Source of the DNA: Variovorax sp.
GTDB taxonomy: Bacteria; Pseudomonadota; Gammaproteobacteria; Burkholderiales; Burkholderiaceae_C
Length of the DNA: 40,376 nt
Reading direction: 5' to 3'
NCBI GenBank assembly: GCA_028292835.1
Contig: JAQGLP010000548.1
Span: 1 to 40,376 of the forward strand
The position numbers and the translations under genes are program-made. Under the pieces are notes generated by a model, which saw only the letters and a program-made list of their open reading frames with translations, did no database searches and was not told the origin of the DNA. This document shows positions 1-40,376 of this stretch, piece by piece (positions within the stretch are counted from its first letter, which is position 1; each line of letters opens with the position of its first letter).

Positions 1-97
1 GTCCCATAGCCGTCCGCCCCCAAGTTTTGACCCGCCCCCCGGCGTCCGCGCAATATTGTTGCGCGACGGCCTCTCGCGCCTTCAGAAATGGCGGATT

Positions 98-292
98 TCA
101 GCCATTTTCGAGGGCGTGCTCGGGATCGTCCACCACCTCGACGCTGGCCTTCACCGGGAGGAGCAGGGCGCCGAGCCGGATCGCCCACATGGCGACGGCG
201 GTGCGGGCCCTGAACCGCTTCTGCCCGGTCACCTTGATGGTGATCGACATCGATGCGGCAACGTCACCCATCCTGATCGGCATCACGGGCAT
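98..292 (-). CDS. small phage protein between HNH gene and packaging junction (internal start MPVMPIRMGDVAASMSITIKV...)
   Basis: ORF 98..358; the ATG at 292 avoids most of the overlap with the HNH ORF; ends ...VEVVDDPEHALENG. Confidence 0.5.
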   Translation of the reverse strand: MPVMPIRMGDVAASMSITIKVTGQKRFRARTAVAMWAIRLGALLLPVKASVEVVDDPEHALENG

Positions 293-615
293 GCTCGCCT
301 CGCTCTCGCACGCTTGCTCTCGCGCGCCGTCTTCACCTTGTGGCAGGGGTCGCAGCACCCTTGATAGTTCTCGCGGTCGTCGGTGCCGCCTTCAGCCTTG
401 GGCACGATGTGGTCGGCGATGCAGCTGGCGGTCACCCGGCCGGCCGCGTCGCAGATCCGGCAGAGCGGCTCCTCGGTCAGCACACGCTCGCGCATCAGGT
501 CATGGGCTCGCCCGTACCCGCGCTCTTGCCGGGAGGCTCGCTTGGTCCAGTTGCTGACCTTGGCCGCGGGCTTGCCCCGGTTCCTCTGCCGCAGGTTAGG
601 TGGGCGGCTGGGCAT
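283..615 (-). CDS. HNH endonuclease (phage packaging-associated type)
   Basis: LCRICDAAGRV...IADHIVPKAEGGTDDRENYQGCCDPCHKVKTARE: CxxC/HxxxP/CxxCH HNH signature; lies upstream of terS when the ends are joined. Confidence 0.9.
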   Translation of the reverse strand: MPSRPPNLRQRNRGKPAAKVSNWTKRASRQERGYGRAHDLMRERVLTEEPLCRICDAAGRVTASCIADHIVPKAEGGTDDRENYQGCCDPCHKVKTARESKRARARRACP

Positions 616-757
616 TAGTGACTACCCTCCGTGGGCAGTGATTGGCGAGGCCTCGGATAACTGGACGCCTTCGGACTGCCGCCGCGGCACGGCCGCTCCG
701 GTGAGATTGGGCAGTGCATGAGCGCGAAGCTCAAGATCATCTAGGCCCGACAGCTGC

Positions 758-1426
758 TCAAGCAGCGGTGCCCTGTAGGGCTGCGCCCTCCCTTAGCGTA
801 ACCGGAAGCAAACGCCAAGCGTCTACTGTCATCGTCAGGGAACCGCCGAAGTCGATCAGTGCCGAGGTGCCGTTCCCCTGTATTACGCGCCCGATGACGC
901 CGGACAGGGCGGGCATGTCATTGACGACCACCGCATCGCCCGAAACCAGCGGCTTACTAACCTTGCGGAGCGCCTTCTGGCGGGCTCGATCCGTGCGCAG
1001 CATCTCGGCGCGGTCCTGCTGCGCCTTCGCGCGCGTCTCGGCGTCGCACAGCGCCTGGTGCTGAGCAGCGTAATCCTCCTCCGCAGCACGCAACCCGGTC
1101 ACGCTGGCATCGCTCACCACCGGCACAGATCCTCCGAACTGGAAGATGGTGAACTCGTTCTGCGGCACGCTCGCCAGCCGCGCGATGTCCGCCAGCCGAT
1201 CGGCCGATGCGAACACGAAGCTGGGCAACACCGCGACGCGGACATCGATCAGCACGCGACGCTGGCCCATGACCAGCCGGCGGCGCTGCCCCGGTGCAGG
1301 TCGGCGTATGACGCGGGCAGGGGACCACGCTTCGATCCCCGCATCGTTCAGGAATAGCGCAAGCGGGAGCGTGCGGCGCCCGCTTGTGCGCAGGATGCAC
1401 CAGCCGGTGCGGGCCCCGTCGATCAT
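758..1426 (-). CDS. NusG/RfaH-like protein (NGN-like N-terminus plus C-terminal KOW), putative phage antiterminator
   Basis: GWCILRTSGRRTLPLALFLNDAGIEAWSPARVIRRP...VLPSFVFASA pattern, then charged linker, then SGDAVVVNDMPALSGVIGRVIQGNGTSALIDFGGSLTMTVDAWRLLPV (KOW-like). Confidence 0.7.
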   Translation of the reverse strand: MIDGARTGWCILRTSGRRTLPLALFLNDAGIEAWSPARVIRRPAPGQRRRLVMGQRRVLIDVRVAVLPSFVFASADRLADIARLASVPQNEFTIFQFGGSVPVVSDASVTGLRAAEEDYAAQHQALCDAETRAKAQQDRAEMLRTDRARQKALRKVSKPLVSGDAVVVNDMPALSGVIGRVIQGNGTSALIDFGGSLTMTVDAWRLLPVTLREGAALQGTAA

Positions 1427-1608
1427 GCCCCCTTCAACTCCTCGATGATGTCCTGCAGCGTCTCGTTCGCGTTGCGGCGTAGGTCCCGCGCCATCGTCGG
1501 CATCGCATCGGCCATGTCCGCGATCATGATACGGACGGCAGCGAGGCTGTTGATGATGTCGGCAGTGCGGGCTGTTGCGGAGTGCTTAGTCATCGCGCGG
1601 ACTCCCAA
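1423..1608 (-). CDS. small hypothetical protein
   Basis: 61-aa ORF with 4-bp overlap to the downstream NusG-like ORF; helical composition. Confidence 0.5.
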   Translation of the reverse strand: MGVRAMTKHSATARTADIINSLAAVRIMIADMADAMPTMARDLRRNANETLQDIIEELKGA

Positions 1609-1837
1609 GCCAATAGTAGGCGTGCGGGGGGTGGTGGGTTAGCGCGCGAAGACGCGCTTACCCCCCTCCCGCCCAACTGGCAAGCCCCGCCACTGTCGAG
1701 AGAAGTAAAAAGAACGAGCGCTGATACCAAATAGCCCTGAAAACGGCGCAGAACTGCCGAAAATAGGCGGACGCGACCTAGCAAGACTGTGATGCCGTGG
1801 CCGCTATGCGCGACAAGTCCGCCTGCGATGCCGCTGA

Positions 1838-2034
1838 ACTGTCGCCCTACTGTAGCCCCTGCGGGCGACAGTAGTACGGTGGAACGGGAGAAAACGCCTA
1901 CAAACCCGTTACTTAGGTAGGGATTTCGATAGGGGGCGACAGTGGGGCGACAGTGGGCGACAGTAGTGGATTCGGCTCCATCAGAGGCGGGTTCTGAACG
2001 AAAAGGGCGACAGTGGGCGACAGTGGGCGACAGT
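1838..2034. repeat. iteron-like array: 10-bp GGGCGACAGT, 7 exact direct copies, 1 exact inverted copy, 1 inverted copy with one mismatch
   Basis: Direct copies at 1863, 1934, 1945, 1955, 2005, 2015, 2025; inverted ACTGTCGCCC at 1838 and ACTGTAGCCC at 1849. Confidence 0.85.
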
Positions 2035-2038
2035 AACA

Positions 2039-2473
2039 TCACCGGCCGCCTCGCAGTGCCCAGACGGGCGTCGCGGCGTCCGGCATGTGCCGGTGATGGT
2101 AGTGGTAGCCCGTCGGGGTCCGGATCGCGGCCAAGGTGGGCTCCATCGCGACCACGCGGCCCCCGCGGATGTCCAGCACAAGACCGATGAAACCGGCAGG
2201 CTGCTTGGGATCGAACCCGAAGATGTTGCCAGTGGTCCAGCCGAGCGCTGGCGCCTTGTCGTACCACGCCCAGGCAAAGAGCGTTGCGTCTCGCACGATC
2301 TGCTCCCAGCGTTCCTTTATTGCGCCGGGCGGCGGCCCCATCTCCGCCAGTCGGACGAGCCCGCGCTGCCATTCCATCGGCATCTCGGCGTGTGGCCGTG
2401 GCGGCGCGGTGGCACCCCTGTTTTCGATGGCTGCGACGAACTGATCGGGGTCGAAGGCGGCTAGGCGGCTCAT
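2039..2473 (-). CDS. hypothetical phage protein of replication operon
   Basis: 144 aa; 4-bp overlap with upstream DUF3987 ORF. Confidence 0.65.
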   Translation of the reverse strand: MSRLAAFDPDQFVAAIENRGATAPPRPHAEMPMEWQRGLVRLAEMGPPPGAIKERWEQIVRDATLFAWAWYDKAPALGWTTGNIFGFDPKQPAGFIGLVLDIRGGRVVAMEPTLAAIRTPTGYHYHHRHMPDAATPVWALRGGR

Positions 2474-3990
2474 TCAGCCTCCTCCGTGCCATCATCGATG
2501 ACCGTAAAGGCTTCGCGCTGAGGAACGAGCTTGCCGTTCACCTGCATGTCGGCGCCGCCCTTGATCGGTACGAGGTGGCCGTGCTCGACCAGGAGGTCGA
2601 TGGCGCGGCTGAGGATCGGCGCCGGCCGCAAGGCCTTCGGGATCACCCGCGTGCTGAGGTAACGCTTCCCGACCACAGCGAACCCGTTCTTGCGGATCCA
2701 GGCGATCACTGCAGCGGCGTTCTCGCTGTCCTCATCTGCCGATCCTACCCCGATGACGCGTAGGGCTTCCTCGGCGTAGAACTTGGCGACCTTGATCCCC
2801 GCCGATAATGCAGCGGGGCTGATCTCGGTGACCTGCCGGTTCTCGAAATACGCCATCACCGCGGCGATGCGCACGGCATGCTCTGGCAACTTGGCCGCGA
2901 ATCCGGCGATGTCTTCGAATGCCGCCCCGGTCTTCAGCTCTGCCTCAACCGCGTCATGGAAAGCCACGAACAGTGGTCGAGCCTGATCTGAAAGTGGTAA
3001 TTCCTTCGGCTGCAACTCGCGGCTTTCGGGGTCCATCGGCATCGGCTCGCGTAAGAGCGAATATATCCGGGAGCCGTACTTCTCGAGTTCAAGGTCCGAT
3101 CTCGCGTCGGGATCGCGCCACATGCGCTCGCCCTTGTTCGACGTCGGCTGGGCTATGAGGATGCGCGAGAGCAACCCCTGATCCTTGAGGTCGGGATCGC
3201 CGAACAGCTTCTTGGCAATCCGGTGCTGGATCATGAGATGCATCGCCAGCCGGCGGCCGGGAAGGAATGTGACTGCATCTGTGCCGCGGACTCGCTTGAT
3301 GGGCGCGCCATCCCATAGCTTTGACAGGCCGGCCGCCGTCTGGCCCCGCTGATCCTCAGCCATCGCATAGCCGCCAAGCCACTGGCCGCCCTCGTCGCTG
3401 AACAGGCCGAGCGACGGCATTGCCTCGGCGAACAGCTTCTGCAGGCCTTGGAATGTGCCCTCGTCGCTGATCAGAAGCGGCTGTGGCGGCGCCACCGGCT
3501 CAGGCCCAAGCGCCTGCAGCGCCTGGCGCATCTCGTCGCGGCTCTTGTTGGTCCCCGTGGTCGCCCGCTTATGCGCCGCCTTGTACGCGGCCTGATCTGC
3601 GAGGAAGCAGGTCAGCATAGGAGCATGGTCGGCGCGCAGATCCCGCTCCCGCGCCCGGACCGCCGCGAGCGCATGCTTGTCGCACGATGACTTGCGCTCG
3701 CCCGATGCTGCCACGGTGACGATAAACAGTGAACTTGGCACTACTTCGCCGGTCGGGAGCTTTACGTTGATGAAGGGCTGCACCGCCAGCGATGCTGCGG
3801 CCAGAACCGAGTTGGCGGCGATTGCGGCGGGGCAACTGACCTTATCGACGATCGCCCGCGCGGCGGCTTCAAGCTTGGGGCTCAAAGCTTCGAGCGGATA
3901 TACGCCCGGCGCTGCCACCTCCGGCCGGATCGGGATAGGCTGCCCTGGAATGCGCTCGGCCTCGTCATATTGACGGCTGAACGCACTCAC
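2470..3990 (-). CDS. DUF3987 (YfjI-like) replication protein
   Basis: 506 aa: PLEALSPKLEAAARAIVDKVSCPAAIAANSVLAAASLAVQPFINVKLPTGEVVPSSLFIVTVAASGERKSSCD, typical of DUF3987. Confidence 0.85.
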   Translation of the reverse strand: MSAFSRQYDEAERIPGQPIPIRPEVAAPGVYPLEALSPKLEAAARAIVDKVSCPAAIAANSVLAAASLAVQPFINVKLPTGEVVPSSLFIVTVAASGERKSSCDKHALAAVRARERDLRADHAPMLTCFLADQAAYKAAHKRATTGTNKSRDEMRQALQALGPEPVAPPQPLLISDEGTFQGLQKLFAEAMPSLGLFSDEGGQWLGGYAMAEDQRGQTAAGLSKLWDGAPIKRVRGTDAVTFLPGRRLAMHLMIQHRIAKKLFGDPDLKDQGLLSRILIAQPTSNKGERMWRDPDARSDLELEKYGSRIYSLLREPMPMDPESRELQPKELPLSDQARPLFVAFHDAVEAELKTGAAFEDIAGFAAKLPEHAVRIAAVMAYFENRQVTEISPAALSAGIKVAKFYAEEALRVIGVGSADEDSENAAAVIAWIRKNGFAVVGKRYLSTRVIPKALRPAPILSRAIDLLVEHGHLVPIKGGADMQVNGKLVPQREAFTVIDDGTEEAE

Positions 3991-4985
3991 TTTCGGATCC
4001 CCCGAAGCTGGTCATTCCAATCCTTGAAAGCGGGATCGGGATACATCGTGCGCACTTTGAAGCCGCGCTGGATCAGGGCGTCTGCCGCTTGCAGCGCCGC
4101 ATGCCTGCCCGCATCGTCGTTCTGCCCGGCGATGACGATGGATCGCACGTCTGGCGGATATTGGACCTCGGGCATCAGCGCGGTGCCTAGGGCAACCCAT
4201 ACCCGCCGGTCGGGCATCTCCTGCGCGAGGGATAGTCCATCTTCCGGCCCCTCGGTGATGATGATCTCGGAGGCGTCCGCGATCGTCGGACAACTGCCGT
4301 CCAGCTTCAGGGCGCCGCCCTTCACGCGACCGAGGCTAAGCTTTGGCTTCTTCATGTTGGCCTTTGCGCGTCCACCGCGGCTCAGGAATATCCGCTGCAC
4401 CGCGACCAGCTCGTCGCCGCGGGTCACCGCGCCGATGAGGGCGGGCAGGTCAGGGCCCGCCTCTCCGGTTTCCTTGTCGTACCATGCGGGCGTCGTCGCG
4501 AAGCGGATCGATGGGGGCAGGGCGGTCGTAATCCCGCGGCTGCGCGCGTAGACGTCGGCGGCCGTGCCGGCAGGATCAACGGCGCAGTCCCAGACCGCGC
4601 GAGCACTGGCGACGGCTGCGGCGCGCTCTGCAGCATCTTCCTCGGCGGCTCGGGCGCGGCTGGCAGGATCGACAATGGGCAGATCGGCTGCGCCCAACCA
4701 TTTTAAGGAGTCGATGAACCCCAATCCCTCGGTTTGCATGACGTAGCGGACCGCGTCACCGCTCGCACCGCAGCCGAAGCAATGGTACGTGCCCTTGGCG
4801 TCGTTTATCCGCATCGACGGCGATCGTTCGGGGTGGAATGCGCAGAGGGCCACAACCTCTTTCCCCGCGCGGTGCAACTTGCGCGACCTGCCTACGAGAT
4901 CCGAAATGTTGTGCTGTGCTTTGATCTCGTCGACGATGCGGCGGAAGTCCGCTTCGTTGATGCCGCTGCGGCGTGCCCCCACCAC
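3987..4985 (-). CDS. DnaG-like phage primase with CHC2 zinc finger and Toprim
   Basis: VALCAFHPERSPSMRINDAKGTYHCFGCGASGDAVRYVMQTEGLGFIDSLKWL (CHC2) and IIITEGPEDGLSLAQ...SIVIAGQNDDAGRHAALQAADAL (Toprim). Confidence 0.92.
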   Translation of the reverse strand: MVGARRSGINEADFRRIVDEIKAQHNISDLVGRSRKLHRAGKEVVALCAFHPERSPSMRINDAKGTYHCFGCGASGDAVRYVMQTEGLGFIDSLKWLGAADLPIVDPASRARAAEEDAAERAAAVASARAVWDCAVDPAGTAADVYARSRGITTALPPSIRFATTPAWYDKETGEAGPDLPALIGAVTRGDELVAVQRIFLSRGGRAKANMKKPKLSLGRVKGGALKLDGSCPTIADASEIIITEGPEDGLSLAQEMPDRRVWVALGTALMPEVQYPPDVRSIVIAGQNDDAGRHAALQAADALIQRGFKVRTMYPDPAFKDWNDQLRGIRK

Positions 4986-4990
4986 CGGGT

Positions 4991-5194
4991 CTATTCCGCT
5001 TCGGTTGAGGGTAGGAAATCTTCGACCGTGACCAGGCCGTTCGTGGCGCGATGGATCTGGGCCAGCATCTGCCCGGACGGTATCCGGCCATGTTTCGTAT
5101 ATCGCTGGACGGTCCGCGCGTTACGAGCGCCGATCTGTCTCGCGAACTCTCCGAGGGAGATGCTGCGCTGACTGAGGTAGGTGGCTAGCTGCAT
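4991..5194 (-). CDS. Cro-like HTH regulator
   Basis: 67 aa, LGEFARQIGARNARTVQRYTKHGRIPSGQMLAQIHRATNGLV HTH; divergent from the S24 repressor. Confidence 0.75.
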   Translation of the reverse strand: MQLATYLSQRSISLGEFARQIGARNARTVQRYTKHGRIPSGQMLAQIHRATNGLVTVEDFLPSTEAE

Positions 5195-5206
5195 AGGTCG
5201 TCACGC

Positions 5207-5220
5207 TAGCCATCTGGCTA
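5207..5220. promoter_or_regulatory. operator palindrome TAGCC-ATCT-GGCTA (O1)
   Basis: Perfect inverted repeat inside the candidate leftward promoter TTGCGC-N17-TAGCGT (minus strand). Confidence 0.8.
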
Positions 5221-5263
5221 ACACAGCGCAAGCCATTAACCCTCATTGCCTCTATCGTACCTC

Positions 5264-5277
5264 TAGCCAATCGGCTA
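5264..5277. promoter_or_regulatory. operator palindrome TAGCC-AATC-GGCTA (O2)
   Basis: Perfect inverted repeat next to TATGAT, a possible -10 for the repressor gene. Confidence 0.8.
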
Positions 5278-5306
5278 TATGATGCCAGATTCATCGGAGG
5301 CGGCTC

Positions 5307-5906
5307 GTGGCTAAAGAACCTGGCATAGTGGACAGCAACCGCATTCGCGCGGTGCGCAGGTCGAAGAACATGACCATGGAGCAGCTGGCCGAGAGGGTGG
5401 GTGTGCACTTCACCACGATCGGAAAATTCGAGCGATCAACCCGCGGCGTCTCCGGCGAGATGCTCGCCAAGATCGCTGCCGGGCTGGGGGTGAGCCCAGC
5501 CGAGCTGGTTGACGAGATGCCCGGATCTCTGCCGATCCGGATGGTGCCGCTGCTGGGCAAGATCGCTGCGGGCAATTGGAAGGAGGCCGTGCTCGATCCA
5601 CAAGGCTTCATCCCCGCACCGGTGGGGGGGGCGAACGCCTTCGCGCTCATCCCGGACGGAAATTCGATGAATATGATCGTCGGCGAGAACGCCATGATCA
5701 TCGTCGATCCCGACGAGGTGGAGCTTCGAGAGGGCAAGGTCTACGCTGTCATGAATGGCGACGGCGAGACGACTTTCAAGCGGTTCAGGACCGATCCCGT
5801 CCGCCTAGAGCCGGTTTCAAGTGATCCGGCGCATACCCCGATCCTTGTAGGTCGTGAGCCGTTCACCGTTATCGGGCGCGTCGTCGCGCAGATGTCCCAG
5901 CTGTAG
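5307..5906 (+). CDS. CI-like repressor: XRE HTH plus S24/LexA-type peptidase domain
   Basis: VRRSKNMTMEQLAERVGVHFTTIGKFERSTRGVSGEMLAKIA (HTH); GKIAAG cleavage-like site, DGNSMN Ser motif, GETTFKRF Lys motif; GTG start behind TCGGAGG. Confidence 0.92.
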   Translation: MAKEPGIVDSNRIRAVRRSKNMTMEQLAERVGVHFTTIGKFERSTRGVSGEMLAKIAAGLGVSPAELVDEMPGSLPIRMVPLLGKIAAGNWKEAVLDPQGFIPAPVGGANAFALIPDGNSMNMIVGENAMIIVDPDEVELREGKVYAVMNGDGETTFKRFRTDPVRLEPVSSDPAHTPILVGREPFTVIGRVVAQMSQL

Positions 5907-5943
5907 AAAAGTTCGGCTGCCTAAAAATTAGCCTTGCGTCCGT

Positions 5944-5957
5944 TAGCCGTTTGGCTA
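5944..5957. promoter_or_regulatory. operator palindrome TAGCC-GTTT-GGCTA (O3), downstream of cI
   Basis: Third perfect copy; lies in the spacer of candidate promoter TTGCGT-N16-TAGTTT (plus strand). Confidence 0.78.
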
Positions 5958-6097
5958 GTTTCGGCTTCATCAGCCCGACGCCACCCCACGGGGTCCGCCG
6001 AAAGCTGATGAAGCAGGAACGGTCGGCGCGCTAAATGCGCTCCACTAGCGGATAGCCTCCGCCGGTCGCCCTGCATCACCCATGCAGGAGAGCCTCA

Positions 6098-6466
6098 ATG
6101 GCTACAGCCGCAACTCAAATTGACGACGGGGCCTCCGGTCCGCCTCCCCGGATTCCGCCTGCGAAGGGCAGCATGGCCGCTGCTGTCGATAAGCGCGCTG
6201 CGATGCACGCGCTCAGCAAGTTCACGCTCAACTGCGGCATCCGACCGTTCAGTGGGGCCTCGACCGAAGAGGCCGAATACGTGCTCGGTGATGCGTATGG
6301 CCTTGTGCACCTGATCGGCTGCGCCTTCGAGGACAGTCAGCGTCCTATCGGGCAAGGCCAAACGTCCGAAGTGGACGCCAGCAACAACAACTTGGTCGCG
6401 GCGGCAATGAACTCTGTCGGGCGGCTTATAGCCCTCGCTGCCTTCATGATTGAGGAGGCAGAGTGA
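6098..6466 (+). CDS. hypothetical protein, first gene of rightward operon
   Basis: 122 aa, SD GCAGGAG upstream. Confidence 0.65.
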   Translation: MATAATQIDDGASGPPPRIPPAKGSMAAAVDKRAAMHALSKFTLNCGIRPFSGASTEEAEYVLGDAYGLVHLIGCAFEDSQRPIGQGQTSEVDASNNNLVAAAMNSVGRLIALAAFMIEEAE

Positions 6467-6915
6467 TGAGCGCGACCATCACCGAAATCGAACGCTTCGA
6501 CGCGTTCCACCGCCACATAAGCGACATGTCTACCCGCTTCGATGCCGCCGGGTTCACAGTCGAATCGCATACGATTCATCGGCAGGTTCTCGAAGACGCC
6601 GAGAACCTCTTGGTCCGGCTCATGGAGCCTATCCGCCTCGGCATGTATTTGATTCCGCCGACGAGCCTAAACGACGTTCTCCTACTCGCGTCTCACGCGA
6701 GCAGCGACTTGGAAGTGTTGAGGGACGGCCTCGGAGAAGAGGCAGACGGCGACCTCAAGCGTATCGCGATTGCTCTTGAGGCGATGGCCGAAAATGTCTC
6801 CGCGTTCCTTTCGGAACATGTCCAGGGCGATCTTCCTCCCGATCTCACTCAGGCAGTGAAGATCAACAGACAGCGCCGCGACTGGCGCGCCGGATCGATC
6901 GGAGCGGTAGCATGA
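6466..6915 (+). CDS. hypothetical protein
   Basis: ORF 6463..6915 (GTG at 6463 or ATG at 6466) overlapping upstream stop. Confidence 0.6.
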   Translation: MSATITEIERFDAFHRHISDMSTRFDAAGFTVESHTIHRQVLEDAENLLVRLMEPIRLGMYLIPPTSLNDVLLLASHASSDLEVLRDGLGEEADGDLKRIAIALEAMAENVSAFLSEHVQGDLPPDLTQAVKINRQRRDWRAGSIGAVA

Positions 6916-7706
6916 ACGCGCCCGCGAACATTCCCGCACTGGTGCCCGCATTACGCGTGCCGGCGTTCGACGAGGGAAGTCCCGACAGCTTGATCCTCGA
7001 AGCCTACGAGACGGTCCGCGAACTTCGAGCGGCAGGGTATGCCTCGGACGACGTGGAGGAAGTCAGTCCGCGCAGTGCAGAAGAGATCGGCCTCGCGGAC
7101 GCGCAGCAGGAGGAAGCAGAGACGCGCATCGAGGGCGACTTCGCTTCCACCATCCCCGGTGTCGTCGCGCGGCTCCTGCTCCTCATCCCGAGGCTGGATT
7201 CAGATCGTTGGATCGACCGCACTCTTGCGGAGGAGGGGTTCGGTGCGCTGTGCGCGAAGCAGCAGCGCGCCTTCGGTGGCGCCCCTTATGTCGGCATGGA
7301 CGGCCACGCGGTGCAAGCAATGCTCGCCGCTGACGAACTCCTGCAGATCGAATGGGAGGCACGCCTTCACGCCTACGAAACAACTCTGGATGACCTCGAC
7401 TTCATCCTGAAGCTCAAGGGCATTGCCGACACGGAGATGTTCCGCGTCCGCCGTGAGAAGCAGGAGCCCGACGAGTTTCTTCAGAGCATCATCGACCTCG
7501 GCGATGAATGTGAGGAGCGTTTTGGAAACGCGAACGAACGGGCCCTGCAGCGCTTGATCAGGACCCTGCCGCCGCACTCGGAGGCGTACATGCGCAAGGT
7601 GGAGATCATCTCGCACGAAGGCCGGGAAGAGATGGCCCTGCCGTGGCTGGCGCGCGATGCAAGACACCTCTTCGGCTCGGCTCCCGCGCGGAGGAAGGCA
7701 GCATGA
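6912..7706 (+). CDS. hypothetical protein
   Basis: 264 aa, ATGA overlap with upstream ORF. Confidence 0.65.
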   Translation: MNAPANIPALVPALRVPAFDEGSPDSLILEAYETVRELRAAGYASDDVEEVSPRSAEEIGLADAQQEEAETRIEGDFASTIPGVVARLLLLIPRLDSDRWIDRTLAEEGFGALCAKQQRAFGGAPYVGMDGHAVQAMLAADELLQIEWEARLHAYETTLDDLDFILKLKGIADTEMFRVRREKQEPDEFLQSIIDLGDECEERFGNANERALQRLIRTLPPHSEAYMRKVEIISHEGREEMALPWLARDARHLFGSAPARRKAA

Positions 7707-7981
7707 GGGCCGACCGCTGCAATCGCTGCCGCTTCTGGAACGAGGACATGAGCGCCCGCGATCCGAACGATGAGAACTTCGGGTTCGGCCAATGCCGCCG
7801 CAAGGAGCCTGTGCTTCTACAGCCGCTCGCGATGATGCTCCTGCCGAAGCTGGAGTTCGGCCAGCAGGTCGATCCAGACCTCGACGTCACCAGCCTGACC
7901 TGCGCGTCGGTATGGCCGGCGACCGGGGCAACCGACTGGTGCGGGCGGTACGAGCCGAAGGGCGGAGGCGGGCCATGCTGA
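7703..7981 (+). CDS. Cys-rich putative zinc-binding protein
   Basis: Start at internal ATG 7703: MRADRCNRCRFWNED...GFGQCRRKE...TDWCGRYEPKG. Confidence 0.65.
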   Translation: MRADRCNRCRFWNEDMSARDPNDENFGFGQCRRKEPVLLQPLAMMLLPKLEFGQQVDPDLDVTSLTCASVWPATGATDWCGRYEPKGGGGPC

Positions 7982-8946
7982 GCGCGCTCAACTACACCAC
8001 GAAGGCGATCGAGGCTTTTGTCAGCTACGAGGCCACGTCGACGGCGCTCAGCAAGCCTGCATTCCGCTATCTCGCGGGGAAGCTGCGTCAAGCCCAAGTC
8101 TTCGTGCTTCCCGACTTCGGCATGATCCTCGACCGGTCGAAGGCACCCCCTGAAGTGCCCGCGTCTATATTCAAGCCGCCGTTCCCCGTCGTCGCGCTCG
8201 AATACCAGGCTCCGGTCGGCCGGGGACGACACGATCCAGTCTATACAGCTGCGCCATGCTCCAAACGGATCGCCCTGGCATGGGAGTGGTCTGATGACTT
8301 CCCGCACCGGCACCTCATCCCCGAGATAAGGACGCTAGGCGAGGGCGTAGGTATCGCGTCAATCGCGTACTACGACGACCCCGGCATCTGGCTGCCCGTC
8401 CCGGCGGTGTTCCATCTTCCATACGATGCAGAGTGGATCGATCCACAGCGTACGCCCTTTCGCGAACATCTGGTAAGTTCGGGCGGCATTTCGAAGGCCG
8501 CCGCGCGGTCAAGATCGTTGGCGGGCACGCCGGTGCCACTGCTGCTCGAAGCGGTCGCGGAGATGGCTCGGACAATGGGCAGGGCCGGCTCAGTCGATCG
8601 GCTGGGCGCCGACCTCATGGACGAGTTCAACGCTTATTCCGATCTTTGCTGCGCGCTCGCGTGCAAGAATGTACGTGCCGAAAGCGTCGCCGCCGCGCCC
8701 GCCCTGAACAAGAGCCGCATCAAATCCGGCAAGCTGCCGCTGAAAGACTTCCACATCCTCAAGCTCGATGGCGAGCAGGGCAGCGGCTCCGGCAGCATCG
8801 CGGGCGCGGATCGTCGCACGCACCTTCGCCGCGGTCATATTCGCCGCCTCGCTGCCGACCGCATTACGTGGGTCAACGCGACTATCGTGCACGGTCGAAA
8901 GGCCGGCTTCGCCGATAAGGCATATGCGATTGGAGGCCGGGCATGA
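7975..8946 (+). CDS. conserved phage protein with RRTHLRRGHIRRL...WVNATIVHG C-terminal motif
   Basis: Start at internal ATG 7975 (MLSALNYTTKAIEAFVSYEATSTAL...), overlapping previous stop. Confidence 0.65.
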   Translation: MLSALNYTTKAIEAFVSYEATSTALSKPAFRYLAGKLRQAQVFVLPDFGMILDRSKAPPEVPASIFKPPFPVVALEYQAPVGRGRHDPVYTAAPCSKRIALAWEWSDDFPHRHLIPEIRTLGEGVGIASIAYYDDPGIWLPVPAVFHLPYDAEWIDPQRTPFREHLVSSGGISKAAARSRSLAGTPVPLLLEAVAEMARTMGRAGSVDRLGADLMDEFNAYSDLCCALACKNVRAESVAAAPALNKSRIKSGKLPLKDFHILKLDGEQGSGSGSIAGADRRTHLRRGHIRRLAADRITWVNATIVHGRKAGFADKAYAIGGRA

Positions 8947-9209
8947 CCGAGACCCAGGACATCTGCGCGCACTGCTTTTACTATCACGATGGCGCGCCAC
9001 CGATCGCGAGCGCGACGCGCAACCCGCTTGGAGCGTCCGGCGTCGGCACCTGTCAAATACTCCCGCCCGTAATGGTCGTGGTGGCCGGCGTGCCGTACGC
9101 GCGCTTCCCGGAGGTCGCGGCCGAACGAACGTGCGGCGAGTGGGAGCCGAACCGCTTTCCCGACGACGATGGCGGCGAGAACGTCGTTCCGTTGAGGCCA
9201 GCGGCATGA
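8943..9209 (+). CDS. Cys-rich putative zinc-binding protein (paralog-like to 7703..7981)
   Basis: DICAHCFYYHDG...GVGTCQILPP...ERTCGEWEPNRF. Confidence 0.6.
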   Translation: MTETQDICAHCFYYHDGAPPIASATRNPLGASGVGTCQILPPVMVVVAGVPYARFPEVAAERTCGEWEPNRFPDDDGGENVVPLRPAA

Positions 9210-9490
9210 GCCATCCCTGTAAGCAGTCGCGGCTGGAGTGGAAGCGCGCGCAGAAGACGCGGTGGATCACGGAAGGCTTCGCCATCGCGCGCGAGCAGGC
9301 TGCCTTGATCTGCACCGAGATGGCCGACGCGTCCGATCGTCGATCGGCGGAGGATCGCCTGACCGGCGTCAAGCCCAGAGAAGCTGCAGCTAAGCTGCTG
9401 CAAGCAGCGCGACGGATCGGGACCATGCCGCGTCCAGCGGCGCTCCCGAAGCATGCTGATGTTGACGACGAGGAGCAAGCCAATGGCTGA
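9206..9490 (+). CDS. hypothetical protein of LEWKRAQKTRWITEGFAIAREQA type
   Basis: Start at ATG 9206; similar to N-terminal part of ORF 11211..11657. Confidence 0.6.
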   Translation: MSHPCKQSRLEWKRAQKTRWITEGFAIAREQAALICTEMADASDRRSAEDRLTGVKPREAAAKLLQAARRIGTMPRPAALPKHADVDDEEQANG

Positions 9491-9809
9491 TCTCTTCGCC
9501 TATCCAGATCACCCCGGCGCCAAAGCACGTGACACGGCCTTCGCGGCTGCTGAGGATGCTGCGCCGCGCGCGCCGCGCCTCCGGGCTCGTGCCTTCGCGA
9601 TCATCGCCAAGTCGAACGGGCTCACGGCTGATCAGGTCGCGGCGCGCATGGGTGCGTCGATCCTTTCCATTCGCCCGCGGATCACGGAACTCACGCGTCT
9701 TGGCCTGATCCGCGACTGTGGCGAGCGCCGCCTCAATGCCAGCGGAAAGAAGGCCATCGTCTGGATGGCGGTGCAGCCGGACCGGCTCAACCGAAAGGAG
9801 CCTTCATGA
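9483..9809 (+). CDS. winged-helix/HTH protein
   Basis: ARAFAIIAKSNGLTADQVAARMGASILSIRPRITELTRLGLIRDCGERRLNASGKKAIVWMAV; start ATG 9483. Confidence 0.65.
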   Translation: MADLFAYPDHPGAKARDTAFAAAEDAAPRAPRLRARAFAIIAKSNGLTADQVAARMGASILSIRPRITELTRLGLIRDCGERRLNASGKKAIVWMAVQPDRLNRKEPS

Positions 9810-11071
9810 CACAGGCACCCGCAGAGTTTCGCGTCTGGACAAACAAGCCCGGCGCGAGCCCGGAACCGTGGCTTGCCGCGCATATGGCAGGCGGGCGAGA
9901 GTCGAACGGCACCTTCCTGATCAACACGCCGCGCGGGCAGGCTCGCGTGCATGTTGGCTATGTCGTCATCGAGCGGAAGGGGAGCGCCTGGACCCGGCAT
10001 CCTGATGAGGCCGCTGCATTCCTGCGCGGGCTCGACGAAGAAGAGGCGGATTATTCGAAGCTGCCCAAGAGCCTGGGCGGGGCACACCCGAAGGATGCGG
10101 TCGCCGATGTGGCGGATCGATCCGACGATACGGACGAGATCACCGCACGCATTCGCGCTCAGAAAGGGGTGCGAATCGTCTCTGGGGGAATCGGTGAGAA
10201 ACGGCGGGAAACTGCGCCCCAAGGGCGTGAATCCACTACGAAGGAAATCGGACGTCAGCCCGCTCGAAAGCTGCCATACCCGGCGCCGCTCGGATCGATG
10301 CCCACGATCGAATGGCTGCACGTCAACCGGCTCTCAGTCGATGCCGCCTACCAGCGCTCCACGGACAACGACGCCAGCCGGCGGCTGATCACCAGCATCG
10401 CGGCGAAGTTCGACTGGCGATTGTGCGCGCCGCTCGTTGTCTCACGCCGGCCGGACGGATCGCTCGCCATAATCGACGGGCAGCACCGCTGGACCGCGGC
10501 CAGCCGCCGCGGGGACATCCCGCAGCTGCCGTGCTGCGTCTTCAGCTATGAGGGACCGGAGGAAGAGGCGCGGATGTTCATCGCGTCGAACCGCGCCCGC
10601 AAGCCGATGAACCGGCTGGACGACTTCCACGCGGCGCTCGCCGCCGCTGATGACGACGCGCTGGAGATCAACCGGCTGGTGACCGAGGCCGGACTCAAGG
10701 TCGCGCGCAACACCGCCTCGGCAGCGTGGGGGCCGGGAGAGATCGCGTTCACTGCGGCAATCGCCACCGCGATCCGGAAGCACGGCCCGGTGCTGGTCAC
10801 GTCCGCGCTGACGATGATCGCCGAGGCGTTTCCCGACGATCGGCTGGGGCATGGCGGCTCGATCTTCTCGGGCCTGATGAAGGTGCTGGCCAGCCCGCCC
10901 GCACCGTTCGATCGCGATCGGCTGTTCCGCGCGATGCTGACCTTCAAGGCCGAGCAGTGGGGAGACTTCGTGCAGGGGCTGAAGGGCGGCGACACGCGCG
11001 CCCAGGCTATGAAGACGGCGATGCTGGAGGCGTACGACAGCGTCGGTGCGACGGCGGAGCAGGCCACATGA
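9806..11071 (+). CDS. ParB/Sulfiredoxin-like N-domain protein (DGQHR type, DUF6551-like)
   Basis: IEWLHVNRLSVDAAYQRS...APLVVSRRPDGSLAIIDGQHRWTAASRRGDIPQLPCCVFSYEGPEEEARMFIASNRARKPM. Confidence 0.75.
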   Translation: MTQAPAEFRVWTNKPGASPEPWLAAHMAGGRESNGTFLINTPRGQARVHVGYVVIERKGSAWTRHPDEAAAFLRGLDEEEADYSKLPKSLGGAHPKDAVADVADRSDDTDEITARIRAQKGVRIVSGGIGEKRRETAPQGRESTTKEIGRQPARKLPYPAPLGSMPTIEWLHVNRLSVDAAYQRSTDNDASRRLITSIAAKFDWRLCAPLVVSRRPDGSLAIIDGQHRWTAASRRGDIPQLPCCVFSYEGPEEEARMFIASNRARKPMNRLDDFHAALAAADDDALEINRLVTEAGLKVARNTASAAWGPGEIAFTAAIATAIRKHGPVLVTSALTMIAEAFPDDRLGHGGSIFSGLMKVLASPPAPFDRDRLFRAMLTFKAEQWGDFVQGLKGGDTRAQAMKTAMLEAYDSVGATAEQAT

Positions 11072-11214
11072 GCCCGGAGACGCGTCAGTTTCTCGGACGG
11101 GTCGGTGATGCGCTGCTCGCCGCCGGCGCTGCATCTCTGGTCATCAGCCTGACTGGCAACCAGTTTATTGCCGGCCTCGTGATGGGGATGATCGCTGTGG
11201 ACCGGTGGTCATGA
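11068..11214 (+). CDS. small membrane protein (48 aa)
   Basis: MSPETRQFLGRVGDALLAAGAASLVISLTGNQFIAGLVMGMIAVDRWS; ATGA overlap with upstream and downstream ORFs. Confidence 0.5.
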   Translation: MSPETRQFLGRVGDALLAAGAASLVISLTGNQFIAGLVMGMIAVDRWS

Positions 11215-11657
11215 CCAGCGCCGCAATCCGCAATGCGCTGCGCCAAGAGTGGAAGCAGCATCACCGAGCGAAGTGGATTCGCGAGGGCTTCCGCCTTGCG
11301 CGCGAGGGCGCTGTTATGGCGACGCTGTCTCTCGCCGAGAAGATCGATTGCGAGCAGCGCAGCAATGCCGAGGTTCGGGCGGGCAGATCGCCTTCGCCGG
11401 CCGTCCGGAAGCTGTACCAGCTCGCCGATGAAATCCGCTGCATGCACCCGCCTCGGGAGCACGCGGAACAAGCTAGTCTGCCGGCAAAGCCAGCGGGCGA
11501 CGGCGGGGGCGTCCGCAGCCCTGCGCCGGATGCGCGACCCGAGGTTGGGTATGCCTCGGCAAGCGTCAACGATGGGCCGGTGGGCTGTCCACTGAACAAA
11601 GAGCCATCGAATCCGGCGAACCCCGCACCCCTTTCAGATCAGGAGAAGAGCGCGTGA
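11211..11657 (+). CDS. hypothetical protein, RQEWKQHHRAKWIREGFRLAREGA family
   Basis: ATG at 11211; operon-like overlaps. Confidence 0.55.
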   Translation: MTSAAIRNALRQEWKQHHRAKWIREGFRLAREGAVMATLSLAEKIDCEQRSNAEVRAGRSPSPAVRKLYQLADEIRCMHPPREHAEQASLPAKPAGDGGGVRSPAPDARPEVGYASASVNDGPVGCPLNKEPSNPANPAPLSDQEKSA

Positions 11658-12142
11658 GCGAGAAGCAGCCGATTGAAACCGCGCCGCTGACCGGCGGCTG
11701 GATACTCGGCTTCGTTGGCGACAATGAAGATAGTCAGGCGAAGCGGCTCCAATGGATGATGTTGACTCGGTCTGATCAGAAGGCAGGCTGGTGCGATGAC
11801 GACGGCAACGAATGGTCGCCGACGATCTGGGTACCACTTCCTGATCCGCAGCCAGAAGACAGCGGCTGGCGGCCTGCGGCAGGCACCATCCGCATCGTCG
11901 AAATCACCGGCGAGGGCTGGACGTGCGATGGCAAGCCAATCGAAGTGCCGTACCGGTGGACGACTTACGTTGAGCGTCCAGACGGCTCGATGGATGAATA
12001 TCGGGAATGGTGGCCATATGCGACGTTCGAGGAGGCGGAGCGGCGCGCCACTAAGTGGCAGCAGGCCTTCTCCCTGCCCATCGTAGTCGAGCCGCTCGCG
12101 AGCAAGGTTGTGACGCTACGACCGCAGGGGCAGCTGCAATGA
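11654..12142 (+). CDS. DUF551-like phage protein
   Basis: KQPIETAPLTGGWILGFVGDN...GWCDDDGNEWSPTIWVPLPDPQP. Confidence 0.65.
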   Translation: MSEKQPIETAPLTGGWILGFVGDNEDSQAKRLQWMMLTRSDQKAGWCDDDGNEWSPTIWVPLPDPQPEDSGWRPAAGTIRIVEITGEGWTCDGKPIEVPYRWTTYVERPDGSMDEYREWWPYATFEEAERRATKWQQAFSLPIVVEPLASKVVTLRPQGQLQ

Positions 12143-12309
12143 TCGGAGAACGATCCACCCAGCCCGACGTCGATAAAGTCGCCGTAGTATCAACGGAGCA
12201 TCTGCCGGGACCGACCCGCAAGCGCCTGAGCCTGCGCTTCAGTCGCTCCGGCGTGCCGCTGGTGCGCGACGCCAGCCCGGAAGAGATCATGCGGAGGTCG
12301 ACGTCATGA
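12139..12309 (+). CDS. small hypothetical protein
   Basis: ATG at 12139; overlaps both neighbours by 4 bp. Confidence 0.45.
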   Translation: MIGERSTQPDVDKVAVVSTEHLPGPTRKRLSLRFSRSGVPLVRDASPEEIMRRSTS

Positions 12310-12785
12310 GCAGAGAAGCGGAGCTGACCGCAAGCGAGCAGATGCGCGACCGAATCGCTGACCACCTGCACGCATCTGCATTGTCGCGCGGGCCGAACAC
12401 CGGGGGAGGCCGGGTCTACCGCGCGCTGTTAGCAATCGAGCGGCGAGTGAGGTCTCTACCTGGGCGGCTAGCCCAGCCCGCAGAAGATGCGGCGCCGCAG
12501 GGCATCGCTACCGCCATCCCGTGCATTGACGATCTAGTCGTTGCGCTGTCCACCGTGCCCGAGGGATGGTGGTGGAGCATCGGCACCTGCAGCGTCAGCA
12601 ACGACGCGTCGATAGGTCCGGACGTCGCGCATTGCGACCGCGAGACGCTGATCCGCTTCGACGACGGCCTGCACGCTGACCTGCCGCACCCGTCAACAAT
12701 CGCCGAAGCCGTCCGCGATGTCGTCGCGCAGGCGCTTTCGGAGCAGGTGCGCCAAGCCAAAGCTCGGGTGCAGCATGACTCGTAA
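12306..12785 (+). CDS. hypothetical phage protein
   Basis: EGWWWSIGTCSVSNDASIGPDVAHCDRETLIRFDDG segment. Confidence 0.55.
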   Translation: MSREAELTASEQMRDRIADHLHASALSRGPNTGGGRVYRALLAIERRVRSLPGRLAQPAEDAAPQGIATAIPCIDDLVVALSTVPEGWWWSIGTCSVSNDASIGPDVAHCDRETLIRFDDGLHADLPHPSTIAEAVRDVVAQALSEQVRQAKARVQHDS

Positions 12786-13014
12786 GCCCGCGCGGCAACC
12801 GGAGCCGAAGCCGCCGATAGCCGTCGAAGACCGGCTGCTGCCGATCGAGGCAGTGATGGACATGGTCGGCATCAAGCGCACGATGATCTACCGGCTCATC
12901 CGCAAGGATGCATTCCCGCAACCGTTCAAGGTCGGCGGCTTCGCTTCACGCTGGAGCGAACGCGAGATCATGGCATGGAAGGAGCAGGTCGCCGCCGCGC
13001 GCCGCGCGGCATGA
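12775..13014 (+). CDS. AlpA-family regulator / excisionase-like
   Basis: LLPIEAVMDMVGIKRTMIYRLIRKDAFPQPFKVGGFASRWSEREIMAWKEQV. Confidence 0.88.
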   Translation: MTRKPARQPEPKPPIAVEDRLLPIEAVMDMVGIKRTMIYRLIRKDAFPQPFKVGGFASRWSEREIMAWKEQVAAARRAA

Positions 13015-13202
13015 TGGCTGGCATTCGGGTGATGCCAGACTGGCTGTACGATGACCTGCTTCACCTATCCACGATGACCACGGAAGAGGTGAAGCGGCTG
13101 TGGGACGAGTATGACGGCTGCAACAGCCCGGCAGGGATCGACGCGGTCGCGATCCACGAAGTGCTGAACCTCCGCGGCGAAGGCGACTATTGCGCCGTCT
13201 GA
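13011..13202 (+). CDS. small hypothetical protein
   Basis: MMAGIRVMPDWLYDDLLHLSTMTTEEVKRLWDEY...; overlaps AlpA stop, converges on integrase. Confidence 0.5.
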   Translation: MMAGIRVMPDWLYDDLLHLSTMTTEEVKRLWDEYDGCNSPAGIDAVAIHEVLNLRGEGDYCAV

Positions 13203-14545
13203 CGCTGCCAAGCCGGATTGCCGATCGACCTCCGCATCGGCGCGCCGAGATAGGTCTCCGGCGGCCACATATCCGCGACGACGATATCCGCCCACTCCTG
13301 CGCCAGTTCGCGCCGCCGCGGCATGAAGGCCGCGCGGTTGTACGCGCTCTCGACCTTGTCCTTGGGGACGTGCGCCAGCATCAGGTCGATCACGGCGCGA
13401 TCGTCGGGCCTTCCCTCCGCCTTGGCCCTCTCGTTCATGATCGTGCTGAAGGCGGCGCGGAAGCCGTGCGGGACATGCTGCTGGTAATAGCCGGCGCGGA
13501 TGAGCAGCGCGCGAATCGTGTTCTCGGAGATCGGCCGGTGCGCGTGGCGCTCGCTCGGGAACAGCAGGGCGATGTGCCCGCTCAGCCGCCGCAGCACGCC
13601 CAGCAGTTCCACCGCCTGACGTGAGAGCGGAACGATGTGGTCGCCATCGCTCTCCGCCTTCCGGTCCTCGTCGCCCTTCATGCGCGCCGCGGGGATGCGC
13701 CATAGCGGCTCGCGGCCGTCCAGATCCTCGAACTCATCCCAGCGCGCGAACCGCAGCTCGCCCGGCCGCACCGCCGTCAGCGCGAGGAGCCGGAGCGCGA
13801 ACTTCGTGCCGGCGCGGCAGCGCTCACCTTCGCAGTCGATGATCATCTGGCGGACGGCGGCGATTCGCTCGTCCTGCGTTCGCTTGCCATCGATGATGGA
13901 CGGCTGGTTCTTCGCGCGCGGCTTCTGCTTGAGGGCCTTGCCTAGGCTGGCGGCAGGGTCCGCCTCCGCGACGCCGGCCGCTATACCATAGACGAATATG
14001 GCAGACAGTCGCTGGCGGAGCCTGTGCGCGGTCTCGATCGCGCCGCGGGCCTCGACCACATTGAGGATGTCGAGGAGCTTCGGCGCCTTGATCGCCGTGA
14101 TGGGGAGATCGCCGATCGCCGGGAAGATGTCAGCCTCAAGGCTTTCGATCACGTCCTGCGCATGCACCTTGGACCAGTTCGGCGCCTTGAGCGCATGCCA
14201 GCGCCGGGCGACGGTCTCGAAGGTGTTCTCGCTAGCGAGCATCTGCGCCTTGGCGTTGATCCTCCGCTCGACCGCGGGGTCCTTGCCGTCGCGCAGCAGC
14301 GCCTTGGCCTCGTCGCGCTTCCGCCTGGCATCGATCAGGGTGAGCTGAGGATAGGCGCCGAAGCTCAGAGTCTTTTGTGCTGGCTTGCCACTCGCCCCGG
14401 CCCCGTACGTGTAGTTCATGCGCCAGTGCTTGCCGCCCGCCTTCGTGACGTGGAGGAACAGCTGGCCGGTATCGCCCAGCTTGTAATCCTTCTCGGCAGG
14501 CTTCGCGGCCTTGATCTTCGCGTCGGTAAGCACCCCAGGCTCCAT
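13187..14545 (-). CDS. int: tyrosine recombinase/integrase, P4-type with DUF4102 N-terminus
   Basis: LTDAKIKAAKPAEKDYKLGDTGQLFLHVTKAGGKHWRMNY...LGAYP-like SFGAYPQLTLIDAR; RPGELRFARWDEF; VPHGFRAAFSTIMNE. Confidence 0.95.
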   Translation of the reverse strand: MEPGVLTDAKIKAAKPAEKDYKLGDTGQLFLHVTKAGGKHWRMNYTYGAGASGKPAQKTLSFGAYPQLTLIDARRKRDEAKALLRDGKDPAVERRINAKAQMLASENTFETVARRWHALKAPNWSKVHAQDVIESLEADIFPAIGDLPITAIKAPKLLDILNVVEARGAIETAHRLRQRLSAIFVYGIAAGVAEADPAASLGKALKQKPRAKNQPSIIDGKRTQDERIAAVRQMIIDCEGERCRAGTKFALRLLALTAVRPGELRFARWDEFEDLDGREPLWRIPAARMKGDEDRKAESDGDHIVPLSRQAVELLGVLRRLSGHIALLFPSERHAHRPISENTIRALLIRAGYYQQHVPHGFRAAFSTIMNERAKAEGRPDDRAVIDLMLAHVPKDKVESAYNRAAFMPRRRELAQEWADIVVADMWPPETYLGAPMRRSIGNPAWQRQTAQ

Positions 14546-14797
14546 ACCATGGATGCCGTGGCCTCATGCCATGGCATGTACCATGCCGGGGTGTGAACGG
14601 ATGCGCACAACCGCGAACAGGGTGGGCGCACTATGCCCCCGGAAACCCGCAGAAAACAAGGCTTTGTGAACGGATACGCACGCATGAGCATGGTATAATG
14701 GCGGAGCGGGAGGCCATTGAATAACGGGTCTCTTCCGCTTGATATTAAACGATAAATTGGTACGCTTTCGCGATCATACCATGGAATATGCCATGGA
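14544..14797. other. candidate attP region
   Basis: Noncoding, upstream of int; repeated RTACCATG motifs, TGTGAACGGATRCGCAC repeat pair, tRNA-3'-end-like TGGCGGAGCGGGAGGC. Confidence 0.55.
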
Positions 14798-15199
14798 TTA
14801 GAAATGCACCCTCTGGACGGCGAATGCGGGATTCGAACCGAAGCGGGGTCGCACGTCAAGATCGGGCTTATCGCCCTCCATGTTCAGCCGGATGATCAGC
14901 CCAAGCGTAGAGCCGGGCAGGGTGGCGCCCAGCACCCGCTCGACGATCGCGTGTATCTCGTACTTGCGGTCGATCTTGCTGCCGATCCATCCGCAGCGAT
15001 CCTTCCCAAGGTAGCCGACCTGAACTCCTCGTCGTGAGAAGACCGCGACCGCCGACGGATCGTGCGGATTGTCAGGCTCGCGATATAGCTCGACGACCTC
15101 GCCCGGCCAGCAGTTCGCGATCTCCGCCTGGCGGCTGGACCCGTCCGGGTTGTCGTAATAGCAGCCCACCACCCTCAGCGAAAAGTCGTTGATGCCCAC
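14798..15199 (-). CDS. stand-alone HIRAN-domain protein
   Basis: VVGCYYDNPDGSSRQAEIANCWPGEVVELYREPDNPHDPSAVAVFSRRGVQVGYLGKDRCGWI. Confidence 0.82.
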   Translation of the reverse strand: MGINDFSLRVVGCYYDNPDGSSRQAEIANCWPGEVVELYREPDNPHDPSAVAVFSRRGVQVGYLGKDRCGWIGSKIDRKYEIHAIVERVLGATLPGSTLGLIIRLNMEGDKPDLDVRPRFGSNPAFAVQRVHF

Positions 15200-15272
15200 G
15201 CCATCCAGCCTCTCTATGCGAACAGACCGGGAACAGATATGCTGATCTCATGTGAGTCGCCTAGGGAGATTC

Positions 15273-15641
15273 GTGGTGAACAAGCGGAGAAAGAAGGCCG
15301 TGCCCGTCGGTGAACTGCTGGAGCAGATCGCGGTCATTGAGGCGCGGGGCGCGCCAGCCGAGACGTTTGATCCGGAGACCGGCGAGGTGTTCGAGCATCT
15401 GCCGGAGGCGGCGGCACCCTCGGCCGACACAGGCGATCGGGAGCCGTTCGGCCGATGGCTGCTGTCGCAGCAGAAGCGCGACGGCTGGATCGGCCAGCTG
15501 GCCAAAGCGGCGAAGAGCGACCCCCGGTTTCCGAAGCTTGCCGATCCCGAGAAGATCCGTGGCTACCTCAGCAATCTTGGCGCGGACGGCGACATGTTCG
15601 AGGCTATCGACGACGCCGAACTCGAATGGCTGGCTTATTGA
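15273..15641 (+). CDS. YozE SAM-like domain protein
   Basis: FGRWLLSQQKRDGWIGQLAKAAKSDPRFPKLADPEKIRGYLSNLGADGDMFEAIDDAELEWLAY. Confidence 0.7.
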   Translation: MVNKRRKKAVPVGELLEQIAVIEARGAPAETFDPETGEVFEHLPEAAAPSADTGDREPFGRWLLSQQKRDGWIGQLAKAAKSDPRFPKLADPEKIRGYLSNLGADGDMFEAIDDAELEWLAY

Positions 15642-15690
15642 CGCGCGAGGGCTGCCTCCGCCATTCTGGGGCGTCCGGCTGGAGAATCGC

Positions 15691-16002
15691 ATGACCGACG
15701 TCCCCCTCGCAGAAACGCAGATCATCTGGAGGCCATCCGAGCCCGGCATGGCGTCTCTCAAGGTAATGCGATTGGGGCGACCGGACGACCGTCGCTATGA
15801 TTGCTCCTGGGGAGCGTGCAACGGGGATTTCGCGGAAGCTGACGACGGAGAGAAGCTGAGAATGCTCCTCCTCCAGTTCATCCATCTCACTGTTGCTGAC
15901 GACATACCGGCGTCGGAAGTTCATGACGCCCTTATGGATATTCCGGAATACCGGGCAGCGCTCGCCCGATTCGGCACGATCGAATCGCCCGCCGACGAGT
16001 GA
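15691..16002 (+). CDS. hypothetical protein
   Basis: MTDVPLAETQIIWRPSEPGMASLKVMRLG...; internal ATG. Confidence 0.45.
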   Translation: MTDVPLAETQIIWRPSEPGMASLKVMRLGRPDDRRYDCSWGACNGDFAEADDGEKLRMLLLQFIHLTVADDIPASEVHDALMDIPEYRAALARFGTIESPADE

Positions 16003-16022
16003 GCGAGCCAAGAAAGGACATG

Positions 16023-16205
16023 CCTATGCAGCTTATTTGGATCGACTGTCATCCACAGGGTCAGGCACTGATCAATCCTGAGCAGGTTACACATGTCTCC
16101 TACGTCGGGAATGTGACCCGCATCTTCTTCAACGGCGGTAAGTCGCTGGATGTCCCGCATAATCTTGAACAGGCGAAGGCTGCAATCGAAGCGCCCGACG
16201 AATAG
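16023..16205 (+). CDS. small hypothetical protein
   Basis: MQLIWIDCHPQGQALINPEQVTHVSYVGNVTRIFFNGGKSLDVPHNLEQAKAAIEAPDE; SD AAGAAAGGA. Confidence 0.55.
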   Translation, partial: PMQLIWIDCHPQGQALINPEQVTHVSYVGNVTRIFFNGGKSLDVPHNLEQAKAAIEAPDE

Positions 16206-16222
16206 CTCGGGACAGTCCACCT

Positions 16223-17023
16223 TCACGCGGCCTTCACGATCAGCTCGCCTGCGCGCTTACCGGCGCCCCCGCCGATCTGATAGGTGGTCTCGACCTCGGC
16301 GATGTCGAACCGGCCGAACACCTCTCGCGCTCCGGGCGTGTCGTTGATCGACAAGATGAACTGTCCGGAAATTCCGGATAGTTGATCCGCCAGCCGCTCG
16401 AAGTCGGCGCGCTCGAAGACGCCCGGCCCGTAGTCCGTCTCGCAGCCCCAATATGGCGGATCGAGATAGAAGAGGGTGCCCGACCGGTCGTATCGCCGGA
16501 TGAACTCGCCATAAGGCAAGCGCTCGATGCAGACGCCTGCCAGCCGCTCGTGCACCTCGGCGAGGAGGGGTTCGAGGTTCGAGACATTGAAGCGGCCTGG
16601 CGCGCGCGGATCGACGCCGAAGTTGCGCCCGTCAACCTTGCCGCCGAATGCGGTCTTCTGAAGGTAGAGGAATCGGGCGGCCCTTTGTAGGTCCGTGAGC
16701 CAATCGGCGGGGAGGGCGAGCAGACGCTCGAACTCGGCCCGGCTGGTGAGCCGCCAGCGCAGCATGTCGATGAAGTAGGGATAGTGTTCCTGCAGGACGC
16801 GGAACAGCGTGGCCACATCGCCCGAGATGTCGTTGATGACCTCGGCGGGGGGCTTGCGGGTGCGGCGGAGGAAAATTCCGCCCATGCCGACGAACGGCTC
16901 CGCATAGGTGTGGTGCGGGATCTGGTCGATCATCGCAACGAGGCGGCGCGACAGGTTGCGCTTGCCGCCGATGTAGCCGGCAACCGGACGGACCGGGCGC
17001 ACGGGGACGCTTATAGACTCCAT
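16223..17023 (-). CDS. DNA adenine methylase, D12 class
   Basis: GYIGGKRNLSRRLVAMIDQIPHHTYAEPFVGMGGIFLRR ... GTLFYLDPPYWGCETDY. Confidence 0.93.
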   Translation of the reverse strand: MESISVPVRPVRPVAGYIGGKRNLSRRLVAMIDQIPHHTYAEPFVGMGGIFLRRTRKPPAEVINDISGDVATLFRVLQEHYPYFIDMLRWRLTSRAEFERLLALPADWLTDLQRAARFLYLQKTAFGGKVDGRNFGVDPRAPGRFNVSNLEPLLAEVHERLAGVCIERLPYGEFIRRYDRSGTLFYLDPPYWGCETDYGPGVFERADFERLADQLSGISGQFILSINDTPGAREVFGRFDIAEVETTYQIGGGAGKRAGELIVKAA

Positions 17024-17193
17024 GGTGTTTGATGCTCACAAGAGCCCCGCCTGTGGCCCAGGCGCGGGGCGTTAGCAGCTTGGCCGGCTGCGCGTAGCGA
17101 GTTTGCGCTCGCTGGTTGCCGTGTTGACGCACGGCACCCCCGCTCGGCCTTCCGGCCGGCGGACGTGTCTCAGAATAGTGCAGGTGGCTCGCG

Positions 17194-17460
17194 TTGATAC
17201 TCTACCGCTTCACTCTCTTCGGGCGGCCGGCTGGCGAATGGCGCCAGCGCAAGGTGGAGGCGCAGCAGGACGTGGTCGACGCGCGCGAGGCGACGGTGGA
17301 TGACAGCGGCTCGGTGTTCTGGAGCGTTGGCGTCGAGATCGAGGAGGTGGATGCGCCCGGCCCACCGCTGCCCGACACTATGCGGATCGCACGCGGGAAG
17401 CTGCGGCCGGTGCCTCTCAAGGCAGCTAAGCGGCCTAAAAAGAGGCGACGGATGGTCTAG
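17194..17460 (+). CDS. hypothetical protein with basic C-terminus
   Basis: 88 aa, TTG start assumed by track. Confidence 0.4.
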   Translation: MILYRFTLFGRPAGEWRQRKVEAQQDVVDAREATVDDSGSVFWSVGVEIEEVDAPGPPLPDTMRIARGKLRPVPLKAAKRPKKRRRMV

Positions 17461-17612
17461 CTATCGATCCGCTCATCCCAGCCGTCGTCTGCCCGCACCA
17501 TAGACCTGCCGCAGCGCGAGCACGGGCCGTGAAACGTCTCGCCATCGTGGCGTACCCGCTTCCGGTCAACCTTATGGCCAAGCAAGCGACACAGCAGTTC
17601 GACCACGATCAT
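17457..17612 (-). CDS. small putative zinc-binding protein (DUF1660-like)
   Basis: LLCRLLGHKVDRKRVRHDGETFHGPCSRCGRSMVRADDGW; ATG at 17612 preceded by GGGGGAG. Confidence 0.5.
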   Translation of the reverse strand: MIVVELLCRLLGHKVDRKRVRHDGETFHGPCSRCGRSMVRADDGWDERIDS

Positions 17613-17697
17613 CTCCCCCCGGATCAGCGGCGCGACATCTAGCCGCACCGGCCCCTAAGGCAAGTGGTCAATTCTCTTTGGATCCCGCGTTCGAGGA

Positions 17698-18024
17698 TCA
17701 CGGCTGCGGCTCTCGCAGCTCGACCGTGTCACCGGGGCGGATCACGTTCTGATCAGTCGCACCCGTCCCGTTTTTGGCGGTGGCCTCGATCGCGCGGAAG
17801 GCGGCGGCTGTGTTCTCGCTCTTCTGCTCGTCGTTCTTGCTGACCACGTAATGGAAGCCGACGACGGTCGCGACGAACCCGGACAGCTGGCCGAGCATGT
17901 AGACGATGAGCTGCTCGTTCTCCTTCGGGATGATCTTCCAGAACAACGCCATGATGGACGCGACGAACGCCGCAATCAGGCAGACGCCGATCCAATCCCG
18001 AAGGGTGAGCGGCTTCCGGTTCAT
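17698..18024 (-). CDS. membrane protein of lysis cassette (holin-like)
   Basis: WIGVCLIAAFVASIMALFWKII and YMLGQLSGFVATVVGFHYVV hydrophobic segments; overlaps endolysin stop. Confidence 0.6.
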   Translation of the reverse strand: MNRKPLTLRDWIGVCLIAAFVASIMALFWKIIPKENEQLIVYMLGQLSGFVATVVGFHYVVSKNDEQKSENTAAAFRAIEATAKNGTGATDQNVIRPGDTVELREPQP

Positions 18025-18548
18025 GCTTCATTCCTTGATACGGCCTCGCCAGTGGCCGCGAGCTTGCGGACATACCCCGTGATTGGAACGTCAGCAGGCC
18101 AGCGCGCGGTCACGAGCCGCGACGCCTCGATCCAGTCTTCCTTGACGCTGTTGGACTGATTACCCCCGAGGATCCGGAAGCAGCGTGTCGGCTTTCCCTT
18201 GATCGGCACCACCGCCTCGCCGAGGATGATCGCAATGTGCCCGCCACCGGGGCGAGCGAAGCGGCCGAGGGCGCCGTAGATCGGGCGGCAGGGCACGCCC
18301 CACTTGTCCCAGGACGAGGCGCGCACTGCGATCGGCGGCGGCGCTATCCCGACGCTCTGCATGCAGTGTGCCATGAAGGTTCCGCACCAGGCGGCCTCAT
18401 CGTCCGTGACGGTGACGCCAAGGATCTTTGCACCGAGCGACTTCACCCAGCTCATGATTGTCGCGTTGTGCTTCGGTCCGGGGATTTCCCGCAAGCCGAT
18501 GTGCGTCCGGGCATGGCGAAGCCACGCCGGCTCGGGAGCCGTCGTCAT
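18021..18548 (-). CDS. endolysin-type TIGR02594 family hydrolase
   Basis: PAWLRHARTHIGLREIPGPKHNATIMSWVKSLGA...DDEAAWCGTFMAHCMQSVGI...GGGHIAIILGE. Confidence 0.88.
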   Translation of the reverse strand: MTTAPEPAWLRHARTHIGLREIPGPKHNATIMSWVKSLGAKILGVTVTDDEAAWCGTFMAHCMQSVGIAPPPIAVRASSWDKWGVPCRPIYGALGRFARPGGGHIAIILGEAVVPIKGKPTRCFRILGGNQSNSVKEDWIEASRLVTARWPADVPITGYVRKLAATGEAVSRNEA

Positions 18549-18679
18549 CTTAGAATCCTCCTTCCAATCAGGTGGCGGACGGTTAAGGCGTCAGGTGCGG
18601 AGGCCGGTGGAATACTCTCCACCCCGGCTGACCCGGTGCCCGTCCTCATTCATTCCTGTATGAGGGCGGGCATTCCTTT

Positions 18680-18991
18680 TCAGTCCTTGATGTCGGCCAC
18701 GAACTGCTTCGCTAGGGTGCGGAAGGCCGCAACGATCAGCCGGAAGCTGGCGAACCCCATCCAACCTGCGCTGATACCGCTGCCGATAACCGCCCAGATC
18801 GGCCAGTCATGCTCCGCCGCCAGCGCACCGCCGAGGGAGCCGAACGCCGGCAGCATGGAGAGTTCGACCAGCACTTGCTTGGCGCCGATGATCTGCCCGC
18901 GCTCCAGCTTCTGACCGAGCCTGCCGATCTGGCCGGCCGCCACCGCGAACAGCATCAGGGCATAGACCTGCCAGTGCTCCCACAGCTTCAC
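18680..18991 (-). CDS. holin-like membrane protein
   Basis: GTG start 18991 overlapping upstream stop; KLWEHWQVYALMLFAVAAGQIGRLGQKLERGQ...WPIWAVIGSGISAGWMGFASFRLI. Confidence 0.65.
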   Translation of the reverse strand: MKLWEHWQVYALMLFAVAAGQIGRLGQKLERGQIIGAKQVLVELSMLPAFGSLGGALAAEHDWPIWAVIGSGISAGWMGFASFRLIVAAFRTLAKQFVADIKD

Positions 18992-19509
18992 GGGTGCGCC
19001 GCCGTCACCAGGCCGACGCCGAGCCCGGTGATCATGAAGCCGAGGCTGATTGCGCTGCTCATCGTCCGCCTCTTTGAAAGTGCCGCCAGCACGGCCGCCA
19101 TGCCGAAACAGACCAGCAGCGCGCAGATGCAGTCCATCCCGCGATCGTAGATGTTGAGCAGCGTCGGGCGATCGGCGACCAGCTGGGCGACATCGCCCGC
19201 GCTCCCGAAGGCCATTCCGAAGCCGATCGATCCCATTCCGCCGAACAGCAGCACCGCGCTCCACTTGGTCGTCAGGGCGATCATCAGCTCGAGGAACTGC
19301 TCATCCATGCTTCGGACGAGACGGCGCCAGCAGGCGCGCTTGTCGGTATCCTTGCACCGCACCAGCCGCCACAGGCACAGAGCGACAGGCTTCAGCCCGT
19401 AAGCCCCCGCGAGGCCGAAGCGGATCGATGAGAGGAAGATCATCCAGACCGCCATCACGCTGGCGACGTGGATGGCCCCGGCCTCCGTCACCCCCTGGCC
19501 TCGCCGCAC
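18988..19509 (-). CDS. multi-TM membrane protein (holin/lysis-associated candidate)
   Basis: Several hydrophobic helices (HVASVMAVWMIFLSSI, WSAVLLFGGMGSIGFGMAFG, CALLVCFGMAAVLAAL, ISLGFMITGLGVGLV). Confidence 0.6.
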   Translation of the reverse strand: MRRGQGVTEAGAIHVASVMAVWMIFLSSIRFGLAGAYGLKPVALCLWRLVRCKDTDKRACWRRLVRSMDEQFLELMIALTTKWSAVLLFGGMGSIGFGMAFGSAGDVAQLVADRPTLLNIYDRGMDCICALLVCFGMAAVLAALSKRRTMSSAISLGFMITGLGVGLVTAAHP

Positions 19510-19617
19510 CCAAGGGAACGCTCACCTTGCGGTGGCCGGCTGTCATGATTCTGCAGGCGAACTGACGCGGAACCGCCGCCTCCGAGGTCCATTACGAATC
19601 CCGAAAGGGAGGCACTC

Positions 19618-19737
19618 ATGACTGACGACATCATGCCCAAGACCCTCGCGCGCTCAATGATCTGGGGAACGCTCTTCGGGATTGTCGTGTGGGCAAACGC
19701 CGCGATTGGCGCGATCCACCTGGCAGGGATGCTCTGA
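19618..19737 (+). CDS. 39-aa single-TM protein, plus-strand moron candidate
   Basis: MTDDIMPKTLARSMIWGTLFGIVVWANAAIGAIHLAGML*; SD AAAGGGAGG upstream; below the track length cutoff. Confidence 0.55.
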   Translation: MTDDIMPKTLARSMIWGTLFGIVVWANAAIGAIHLAGML

Positions 19738-19752
19738 TGGCGGCGGCGTCCA

Positions 19753-22323
19753 TCACCGCGCGAACTCGACGGCCCGTGGTGATGCCGCAATCGCGACGGG
19801 ACGAACGACAGGGAACAGGCCCATCGTCCCGCCGAGTGTGATCTGTCCCGCCGTGACGATCGAGAAGGTCGAGCCGAAGCTCAACACGCCGCTCTCCGTC
19901 CGCAGAATGTCCGAAGCAAGGCTCTGGTTGCCACCGCCCAGCGAAAGGTAACCATCGCTGCGGCAGCGCCCGTATGCGCCCACAGGGATATCCTCCACCG
20001 CAACCCGGACGTGCCGCTTGTCATAGGTCGTGTCTGCCGAGGTCATCAGCCGCAGCGTCTTGAGCGTCGAGAGGATGCAGACCGAACCCTTGGGGATATC
20101 AGCCGCGGTGTCGTTCAGAAGGTAATCCTCCCGCGTTGTGTCGCGCTGCAGGTCATAGTTGCCCGGCTTGACGAGGCTCGCTGTTCCCGCCGCCCCAAGC
20201 GCCGTGTTGATCGACGCAAGGATGGTCGCATTGCTCACCGCGGTCAGGTTCGTGTTGAAGGTGACGGTGATCGGAGCGCCGCCCTGGAACGTGACATCGA
20301 AGCTGATCGGGCTGCCGCTGCGGTCTCCCAGGCGCTGCCCCATCGTCGTAATCAGCGAGTTGTCGGCAGGGCTGATCGCGGCACCGCTGACATCGAGCAC
20401 GCCCTGGACCGCGGCGTTGGGAGCACCGGCGCCACCGGCACCGATCGTTTTGTAGTTCGCGCCCAACAGGACGGCGACGACAGCGCCGCTGATCGCAACG
20501 CTTGATGCTGTCGTCGCGTCCGCGCTGGTAATCTGCAGCGCCTGCCCCTCGTCCGAAGCCCAGCAAACGGCAGGCGTGCAGCCGATGAGGGAGATCCTCC
20601 ACTCGTTATGATTGGCGCGGACCTTGGCAGCAGAGGTCTGATACCAGAGCGAGTTATACATGATGACATCGCCAACGATGGTGGTGCCGACGAAGCTGGC
20701 GATGCTTTCGGCCAAGGCGCCCTGAGACGAAAACTGGATCGCAGGCGCGTCCGAGTTCGTCGCAATGACCGCGCCGCCCTCAAAGTGGAACGTCACGCCG
20801 CGCGAGCAATCCACCGAGTTGTGCGTCGCCATCCCGCCCGTGACGCCCTTGATCAGGGTGTTCTGGAATCGGTAGTTCTGCGCATCGGCGGTGCCGCAGC
20901 CCCAGCCCACCCAGTTCGGCCAAACGCCATAGGTGCCGCTCGCGCCCGCGGGGGTGCCGATGCCCGCCTGATAATCCTTGGCGCCCTGGTTGCCGAGGTG
21001 CTCGACATGGCAGTTGATGATGTCATACATCCCGCCGATGTTCAGGACGCCGTTGCCTTCCGGGTGCAGGGCATAGCGGCGATTCTCGGCGAGGATCGTC
21101 AGATTGATCAGCCGCCCCGGATAGACGTTGCGGATCGTGGAATAGGCGGTGATGTCGGCCAGCGCGCGGCTCGGCGCGAAATAGCCATAGATGATGGTGC
21201 GTGCCCGGTTGCGGCCGATCAGGTCGATGTAGCCGGGAGCGGGAGGAAATATCTCTTCCTCGGTGTGCGTGCCTTCGCCGATGACGATCGCGTAGGTGTT
21301 CGACGCGCTGTTGTCGGTGATCGAGCCAAGCGCATCGAGGATCGTCGTAAAGTCGCCGGTGCCGTCCTTCTCGACGGTGATGACGTTGCTGTATTCGCCG
21401 GAGAGCGCCGCGACGACGAGCGCCGAGGCGGCAGTGATAGCACGCGCCTGCGTCAGCGCATCGCGTGCGGCAAGGTTCTCTTCGCCCACCGACAGGATCG
21501 AGCTTGTCGTGGTGGAGAGGCGGTAGCTGATATCCTGAAGCGTGATCGTCTCAGGGGAAGCTGCGGCAACCACGCCCGTCAGTGCATTGTACGGCCAAAT
21601 CTCAATCTCGTCGCCCTGCACGGTGTAGGTATAGGTGACGAGAAACTTCTGGCTGAGAGCGGTCACGACAGGCGAAGCCGAGCGCGTCGCCGTTACCTGG
21701 CCCTGCATCTCGCGGCTTGCCACCGTCTGCGAAGCGTTGACCGTGTACGTGCCCACACCGCCCGTGCCGGTGCCCCCAGGCACAATCGTGGTGCCGGCCT
21801 GCGCGCCCGACAGGATGACCTGAGACGTGCCGATCGTGCCAGATTCAACCGCCGTCACCGTCAGCGTCGTGCCGGAGATCGAGCCGGTGAAGCGCGTGTT
21901 CGCTTTGCGGATGACGAAGAAGTTCGATGATGTCCGCGTGTATGCCGCGCTGGTGCTGTAGAGCAGTTTGAACTTGGCAACGCGGCCAATCGCCGCCGCC
22001 CCATCAAATGCGAACTTCGATTGAATGACGGTATTCTGCCCGGTCTGCCCGGTCGGAATGGTGACACCCCACGTTCCCAGCGCAGTCGTGCCACCGTTAC
22101 GCTGGATCGCTGGCGTTGCATCAGCGATCACCGAGCCGACGCCGAACTCGACTGCCGCAGCCGACGCAGCCGCAGCCGCAGCCTGTACGCCGGCAGCAGT
22201 TGCCGAATCTGCCGCAGCAGTTGCAGAAGCAGCGGCGGCAGAGACAGAGGGTGCAATCAGACTCGCGCCAAAGACATTCACCGACACACGACTGTCGGCT
22301 ACGGTCACAATTGCGTCGCTCAT
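19753..22323 (-). CDS. tailspike/tail fiber with beta-helix-like domain
   Basis: 856 aa; [70 protein letters not shown] (pectate-lyase-like fold pattern). Confidence 0.75.
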
Positions 22324-22724
22324 TGCGTCACTCCCCCTTCAACAATGAATGCGCCGCGCAGATAGACGCTCTTCACTCCCCCGCTCGGAGTGATCTGCAT
22401 GTCCCAGGAAAGGGTAACGTCATCCCCCGGCTCGACCGCCGATGGAACCTTCGCCCCATCCTCCATGTCGGCCTCGGTGATGAACATGGTGACGATGCTT
22501 GTCGGGATGCCATCGGTGGTGCTGACGGACAGGAAGCGAAGCCCCGTCGCCCCAGACAAAACCCCGTCCGGCAAATCGATCAGCGGCGATCCGGGCGTGT
22601 CGGGCTTAAGCCGAACCTGCGCCTGCAGATCAGCGCCGGTCAGGTCTATCCCCACGAAATCCATGGTATAGGTGAAGGGCACATGGCGCCCCGCCCGAAG
22701 ATTGAGCGTGCCGGGTGTGATCAT
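22320..22724 (-). CDS. tail/baseplate-associated protein
   Basis: 134 aa: [43 protein letters not shown]...; between two fiber genes. Confidence 0.55.
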
Positions 22725-22738
22725 CGATTTCTCCGAAC

Positions 22739-23887
22739 CTATATCTTGAACACGACCGCGGGGACCGTCTGCGCCGTCACGTCATTCAGGCCGTCAGTGG
22801 TGAAACTACCGGTGAGGGTGGGCCACGTTCCGAAGGTGAAGGCCTTGCCGACGCCCGTGAGGCCACCGGACGACAGGACGTTACCGATGGCGGAGCCGCC
22901 GATGATACGGCCCTGGGAACTCTCGCCGGCCTGCAGGGAGGTGTAGACCGCGCTGGCAGCGCTCGCGTCGCCCACACTGGCGAACCAGTAATAGCCGGGA
23001 TCGAGCGTCAGCCCGACCCCCGTGATCTCAAACGATCCCGTCGCTGACGTGCTTTGCGATGCCGAGGTGTAGAGCGGCGCCCCGGTCGGCGCGAGCGTCG
23101 TCGGGTCCGATGCATAGATTGAGAACTGCACGTTGCCCGAAGCAGACAGGGTGGCGATGCGAAACCCAAGCGAGGCGATCGTCACACGCTCACGGATATA
23201 ACCTGCGAACATCCGCAACGTGTTCGCGCCCGGTGCTGACGGAGAGCCGCCAACCGCGACGTTCTCGGGAAGCACGAACCGCCCGGTGGGTAGTGGGCGC
23301 TTTACCAGAGCCGCGGCGCGCAGTGCTGCCGCATCCGCCATCGTCAGCAGAGAGCGGCCAAAGGTTGCGGTCGTGAGCGCAGCGACAGCGGCAAGGTCCG
23401 CGTCGTAGGCTTGCACGTCTGTGCCAATGACGAGACCACCGGCCGTTCGCAGGGCAGCGGCGTTCGCCAGTTCCAGCAGCGCTCGGCCGTAGCTGGTGGT
23501 GGCGAGTGCGGCGAGACTATCCAGATCGGCATCGTGGGCCTGAACATCCGTGCCGATGATGAGGCCGAGGTTCGTGCGAGCCGCCGATGCCGACGATGCC
23601 CCGGTGCCGCCATCGACTACCGCAAGATCGGCCCCGCTCCAGTTCCCGCCATTGATCGTCCCGAGCAGGGCAAGCGCGCCGAGGCCGAGCGTGGTATGCA
23701 GTGCGGTGTTGTCAGCATCATCGATCAGCGCGCGAAATGCTGCGGTGCCGATGTTCGCCTCGATGAGCGTCATCAGCGCTGACAGCGCGGCTTTGCCTGA
23801 CGTGCCTCCGGCGCTCTCCGTCTCAATAAGGTGCGTGAGTGCGAGCGCCCCCGCCGAAGCGAGGTCGCTGATCTTTGCAGTGGTCAT
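22739..23887 (-). CDS. tail fiber protein with tandem repeats
   Basis: Repeated [36 protein letters not shown] / [36 protein letters not shown]. Confidence 0.7.
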
Positions 23888-23895
23888 TGATGCTC

Positions 23896-25758
23896 CTAGC
23901 CGGTTACGCGTTCCGAGCCGTCAGAGGTGACGCGAATGTCGCCCGTGGACGTGGTGCGGGTGGCTCCTGCGGTCACGGCCCCAGGCGTATTGACCGGCCC
24001 CAGAGTGAGCCGCTCTCCGGTCACGCCGCCCACCCGGTAAGAAACCGCGCCCCAGTAAGGCGTGTCGCTGGTGATGCTGGTGATCTCCCAGCGCGTAACC
24101 GCCTTGTTGCCGACAGCTGGCCCTATCCACTCGTCGTCCGCTGGCTCAGTTGAGCCGGGGGCGTATTCAAAAAGAACATCTGTGGCGTTCGGATCATCGA
24201 CCGCACCCGCGAACACCAACGCCGGTATGGATACTCCATCGCCAGTCAGAAGCTCAGATGTGAATGTCCAGCTTCCTTCGTCAGGCGCCTCCGGACCAAT
24301 CGGTTCCGGCTTGTCGATCGTGCCTGTGGTGGACCGCTCGATATACTCCGCCACCGGCAGTTCGTAGATGTCCTCGTTCTCTTCGCGCACGTCGATCGTG
24401 ACGCCGAAGTCAGGGGTCAGCGTCCACTCGTCGATGACGAAGGCATAGTTCGACAGGCCGTAGCGCGAGGTGCCTAGCTGGACCGTCTGCATGGCCTGCG
24501 TCGCCAGCCCGGAGATGTTCATCGGCCAGGTCACGCGCTTCTCGCAGGCGCCGCGGCGGAGCATGATCTCCAGGATGCGCTGCGCCCGATAGTGGCTGGT
24601 GATGTGGGCGAGGTCATAGTCCGCCTGGCGAACATCACCCGCATCGAGCCTGCGCACCGGAACCGCCTGCTGCTGATAGAGCATGTCGGGATCGACAAAT
24701 GTCCCGCTCACCTCGTTCGCATACTCCTCGGCATTGACGAGCAGAGGGACGGTGATGTCGCCGGCCAGATCTTCCTCTGATAGCGTGGCGGAGGAGGGCA
24801 CCCAATAGCCCGGCCGCATCAGGAATTTGCCTTCCGAGAAGGTGAAGGTGCCCGCGCAACTGGTGACGAATGTCTGCCGGACCTCGCTTGCTGGCGCGCC
24901 CGTCTCAATGCGGCTGTCGAAGGTGTAGCGCTTCTCCGTCAGGCTTCCGGGGATTTCCACATCCTCGTCGCAGACATTCGTCCAAGCGGAGAGCAGATCG
25001 TCGTCGGGGATCTCATCGTCTGCCGCTCCGAAGCCGCCTTCCTCGCGCGGCAGGCTCAGCCACCAATAGAACGCGGGAACCGCCAGATTGGTATAGCCGA
25101 CCACATCGGTGCGAGGATCGCGGATTTCATCGCTGCCCTCGATCTCGGCGCTGACGGTCGGCATCCCTGCCTCAACCACATCGTCGGAAAGCTGGAACTT
25201 GGCGTAAATCTTTGCGACGCCGTAGCCGACATGGGAGTCCGTCCACTTCGAAGCGCATTCTGTGCGGAAGATGGCGGGCGTCTCGTCCGTGTCATAGGTG
25301 CCGCGCCCGAACCAGAGCCATGCCTTACCTGCATAGTCGCCGCTGGTGACCTCGCCCGTTGAGGCATTCACCGACACAACTTCGTCGTTGAGATACCAGC
25401 GGGTCAAGGCATGGCAGCGATGCCCTGCCGCGGCGAAGATGAAATAGCGGTAGTGCTTCTTGTCAGTCTTGCGCGGGTGAAAGAATACCATCAACCCGCC
25501 AGCGCGGCGCTTGCCGATGATGATGAAACTGTTCGCGATGGACTGTCGAAAGTTGATCGGACTTGGCTGGGCTGACGGCTTGCGCGCCAGTTCGGTGACG
25601 ACGGCGTTCGCCACAGCAAGGGCCACCTGCGAAGGCCCGCCGAAATAGGCTGTGGCGGCGTTCGTCAGGCCCTGCATGAAGCCTTGCTTGCCGTCCACAA
25701 TCAAGCCGGTGAGCGGGCCGTAAAGCTGCTTTGCGATAGACTTTAGGATCTTCCCCAT
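23896..25758 (-). CDS. tail tip / host-specificity protein
   Basis: 620 aa, position downstream of tail tip genes; tail-protein-like composition. Confidence 0.7.
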
Positions 25759-25760
25759 GG

Positions 25761-26096
25761 TTAGCGCGCGAGCGCCCAGGCTTCATCGATCTCGCACATC
25801 TCCAAAGCCCTCCCGCCGTAGAACACCGCCAGTTCCCCGCGGCACGTACCCAAGGCCCAGCCCCGCCGAACGATATCGCCGCGCCGTGCCAGCCGCCTAT
25901 TGATCGCCGGCCCGTGAACGGCGCTCACGACGCCTGAGAGGTCACGCACGCCCAGCCGGCGCATCATTGCCGCCAGATCGCGCGGGCAGCGTGGCATCAG
26001 CCCTATGACGGCGCAGACATCCCTGCCCGTGGTCGCCAGCACTGAGGCCCGCCATAAATCGCCGCAATGGAGCGGCCAGTCAGGGTCAGAGGCCAT
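25761..26096 (-). CDS. DUF6950-like tail module protein
   Basis: MASDPDWPLHCGDLWRASV...ARRGDIVRRGWALGTCRGELAVFYGGRALEMCEIDEAWALAR; start at 26096 overlapping upstream ORF. Confidence 0.6.
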   Translation of the reverse strand: MASDPDWPLHCGDLWRASVLATTGRDVCAVIGLMPRCPRDLAAMMRRLGVRDLSGVVSAVHGPAINRRLARRGDIVRRGWALGTCRGELAVFYGGRALEMCEIDEAWALAR

Positions 26097-26658
26097 CCTG
26101 GCTGGACTTGGCCCAGAGGATCGCAAGCTCCGGCAATCGCGGCACATATTCGAAGAAGCGATCTCCGCTATATTTGCGCTGTTGGTATTCGTCCGTGAAC
26201 CGCTTGATCGTTGGGCGGCGCTGGTCGATCTGCCGGCTCTCGCCGCCGGCCTGAACCGTGAGGGTCGTGCCCCCGTCGATGATCTCATAGCTCTGGAGCG
26301 TGCCCTTCCAGATCTTCTTAAAGCCGAGCACCTCCTTGTAGGCCTCGTCCTGGACGCCGAGATAGACCTCATAGAGGCACCCGCGCACAGCCTGGTCCGC
26401 CAGATCATCGCGGAACTCGGACGGCACGCGGAGCAATGTCACCTGCATGCCGGTGGCGGCACCGCTGGTGCTCTCTCCGATACTGTCCACCTTGGCGAGG
26501 CCGGAATACCCGGTCCACTCATGCCCTGCGAACGTGACGACCTTGTTTCCGGAATAGGCCCAAACCGGATCGGGCGTGTTGATGTGGAAGGCGACGAACG
26601 GACGCAGCGCGCGCTTTTCGATTTCCTCCGCAAGCGGCGCGTCGAGTTCACGCGTCAC
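26086..26658 (-). CDS. tail protein (DUF2163/BR0599-like)
   Basis: MTRELDAPLAEEIEKRALRPFVAFHINTPDPVWAYSGNKVVTFAGHEWTGYSGLAKV. Confidence 0.65.
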   Translation of the reverse strand: MTRELDAPLAEEIEKRALRPFVAFHINTPDPVWAYSGNKVVTFAGHEWTGYSGLAKVDSIGESTSGAATGMQVTLLRVPSEFRDDLADQAVRGCLYEVYLGVQDEAYKEVLGFKKIWKGTLQSYEIIDGGTTLTVQAGGESRQIDQRRPTIKRFTDEYQQRKYSGDRFFEYVPRLPELAILWAKSSQDGL

Positions 26659-27292
26659 CGTTCAGATCCTCAACGAAATCGAGCGTGTATTCGGTGTCCT
26701 CACCTACGGCGGTGTCGTTCTGCCCGGCATCTTCCGAGACGAGCTGGAACAACGATGTTGGCCGGATCCGTATCGCCGCACCTTCCCCAATGTCTGTGGC
26801 GAGCGGCGGCTTAAAGCTGATCGTCACCGCGCCAGTGCCGTCCGTCCGATAGGGCGTCAGGCCCGTCACCATATGAACGCGACCGTCGCCGCCGAAATAG
26901 TCGCCCGGCATCCATGCTGCCGTGTGCGCCACATGGCCGGTCCAAGCCATCGTGGTCGCGCCCTCAAGAGTGGCCCCGTTGGTGATCGAGCCAACGGCCT
27001 GCTCGCGTTGGTCGCCCCGCGGGCGGGGACGACGAAAGTCCCAGAACGCGATCCGATTCAGACCGCCTTCAAGGTCCGCGATCAGTGCGTCCAGGCGAGG
27101 GGCAAACGCCGACTGGCCGCGAACACCATCGTCACCAGCGCGGAACGTCAGCCGAGCCAGCCAGCGGGGCGCTGACAGCCCGTACACCTTGCGCGTACGC
27201 GTGATGGGGCTTTCTTGCCCGCCCACGTGGGGCTGGAGGTAGAAGGCGACGCGATAGGGGACGAGATCGACCGGCCATTCGAAGTCCGCCAT
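26648..27292 (-). CDS. distal tail protein
   Basis: Start at ATG 27292 overlapping tape-measure stop: MADFEWPVDLVPYRVAFYLQPHVGGQESPITRTRKVYGLSAPRW. Confidence 0.7.
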   Translation of the reverse strand: MADFEWPVDLVPYRVAFYLQPHVGGQESPITRTRKVYGLSAPRWLARLTFRAGDDGVRGQSAFAPRLDALIADLEGGLNRIAFWDFRRPRPRGDQREQAVGSITNGATLEGATTMAWTGHVAHTAAWMPGDYFGGDGRVHMVTGLTPYRTDGTGAVTISFKPPLATDIGEGAAIRIRPTSLFQLVSEDAGQNDTAVGEDTEYTLDFVEDLNGDA

Positions 27293-30200
27293 CAGCCCCT
27301 CCTTCGATTGGCTTGCGCGATGGCCTGCATCGTGGCGGTTTTTGTGGCCTCCGCCAGCCGCGCGACCTCGCCTCGTGTCGCGAGGTCTACACCGGCAGGC
27401 ACCGTGAGGTAGACGTTGACCGGGGCATAACCGCCGCCTCCCCGATCGTTGGCAGGCGTAATCTTCACGTTCTCGCCCTTGGTCAGCCGCATGGCCATCA
27501 TGTTCTGGTCGATCCCGGACCGCCCGCCGACCTTGAACTCGCCGCCTCGCGCAAAGCCCGGAGTTTTCGCCCACGGATCGATGCTCTTGAAATCCGCCAG
27601 CGGGTTGGACGAACCGAGCGTGGCGTCTCCGCGGCCGCCAATTCCGAGGGCGCCGAGAACTGATCCGAGTGCGCCGCCGATGCCACCGCCTCCCAGGTTT
27701 ACCTTGCTGAATAGGCGGGCGATCAGGTCGGAGAGACTGTTCAGCGCCTCCTCCATCCCCTTCGCGGTGCGATCCCGCAGCCAGTTCTTGAAGTAGGACT
27801 TGAAGTCGCCATCGAGCGCGGCGCGGAAGCCGCCCTTGATCGTGTCGCGGAAGATGCCTTGCTGCCGGGCCTGCTCGCCCTGCATGGCCTCCGTCGCGGC
27901 TTGGGCCTCAGCTGCAGCCTTTGAGAGGCCGGCACCGCCGCTCGACTGCGCCCGCTGCAGCTCCTCGGAGCGCTCGCGGATCCACTGCGCGGACTCCATC
28001 GCGCGGATCTGCTGGTCGGTATCTCCGCGCGCTTTCGCAAGGTCGATCTGGCGCTGCGCCTCAGTGTCGCGCAGCATCTGGTCACGTGCCGCGGCGCGTT
28101 CCTTATCAAGCCGCACCTGTTCGGCGATGGCGGCGGCCGTGGCCAGCTCCAGCGTCTTGCCGTGCTCCTGATAGAACAGGATGCGCTCGCGGATTTCAGC
28201 AGAGCGGGTGAGGCTGTCGACGATCTCGCCGTTGTTCGTGATCTCGGCGGCCTGCAGGTTGACCGAATCCTGATGCTCCTTGACCTCGCGCCCCATGCGC
28301 GCGGCGCGCGCGGCCTGAAGCGTTGCCATGTCCTGCTCGGCAGCGATCTTCGCGGACGTGGCGCTGAGCCCCGCATCTTCCCAATCCTTGATCCGGCGCT
28401 GGAGGTCGAGTTGGTCCTGAAGCTGCTGGGCATGAGCCGCGTCGCCGCGGTCCTGCGCGGCTTGGATCTCCACCTCAATCTTGAGCTCGTCGCGGCGGCG
28501 CGCGAGTTCCTCGGCGGAGGGGCCGTGCGCTTTCGTGGACTTATCGGAACCGCCTGAGGAGAGGTCGGGGTTTGTCAAAACGGGCGCATCTACCGACGCG
28601 ATCGGTGCATTGATGGCGGCCGTATAACCGTCCACCACGGATGCCCAATCCTTCAGGTTCTTGATGGCCTGCTTAGCATTTTCGTCCGCTTGCCGTTGCG
28701 CACGGTCTGCATAAAGCGATTGAATCTGTTCGGCCCGACCCTCATCCGCGCCGGCGATCAGCGTCGCAGTGGGAGCCGACGCCTTTACTGCATCCGCCCG
28801 AGCGCGCTCGCGCGCGGCCATCGCAGCAGTCAGGTCAGCTTTGGCGGTCTTGATGGCCTGGATAGCGGCGAGACGATCGGCTTGAGCTTTCGCGATCAGC
28901 TGAGCGCGAGCGTTACCCAACGCCGTTGCGAGTTGTAGTGTGGTGTCGCGCTGGCGGCCCTGCGCTTCCGACACCTTATCGGCGGCTGCCTTCAGATGAT
29001 CGTTCGCCACCACCGCGCGTGTCGTCTGCTGATAGACGTACCCCAGAGCAGCAGCGACGCCGAGGATCACGACGCCCCATGGGCCCGTCAGGAACCGCAT
29101 GGCCAAACCGAGGCGCGTCATCGAAGCGGCGGCCAGATTCCCGGAGGCCGCCGACGCGGCGAGCGCCGTGTTGGTCGCAGCCCACATCGGCGCCAGCCGG
29201 CCCCCGAGTGTGAGGACGGTTCCCCAAACGCCAACGAGTTTTCCTGCCACGAGCACCACGGGGCCGATAACCGCCGCAACCGTGGCCATTACACCAATCA
29301 GCTGCAGGACCGGCGCGGGCAGCGCCGAAAACCCGCGGATGAGATCGCCGACAGTCGTGAGCACCGCGGTCGCGCCCGCAAGGAAACCACTATCGCCGAG
29401 AGCAATTGCGGCAGCTTCGAAGGCCTTCTTTACCTGAGTGAGTGCACCGGCCCAGCCCTTCATGCGGGCTTCCATCTGATCCTGCGCGCTCGCCTTGTCG
29501 ATCTCGCCGCGGATACGAGCCAGGCCGTCTGCGCCCTGGTTCATCAGCCCGATCGCGGTGCGCATGGCATCCGTGCCGAACATGGTCGTCAGCGCCTTAG
29601 TTTTGGCGGTGTCGGAGAGTCCGGCGAGATTGTCCTTCAGGACCTGCGCGATCTCGCTTAGCGGCTTCATCTGGCCGTTGGCGGAATAGAAGGACACGCC
29701 TAGGCGCTCCATCATTGCGCCCGCCTCTTTCGACTTGGGGGTGAGCGAGGTAAGGAATGTCTTGAAGGACGTGCCCGCATCCGAGCCGGACGAGAATAGT
29801 GCGGACGTTGCGGCGAGCGCCACGTTGGTATCTTCGAAGGAAAGCCCGAGGCCACCGGCCACGCCGCCCGTCTGCCCAAGTGCCTGCCGATAGTCGTCAA
29901 AGCCAAACTTAGAGACGAGCATGCCACCGGTGAGCTTATCGACGACACCGTTCATATCCCCGGCCTGCTTGCCGAACTGCTGCATGATGTCCGTCGTGAG
30001 ATCAGCGGCGGGCGCGAACTCTGCCGCGTTGGCGGCGGCCAGCTTGAGCACGGCCGCGGTGGTGCCGCCGAGGATCTGCGTGGCGTTCAAGCCGTTTTTG
30101 GCGAGGGCCTCCATCACGTCAGCCGTCTGAGCAGCGGTAGCCGTCACGCTCTTGTCCGCGCCGAAAGCCTTCGCCTGGTCTCGAAGGGCCTTCAACTGCG

Positions 30201-30468
30201 TGCCGCTGGCGCCGGTGGCCGCCTCCACGCGATTCATCGCGCTCTCGAAATCAGCGCCCATTTTGAGCGCCGCACCGCCCACTGCGAGGATCGGCAGGGT
30301 CAGGCCGATAGAAAGGCTTTGACCGATCTTCTCTATACGCTGTCCCATCTGCTCGAACGAGCGACCGGACTTCAGGAGTTGTTTCTGAGCTTCTGAAAGG
30401 CCCTTCTCAAACTGTGCGGTGTCCAGCCCGAGAATGACCCTGAGCTGACCTATGATGCTGCTAGCGAT
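27292..30468 (-). CDS. tape measure protein (TP901-type), probable non-canonical ATC start
   Basis: Track ORF begins at ATG 30348, but the same frame extends upstream as I-ASSIIGQLRVILGLDTAQFEKGLSEAQKQLLKSGRSFEQ with SD GGGAGG 6 nt before ATC. Confidence 0.88.
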   Translation of the reverse strand: MASSIIGQLRVILGLDTAQFEKGLSEAQKQLLKSGRSFEQMGQRIEKIGQSLSIGLTLPILAVGGAALKMGADFESAMNRVEAATGASGTQLKALRDQAKAFGADKSVTATAAQTADVMEALAKNGLNATQILGGTTAAVLKLAAANAAEFAPAADLTTDIMQQFGKQAGDMNGVVDKLTGGMLVSKFGFDDYRQALGQTGGVAGGLGLSFEDTNVALAATSALFSSGSDAGTSFKTFLTSLTPKSKEAGAMMERLGVSFYSANGQMKPLSEIAQVLKDNLAGLSDTAKTKALTTMFGTDAMRTAIGLMNQGADGLARIRGEIDKASAQDQMEARMKGWAGALTQVKKAFEAAAIALGDSGFLAGATAVLTTVGDLIRGFSALPAPVLQLIGVMATVAAVIGPVVLVAGKLVGVWGTVLTLGGRLAPMWAATNTALAASAASGNLAAASMTRLGLAMRFLTGPWGVVILGVAAALGYVYQQTTRAVVANDHLKAAADKVSEAQGRQRDTTLQLATALGNARAQLIAKAQADRLAAIQAIKTAKADLTAAMAARERARADAVKASAPTATLIAGADEGRAEQIQSLYADRAQRQADENAKQAIKNLKDWASVVDGYTAAINAPIASVDAPVLTNPDLSSGGSDKSTKAHGPSAEELARRRDELKIEVEIQAAQDRGDAAHAQQLQDQLDLQRRIKDWEDAGLSATSAKIAAEQDMATLQAARAARMGREVKEHQDSVNLQAAEITNNGEIVDSLTRSAEIRERILFYQEHGKTLELATAAAIAEQVRLDKERAAARDQMLRDTEAQRQIDLAKARGDTDQQIRAMESAQWIRERSEELQRAQSSGGAGLSKAAAEAQAATEAMQGEQARQQGIFRDTIKGGFRAALDGDFKSYFKNWLRDRTAKGMEEALNSLSDLIARLFSKVNLGGGGIGGALGSVLGALGIGGRGDATLGSSNPLADFKSIDPWAKTPGFARGGEFKVGGRSGIDQNMMAMRLTKGENVKITPANDRGGGGYAPVNVYLTVPAGVDLATRGEVARLAEATKTATMQAIAQANRRRG

Positions 30469-30561
30469 AGGTCACCTCCCCGTTTGTAGCCTGTCAGGCG
30501 ATTGGCGTTGAGCTTCAGAAGAGGTACGCCACCAGATCTAGGGTGGTGACCAGGAGGCAGT

Positions 30562-30987
30562 ATGAAGGGCGTCGGCATGACGATGTGGGTGGTCGGGATG
30601 ATCGCCGTTCTTTGGGCGATGTTCGTATTTGATCCTAGCGTAGCGGCGGAGCACCCATTCTCGGGAGGCGTGACCACGGACCGCGTCGTCAACATGGACC
30701 TTCAGCAGAGGCAGCTGCTTATGGCCTTGGCCGGGATGACCGCATTCATCTCCGGCATCGTAGTGCACTGCCTGGCCATGGTCATGGACAGGATGAGTCC
30801 GGTCGCTCGGCCGGCAGTTCACACGCCCGTTGCACCGATTCCAACCGCGCCCCATTCTGATGCTTCAGATCAAGAGGTCATGGAGCGTCACGGGATACGT
30901 CGCGAAGGGGACTATTACATCTTCGACCCGTACCGTTATGAGCACCTGAAGGACGCGGTAGCCTACGCCACAAAGGTGAAGTCCTAA
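30562..30987 (+). CDS. membrane protein, plus-strand moron inside tail operon
   Basis: 141 aa; N-terminal TM WVVGMIAVLWAMFVFDP and second TM LMALAGMTAFISGIVVHCLAMV; strong SD AGGAGG at 30552. Confidence 0.7.
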   Translation: MKGVGMTMWVVGMIAVLWAMFVFDPSVAAEHPFSGGVTTDRVVNMDLQQRQLLMALAGMTAFISGIVVHCLAMVMDRMSPVARPAVHTPVAPIPTAPHSDASDQEVMERHGIRREGDYYIFDPYRYEHLKDAVAYATKVKS

Positions 30988-31666
30988 GGGCTTCGCCGCT
31001 TCTTGCCGACGTGCGCCACATAGACCTCAGCGGCCTTGAGCGCCTCCTGCCACGTCTGCTTCTTGCCCTTGCGCGCCCGCTTGGACGTTGACCGGCCAAG
31101 CAGCTTGTCCAGCGACGGGAACTTGGCGATGCGGCCCAGCTTGGCGTTGAGGTGCGCGATGGAGATCGCACGTTCATAATCGCGGTCCGCGGCGCGCGCG
31201 GCCGCCGCTACCGCTTGCGCGAAGAGGCGCGGGGTTTGCTTCCAGAACCTGTCCGGGTCCTGGCCGATTTCGCACCATTCGCCGTAGCACTCGAGGATGT
31301 TCCAGCCGCCACCCTCAGCGGTTTCGGAGGGCCCCCGGCCGCCTTCGCTGCCTCCGGAAAGCAGGCGGAGAACGACTGCAGCACAATCGCCGCCGCCGCG
31401 TCCGGTCCGAGCGCCTGGATGATCTTGGCCGCGGTGCGGTCCTCGACTTCACCATGCCGGTCGAGCAGGCCGACGCGAAACACCGTCATCATGGCCGTGG
31501 GGCTCTTCAGCACAGCGGCCCCGATCTGCTCGATCTGTTCGGTCATCTCACCTTCGAGCACCGCGAGCGCGTAGAAGTCGAGCAGGATGACACCACCCTG
31601 CTCGAACCCCTCAACGTTCACTGGCCCGAAGGCAATTTCACCCGTCAGCGGGTTGGCGCTCAGCAT
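30984..31666 (-). CDS. tail assembly chaperone fusion (G-GT type) made by -1 frameshift at 31328..31334
   Basis: Zero frame MLSANPLTGEIAFGPVNVEG...AKAAGGP; -1 frame SETAEGGGWNILECYGEWCEIGQDPDRFWKQTPRLFAQAVAAAARAADRDYERAISIAHLNAKLGRIAKFPSLDKLLGR...RRSP*. Confidence 0.8.
31208..31666 (-). CDS. tail assembly chaperone, non-frameshifted product
   Basis: ATG at 31666 overlapping tail tube stop; frame ends at 31208. Confidence 0.75.
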   Translation of the reverse strand: MLSANPLTGEIAFGPVNVEGFEQGGVILLDFYALAVLEGEMTEQIEQIGAAVLKSPTAMMTVFRVGLLDRHGEVEDRTAAKIIQALGPDAAAAIVLQSFSACFPEAAKAAGGPPKPLRVAAGTSSSATANGAKSARTRTGSGSKPRASSRKR

Positions 31667-32100
31667 TACGCAGCCGGAACCAGGACAGGCTTGCCGGACA
31701 CCTTGAAGGTGGCCGAGCCGGTCATGCGATCTTCCAGCGGTGCTGCGCGACCGTGGGAGGTAGCGAAGCCGCGGAAGTCGAGGGTGGCGCCATTGGCGAA
31801 CTCGACACGCCAATTCTCGACGCTGTGGGTAGCGAAGTGCGTGGCGATCACCTCGTCGTCGGCCTCGCCGGGGATGAGATTGTAGACGATGCTCACCTCG
31901 CCGGCATCGGTCATGCCGGGCTTATATTCGTGGTGCCGGTCGGGGCTGGACATGTGCGTGAACTGCACGGAATCCCGCGAGAACTCGGGCGGGTTCAGCT
32001 CGGTCACCTCCGCGAGGGTGGTGCCGTACACACCGGGAGCCGTCTCCTTCTTGAGGAGCATGCCATAACCGATGTCAGTGTCGTCTGCCGTCTCTGCCAT
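31666..32100 (-). CDS. major tail (tube) protein
   Basis: ADDTDIGYGMLLKKETAPGVYGTTLAEVTELNPPEFSRDSVQFTHMSSPDRHHEYKPGMTDAGEVSI. Confidence 0.88.
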   Translation of the reverse strand: MAETADDTDIGYGMLLKKETAPGVYGTTLAEVTELNPPEFSRDSVQFTHMSSPDRHHEYKPGMTDAGEVSIVYNLIPGEADDEVIATHFATHSVENWRVEFANGATLDFRGFATSHGRAAPLEDRMTGSATFKVSGKPVLVPAA

Positions 32101-32112
32101 AATAGGCCTCCC

Positions 32113-32499
32113 TTAGGACTGGTAGGAAATGCGAAGGTCGAGCCGGGCGCGGTGAAGAGTGCCCGTCTGGTCGGTGTCCGGGTTGGTGCTGCTATCGATG
32201 ACGAAAGCCCGGTACTTCTTGCCATCGATAGTTTCGTACCAGGCGAGCATGGCGGCCAGGACGGCGCGGCGGACGCGCACGGCGTCCATGATGGTGCGGC
32301 CAATGTTGTCGACCTGCACGCGCGCGTCAGACCAGCCGCTCGGCCCGGCCATCTTCATCTCGGGTATGTCGCTGATCAGGTGCAGCACGATCGCGGGAAG
32401 TGTCGTTCCCTGAGACCGCTCGCCCCAATCGATGCGGGTCTGAACGAGCGCGGCGATGGGCGCGGTGCCGAGCAGCTTGGAGCGGACGACCTCTTCCAT
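32113..32499 (-). CDS. DUF3168 tail terminator/completion protein
   Basis: LLGTAPIAALVQTRIDWGERSQGTTLPAIVLHLIS pattern. Confidence 0.8.
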   Translation of the reverse strand: MEEVVRSKLLGTAPIAALVQTRIDWGERSQGTTLPAIVLHLISDIPEMKMAGPSGWSDARVQVDNIGRTIMDAVRVRRAVLAAMLAWYETIDGKKYRAFVIDSSTNPDTDQTGTLHRARLDLRISYQS

Positions 32500-32501
32500 G
32501 A

Positions 32502-32972
32502 TCAGCCCTTCGCTGCATTCCGCGCGAGCTTGCGCGCGTACCGCTTGGCGGTCTTATCGACCTCTTGGCCGAGATCCTCGGCGAGGCCGTCGAGCAGCGC
32601 TTGGTGGTGCTCATCCCATGCGCGTCGCATGTAGCCGCTCGGAGGATTGTTGATCGACCCGAACTCCTGCGGCACCGCCTCGGGATATCCGCTCAAGCCG
32701 CCCTTCTGGCTGCTGGGCCCCATGTAAATCTCGACAGCGGCCTTGTTCGCAAACTTGCGCTTCCGCTGGTTCGGCGAGCCTTGAACGGTGCTGACGATGA
32801 TGCTGTCGCGCAGGTCGCCCTCTGCCACTGGAGCATTCGCCTTGGCGGCATCCTTCATCGGCTCCAGCCGGCGCTTGCCGACCCGCACGAGAGCCGCCTT
32901 GCCCATGCCGCGGGGGAGGTTTCCGAGGACGGCGTTGGTCGCCTTCAGGCCATCCAGGCGGAACTTGCTCAC
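32502..32972 (-). CDS. HK97 gp10-like tail component
   Basis: RVGKRRLEPMKDAAKANAPVAEGDLRDSIIVST...EFGSINNPPSGYMRRAWDEH. Confidence 0.88.
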   Translation of the reverse strand: MSKFRLDGLKATNAVLGNLPRGMGKAALVRVGKRRLEPMKDAAKANAPVAEGDLRDSIIVSTVQGSPNQRKRKFANKAAVEIYMGPSSQKGGLSGYPEAVPQEFGSINNPPSGYMRRAWDEHHQALLDGLAEDLGQEVDKTAKRYARKLARNAAKG

Positions 32973-33325
32973 GGGGCGGGCTGGTCCGGCCGCGCGGTCG
33001 CGGTGATCTCGAGCGCATCCTCGCGCTCGTCGCTCTCCTTGGTCCCGGTGACCTCGTAGAACCGACCGCTCGCCGCGGGGTAGCGAATGAGGTCCTTGCC
33101 GGTGATCGTGCGCGTCAGGGCGTCGGAGCGCACCAGGAAGCGCGTGGTGATCTCCTGACTCTGCTCCGCCGCCCGCACCCGCTCACCGTCGCTGACATCG
33201 CGCTTGCGTGCCCAACGGCGCCCGATCTCCCCCATCTCGCCCCGCACGGTGGCCATGCCATCGTCGATCGTTCCAGCGCGGAAGATGGCGATCCGCCGGT
33301 CAAGCTCGCCCGGATCGACGCGCAC
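32969..33325 (-). CDS. head-tail adaptor/joining protein
   Basis: MRVDPGELDRRIAIFRAGTIDDGMATVRGEMGEIGRRWARKRDVSDGERVRAAEQSQEITTRFLVR. Confidence 0.82.
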   Translation of the reverse strand: MRVDPGELDRRIAIFRAGTIDDGMATVRGEMGEIGRRWARKRDVSDGERVRAAEQSQEITTRFLVRSDALTRTITGKDLIRYPAASGRFYEVTGTKESDEREDALEITATARPDQPAP

Positions 33326-33327
33326 GG

Positions 33328-33741
33328 TTAGAGCGCGACGCCCGACGGCTGGATGTTCACGTCCAGCACGCTTGCGGAGATCGCGATGCCGATGATGGTT
33401 GGATATTCACCGGTGGCGAGATCGCCGACCGGGCAGATGCCGCCTGGCGTATCGCCGAGGTAATAGGCGACACCGGGCGTGAGCGTCGCGCCGATGGTGA
33501 TCGGGCCCCGCTCATGCACCGCGAGAGGCTGGCCGTTCGCAGCACCATTCAGAGCGATGCCTTTCGGCGTGCGCACGAGCGCAGTGCCGGCGTTGTTGTC
33601 CGCCAGCTTGCATTTCCGGCTATCGGCGGAATCACGGTAGATGACCTGACCGGCCGTGACGGTCGCGCCCGCGACCGCCTGCTCGATGCTGGCGCCAGCG
33701 CCCGAAATGACGTTGGCGGCGGTGATGCTCAGATCGGCCAT
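33328..33741 (-). CDS. capsid-associated/decoration-like protein
   Basis: 137 aa beta-rich, VTAGQVIYRDSADSRKCKLADNNAG...GVAYYLGDTPGGICPVGDLATGEYPTIIGIAIS. Confidence 0.6.
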   Translation of the reverse strand: MADLSITAANVISGAGASIEQAVAGATVTAGQVIYRDSADSRKCKLADNNAGTALVRTPKGIALNGAANGQPLAVHERGPITIGATLTPGVAYYLGDTPGGICPVGDLATGEYPTIIGIAISASVLDVNIQPSGVAL

Positions 33742-33774
33742 GCATGTTCTCCAGTTACCGCCGGTGGCGGCGGA

Positions 33775-34341
33775 TTAGCCGTAGACCCGGAACGGGCTCA
33801 GCAAGTTCTCGACGGTGGTGGACATTGGCACTGCGGCGACGTTGTTCGCGCCTGCGGCCACGGTGGTTCGGTTACGGTCCAGATCGCCCACCATCAGCAG
33901 GATCGCAGCGCGGATCGCCGCGGGCAGAGAGGAATAGCCCGCCTGGTACTGGACCCTAACAGCCTCCGGCTCAGCGCGAGGCGTCGGCCATGTCACGTCG
34001 AACGCGGGCCATAGCTCGTGCCCGCGCAAGGAATATTGATCGGCTGCGAGCGTCTGCTCGGCGCCGTCGCTGTCGATGTATTTCATGCTGACGACGCTGG
34101 CTATCGGCCGATACGGAAGCACTATCCTGCCGCTGCAGTATCCCGCGCCAAGACGCGCCTCCAAGGTCTGGAGCCCGATCGCGCGTCCCAACCAGCCGTC
34201 CGGTCCGTCGATGTGGCCGGTTGCCGCGGCCACCATCGACGTGATCAGCGCGTCGTCTTCGTCGTGCTCTACCTTCAGGTGCTGCTTGGCCTCCTCAAGG
34301 GTGACCACCGCCGCGGGCGGAGTGACGACGAAGACGCGCAT
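33775..34341 (-). CDS. head-tail connector (gp6-like)
   Basis: VVTLEEAKQHLKVEHDEDDALITSMVAAATGHIDG; ...LPAAIRAAILLMVGDLDRNR. Confidence 0.85.
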   Translation of the reverse strand: MRVFVVTPPAAVVTLEEAKQHLKVEHDEDDALITSMVAAATGHIDGPDGWLGRAIGLQTLEARLGAGYCSGRIVLPYRPIASVVSMKYIDSDGAEQTLAADQYSLRGHELWPAFDVTWPTPRAEPEAVRVQYQAGYSSLPAAIRAAILLMVGDLDRNRTTVAAGANNVAAVPMSTTVENLLSPFRVYG

Positions 34342-34344
34342 CTA

Positions 34345-34767
34345 TCAGGCGTTCGTGAGCGCGGCGCTGATGATCATCTTGCCGCTGGGCAGGATGACCG
34401 CGAGGTACGCAACCTCAGTGCCGGTGTCGGTCCAGGTCAGATCGATGTCGCCATCGGCCTCCGAGATCGCCAGCCACATCTTCTTCGCCACGATCGGGAG
34501 CAGCGCCCCGTCCGCGCCGATCGCGATGCCGGTCGAGCCGCCGGTCGCGGCGAAGGCGTCGCCGTTGGCGTCGAGCAGCAGCGCGAGGTGCACAGCCTGG
34601 CGCACGGCAATGTCAGTGCCGTCCGCCTTCTTCAGCTGGATGGCGATCGTGCGGACGTTGGTCGATTCCGCGCTGACCGTGATCGAGGCATCAGCAACAG
34701 CGCCATTGTTCTCGAAGATGTCGCCGGAGCCGACGACAAGCTTATTGGTGCGCGAGCGCCGGATCAT
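34345..34767 (-). CDS. structural-region hypothetical protein (possible decoration)
   Basis: 140 aa, beta-rich; between connector and capsid genes. Confidence 0.55.
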   Translation of the reverse strand: MIRRSRTNKLVVGSGDIFENNGAVADASITVSAESTNVRTIAIQLKKADGTDIAVRQAVHLALLLDANGDAFAATGGSTGIAIGADGALLPIVAKKMWLAISEADGDIDLTWTDTGTEVAYLAVILPSGKMIISAALTNA

Positions 34768-34988
34768 TTCGTGTTTCCCTTCTTCTCGGCCTTGTTCGCC
34801 GGAGCGGGCTCGGATTTGTTCGCGGGAGCCTCTTCCGCCTTCTCGCCGAGCACCTTCACGAGATTCTGCCCGGCCAGCGCGTTCGCGTGGCCGCGGCTCG
34901 TCTCGTAGGTGTCACCCTCGGCCTTGCTGCCGTAATCGCCCGAATGGGCGCGCAGCACCTTAACCTTGACCGTGTCGGTCATCGTCAC
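34764..34988 (-). CDS. small protein with Ala/Lys/Glu-rich tail
   Basis: MTMTDTVKVKVLRAHSGDYGSKAEGDTYETSRGHANALAGQNLVKVL...; SD AAAGGAGGTGA. Confidence 0.65.
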   Translation of the reverse strand: MTMTDTVKVKVLRAHSGDYGSKAEGDTYETSRGHANALAGQNLVKVLGEKAEEAPANKSEPAPANKAEKKGNTK

Positions 34989-35002
34989 CTCCTTTAGAAA
35001 GG

Positions 35003-35028
35003 TGAGGGCGAGCCGAAGCCCGCCCTCA
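35003..35028 (-). terminator. stem-loop with UUCG loop just downstream of the capsid gene (possible attenuator)
   Basis: Minus strand TGAGGGCG-GGC-TTCG-GCT-CGCCCTCA followed by CCTTTCT. Confidence 0.6.
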
Positions 35029-35038
35029 GTTGGAGAGA

Positions 35039-36229
35039 TCAGACGTTGCCGAAGTCGCCGTAGATCAGCGCGCCCGGCTTCTTCAGTGCCAGCGCGACAC
35101 GCTCCTCACACCGCATGGTGTAAAGGTTCTTCTCGAAGTCATCGCTGTTCTCGCTGGCGATAACGACTTCAGGCGCCATGCGATCATAGAGCGTCTGGAG
35201 CTTGAAGCCGCCGACAAGGAACTTGTCGATCGTCATCGCAGTCGTGCTGACCACCGGCTTTGCCCAAAGGCGCGGGCCGGCAAGGTTAAGCGGGTTCGCC
35301 CAGATATACTGGCCGTTGCCGTCCTTCGTCAGTTCGATGCCTGCCCAATCCGCCGGGTTCAGCACGATGCCGTCCGAGGGATACAGCGCCAGCTCGGCCT
35401 GCAGCAGGGCCAGCCGCAGCATGTCGATCATCGTCGCGTCAGCGATGGTGATGGGCGCCGAATATGCGGTGGCGCCGGGAATGAGGCCAGTGAGGTGCTG
35501 GCCGGTGCCGTCACCGGTGAGAAGCTCGCCCTCCTCGGCGAGCGCAAGGCCGAAGCGCATCTCGTTCTCGACCTCGCCCTGCAGCTGGACAGAGTCGTCC
35601 AGCGCCTGGCGGGTGAGCTTGGCGAGGTGAGCGATGACGCGCACCGGCGCATTGACCTGCTCCCAGACGTAGACGCTCGTCGGCTTCGTCGCCCCCTCGG
35701 CAACCACGGCAGCATTGTTCGTGCGCGTGGTCTGGCGAGCATAGTCGATCGACCCGCTCGTGGTCGGCACGATGGTGAGCAGGTCACGGATCGTTAGGCC
35801 GCGGCGCGGGAGCGACGTGACCTCGGTGTCGCGCATCGACCATGCGGTGCCCGACTGCGCGGCGGTGATCGCCTTGACCTGCGCTTCCGAGACCTTGAGT
35901 TCGATGCGGAAGCTGCCGCGCGCGCCGTCCGACAGATAGGTCTTGTACCGGTCGGATTCCGTAACCTGGGCACCGAACGACTTGACTTCGTTTTCGTCCT
36001 GGCCAGGGCGGCGCGCCATCTTCTGCTCGATCTGCGACAGCTGCTCCTTGAGCGTGTTCAGCTCGGTCAGTGCCTTATCGGTGCTCGCCTTCGTCTCGGC
36101 CGCAAGCGTGCCGGTCTTCTTGGCTTCGGTCAGCGCTTCGTCGGCGGTCTTCTTGATCGCCTCCTGCTTGTCGCCGATGTCCTTGCGCAGATCGTCGGCC
36201 AGCTGCTCAGCCGTCTTATGTTCGCTCAT
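35039..36229 (-). CDS. HK97-family major capsid protein
   Basis: N-terminal coiled delta-like domain then LPRRGLTIRDLLTIVPTTSGSIDYARQT...EGATKPTSVYVWEQVNAPVRVIAHLAKLTRQALDD. Confidence 0.95.
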   Translation of the reverse strand: MSEHKTAEQLADDLRKDIGDKQEAIKKTADEALTEAKKTGTLAAETKASTDKALTELNTLKEQLSQIEQKMARRPGQDENEVKSFGAQVTESDRYKTYLSDGARGSFRIELKVSEAQVKAITAAQSGTAWSMRDTEVTSLPRRGLTIRDLLTIVPTTSGSIDYARQTTRTNNAAVVAEGATKPTSVYVWEQVNAPVRVIAHLAKLTRQALDDSVQLQGEVENEMRFGLALAEEGELLTGDGTGQHLTGLIPGATAYSAPITIADATMIDMLRLALLQAELALYPSDGIVLNPADWAGIELTKDGNGQYIWANPLNLAGPRLWAKPVVSTTAMTIDKFLVGGFKLQTLYDRMAPEVVIASENSDDFEKNLYTMRCEERVALALKKPGALIYGDFGNV

Positions 36230-36262
36230 GTTCGTATCCCAAAATGGAGGAAGGGGGAGGGG

Positions 36263-36913
36263 TCAGCCGCGCATCCGTTCGAGGAAGCGCAGCGCGTCGT
36301 CGGCCTTGACCTCGGGCTCCCCCCGAAGATGCGGCTTGCCCGCCGACGCCAGTGCGGCGGCGAGCGATTTCGAGAAGCCTGCATCCCGCAGGATCTCCTC
36401 AAATTCTCGAATGGTCGGCAGCATGCCGCTCTCAAGCGCGGCTTTCACGGCGGTGATGCGGGCCTCGATGTTCATCGGCATCGTGACGAGGCTGACCTCG
36501 CGCAGGTCGACCGTCTTGAGCTGCGCGACGTCGCGACGCTTCGGATCGGGACCAGCGCCCCCGACCGGGATGCGGTAGCCGATCGACATGCCGCCGATCG
36601 CGCCCTCCTGGATGAGGCCGTAGGTACGCTTGGCGAGCGGGTCGGTGTCGATGAGGAGCTTGCCGCGGACGAACAAGCCCTGCTTGTCTTCCTTGATCTC
36701 GCGCCAGACGCCGATGGGCTCATGCTGGTCGTGCTGCCACAGCATCGGAATGATGCGGTTCGCGGCCTTCGATGCCTTGATGCTTTCGAGGAAGGCGCCG
36801 CGCATGACGACGTCGCCACCCTGATCGACATTTCCGAAGGTCGACGCATAGCCTTCGAACTCGCCGGGCTCGGCAAGCGCCTTCGTTTCCATCGAGAGGT
36901 CAAAATACTTCAT
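36263..36913 (-). CDS. HK97-family prohead protease
   Basis: FEGYASTFGNVDQGGDVVMRGAFLESIK...MLWQHDQHEPIGVWREIKEDKQGLFVRGKLLIDTDPLAKRTYGLIQEGAIGGMSIGY. Confidence 0.95.
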   Translation of the reverse strand: MKYFDLSMETKALAEPGEFEGYASTFGNVDQGGDVVMRGAFLESIKASKAANRIIPMLWQHDQHEPIGVWREIKEDKQGLFVRGKLLIDTDPLAKRTYGLIQEGAIGGMSIGYRIPVGGAGPDPKRRDVAQLKTVDLREVSLVTMPMNIEARITAVKAALESGMLPTIREFEEILRDAGFSKSLAAALASAGKPHLRGEPEVKADDALRFLERMRG

Positions 36914-38151
36914 GCGGCTTCCTTCAGCGGCGGTCCGCCGTTGTGACCGAGCCCCGGCTGCGCGGTGATCGGCTGGTTCTGCATCTGCATGCGGGGGACA
37001 TCTCCCCCCTCCACGGGCGGCAGGTTTTCCAGCGCGCGGACCTCGTTGATCGTCATCCAGCCATTCTGGAGAGCGGCGTTGTAGAAGGCGGAGCGCGCCT
37101 TGCTGTCGCCGCGTAGCAGGCCTTCAAGGTTGAACTCGATCGTGATGCCGGCGGCGATGTCCGCGGGCGTCAGCAACTGCTTGCGGAGCGCCTGCTCGAT
37201 GCGCTTGAGGCGGCGGCGGAGGCTGAACTTCACGAAGCCGAGCGTCTGTTGCTCCAACCCGGTGCCCCAGCTGGTCGACTTCTCCGTGTGCCCAATCATG
37301 AAGGGTGGGACGATGAACAGTCGGCACAACTCTTCGAGGGAGAACTTGCGGCTCTCCAGCATCTGCATGTCGTCGGGCGACATGGTGAGCTGCTGCCATT
37401 TTAGGTCGAACCCGAGGACCAGCGGGCGCCCGGAGTTTTCGGCCCCTTGATGACGCTTGGCGAGATGCTCCTCGATTTCCCCGCGCTGCTCCGGGGTCAT
37501 CTTCGTGGCGGTCTGGTAGACGCCGCTCGGCCGCACCGCGTTGCGGAAGACCGTCCCGGCGGTGCGGTTGAGCGCCTGGCTAAGGCCGAACGCTTCTGCG
37601 CCGAACTGCAGCGTGGACATGCCGCCGAGCGGATCGCCGCCGAAGCCGCGGATGTGTAGCACGTTCTCGCTGGCCTCGCGGCGCGACACGCCGTTCCATG
37701 TCCAGCGATATTCAATTTCGCCGTTGCTGAGACGGCTGCGGGCAACGATCGCCGGCGGGATGGGATCGAGGCCGATCACCTGACCGCTCACGCCGCGCAG
37801 CTTCTCAGCATAGGCATTGCCGCGCAGTTCGAGCGCGACGGACATATATTCCCAGAAGTCGACAGCGGTCTGATCCGCGTTCGGATCATCGTGCAGGATA
37901 CGATAGAGCCAGTGGTCGGTCGCGAGAACGCGTCCGCCTGGCGTCGATCGATAGACCATCAGCGGCAGCGTTGAGATCGCGCCGCCGATCAAATTGAGGC
38001 ACGCCCACGCCGCCGTGAGATTCATGACGCTGTAGTCGTTGACGCTCTCGGCTGCCGCGTTGCCGTAGCCCGCCGAGCCTTCGACGCTGGTCCGCGTGCC
38101 CAGCCGGATTATTCCCGAGAGCCGGTCGACTACACCGCTGAACCAACTCAC
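36910..38151 (-). CDS. HK97-family portal protein
   Basis: NLTAAWACLNLIGGAISTLPLMVYRS...FRNAVRPSGVYQT...FSLEELCRLFIVPPFMIGHTEKSTSWGTGLEQQTLGFVKFSLRRRLKRIEQAL. Confidence 0.95.
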   Translation of the reverse strand: MSWFSGVVDRLSGIIRLGTRTSVEGSAGYGNAAAESVNDYSVMNLTAAWACLNLIGGAISTLPLMVYRSTPGGRVLATDHWLYRILHDDPNADQTAVDFWEYMSVALELRGNAYAEKLRGVSGQVIGLDPIPPAIVARSRLSNGEIEYRWTWNGVSRREASENVLHIRGFGGDPLGGMSTLQFGAEAFGLSQALNRTAGTVFRNAVRPSGVYQTATKMTPEQRGEIEEHLAKRHQGAENSGRPLVLGFDLKWQQLTMSPDDMQMLESRKFSLEELCRLFIVPPFMIGHTEKSTSWGTGLEQQTLGFVKFSLRRRLKRIEQALRKQLLTPADIAAGITIEFNLEGLLRGDSKARSAFYNAALQNGWMTINEVRALENLPPVEGGDVPRMQMQNQPITAQPGLGHNGGPPLKEAA

Positions 38152-39959
38152 GCGGCGAGGCTCCGGATGAGAGCCGAGGCTTCATCCTCCTCGGTTGGCA
38201 GCATCATCGGCGCAATCGCGTGAACCGTTGAATCGACGCCGTCGATCTTGTTCATCGACATTGGCGTCTCCTTCTTCGGCAGGATGGTGCTGTCCGTCTG
38301 CCTGCGGGTGACGACCGTGTTGCCGACGCACCAGGTCATCACGGGATTGTCGTCATGCCGCAGCAGATGCGGACCACCGATGACGCGGGCTTCGAGATTT
38401 TTGGCCGGGTCAGTCACGTTCTTGGCATTCTTCGGCAGGATCGCCGCGAAGCCGTCGCCGTCGTCGAGATCGGCGTTTAGTCGGACCGCCATCTCCTCGG
38501 CCGCCGCGAAGTGGTCGAAGGTGACCTTGCGCACGCGCAGGACCTTGGCGAGACGCCGGATGTGGCGCTCAACGCGGGATTGATCGACCCAGTCGCCTGG
38601 CGTCAGGATCAGCTTTCCCGCCTTTTGCCATTGGCGATACAGCGTGACATTATTCCGGTCCGACTGACCGTCCCGCTTCAGTACCGCCTCGGGAAGGAAG
38701 AACCACGTCTTCACCAGCAGCTGATCGTCGGGCGTCAGCGCCGCCAGCGTGAGCGCGGTGAGATCGCTCTTATGCGCAAGATCGGCGCCGATGTAGCAGT
38801 CGAGCCCCGCGAAGTCCCGTAGCCTCAATGTCTTATCGCCGCAGGCAATCCACTTAGGCACGCTGAGCCAGGCCGACGCGGCGGACATCCACCGGTTCAG
38901 ACGCTTCGTGAAGAACTCGCCTTCCTCGCCCGGTGCGCCCTTCGCCTTGACGGCCAGCCGGCGCATGGACTCGATGCTCGGCGTCACCGGCATCAGCGGG
39001 TTGGCCTTGGGCCAGTTCTTCTCGTCGTACGGGTCGTCGCCGAGCGTGCGCTCGGGCGTGAAATCCTTAGGGCCGTCGAGCGTGAAGATGATGCCGAAGA
39101 CGTGATCGGCGACGATGGCGCCCTCTAGAACCTTCGTCGAGAAGGTCCGCTGCTCGTAACAAACGCCGTCGAGGATGTAGCCGGCGGTGGTGATCTTCCA
39201 GTAGAGCGGGTTGCGTCGAGCACCGTCCGCCGAATGAATAACGTCGTAGAGGCCCCGGTCCTTGTGGGCGTGCAGCTCATCGAGGACGGCCAGGTGAGGA
39301 TTGTGCCCGTCCTGCGTCGCCGACTTCGAGTTGATCGTCTGAATCGTGCCGCCGTTGAGGTCGCAGGTGATCGCCCGCGCCCACGCCGTGAGGCCGAACG
39401 CCTCCTGCAGGTCCGGCGTCTTCTGCACCATGAGCTTCGCCGGGTTGAAAACCTTCTGCGCCTGGGCACCGGTCGTGGCGCCGATCAGCACCAGCGGCCC
39501 CGGCTCGTCTTCGCAGGTGGTGCAGTACAGCACCACGCCGGCAGTCAGCGTCGACTTAGCGCCCTTCCTTGCCATCTCGATGTAGGTGTCGGTGAACCGG
39601 CGGAGCCCTGTCGCCTTGTCTCGCCAGCCGAACACCATCGCGAGGATGAATATCTGCGCGGGCTCAAGGCGGAGGTTCGGAGTTTCCCACTTGCCTTCGA
39701 CGTGCGGCAGCTTCTCGATGAAGTCACAGATGTCATTGGCGTGCCAGGTATCGAACCGGAATGGCCAGTCCTTCCCCTTTGAACGCTTCAGATCGTCGAG
39801 GTGACGCTGCGCTGCCAGCCGTACCCACTTGCAGTGCTCGACCTGATCCTTATCCGCCGCAGCGCGCTTGGCATACGCCAGCGCGACAGCGGCATAGTCA
39901 CGCGCGTGCTCGGGCGCCGTTGCGGGCGAAGCGGTTTGCCGGCTTTGCGCCATCGCCAC
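38148..39959 (-). CDS. terL: terminase large subunit
   Basis: FILAMVFGWRDKATGLRRFTDTYIEMARKGAKSTLTAGVVLYCTTCEDEPGPLVLIGATTGAQAQKVF; LAVLDELHAHKDRGLYDVI; CYIGADLAHKSDLTAL. Confidence 0.95.
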   Translation of the reverse strand: MAMAQSRQTASPATAPEHARDYAAVALAYAKRAAADKDQVEHCKWVRLAAQRHLDDLKRSKGKDWPFRFDTWHANDICDFIEKLPHVEGKWETPNLRLEPAQIFILAMVFGWRDKATGLRRFTDTYIEMARKGAKSTLTAGVVLYCTTCEDEPGPLVLIGATTGAQAQKVFNPAKLMVQKTPDLQEAFGLTAWARAITCDLNGGTIQTINSKSATQDGHNPHLAVLDELHAHKDRGLYDVIHSADGARRNPLYWKITTAGYILDGVCYEQRTFSTKVLEGAIVADHVFGIIFTLDGPKDFTPERTLGDDPYDEKNWPKANPLMPVTPSIESMRRLAVKAKGAPGEEGEFFTKRLNRWMSAASAWLSVPKWIACGDKTLRLRDFAGLDCYIGADLAHKSDLTALTLAALTPDDQLLVKTWFFLPEAVLKRDGQSDRNNVTLYRQWQKAGKLILTPGDWVDQSRVERHIRRLAKVLRVRKVTFDHFAAAEEMAVRLNADLDDGDGFAAILPKNAKNVTDPAKNLEARVIGGPHLLRHDDNPVMTWCVGNTVVTRRQTDSTILPKKETPMSMNKIDGVDSTVHAIAPMMLPTEEDEASALIRSLAA

Positions 39960-40314
39960 CTCCGCCTACTCGGCTCTTCGGCCCGGCAATGCGGAGCAAC
40001 TCCTCATGCTGGCGCAACACGGTCAGGTATGCGGCGGACGGCAGTTCATCGCCCGACTTGAACGCGACCCGCACCTCAGCTTCGAGAGAGCAGTATCGCG
40101 CGAGCAGCGCGCTATCGACCTCGGACACGCCGGCCGCCATCACCCGTGCCAGAACCTCCTGCCAGACGTCGATCGCACCGGCCGTCAGATAGTCGGGCCG
40201 CACAGGCGGGTCGCCCGGGACGATGATCTCGGTTTTCACGCCGTCTCGGATCGGCTGGAATGTGCCCCGCGCCAGCTTCGTGCTGGGCGGCTCGGCCTTC
40301 GGTCCCCGCTTCAT
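39898..40314 (-). CDS. terS: P27-family terminase small subunit
   Basis: MKRGPKAEPPSTKLARGTFQPIRDG...VPGDPPVRPDYLTAGAIDVWQEVLARVMAAGVSEVDSALLARYCSLEAE. Confidence 0.9.
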   Translation of the reverse strand: MKRGPKAEPPSTKLARGTFQPIRDGVKTEIIVPGDPPVRPDYLTAGAIDVWQEVLARVMAAGVSEVDSALLARYCSLEAEVRVAFKSGDELPSAAYLTVLRQHEELLRIAGPKSRVGGGGDGAKPANRFARNGARARA

Positions 40315-40376
40315 GGCCGGGCCTCCTGAAATCTTATTGGCACGGCGAGTTTAATCTGCACGCGCGATTAAAAGGC

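Follow-up and report, generated by a model that had tools for sequence, protein, structure and literature searches.

The temperate phage in the window, i.e. the whole stretch of 40,376 nucleotides analyzed here, probably possesses a late switch comparable to that of Q. In this switch, a NusG paralog would be recruited via its own leader RNA and would enable read-through of the late operon by RNA polymerase. The family and the fold of the protein, its conserved position, the existence and covariation of the RNA, the linkage of this RNA to the NusG gene, and a promoter-like signature exceeding the codon background were demonstrated computationally. RNA binding, recruitment, antitermination, and the timing of these events are what we infer.

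A NusG-family Protein by Profile and Predicted Fold

The open reading frame (758-1426, minus strand) starts with an ATG at 1426, ends with a TGA at 760-758, and encodes 222 amino acids. Its start overlaps the preceding early open reading frame by 4 bp (ATGA), and an AAGGGGG ribosome site is located 5' of it. The original prediction had described a NusG-like protein with an NGN domain, a long charged linker, and a KOW domain, and all sequence strings quoted in its support were found in the translation. The NGN domain (GWCILRTSGRRTL...VLPSFVFAS...; approximate bounds 1120-1411, minus strand) was recognized from invariant columns and from the AlphaFold (AF2) model; columns W, C, I, T, P, and F were invariant among 33 relatives. 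The charged linker of 47 residues (EEDYAAQ...TDRARQKALRKVSKPLVS; approximate bounds 944-1084, minus strand) was predicted by AF2 to be helical and is typical of the A1 class of leader RNA described below. A segment of the NGN domain, RRPAPGQRRRLVMGQRR (window 1252-1303, minus strand), is a candidate for contact with nucleic acid; in some members of the family, it is strongly basic.

As a single query, the 222-residue protein matched neither NusG or KOW in Pfam nor any entry in the PDB. PHROG 6386, annotated as "transcription antiterminator," matched residues 6-127 with an E value of 3.6e-9. When searched against 369 cellular genomes, this profile found a match in 332, mostly with best E values of about 1e-30 to 1e-40; matches of this strength are what host NusG should give. 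PHROG 6386 thus behaves like a NusG profile. The UpxY model NF033644 also matched the window protein (E = 7e-5, 22.8 bits), below its cutoff of 100 bits. For a family profile, relatives were gathered from viral contigs and genomes, and 33 of them were aligned. The UpxY model matched 29 of these 33 proteins, the RfaH and Pfam NusG models 11 each, and the LoaP model NF033641 one (E = 9e-7), the window protein not being matched by the latter. The family profile itself matched chains of Spt5, NusG, and RfaH in the PDB, with an E value of 1.3e-9 for the Spt5 KOW.

The AF2 model (pLDDT 90.4) consisted of an NGN domain, a continuous helix of 49 residues, and a β-barrel KOW domain. The helix (residues 102-150 in the numbering of the trimmed protein) includes the linker, and the KOW strands span residues 161-204. 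Foldseek searches with this model matched RfaH and NusG structures; RfaH bound to RNA polymerase was the top match (8phk, E = 3.6e-5), and 8pen reached a TM score of 0.72 by target length. The KOW domain was predicted as β rather than in the α-helical form of RfaH, a prediction by AF2 that is not decisive on fold switching. Taken together, the family profile, the AF2 fold, and the match to polymerase-bound RfaH make membership of the 1426-758 product in the NusG family secure at the level of profile and structural modeling. The predicted paralogy was therefore borne out by PHROG 6386, by profile similarity at the level of UpxY, RfaH, and Spt5, by the AF2 fold, and by the Foldseek match to RfaH: the profile and AlphaFold comparison recovered NGN as well as KOW, and the nearest structure was that of polymerase-bound RfaH. 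Membership in RfaH, UpxY, or LoaP proper was not secured, the UpxY score being below cutoff and the LoaP model unmatched in the window.

Position before the Late Genes and Exchange of the Terminase

In total, 85 such genes were collected, 78 of them distinct by DNA and most of them from viral contigs and prophages of Sphingomonadales. Queries against 50,697 GenBank phages found no such gene, and single-sequence searches of phage and plasmid collections gave nothing useful. In the window, an integrase, a DnaG-like primase, a helicase, terminases, a portal protein, a protease, a capsid protein, and a tape measure protein were recognized, as in a temperate phage, and the late genes are on the minus strand. 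The first gene after the RNA element encodes an HNH endonuclease (283-615, minus strand; Pfam HNH, E = 1.4e-9). At the other contig end, the late block begins with the small terminase subunit (39898-40314, minus strand; PHROG 83, E = 5.4e-9), continues with the large subunit (38148-39959, minus strand; PHROG 9, E = 5.4e-149) and the portal protein (36910-38151, minus strand), and then runs into head and tail genes on the same strand.

The contig has no terminal overlap, and HNH and terS are situated at its opposite ends. In one relative, L069, NusG, HNH, terS, and terL form an unbroken series, and both ends of the window map into the HNH-terS gap of this relative. The gene had originally been called the last one before an HNH-terS block; this order is retained if the window is one molecule cut at that point, as the arrangement in L069 suggests, and is not seen as such on the contig itself. 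The contig ends (window 1-45 and 40314-40376) adjoin a shared stretch, GGCGGGTCAAAACTTGG, and possibly represent natural cos ends. In and around 1850-2035, a stretch upstream of the NusG-like gene, several copies of GGGCGACAGT are present, possibly an array of binding sites or a replication origin.

The position of the gene is conserved. In 69 of the 78 non-redundant loci, the gene for the large terminase lies 0.76-3.7 kb downstream of the NusG gene on the same strand, and replication genes are often found upstream. Three types of large terminase (TerL) occurred in the loci, 27, 26, and 16 times, respectively; the closest two are 24% identical along a part of the sequence, and the third has no significant similarity to either. 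The Q-like position before the late block, as originally proposed, is thus kept across three terminase types, and the accompanying statement that a Q- or N-like protein is missing agrees with our scan of early open reading frames in the window, among which none was seen. On the NusG tree, the TerL type changes 28 times compared with a shuffled mean of 33. Because this is close to random, we deduced that the late module has been swapped beneath a constant NusG gene.

A Promoter-like Sequence in the 3' End of the Gene

A promoter-like sequence was identified by comparison of the loci in the 3' end of the gene (790-818, minus strand). It consists of a -35 element, TTGGCG (818-813), a 17-nt spacer, and a -10 element, TAAGGG (795-790). 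In class A loci, the sequence is situated inside the gene as CTTGGC or CTTTCC followed, mostly after 17 nt, by TA. The TA of the -10 element falls on GTA, CTA, ATA, or TTA codons in 51 of 56 loci, a count slightly biased by the fact that the -35 offsets were set by a search in which TA was scored. GTA accounts for 68 of the 966 valine codons elsewhere in these genes. The TA is kept while the encoded amino acid varies, implying that the DNA and not the amino acid is conserved. The promoter score exceeded that of an in-gene control in 64 of 66 loci. In class B, a -35 element, CTTGAC, overlaps the stop codon, and a hairpin with a 5-bp stem and a pentaloop (GCUGC-CAGGA-GCAGC) follows 9-14 nt after the -10 element. 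The -10 element of the window is poor, and a standard consensus scan of the window found no promoter, so that the start site near 783 (minus strand) is a prediction.

An intrinsic terminator was not found in the leader of the window. Such terminators were detected within 900 nt in 10 of 78 loci and in 7 of the upstream controls. As this does not exceed the control, termination in this region would be Rho-dependent or would occur further downstream.

A Conserved Multi-hairpin Leader RNA

As judged from sequence comparison, the folded multi-hairpin RNA predicted at the 3' end of the NusG gene is previously undescribed. In Rfam, no family reached the gathering threshold for the leader RNA, and the matches otherwise obtained were at chance level. 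Near the predicted 5' end of the RNA, hairpin H0 (GCCC-UACA-GGGC; 770-781, minus strand), derived from the sequence and the fold centroid, occupies a 12-nt interval between the promoter and H1, and some relatives are devoid of this interval. Hairpin H1 (GCUGC-UUGA-GCAGC; 753-766, minus strand) overlaps the last two alanine codons and the stop codon, and its central pair covaries across the loci as T-A, C-G, or G-C. The underlying inverted repeat across the stop codon reads GCTGC-TTGA-GCAGC in the window and GCCGC-NNNN-GCGGC or GCGGC-NNNN-GCCGC in others. More hairpins are found within about 110 nt. H2 (709-748, minus strand), supported by models R3 and R2 and by covariation, has an outer stem GGGC...GCCC, an inner stem-loop UGAGC-UUCGC-GCUCA, and a conserved internal loop, GAUGAUCU. 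The R2 match also covers H3, CCG-GA-GCGGC...GCCGC-GG-CGG (701-679), which is followed by a small H4, GUCC-GAA-GGC (about 676-667), outside the RNA model; the two together occupy 667-701 on the minus strand.

In an unbiased test anchored at the stop codon, the central pair was Watson-Crick in 42 of the 63 members ending in GCN GCN (C-G in 20, T-A in 18, G-C in 4), and the full 5-bp complement across the stop was present in 31 of them. In five loci in which the stop codon has moved upstream (L049, L075, L082, L085, and L100), the hairpin remains in the DNA. A C-terminal Ala-Ala as the sole cause of the conserved end was rejected, because the inverted repeat extends beyond the stop codon and is still present where the stop has shifted. 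The family proteins do end in Ala-Ala in 31 of 44 cases even without a full stop-codon hairpin and in 16 of 16 class B cases, compared with 33 of 251 neighbor proteins. This terminal Ala-Ala (window 758-766) is similar to a ClpXP degron of the ssrA type, and the regulator could be short-lived as a result.

Model R2 was trained on eight loci of one class and searched against both strands of the 78 loci (1.18 Mb). All 45 matches at E ≤ 0.01 were on the nusG strand. Among the held-out matches, 34 of 37 were located at the nusG stop, two were 605 (locus L038) and 813 nt downstream, and one was just inside a read-through frame. The window, which was outside the training set, matched R2 at 660-769 with an E value of 2.2e-4, and model R3 agreed with R2 for the RNA class of the window. 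Two-sided changes were seen for 21 of 22 modeled pairs in the alignment from R2, and the covariation score was 0.430 compared with 0.138 after shuffling (reached in 0 of 500 shuffles) and 0.04-0.08 when the structure was slid, figures that come from RNA alignments fitted to the model structure. The leader of the window folded no better than its shuffles (z = +1.0); as it is not unusually stable, its structure is derived from comparison alone. In 401 genomes of the Sphingobium order, two strong R2 matches and one weak match adjoined a NusG-like gene. Three weak matches (G567, G639, and G788) had no NusG-like gene within about 8 kb and were judged to be due to chance.

Hairpins with a pentaloop, GCNGC-CAGGA-GCNGC, similar in size to lambda boxB, were noted in ten loci (L069, L070, L102, L103, L122, L123, L125, L127, L129, and L130). 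The region 616-757, which had originally been singled out for termination assays, contains most of the conserved structured RNA. Linker length is tied to RNA class, a finding that, like the promoter-like sequence in the 3' end of the gene and the hairpin at the stop codon, goes beyond what had been predicted.

Inheritance of the RNA with the NusG Gene

The linker measures 47 or 58 residues in 25 of 25 A1-class loci including the window, mostly 15-31 residues (40 in one case) in class A2, and 15-18 residues in class B. On the NusG tree, 3 changes of RNA class are seen, as opposed to 31 after shuffling. Comparison with the 28 changes of TerL indicated that the RNA belongs to the NusG gene and not to the packaging genes; the mutual information between RNA class and TerL type was 0.104 (p = 0.08). 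A link of the long linker to the A1 RNA is suggestive on these sequence grounds. Repeated co-evolution of linker and RNA was unsupported, as the tree contains a single transition. Two members of the long-linker clade, L093 and L109, have kept an H2-like hairpin, and H1 is seemingly absent from them.

These patterns bear on what the RNA does. The leader RNA itself might be the antiterminator, acting on RNA polymerase like put of phage HK022, and the NusG paralog might be an accessory processivity factor for which binding to this RNA is not required. Such an arrangement would agree with the strong covariation and with the placement of several hairpins at the 5' end predicted for the transcript or close to it, just as putL is found just downstream of PL (PMC9378689). 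We nevertheless consider it unlikely, since put needs no phage protein, yet the RNA studied here stays with the NusG gene through the exchange of late genes, its class matches the linker class, and the strong matches of the RNA model in the 401 genomes were found only beside a NusG gene.

The overlap of H1 with the stop codon in class A invokes the idea of autoregulation, in which the hairpins at the 3' end would be a binding site or a 3' stabilizer for the protein's own mRNA and would play no role in late read-through. This is quite improbable, given that the hairpin persists outside the gene in the five loci with an upstream stop codon, that the RNA match of L038 lies 605 nt past the stop, and that in class B the promoter-like sequence is placed between the gene and the hairpin.

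The protein could also bind RNA polymerase, displace host NusG, and block Rho in the absence of a specific recruitment site, as its RfaH-like NGN/KOW fold and the role of RfaH as a NusG paralog countering NusG in E. coli (PMC6391919) might suggest. This general takeover has very little probability in our view, as it leaves the fixed position before the late genes and the co-inherited RNA unexplained. Outright replacement of host NusG, an option in the original prediction, found no support: the Sphingobium host of a related prophage retains a separate NusG, and most genomes of the class carry their own according to the PHROG 6386 profile search. Least credible of all, a cos/pac site of the terminase or some other DNA signal used in packaging would fit an element just upstream of terS with inverted repeats, which are common in cos regions, but was rejected because the element is independent of terminase type (28 TerL changes and 3 element changes; mutual information 0.104, p = 0.08), the stems keep pairing across loops of differing length as in RNA, and the likelier cos is at the contig ends of the window, after HNH.

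The Proposed Late Switch and Its Closest Known Counterparts

Antitermination by a NusG paralog reading its own leader RNA could proceed as follows. The early operon would yield the NusG-like protein, and the late transcript would start from a promoter lying either within the 3' end of its gene or at that end. The first 100-130 nt of this transcript are predicted to fold as the hairpin chain H0/H1/H2/H3, one hairpin overlapping the stop codon. The protein would read the leader RNA as it emerges from RNA polymerase, probably at H1, and the linker helix may help in the subclass of the window. The NGN domain would dock on the clamp helices of the polymerase, and the protein would remain on the enzyme, which would then ignore pauses and terminators through the HNH-terS-terL-head-tail operon.

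By analogy, recruitment through the leader RNA, in the way LoaP is recruited through dfn, appears to be the best explanation. LoaP of Bacillus velezensis binds a leader hairpin required for antitermination; according to a description from 2025, no other NusG-like protein of bacteria is known to bind specifically to an RNA element (PMC12691694). In both systems, a specialized NusG paralog is accompanied by an RNA hairpin within the leader of the operon that it targets or, in our case, is predicted to target, RNA binding being deduced here. LoaP acts on antibiotic operons of Gram-positive bacteria and dfn is one hairpin of the UNCG type, whereas the protein described here is encoded by phages in an alphaproteobacterial setting, precedes a late virion operon, and is accompanied by several hairpins. 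The loops of H1 are UUGA, CUGA, AUGA, or CAGGA and not UNCG; UUCG was seen only in certain A1 members, in the loop of H2.

RfaH of Escherichia coli, recruited at ops, is likewise a NusG paralog, and its polymerase-bound form gave the best structural matches. In contrast, the present gene is phage-borne, and its KOW is predicted as β as opposed to the α-helical fold of RfaH. The ops core was found in 0 of 78 leaders, the window being at chance level, and recruitment by ops was rejected on account of this absence. The UpxY antiterminators of Bacteroides capsule operons are the closest NCBIfam model (29 of 33 members), but the window score of 22.8 bits is below the cutoff of 100, and hosts and targets differ. 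The gene for lambda Q immediately precedes the late leader and the late genes; Q itself is unlike NusG, its loading taking place at a DNA element and a sigma-dependent pause. The likeness to Q and pR' is therefore one of position only, with a NusG paralog and an RNA here in place of Q at a DNA element.

The put element of HK022, located near a promoter in a temperate phage, is a structured RNA that mediates antitermination. It is part of early operons and independent of phage proteins (PMC9378689). The leader RNA resembles it as a structured RNA of a temperate phage near a promoter-like sequence and differs in operon, in the accompanying phage protein, and in its hairpins, for which Rfam gave no match. 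GafZ of the Caulobacter gene transfer agent is reported to act with host NusA, NusG, and NusE, and the element to which it may bind is situated between -35 and -10 (PMC11150451). GafZ is similar in being an alphaproteobacterial antiterminator of a virion gene cluster and different in that the abstract on it does not present it as a NusG paralog (PMC11150451).

The existence of NusG-like proteins in phages is not in itself novel, since PHROGs already labels one phage family as an antiterminator. In the open-access literature, no phage-encoded NusG paralog was found described as a late regulator, an absence that is not proof. On balance, we lean toward a class of alphaproteobacterial temperate phages whose late genes are run by a NusG paralog that reads a multi-hairpin leader RNA partly encoded across its own stop codon, and in one clade of which a helical linker of 47 or 58 residues arose with a new RNA shape.

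If this is true, the phages harbor a second RNA-reading lineage of NusG, and theirs would be the first late switch of a phage to be built from NusG. With dozens of protein-RNA pairs that vary naturally, one could test directly how NusG paralogs gain specificity. A late-gene regulator would be supplied for phages without a recognized Q- or N-like protein, and a compact tool for terminator read-through in alphaproteobacteria would become available. The phage lineage could show how a universal elongation factor turns into a dedicated switch.

Follow-up and report, generated by a model that had tools for sequence, protein, structure and literature searches.

Conserved −1 frameshifting in tail assembly genes is known from gpG/gpGT of phage lambda and from many other phages (Xu, Hendrix and Duda 2004; summarised in PMC5009743). 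In Caulobacter phages, a −1 frameshift is found in the pre-tape-measure chaperone, with AAAAAAC as the site in phiCbK and GGGAAAC in Colossus (PMC3556154), and in the Listeria phages PSA, A118 and A500, capsid and tail-shaft genes are subject to a +1 frameshift at CCC_UGA (PMC5009743). For E. coli, the Z_ZZN tetramers have been ranked in combination with the IS3 pseudoknot as A_AAG >> U_UUC > U_UUU > C_CCU = C_CCC > A_AAA; when assayed by reporter in E. coli, C_CCU directs weak −1 shifting, and Z_ZZN tetramers are nearly inactive without a stimulator (Sharma 2014, PMC4066793). The predominant tetramers named for IS elements are A_AAG, U_UUY and A_AAA (PMC4066793). For PRFect, eight backward motifs are described, and those named include no obvious lone C_CCT (PMC10885494). 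Within the open-access literature, we found no paper on GGGCCCT as a phage frameshift site and no report of C_CCU sites in tail chaperones.

The arrangement of two chaperone versions from one gene is common in tailed phages; what is new in the present case is the C_CCT core revealed by comparison with relatives. The locus lies in a 40,376-nt stretch of DNA (positions 1–40376; “the window”) which is considered to be largely a temperate siphovirus-like phage or prophage, because portal, terminase, capsid, protease, distal tail and integrase genes are present; no terminal direct repeat was found in the window, which lies on a single contig of a genome assembly that is incomplete. The major tail tube gene is preceded by tail completion and connector genes, and the chaperone genes, referred to as G and T, occupy the canonical position, flanked by the genes for the major tail protein and the tape measure protein. 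The features of the locus are:

31669–32100, minus strand: major tail tube protein, immediately preceding G (Pfam Phage_TTP_12, E=4.6e-22)
31208–31666, minus strand: G, short form of the putative tail assembly chaperone (ATG at 31666, stop at 31208, 152 aa by ORF translation)
31349–31356, minus strand: SD-like stretch with GGAGG, a candidate stimulator, ~14 nt upstream of the heptamer (duplex energy −8.8 kcal/mol)
31328–31334, minus strand: candidate slip heptamer G_GGC_CCT (GGGCCCT); the core kept in relatives is C_CCT (31331–31328)
30984–31448, minus strand: T frame, open between two stops and displaced by −1 from G, with no usable start before the conserved domain
30984–31327, minus strand: part of T added after the shift, 114 residues past the shared proline, then a stop
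27292–30348, minus strand: tape measure protein, downstream of T (PhageMin_Tail, E=4.7e-40; phrog tape-measure families)

Between T and the tape measure gene, a plus-strand ORF of 141 aa (30562–30987) overlaps the last 4 nt of T. Its N-terminal half contains hydrophobic, membrane-like stretches, and it matches phrog_8032 weakly (E 0.0014); oriented against the tail operon, the ORF resembles a moron.

The minus-strand zero frame at the site reads ..AAG GCG GCC GGG GGC CCT CCG AAA.., which bears out the description of GGGCCCT in the initial annotation as a perfect in-phase X_XXY_YYZ heptamer at 31334–31328; it is the sole in-phase XXXYYYZ of the window's G. From the heptamer on, the T frame encodes 116 residues, close to the ~115 codons estimated earlier. 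T had gone unlisted among the ORFs, as already proposed, for want of a start codon, since the first ATG, GTG or TTG is a GTG located 98 codons into the conserved core. G and T overlap by 80 codons, and a shift on CCT would join 113 residues of G to 114 of T in a fusion protein (GT) of 227 aa. Taken by itself, the GGGCCCT motif is weakly significant: given an in-phase XXXYYYZ rate of 0.10% of codons in 15 other genes of the window, the probability of a chance occurrence is ~0.08 in the 80-codon overlap and ~0.025 in a 25-codon linker. The case for the motif is convincing because it is conserved in relatives.

Scans of viral and bacterial contigs yielded 124 distinct T sequences, the window's included, with one locus truncated; the named hosts of the relatives are alphaproteobacteria (Rhizorhabdus, Sphingomonas, Sphingopyxis, Paracoccus and Pelagimonas). 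In all 123 distinct sequences with a readable upstream gene, T is displaced by −1 from the G that precedes it. Twelve apparent “+1” cases, which arose when the longest overlapping ORF was automatically picked as G, involved spurious ORFs, and upon inspection the real G was always in the −1 relation. Homologues that translate the second frame from a start of their own, a case raised in the initial annotation, are not the rule: from the opening of the T frame to the conserved core, 105 of 123 relatives contain no ATG, GTG or TTG, and 121 of 123 no ATG, so that separate initiation of T is not a general explanation.

Production of T from its own start or by re-initiation, in the absence of any frameshift, would find some precedent in the fact that GTA gp10.1 (TAC_6) is annotated as a separate gene, and two Paracoccus phage records treat T in the same manner, as a small gene of its own. 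The lack of start codons before the core speaks against it, as do the Paracoccus records themselves, in which the annotated starts lie inside the conserved domain of loci that have an in-phase GGGAAAG; such an origin of T is regarded as very unlikely. Among 50,697 annotated phage records, three match the window's T; none is annotated as joined or frameshifted, and T is either truncated or not annotated at all. The two Paracoccus phages, MK291443 (locus L003, 2501–2842 of that locus) and MK291441 (locus L004, 2501–2845), carry T as a short, separate hypothetical protein, and with the in-phase GGGAAAG located in the G–T overlap, the annotation truncates T in both.

The assignment of G and T to tail assembly chaperone families is made at the family level, on the basis of the matches of their relatives. 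Of 30 aligned G relatives, PF11836 (Phage_TAC_11/GTA-gp10) is matched by 21 and phrog_2115 (“tail protein”) by 28; among the aligned T relatives, 14 of 23 match PF09550 (Phage_TAC_6) and all 23 match phrog_19318. A Pfam profile search with the window's G gave no match, PF11836 included. The window's T matches phrog_19318, a family listed as of “unknown function”, with E 4.5e-14, and PF09550 with E=0.007 at 17.2 bits, which is under the gathering cut-off of 23.4. In Foldseek comparisons, the model of the window's G showed weak similarity to named tail assembly chaperones in BFVD (probability ~0.99, TM ~0.5, E 0.06); the AlphaFold model of G had no match in the PDB, and that of T nothing significant among viral proteins. 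A search with PF09550 in genomes of the same family and the same class, run as a GTA check, returned no usable loci.

Across the relatives, two main classes of sites are present, namely GGGAAA(G/C/T) and in-phase NNC_CCT, the latter comprising also GGGCCCT and AAACCCT. The census lists 57 GGGAAA(G/C/T), 18 AAACCCT and 9 GGGCCCT (window included), together with about 28 loci with an in-phase, non-heptamer NNC_CCT (CGC_CCT, GAC_CCT, AGC_CCT, CAC_CCT and one AAC_CCT after G); the remainder consists of a few CCCTTT(A/G), GGGCCCG, CCCCCCG and AAAAAAC and of three loci with none. When the sequences were grouped at 60% identity into 67 clusters, which are partly related by descent, and one representative was taken from each, the in-phase and out-of-phase counts were 37 and 4 for CCCT, and 27 and 4 for GGGAAA. 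In the GGGAAA(G/C/T) class, the following base is G in 24 of 28 representatives, a 3′ context specific to this class.

The sites of the CCCT class do not all conform to the pattern seen in the window, where the site reads X_XXY_YYZ; 14 of 36 representatives deviate from it, and the NNC_CCT sites outside XXXYYYZ (GGACCCT, CCGCCCT, GCGCCCT and others) are spread over 14 sequence clusters. Among the 17 clusters holding a member without any in-phase heptamer, NNC_CCT is kept in 14, against 0.36 expected, with T intact in the −1 frame. As the pattern was spotted in the first batch of sequences and tested within the same family, the clusters found only in the second batch are the fresh ones; they account for 8 of 10, compared with 6 of 7 for clusters seen in the first. 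Given this retention, C_CCU, the tetramer decoded by tRNA-Pro, seems to be essential, and XXX favoured but dispensable. The codons in the P-site before CCT vary (GGC, AAC, GAC, CGC, CAC and AGC). GGGCCCT and GGACCCT replace each other between close relatives (in the clusters of L017/L170 and L022/L005) while CCCT is unchanged, and the GGGAAA and CCCT classes even alternate inside one cluster (the L035 group).

That the window's GGGCCCT is an ordinary XXXYYYZ site, functioning by canonical tandem slippage only, and that non-heptamer relatives use another site or have lost the frameshift, would agree with the enrichment of the XXX half in the CCCT class (22 of 37, against a background of 5.8%), which also indicates that P-site re-pairing matters. 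It agrees poorly with the NNC_CCT kept at the same place in heptamer-less clusters, with the divergence of XXX among close relatives at constant CCCT, and with L017, L045 and L202, in which C_CCT is the only in-phase Z_ZZN tetramer of the scanned region; we therefore consider an exclusively tandem mechanism rather improbable. The reading of the site as an XXXYYYZ heptamer in the initial annotation thus holds for the window itself, but the signal conserved in relatives is the tetramer in N_NNC_CCU, in most cases with C as the next base, because C_CCT is kept while XXX drifts to non-slippery triplets. Judged from the sequences, the persistence of the four-letter core C-CCT where the seven-letter slip signal is lost is unusual among tailed phages.

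The T frame past the shift often encodes Pro-Ser-Glu/Asp, and a Pro-Ser(-Glu/Asp) peptide could explain some of the conservation of C_CCT. Codon choice argues against a constraint acting purely at the protein level in either frame: the site invariably reads CCT in the zero frame and CCC in the −1 frame, while elsewhere CCC makes up 28% of the proline codons of T and CCT 10% of those of G. Slippage of the RNA polymerase on the G run, in place of the ribosome, might be suggested by GGGGGCCC in the window; its runs, of 5 G and 3 C, are rather short to cause slippage of this kind, and relatives with GCG_GAC_CCT_CGG or AAC_CGC_CCT_CGG have runs of at most 3 at the site, which makes this origin of the second frame extremely improbable.

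CCCT is followed by C in 33 of 36 representatives, compared with a background of 24%; the usual next codons are CCG, CCC, CCT and CGG, and TAG occurs twice. Pro-Pro pairs and stop codons are decoded slowly, which would favour slippage in the P-site, and such a context is what would be anticipated if the −1 frame were reached by a single tRNA-Pro slipping in the P-site while the next codon waits. The XXX enrichment, however, suggests that the codon before CCT has an influence, and a +2 shift, as the other way of arriving in the same frame, would not need CCC_T; taken together, we consider these variants unlikely, if less so than purely tandem slippage. In two loci, L202 and L179, the CCT slip codon is immediately followed by TAG, the stop of the zero frame, an arrangement that would suit P-site tRNA slippage at a slow stop.

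Regarding stimulators, strong GGAGG-like tracts are found upstream of the site in most loci, but they are reproduced by synonymous shuffles, and the SD-like duplex of the window is likewise indistinguishable from synonymous-codon shuffles. Hairpins past the slip site are stronger than at control positions in each of three site classes taken as groups (p 0.011, 0.0006 and 0.007). The downstream structure of the window is ordinary (z −0.86; best hairpin −13.6 kcal/mol), which speaks against the frameshift reading, given that C_CCU depends on a stimulator in E. coli, and the window's best pseudoknot candidate, matched by 5% of mononucleotide shuffles, is unconvincing. A stronger structure at tetramer than at heptamer sites amounts to a trend only (p 0.23 and 0.07). 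Very strong downstream hairpins are present in L017, L007, L134 and L188. In these and in L168, L006, L213 and L127, very stable, often near-perfect hairpins of ~8–14 bp start 5–10 nt after the slip site; several of them have their loop in the codons of a conserved WDW motif and are candidate frameshift stimulators.

The −1 relation of T to G in 123 of 123 sequences, the gene position and the family matches argue for a programmed −1 frameshift of the lambda G/GT type, with products of ~152 aa (G) and 227 aa (GT). This lends strong support to the original proposal of a −1 frameshift that yields a G-GT type chaperone. Very probably, a pair of tail assembly chaperones comparable to lambda G and GT is produced from the locus through −1 frameshifting at a C_CCU core read by tRNA-Pro, with XXX being helpful and not required. 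From the computed frames, conservation and motif statistics, we infer the slippage itself, the slipping tRNA, its efficiency and the function of GT.

Most ribosomes would translate G and terminate at 31208. At GGC_CCU, a minority would undergo slippage, in which tRNA-Pro moves back from CCU to CCC and the neighbouring tRNA-Gly from GGC to GGG; the core event would be the A-site re-pairing of tRNA-Pro, with P-site re-pairing as a bonus. The shifted ribosomes would go on in the −1 frame and yield the 227-aa GT fusion with a predicted G-P-S junction (junction peptide ..AAGGPSETAEGGG..). By analogy with lambda, for which this role is established, GT may serve as a bridge between the tape measure protein (via its G part) and the tail tube subunits (via its T part). 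Tentatively, and at a little short of even confidence, we extend this to a widespread, undescribed class of −1 sites in phage tail genes, many of them alphaproteobacterial, at which a single tRNA-Pro slip from CCU to CCC, usually with C next and often in a Pro-Pro context, suffices and the two-tRNA heptamer rule fails.

Frameshift finders and phage annotators mostly seek XXXYYYZ, a rule that is broken in dozens of phages in which C_CCT marks the shift. The family, furthermore, offers naturally occurring cases in which to study whether the slip of one tRNA is enough, why it is proline, and whether C_CCU is slipperier in hosts other than E. coli.

Compared with known systems, the family shows both familiar and distinct traits. 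The GGGAAAC of Colossus is the site type of many relatives described here, and no CCCT site is reported for phiCbK or Colossus. The Listeria phages PSA, A118 and A500 likewise employ a proline codon in phage structural genes, but shift by +1, whereas the shift proposed for the window is −1. With RcGTA-type gp10/gp10.1, the correspondence is through the relatives, those of G matching PF11836 and those of T PF09550, while the window's G has no Pfam match and its T stays below the PF09550 cut-off. As at the Z_ZZN sites (Sharma 2014), the A-site tRNA would re-pair from ZZN to ZZZ, and a non-slippery codon in the P-site would be tolerated; unlike the tetramers of IS elements, C_CCU is recurrent here, and it is so in phage tail genes. 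With lambda G/GT, the locus shares a −1 ORF overlapping the end of G, a slip site in the overlap, the position between major tail and tape measure genes, and a startless T; it differs in that G and T of this family are related to GTA-gp10 and TAC_6, and in that the core is C_CCU on tRNA-Pro, as opposed to A_AAG on tRNA-Lys in lambda.
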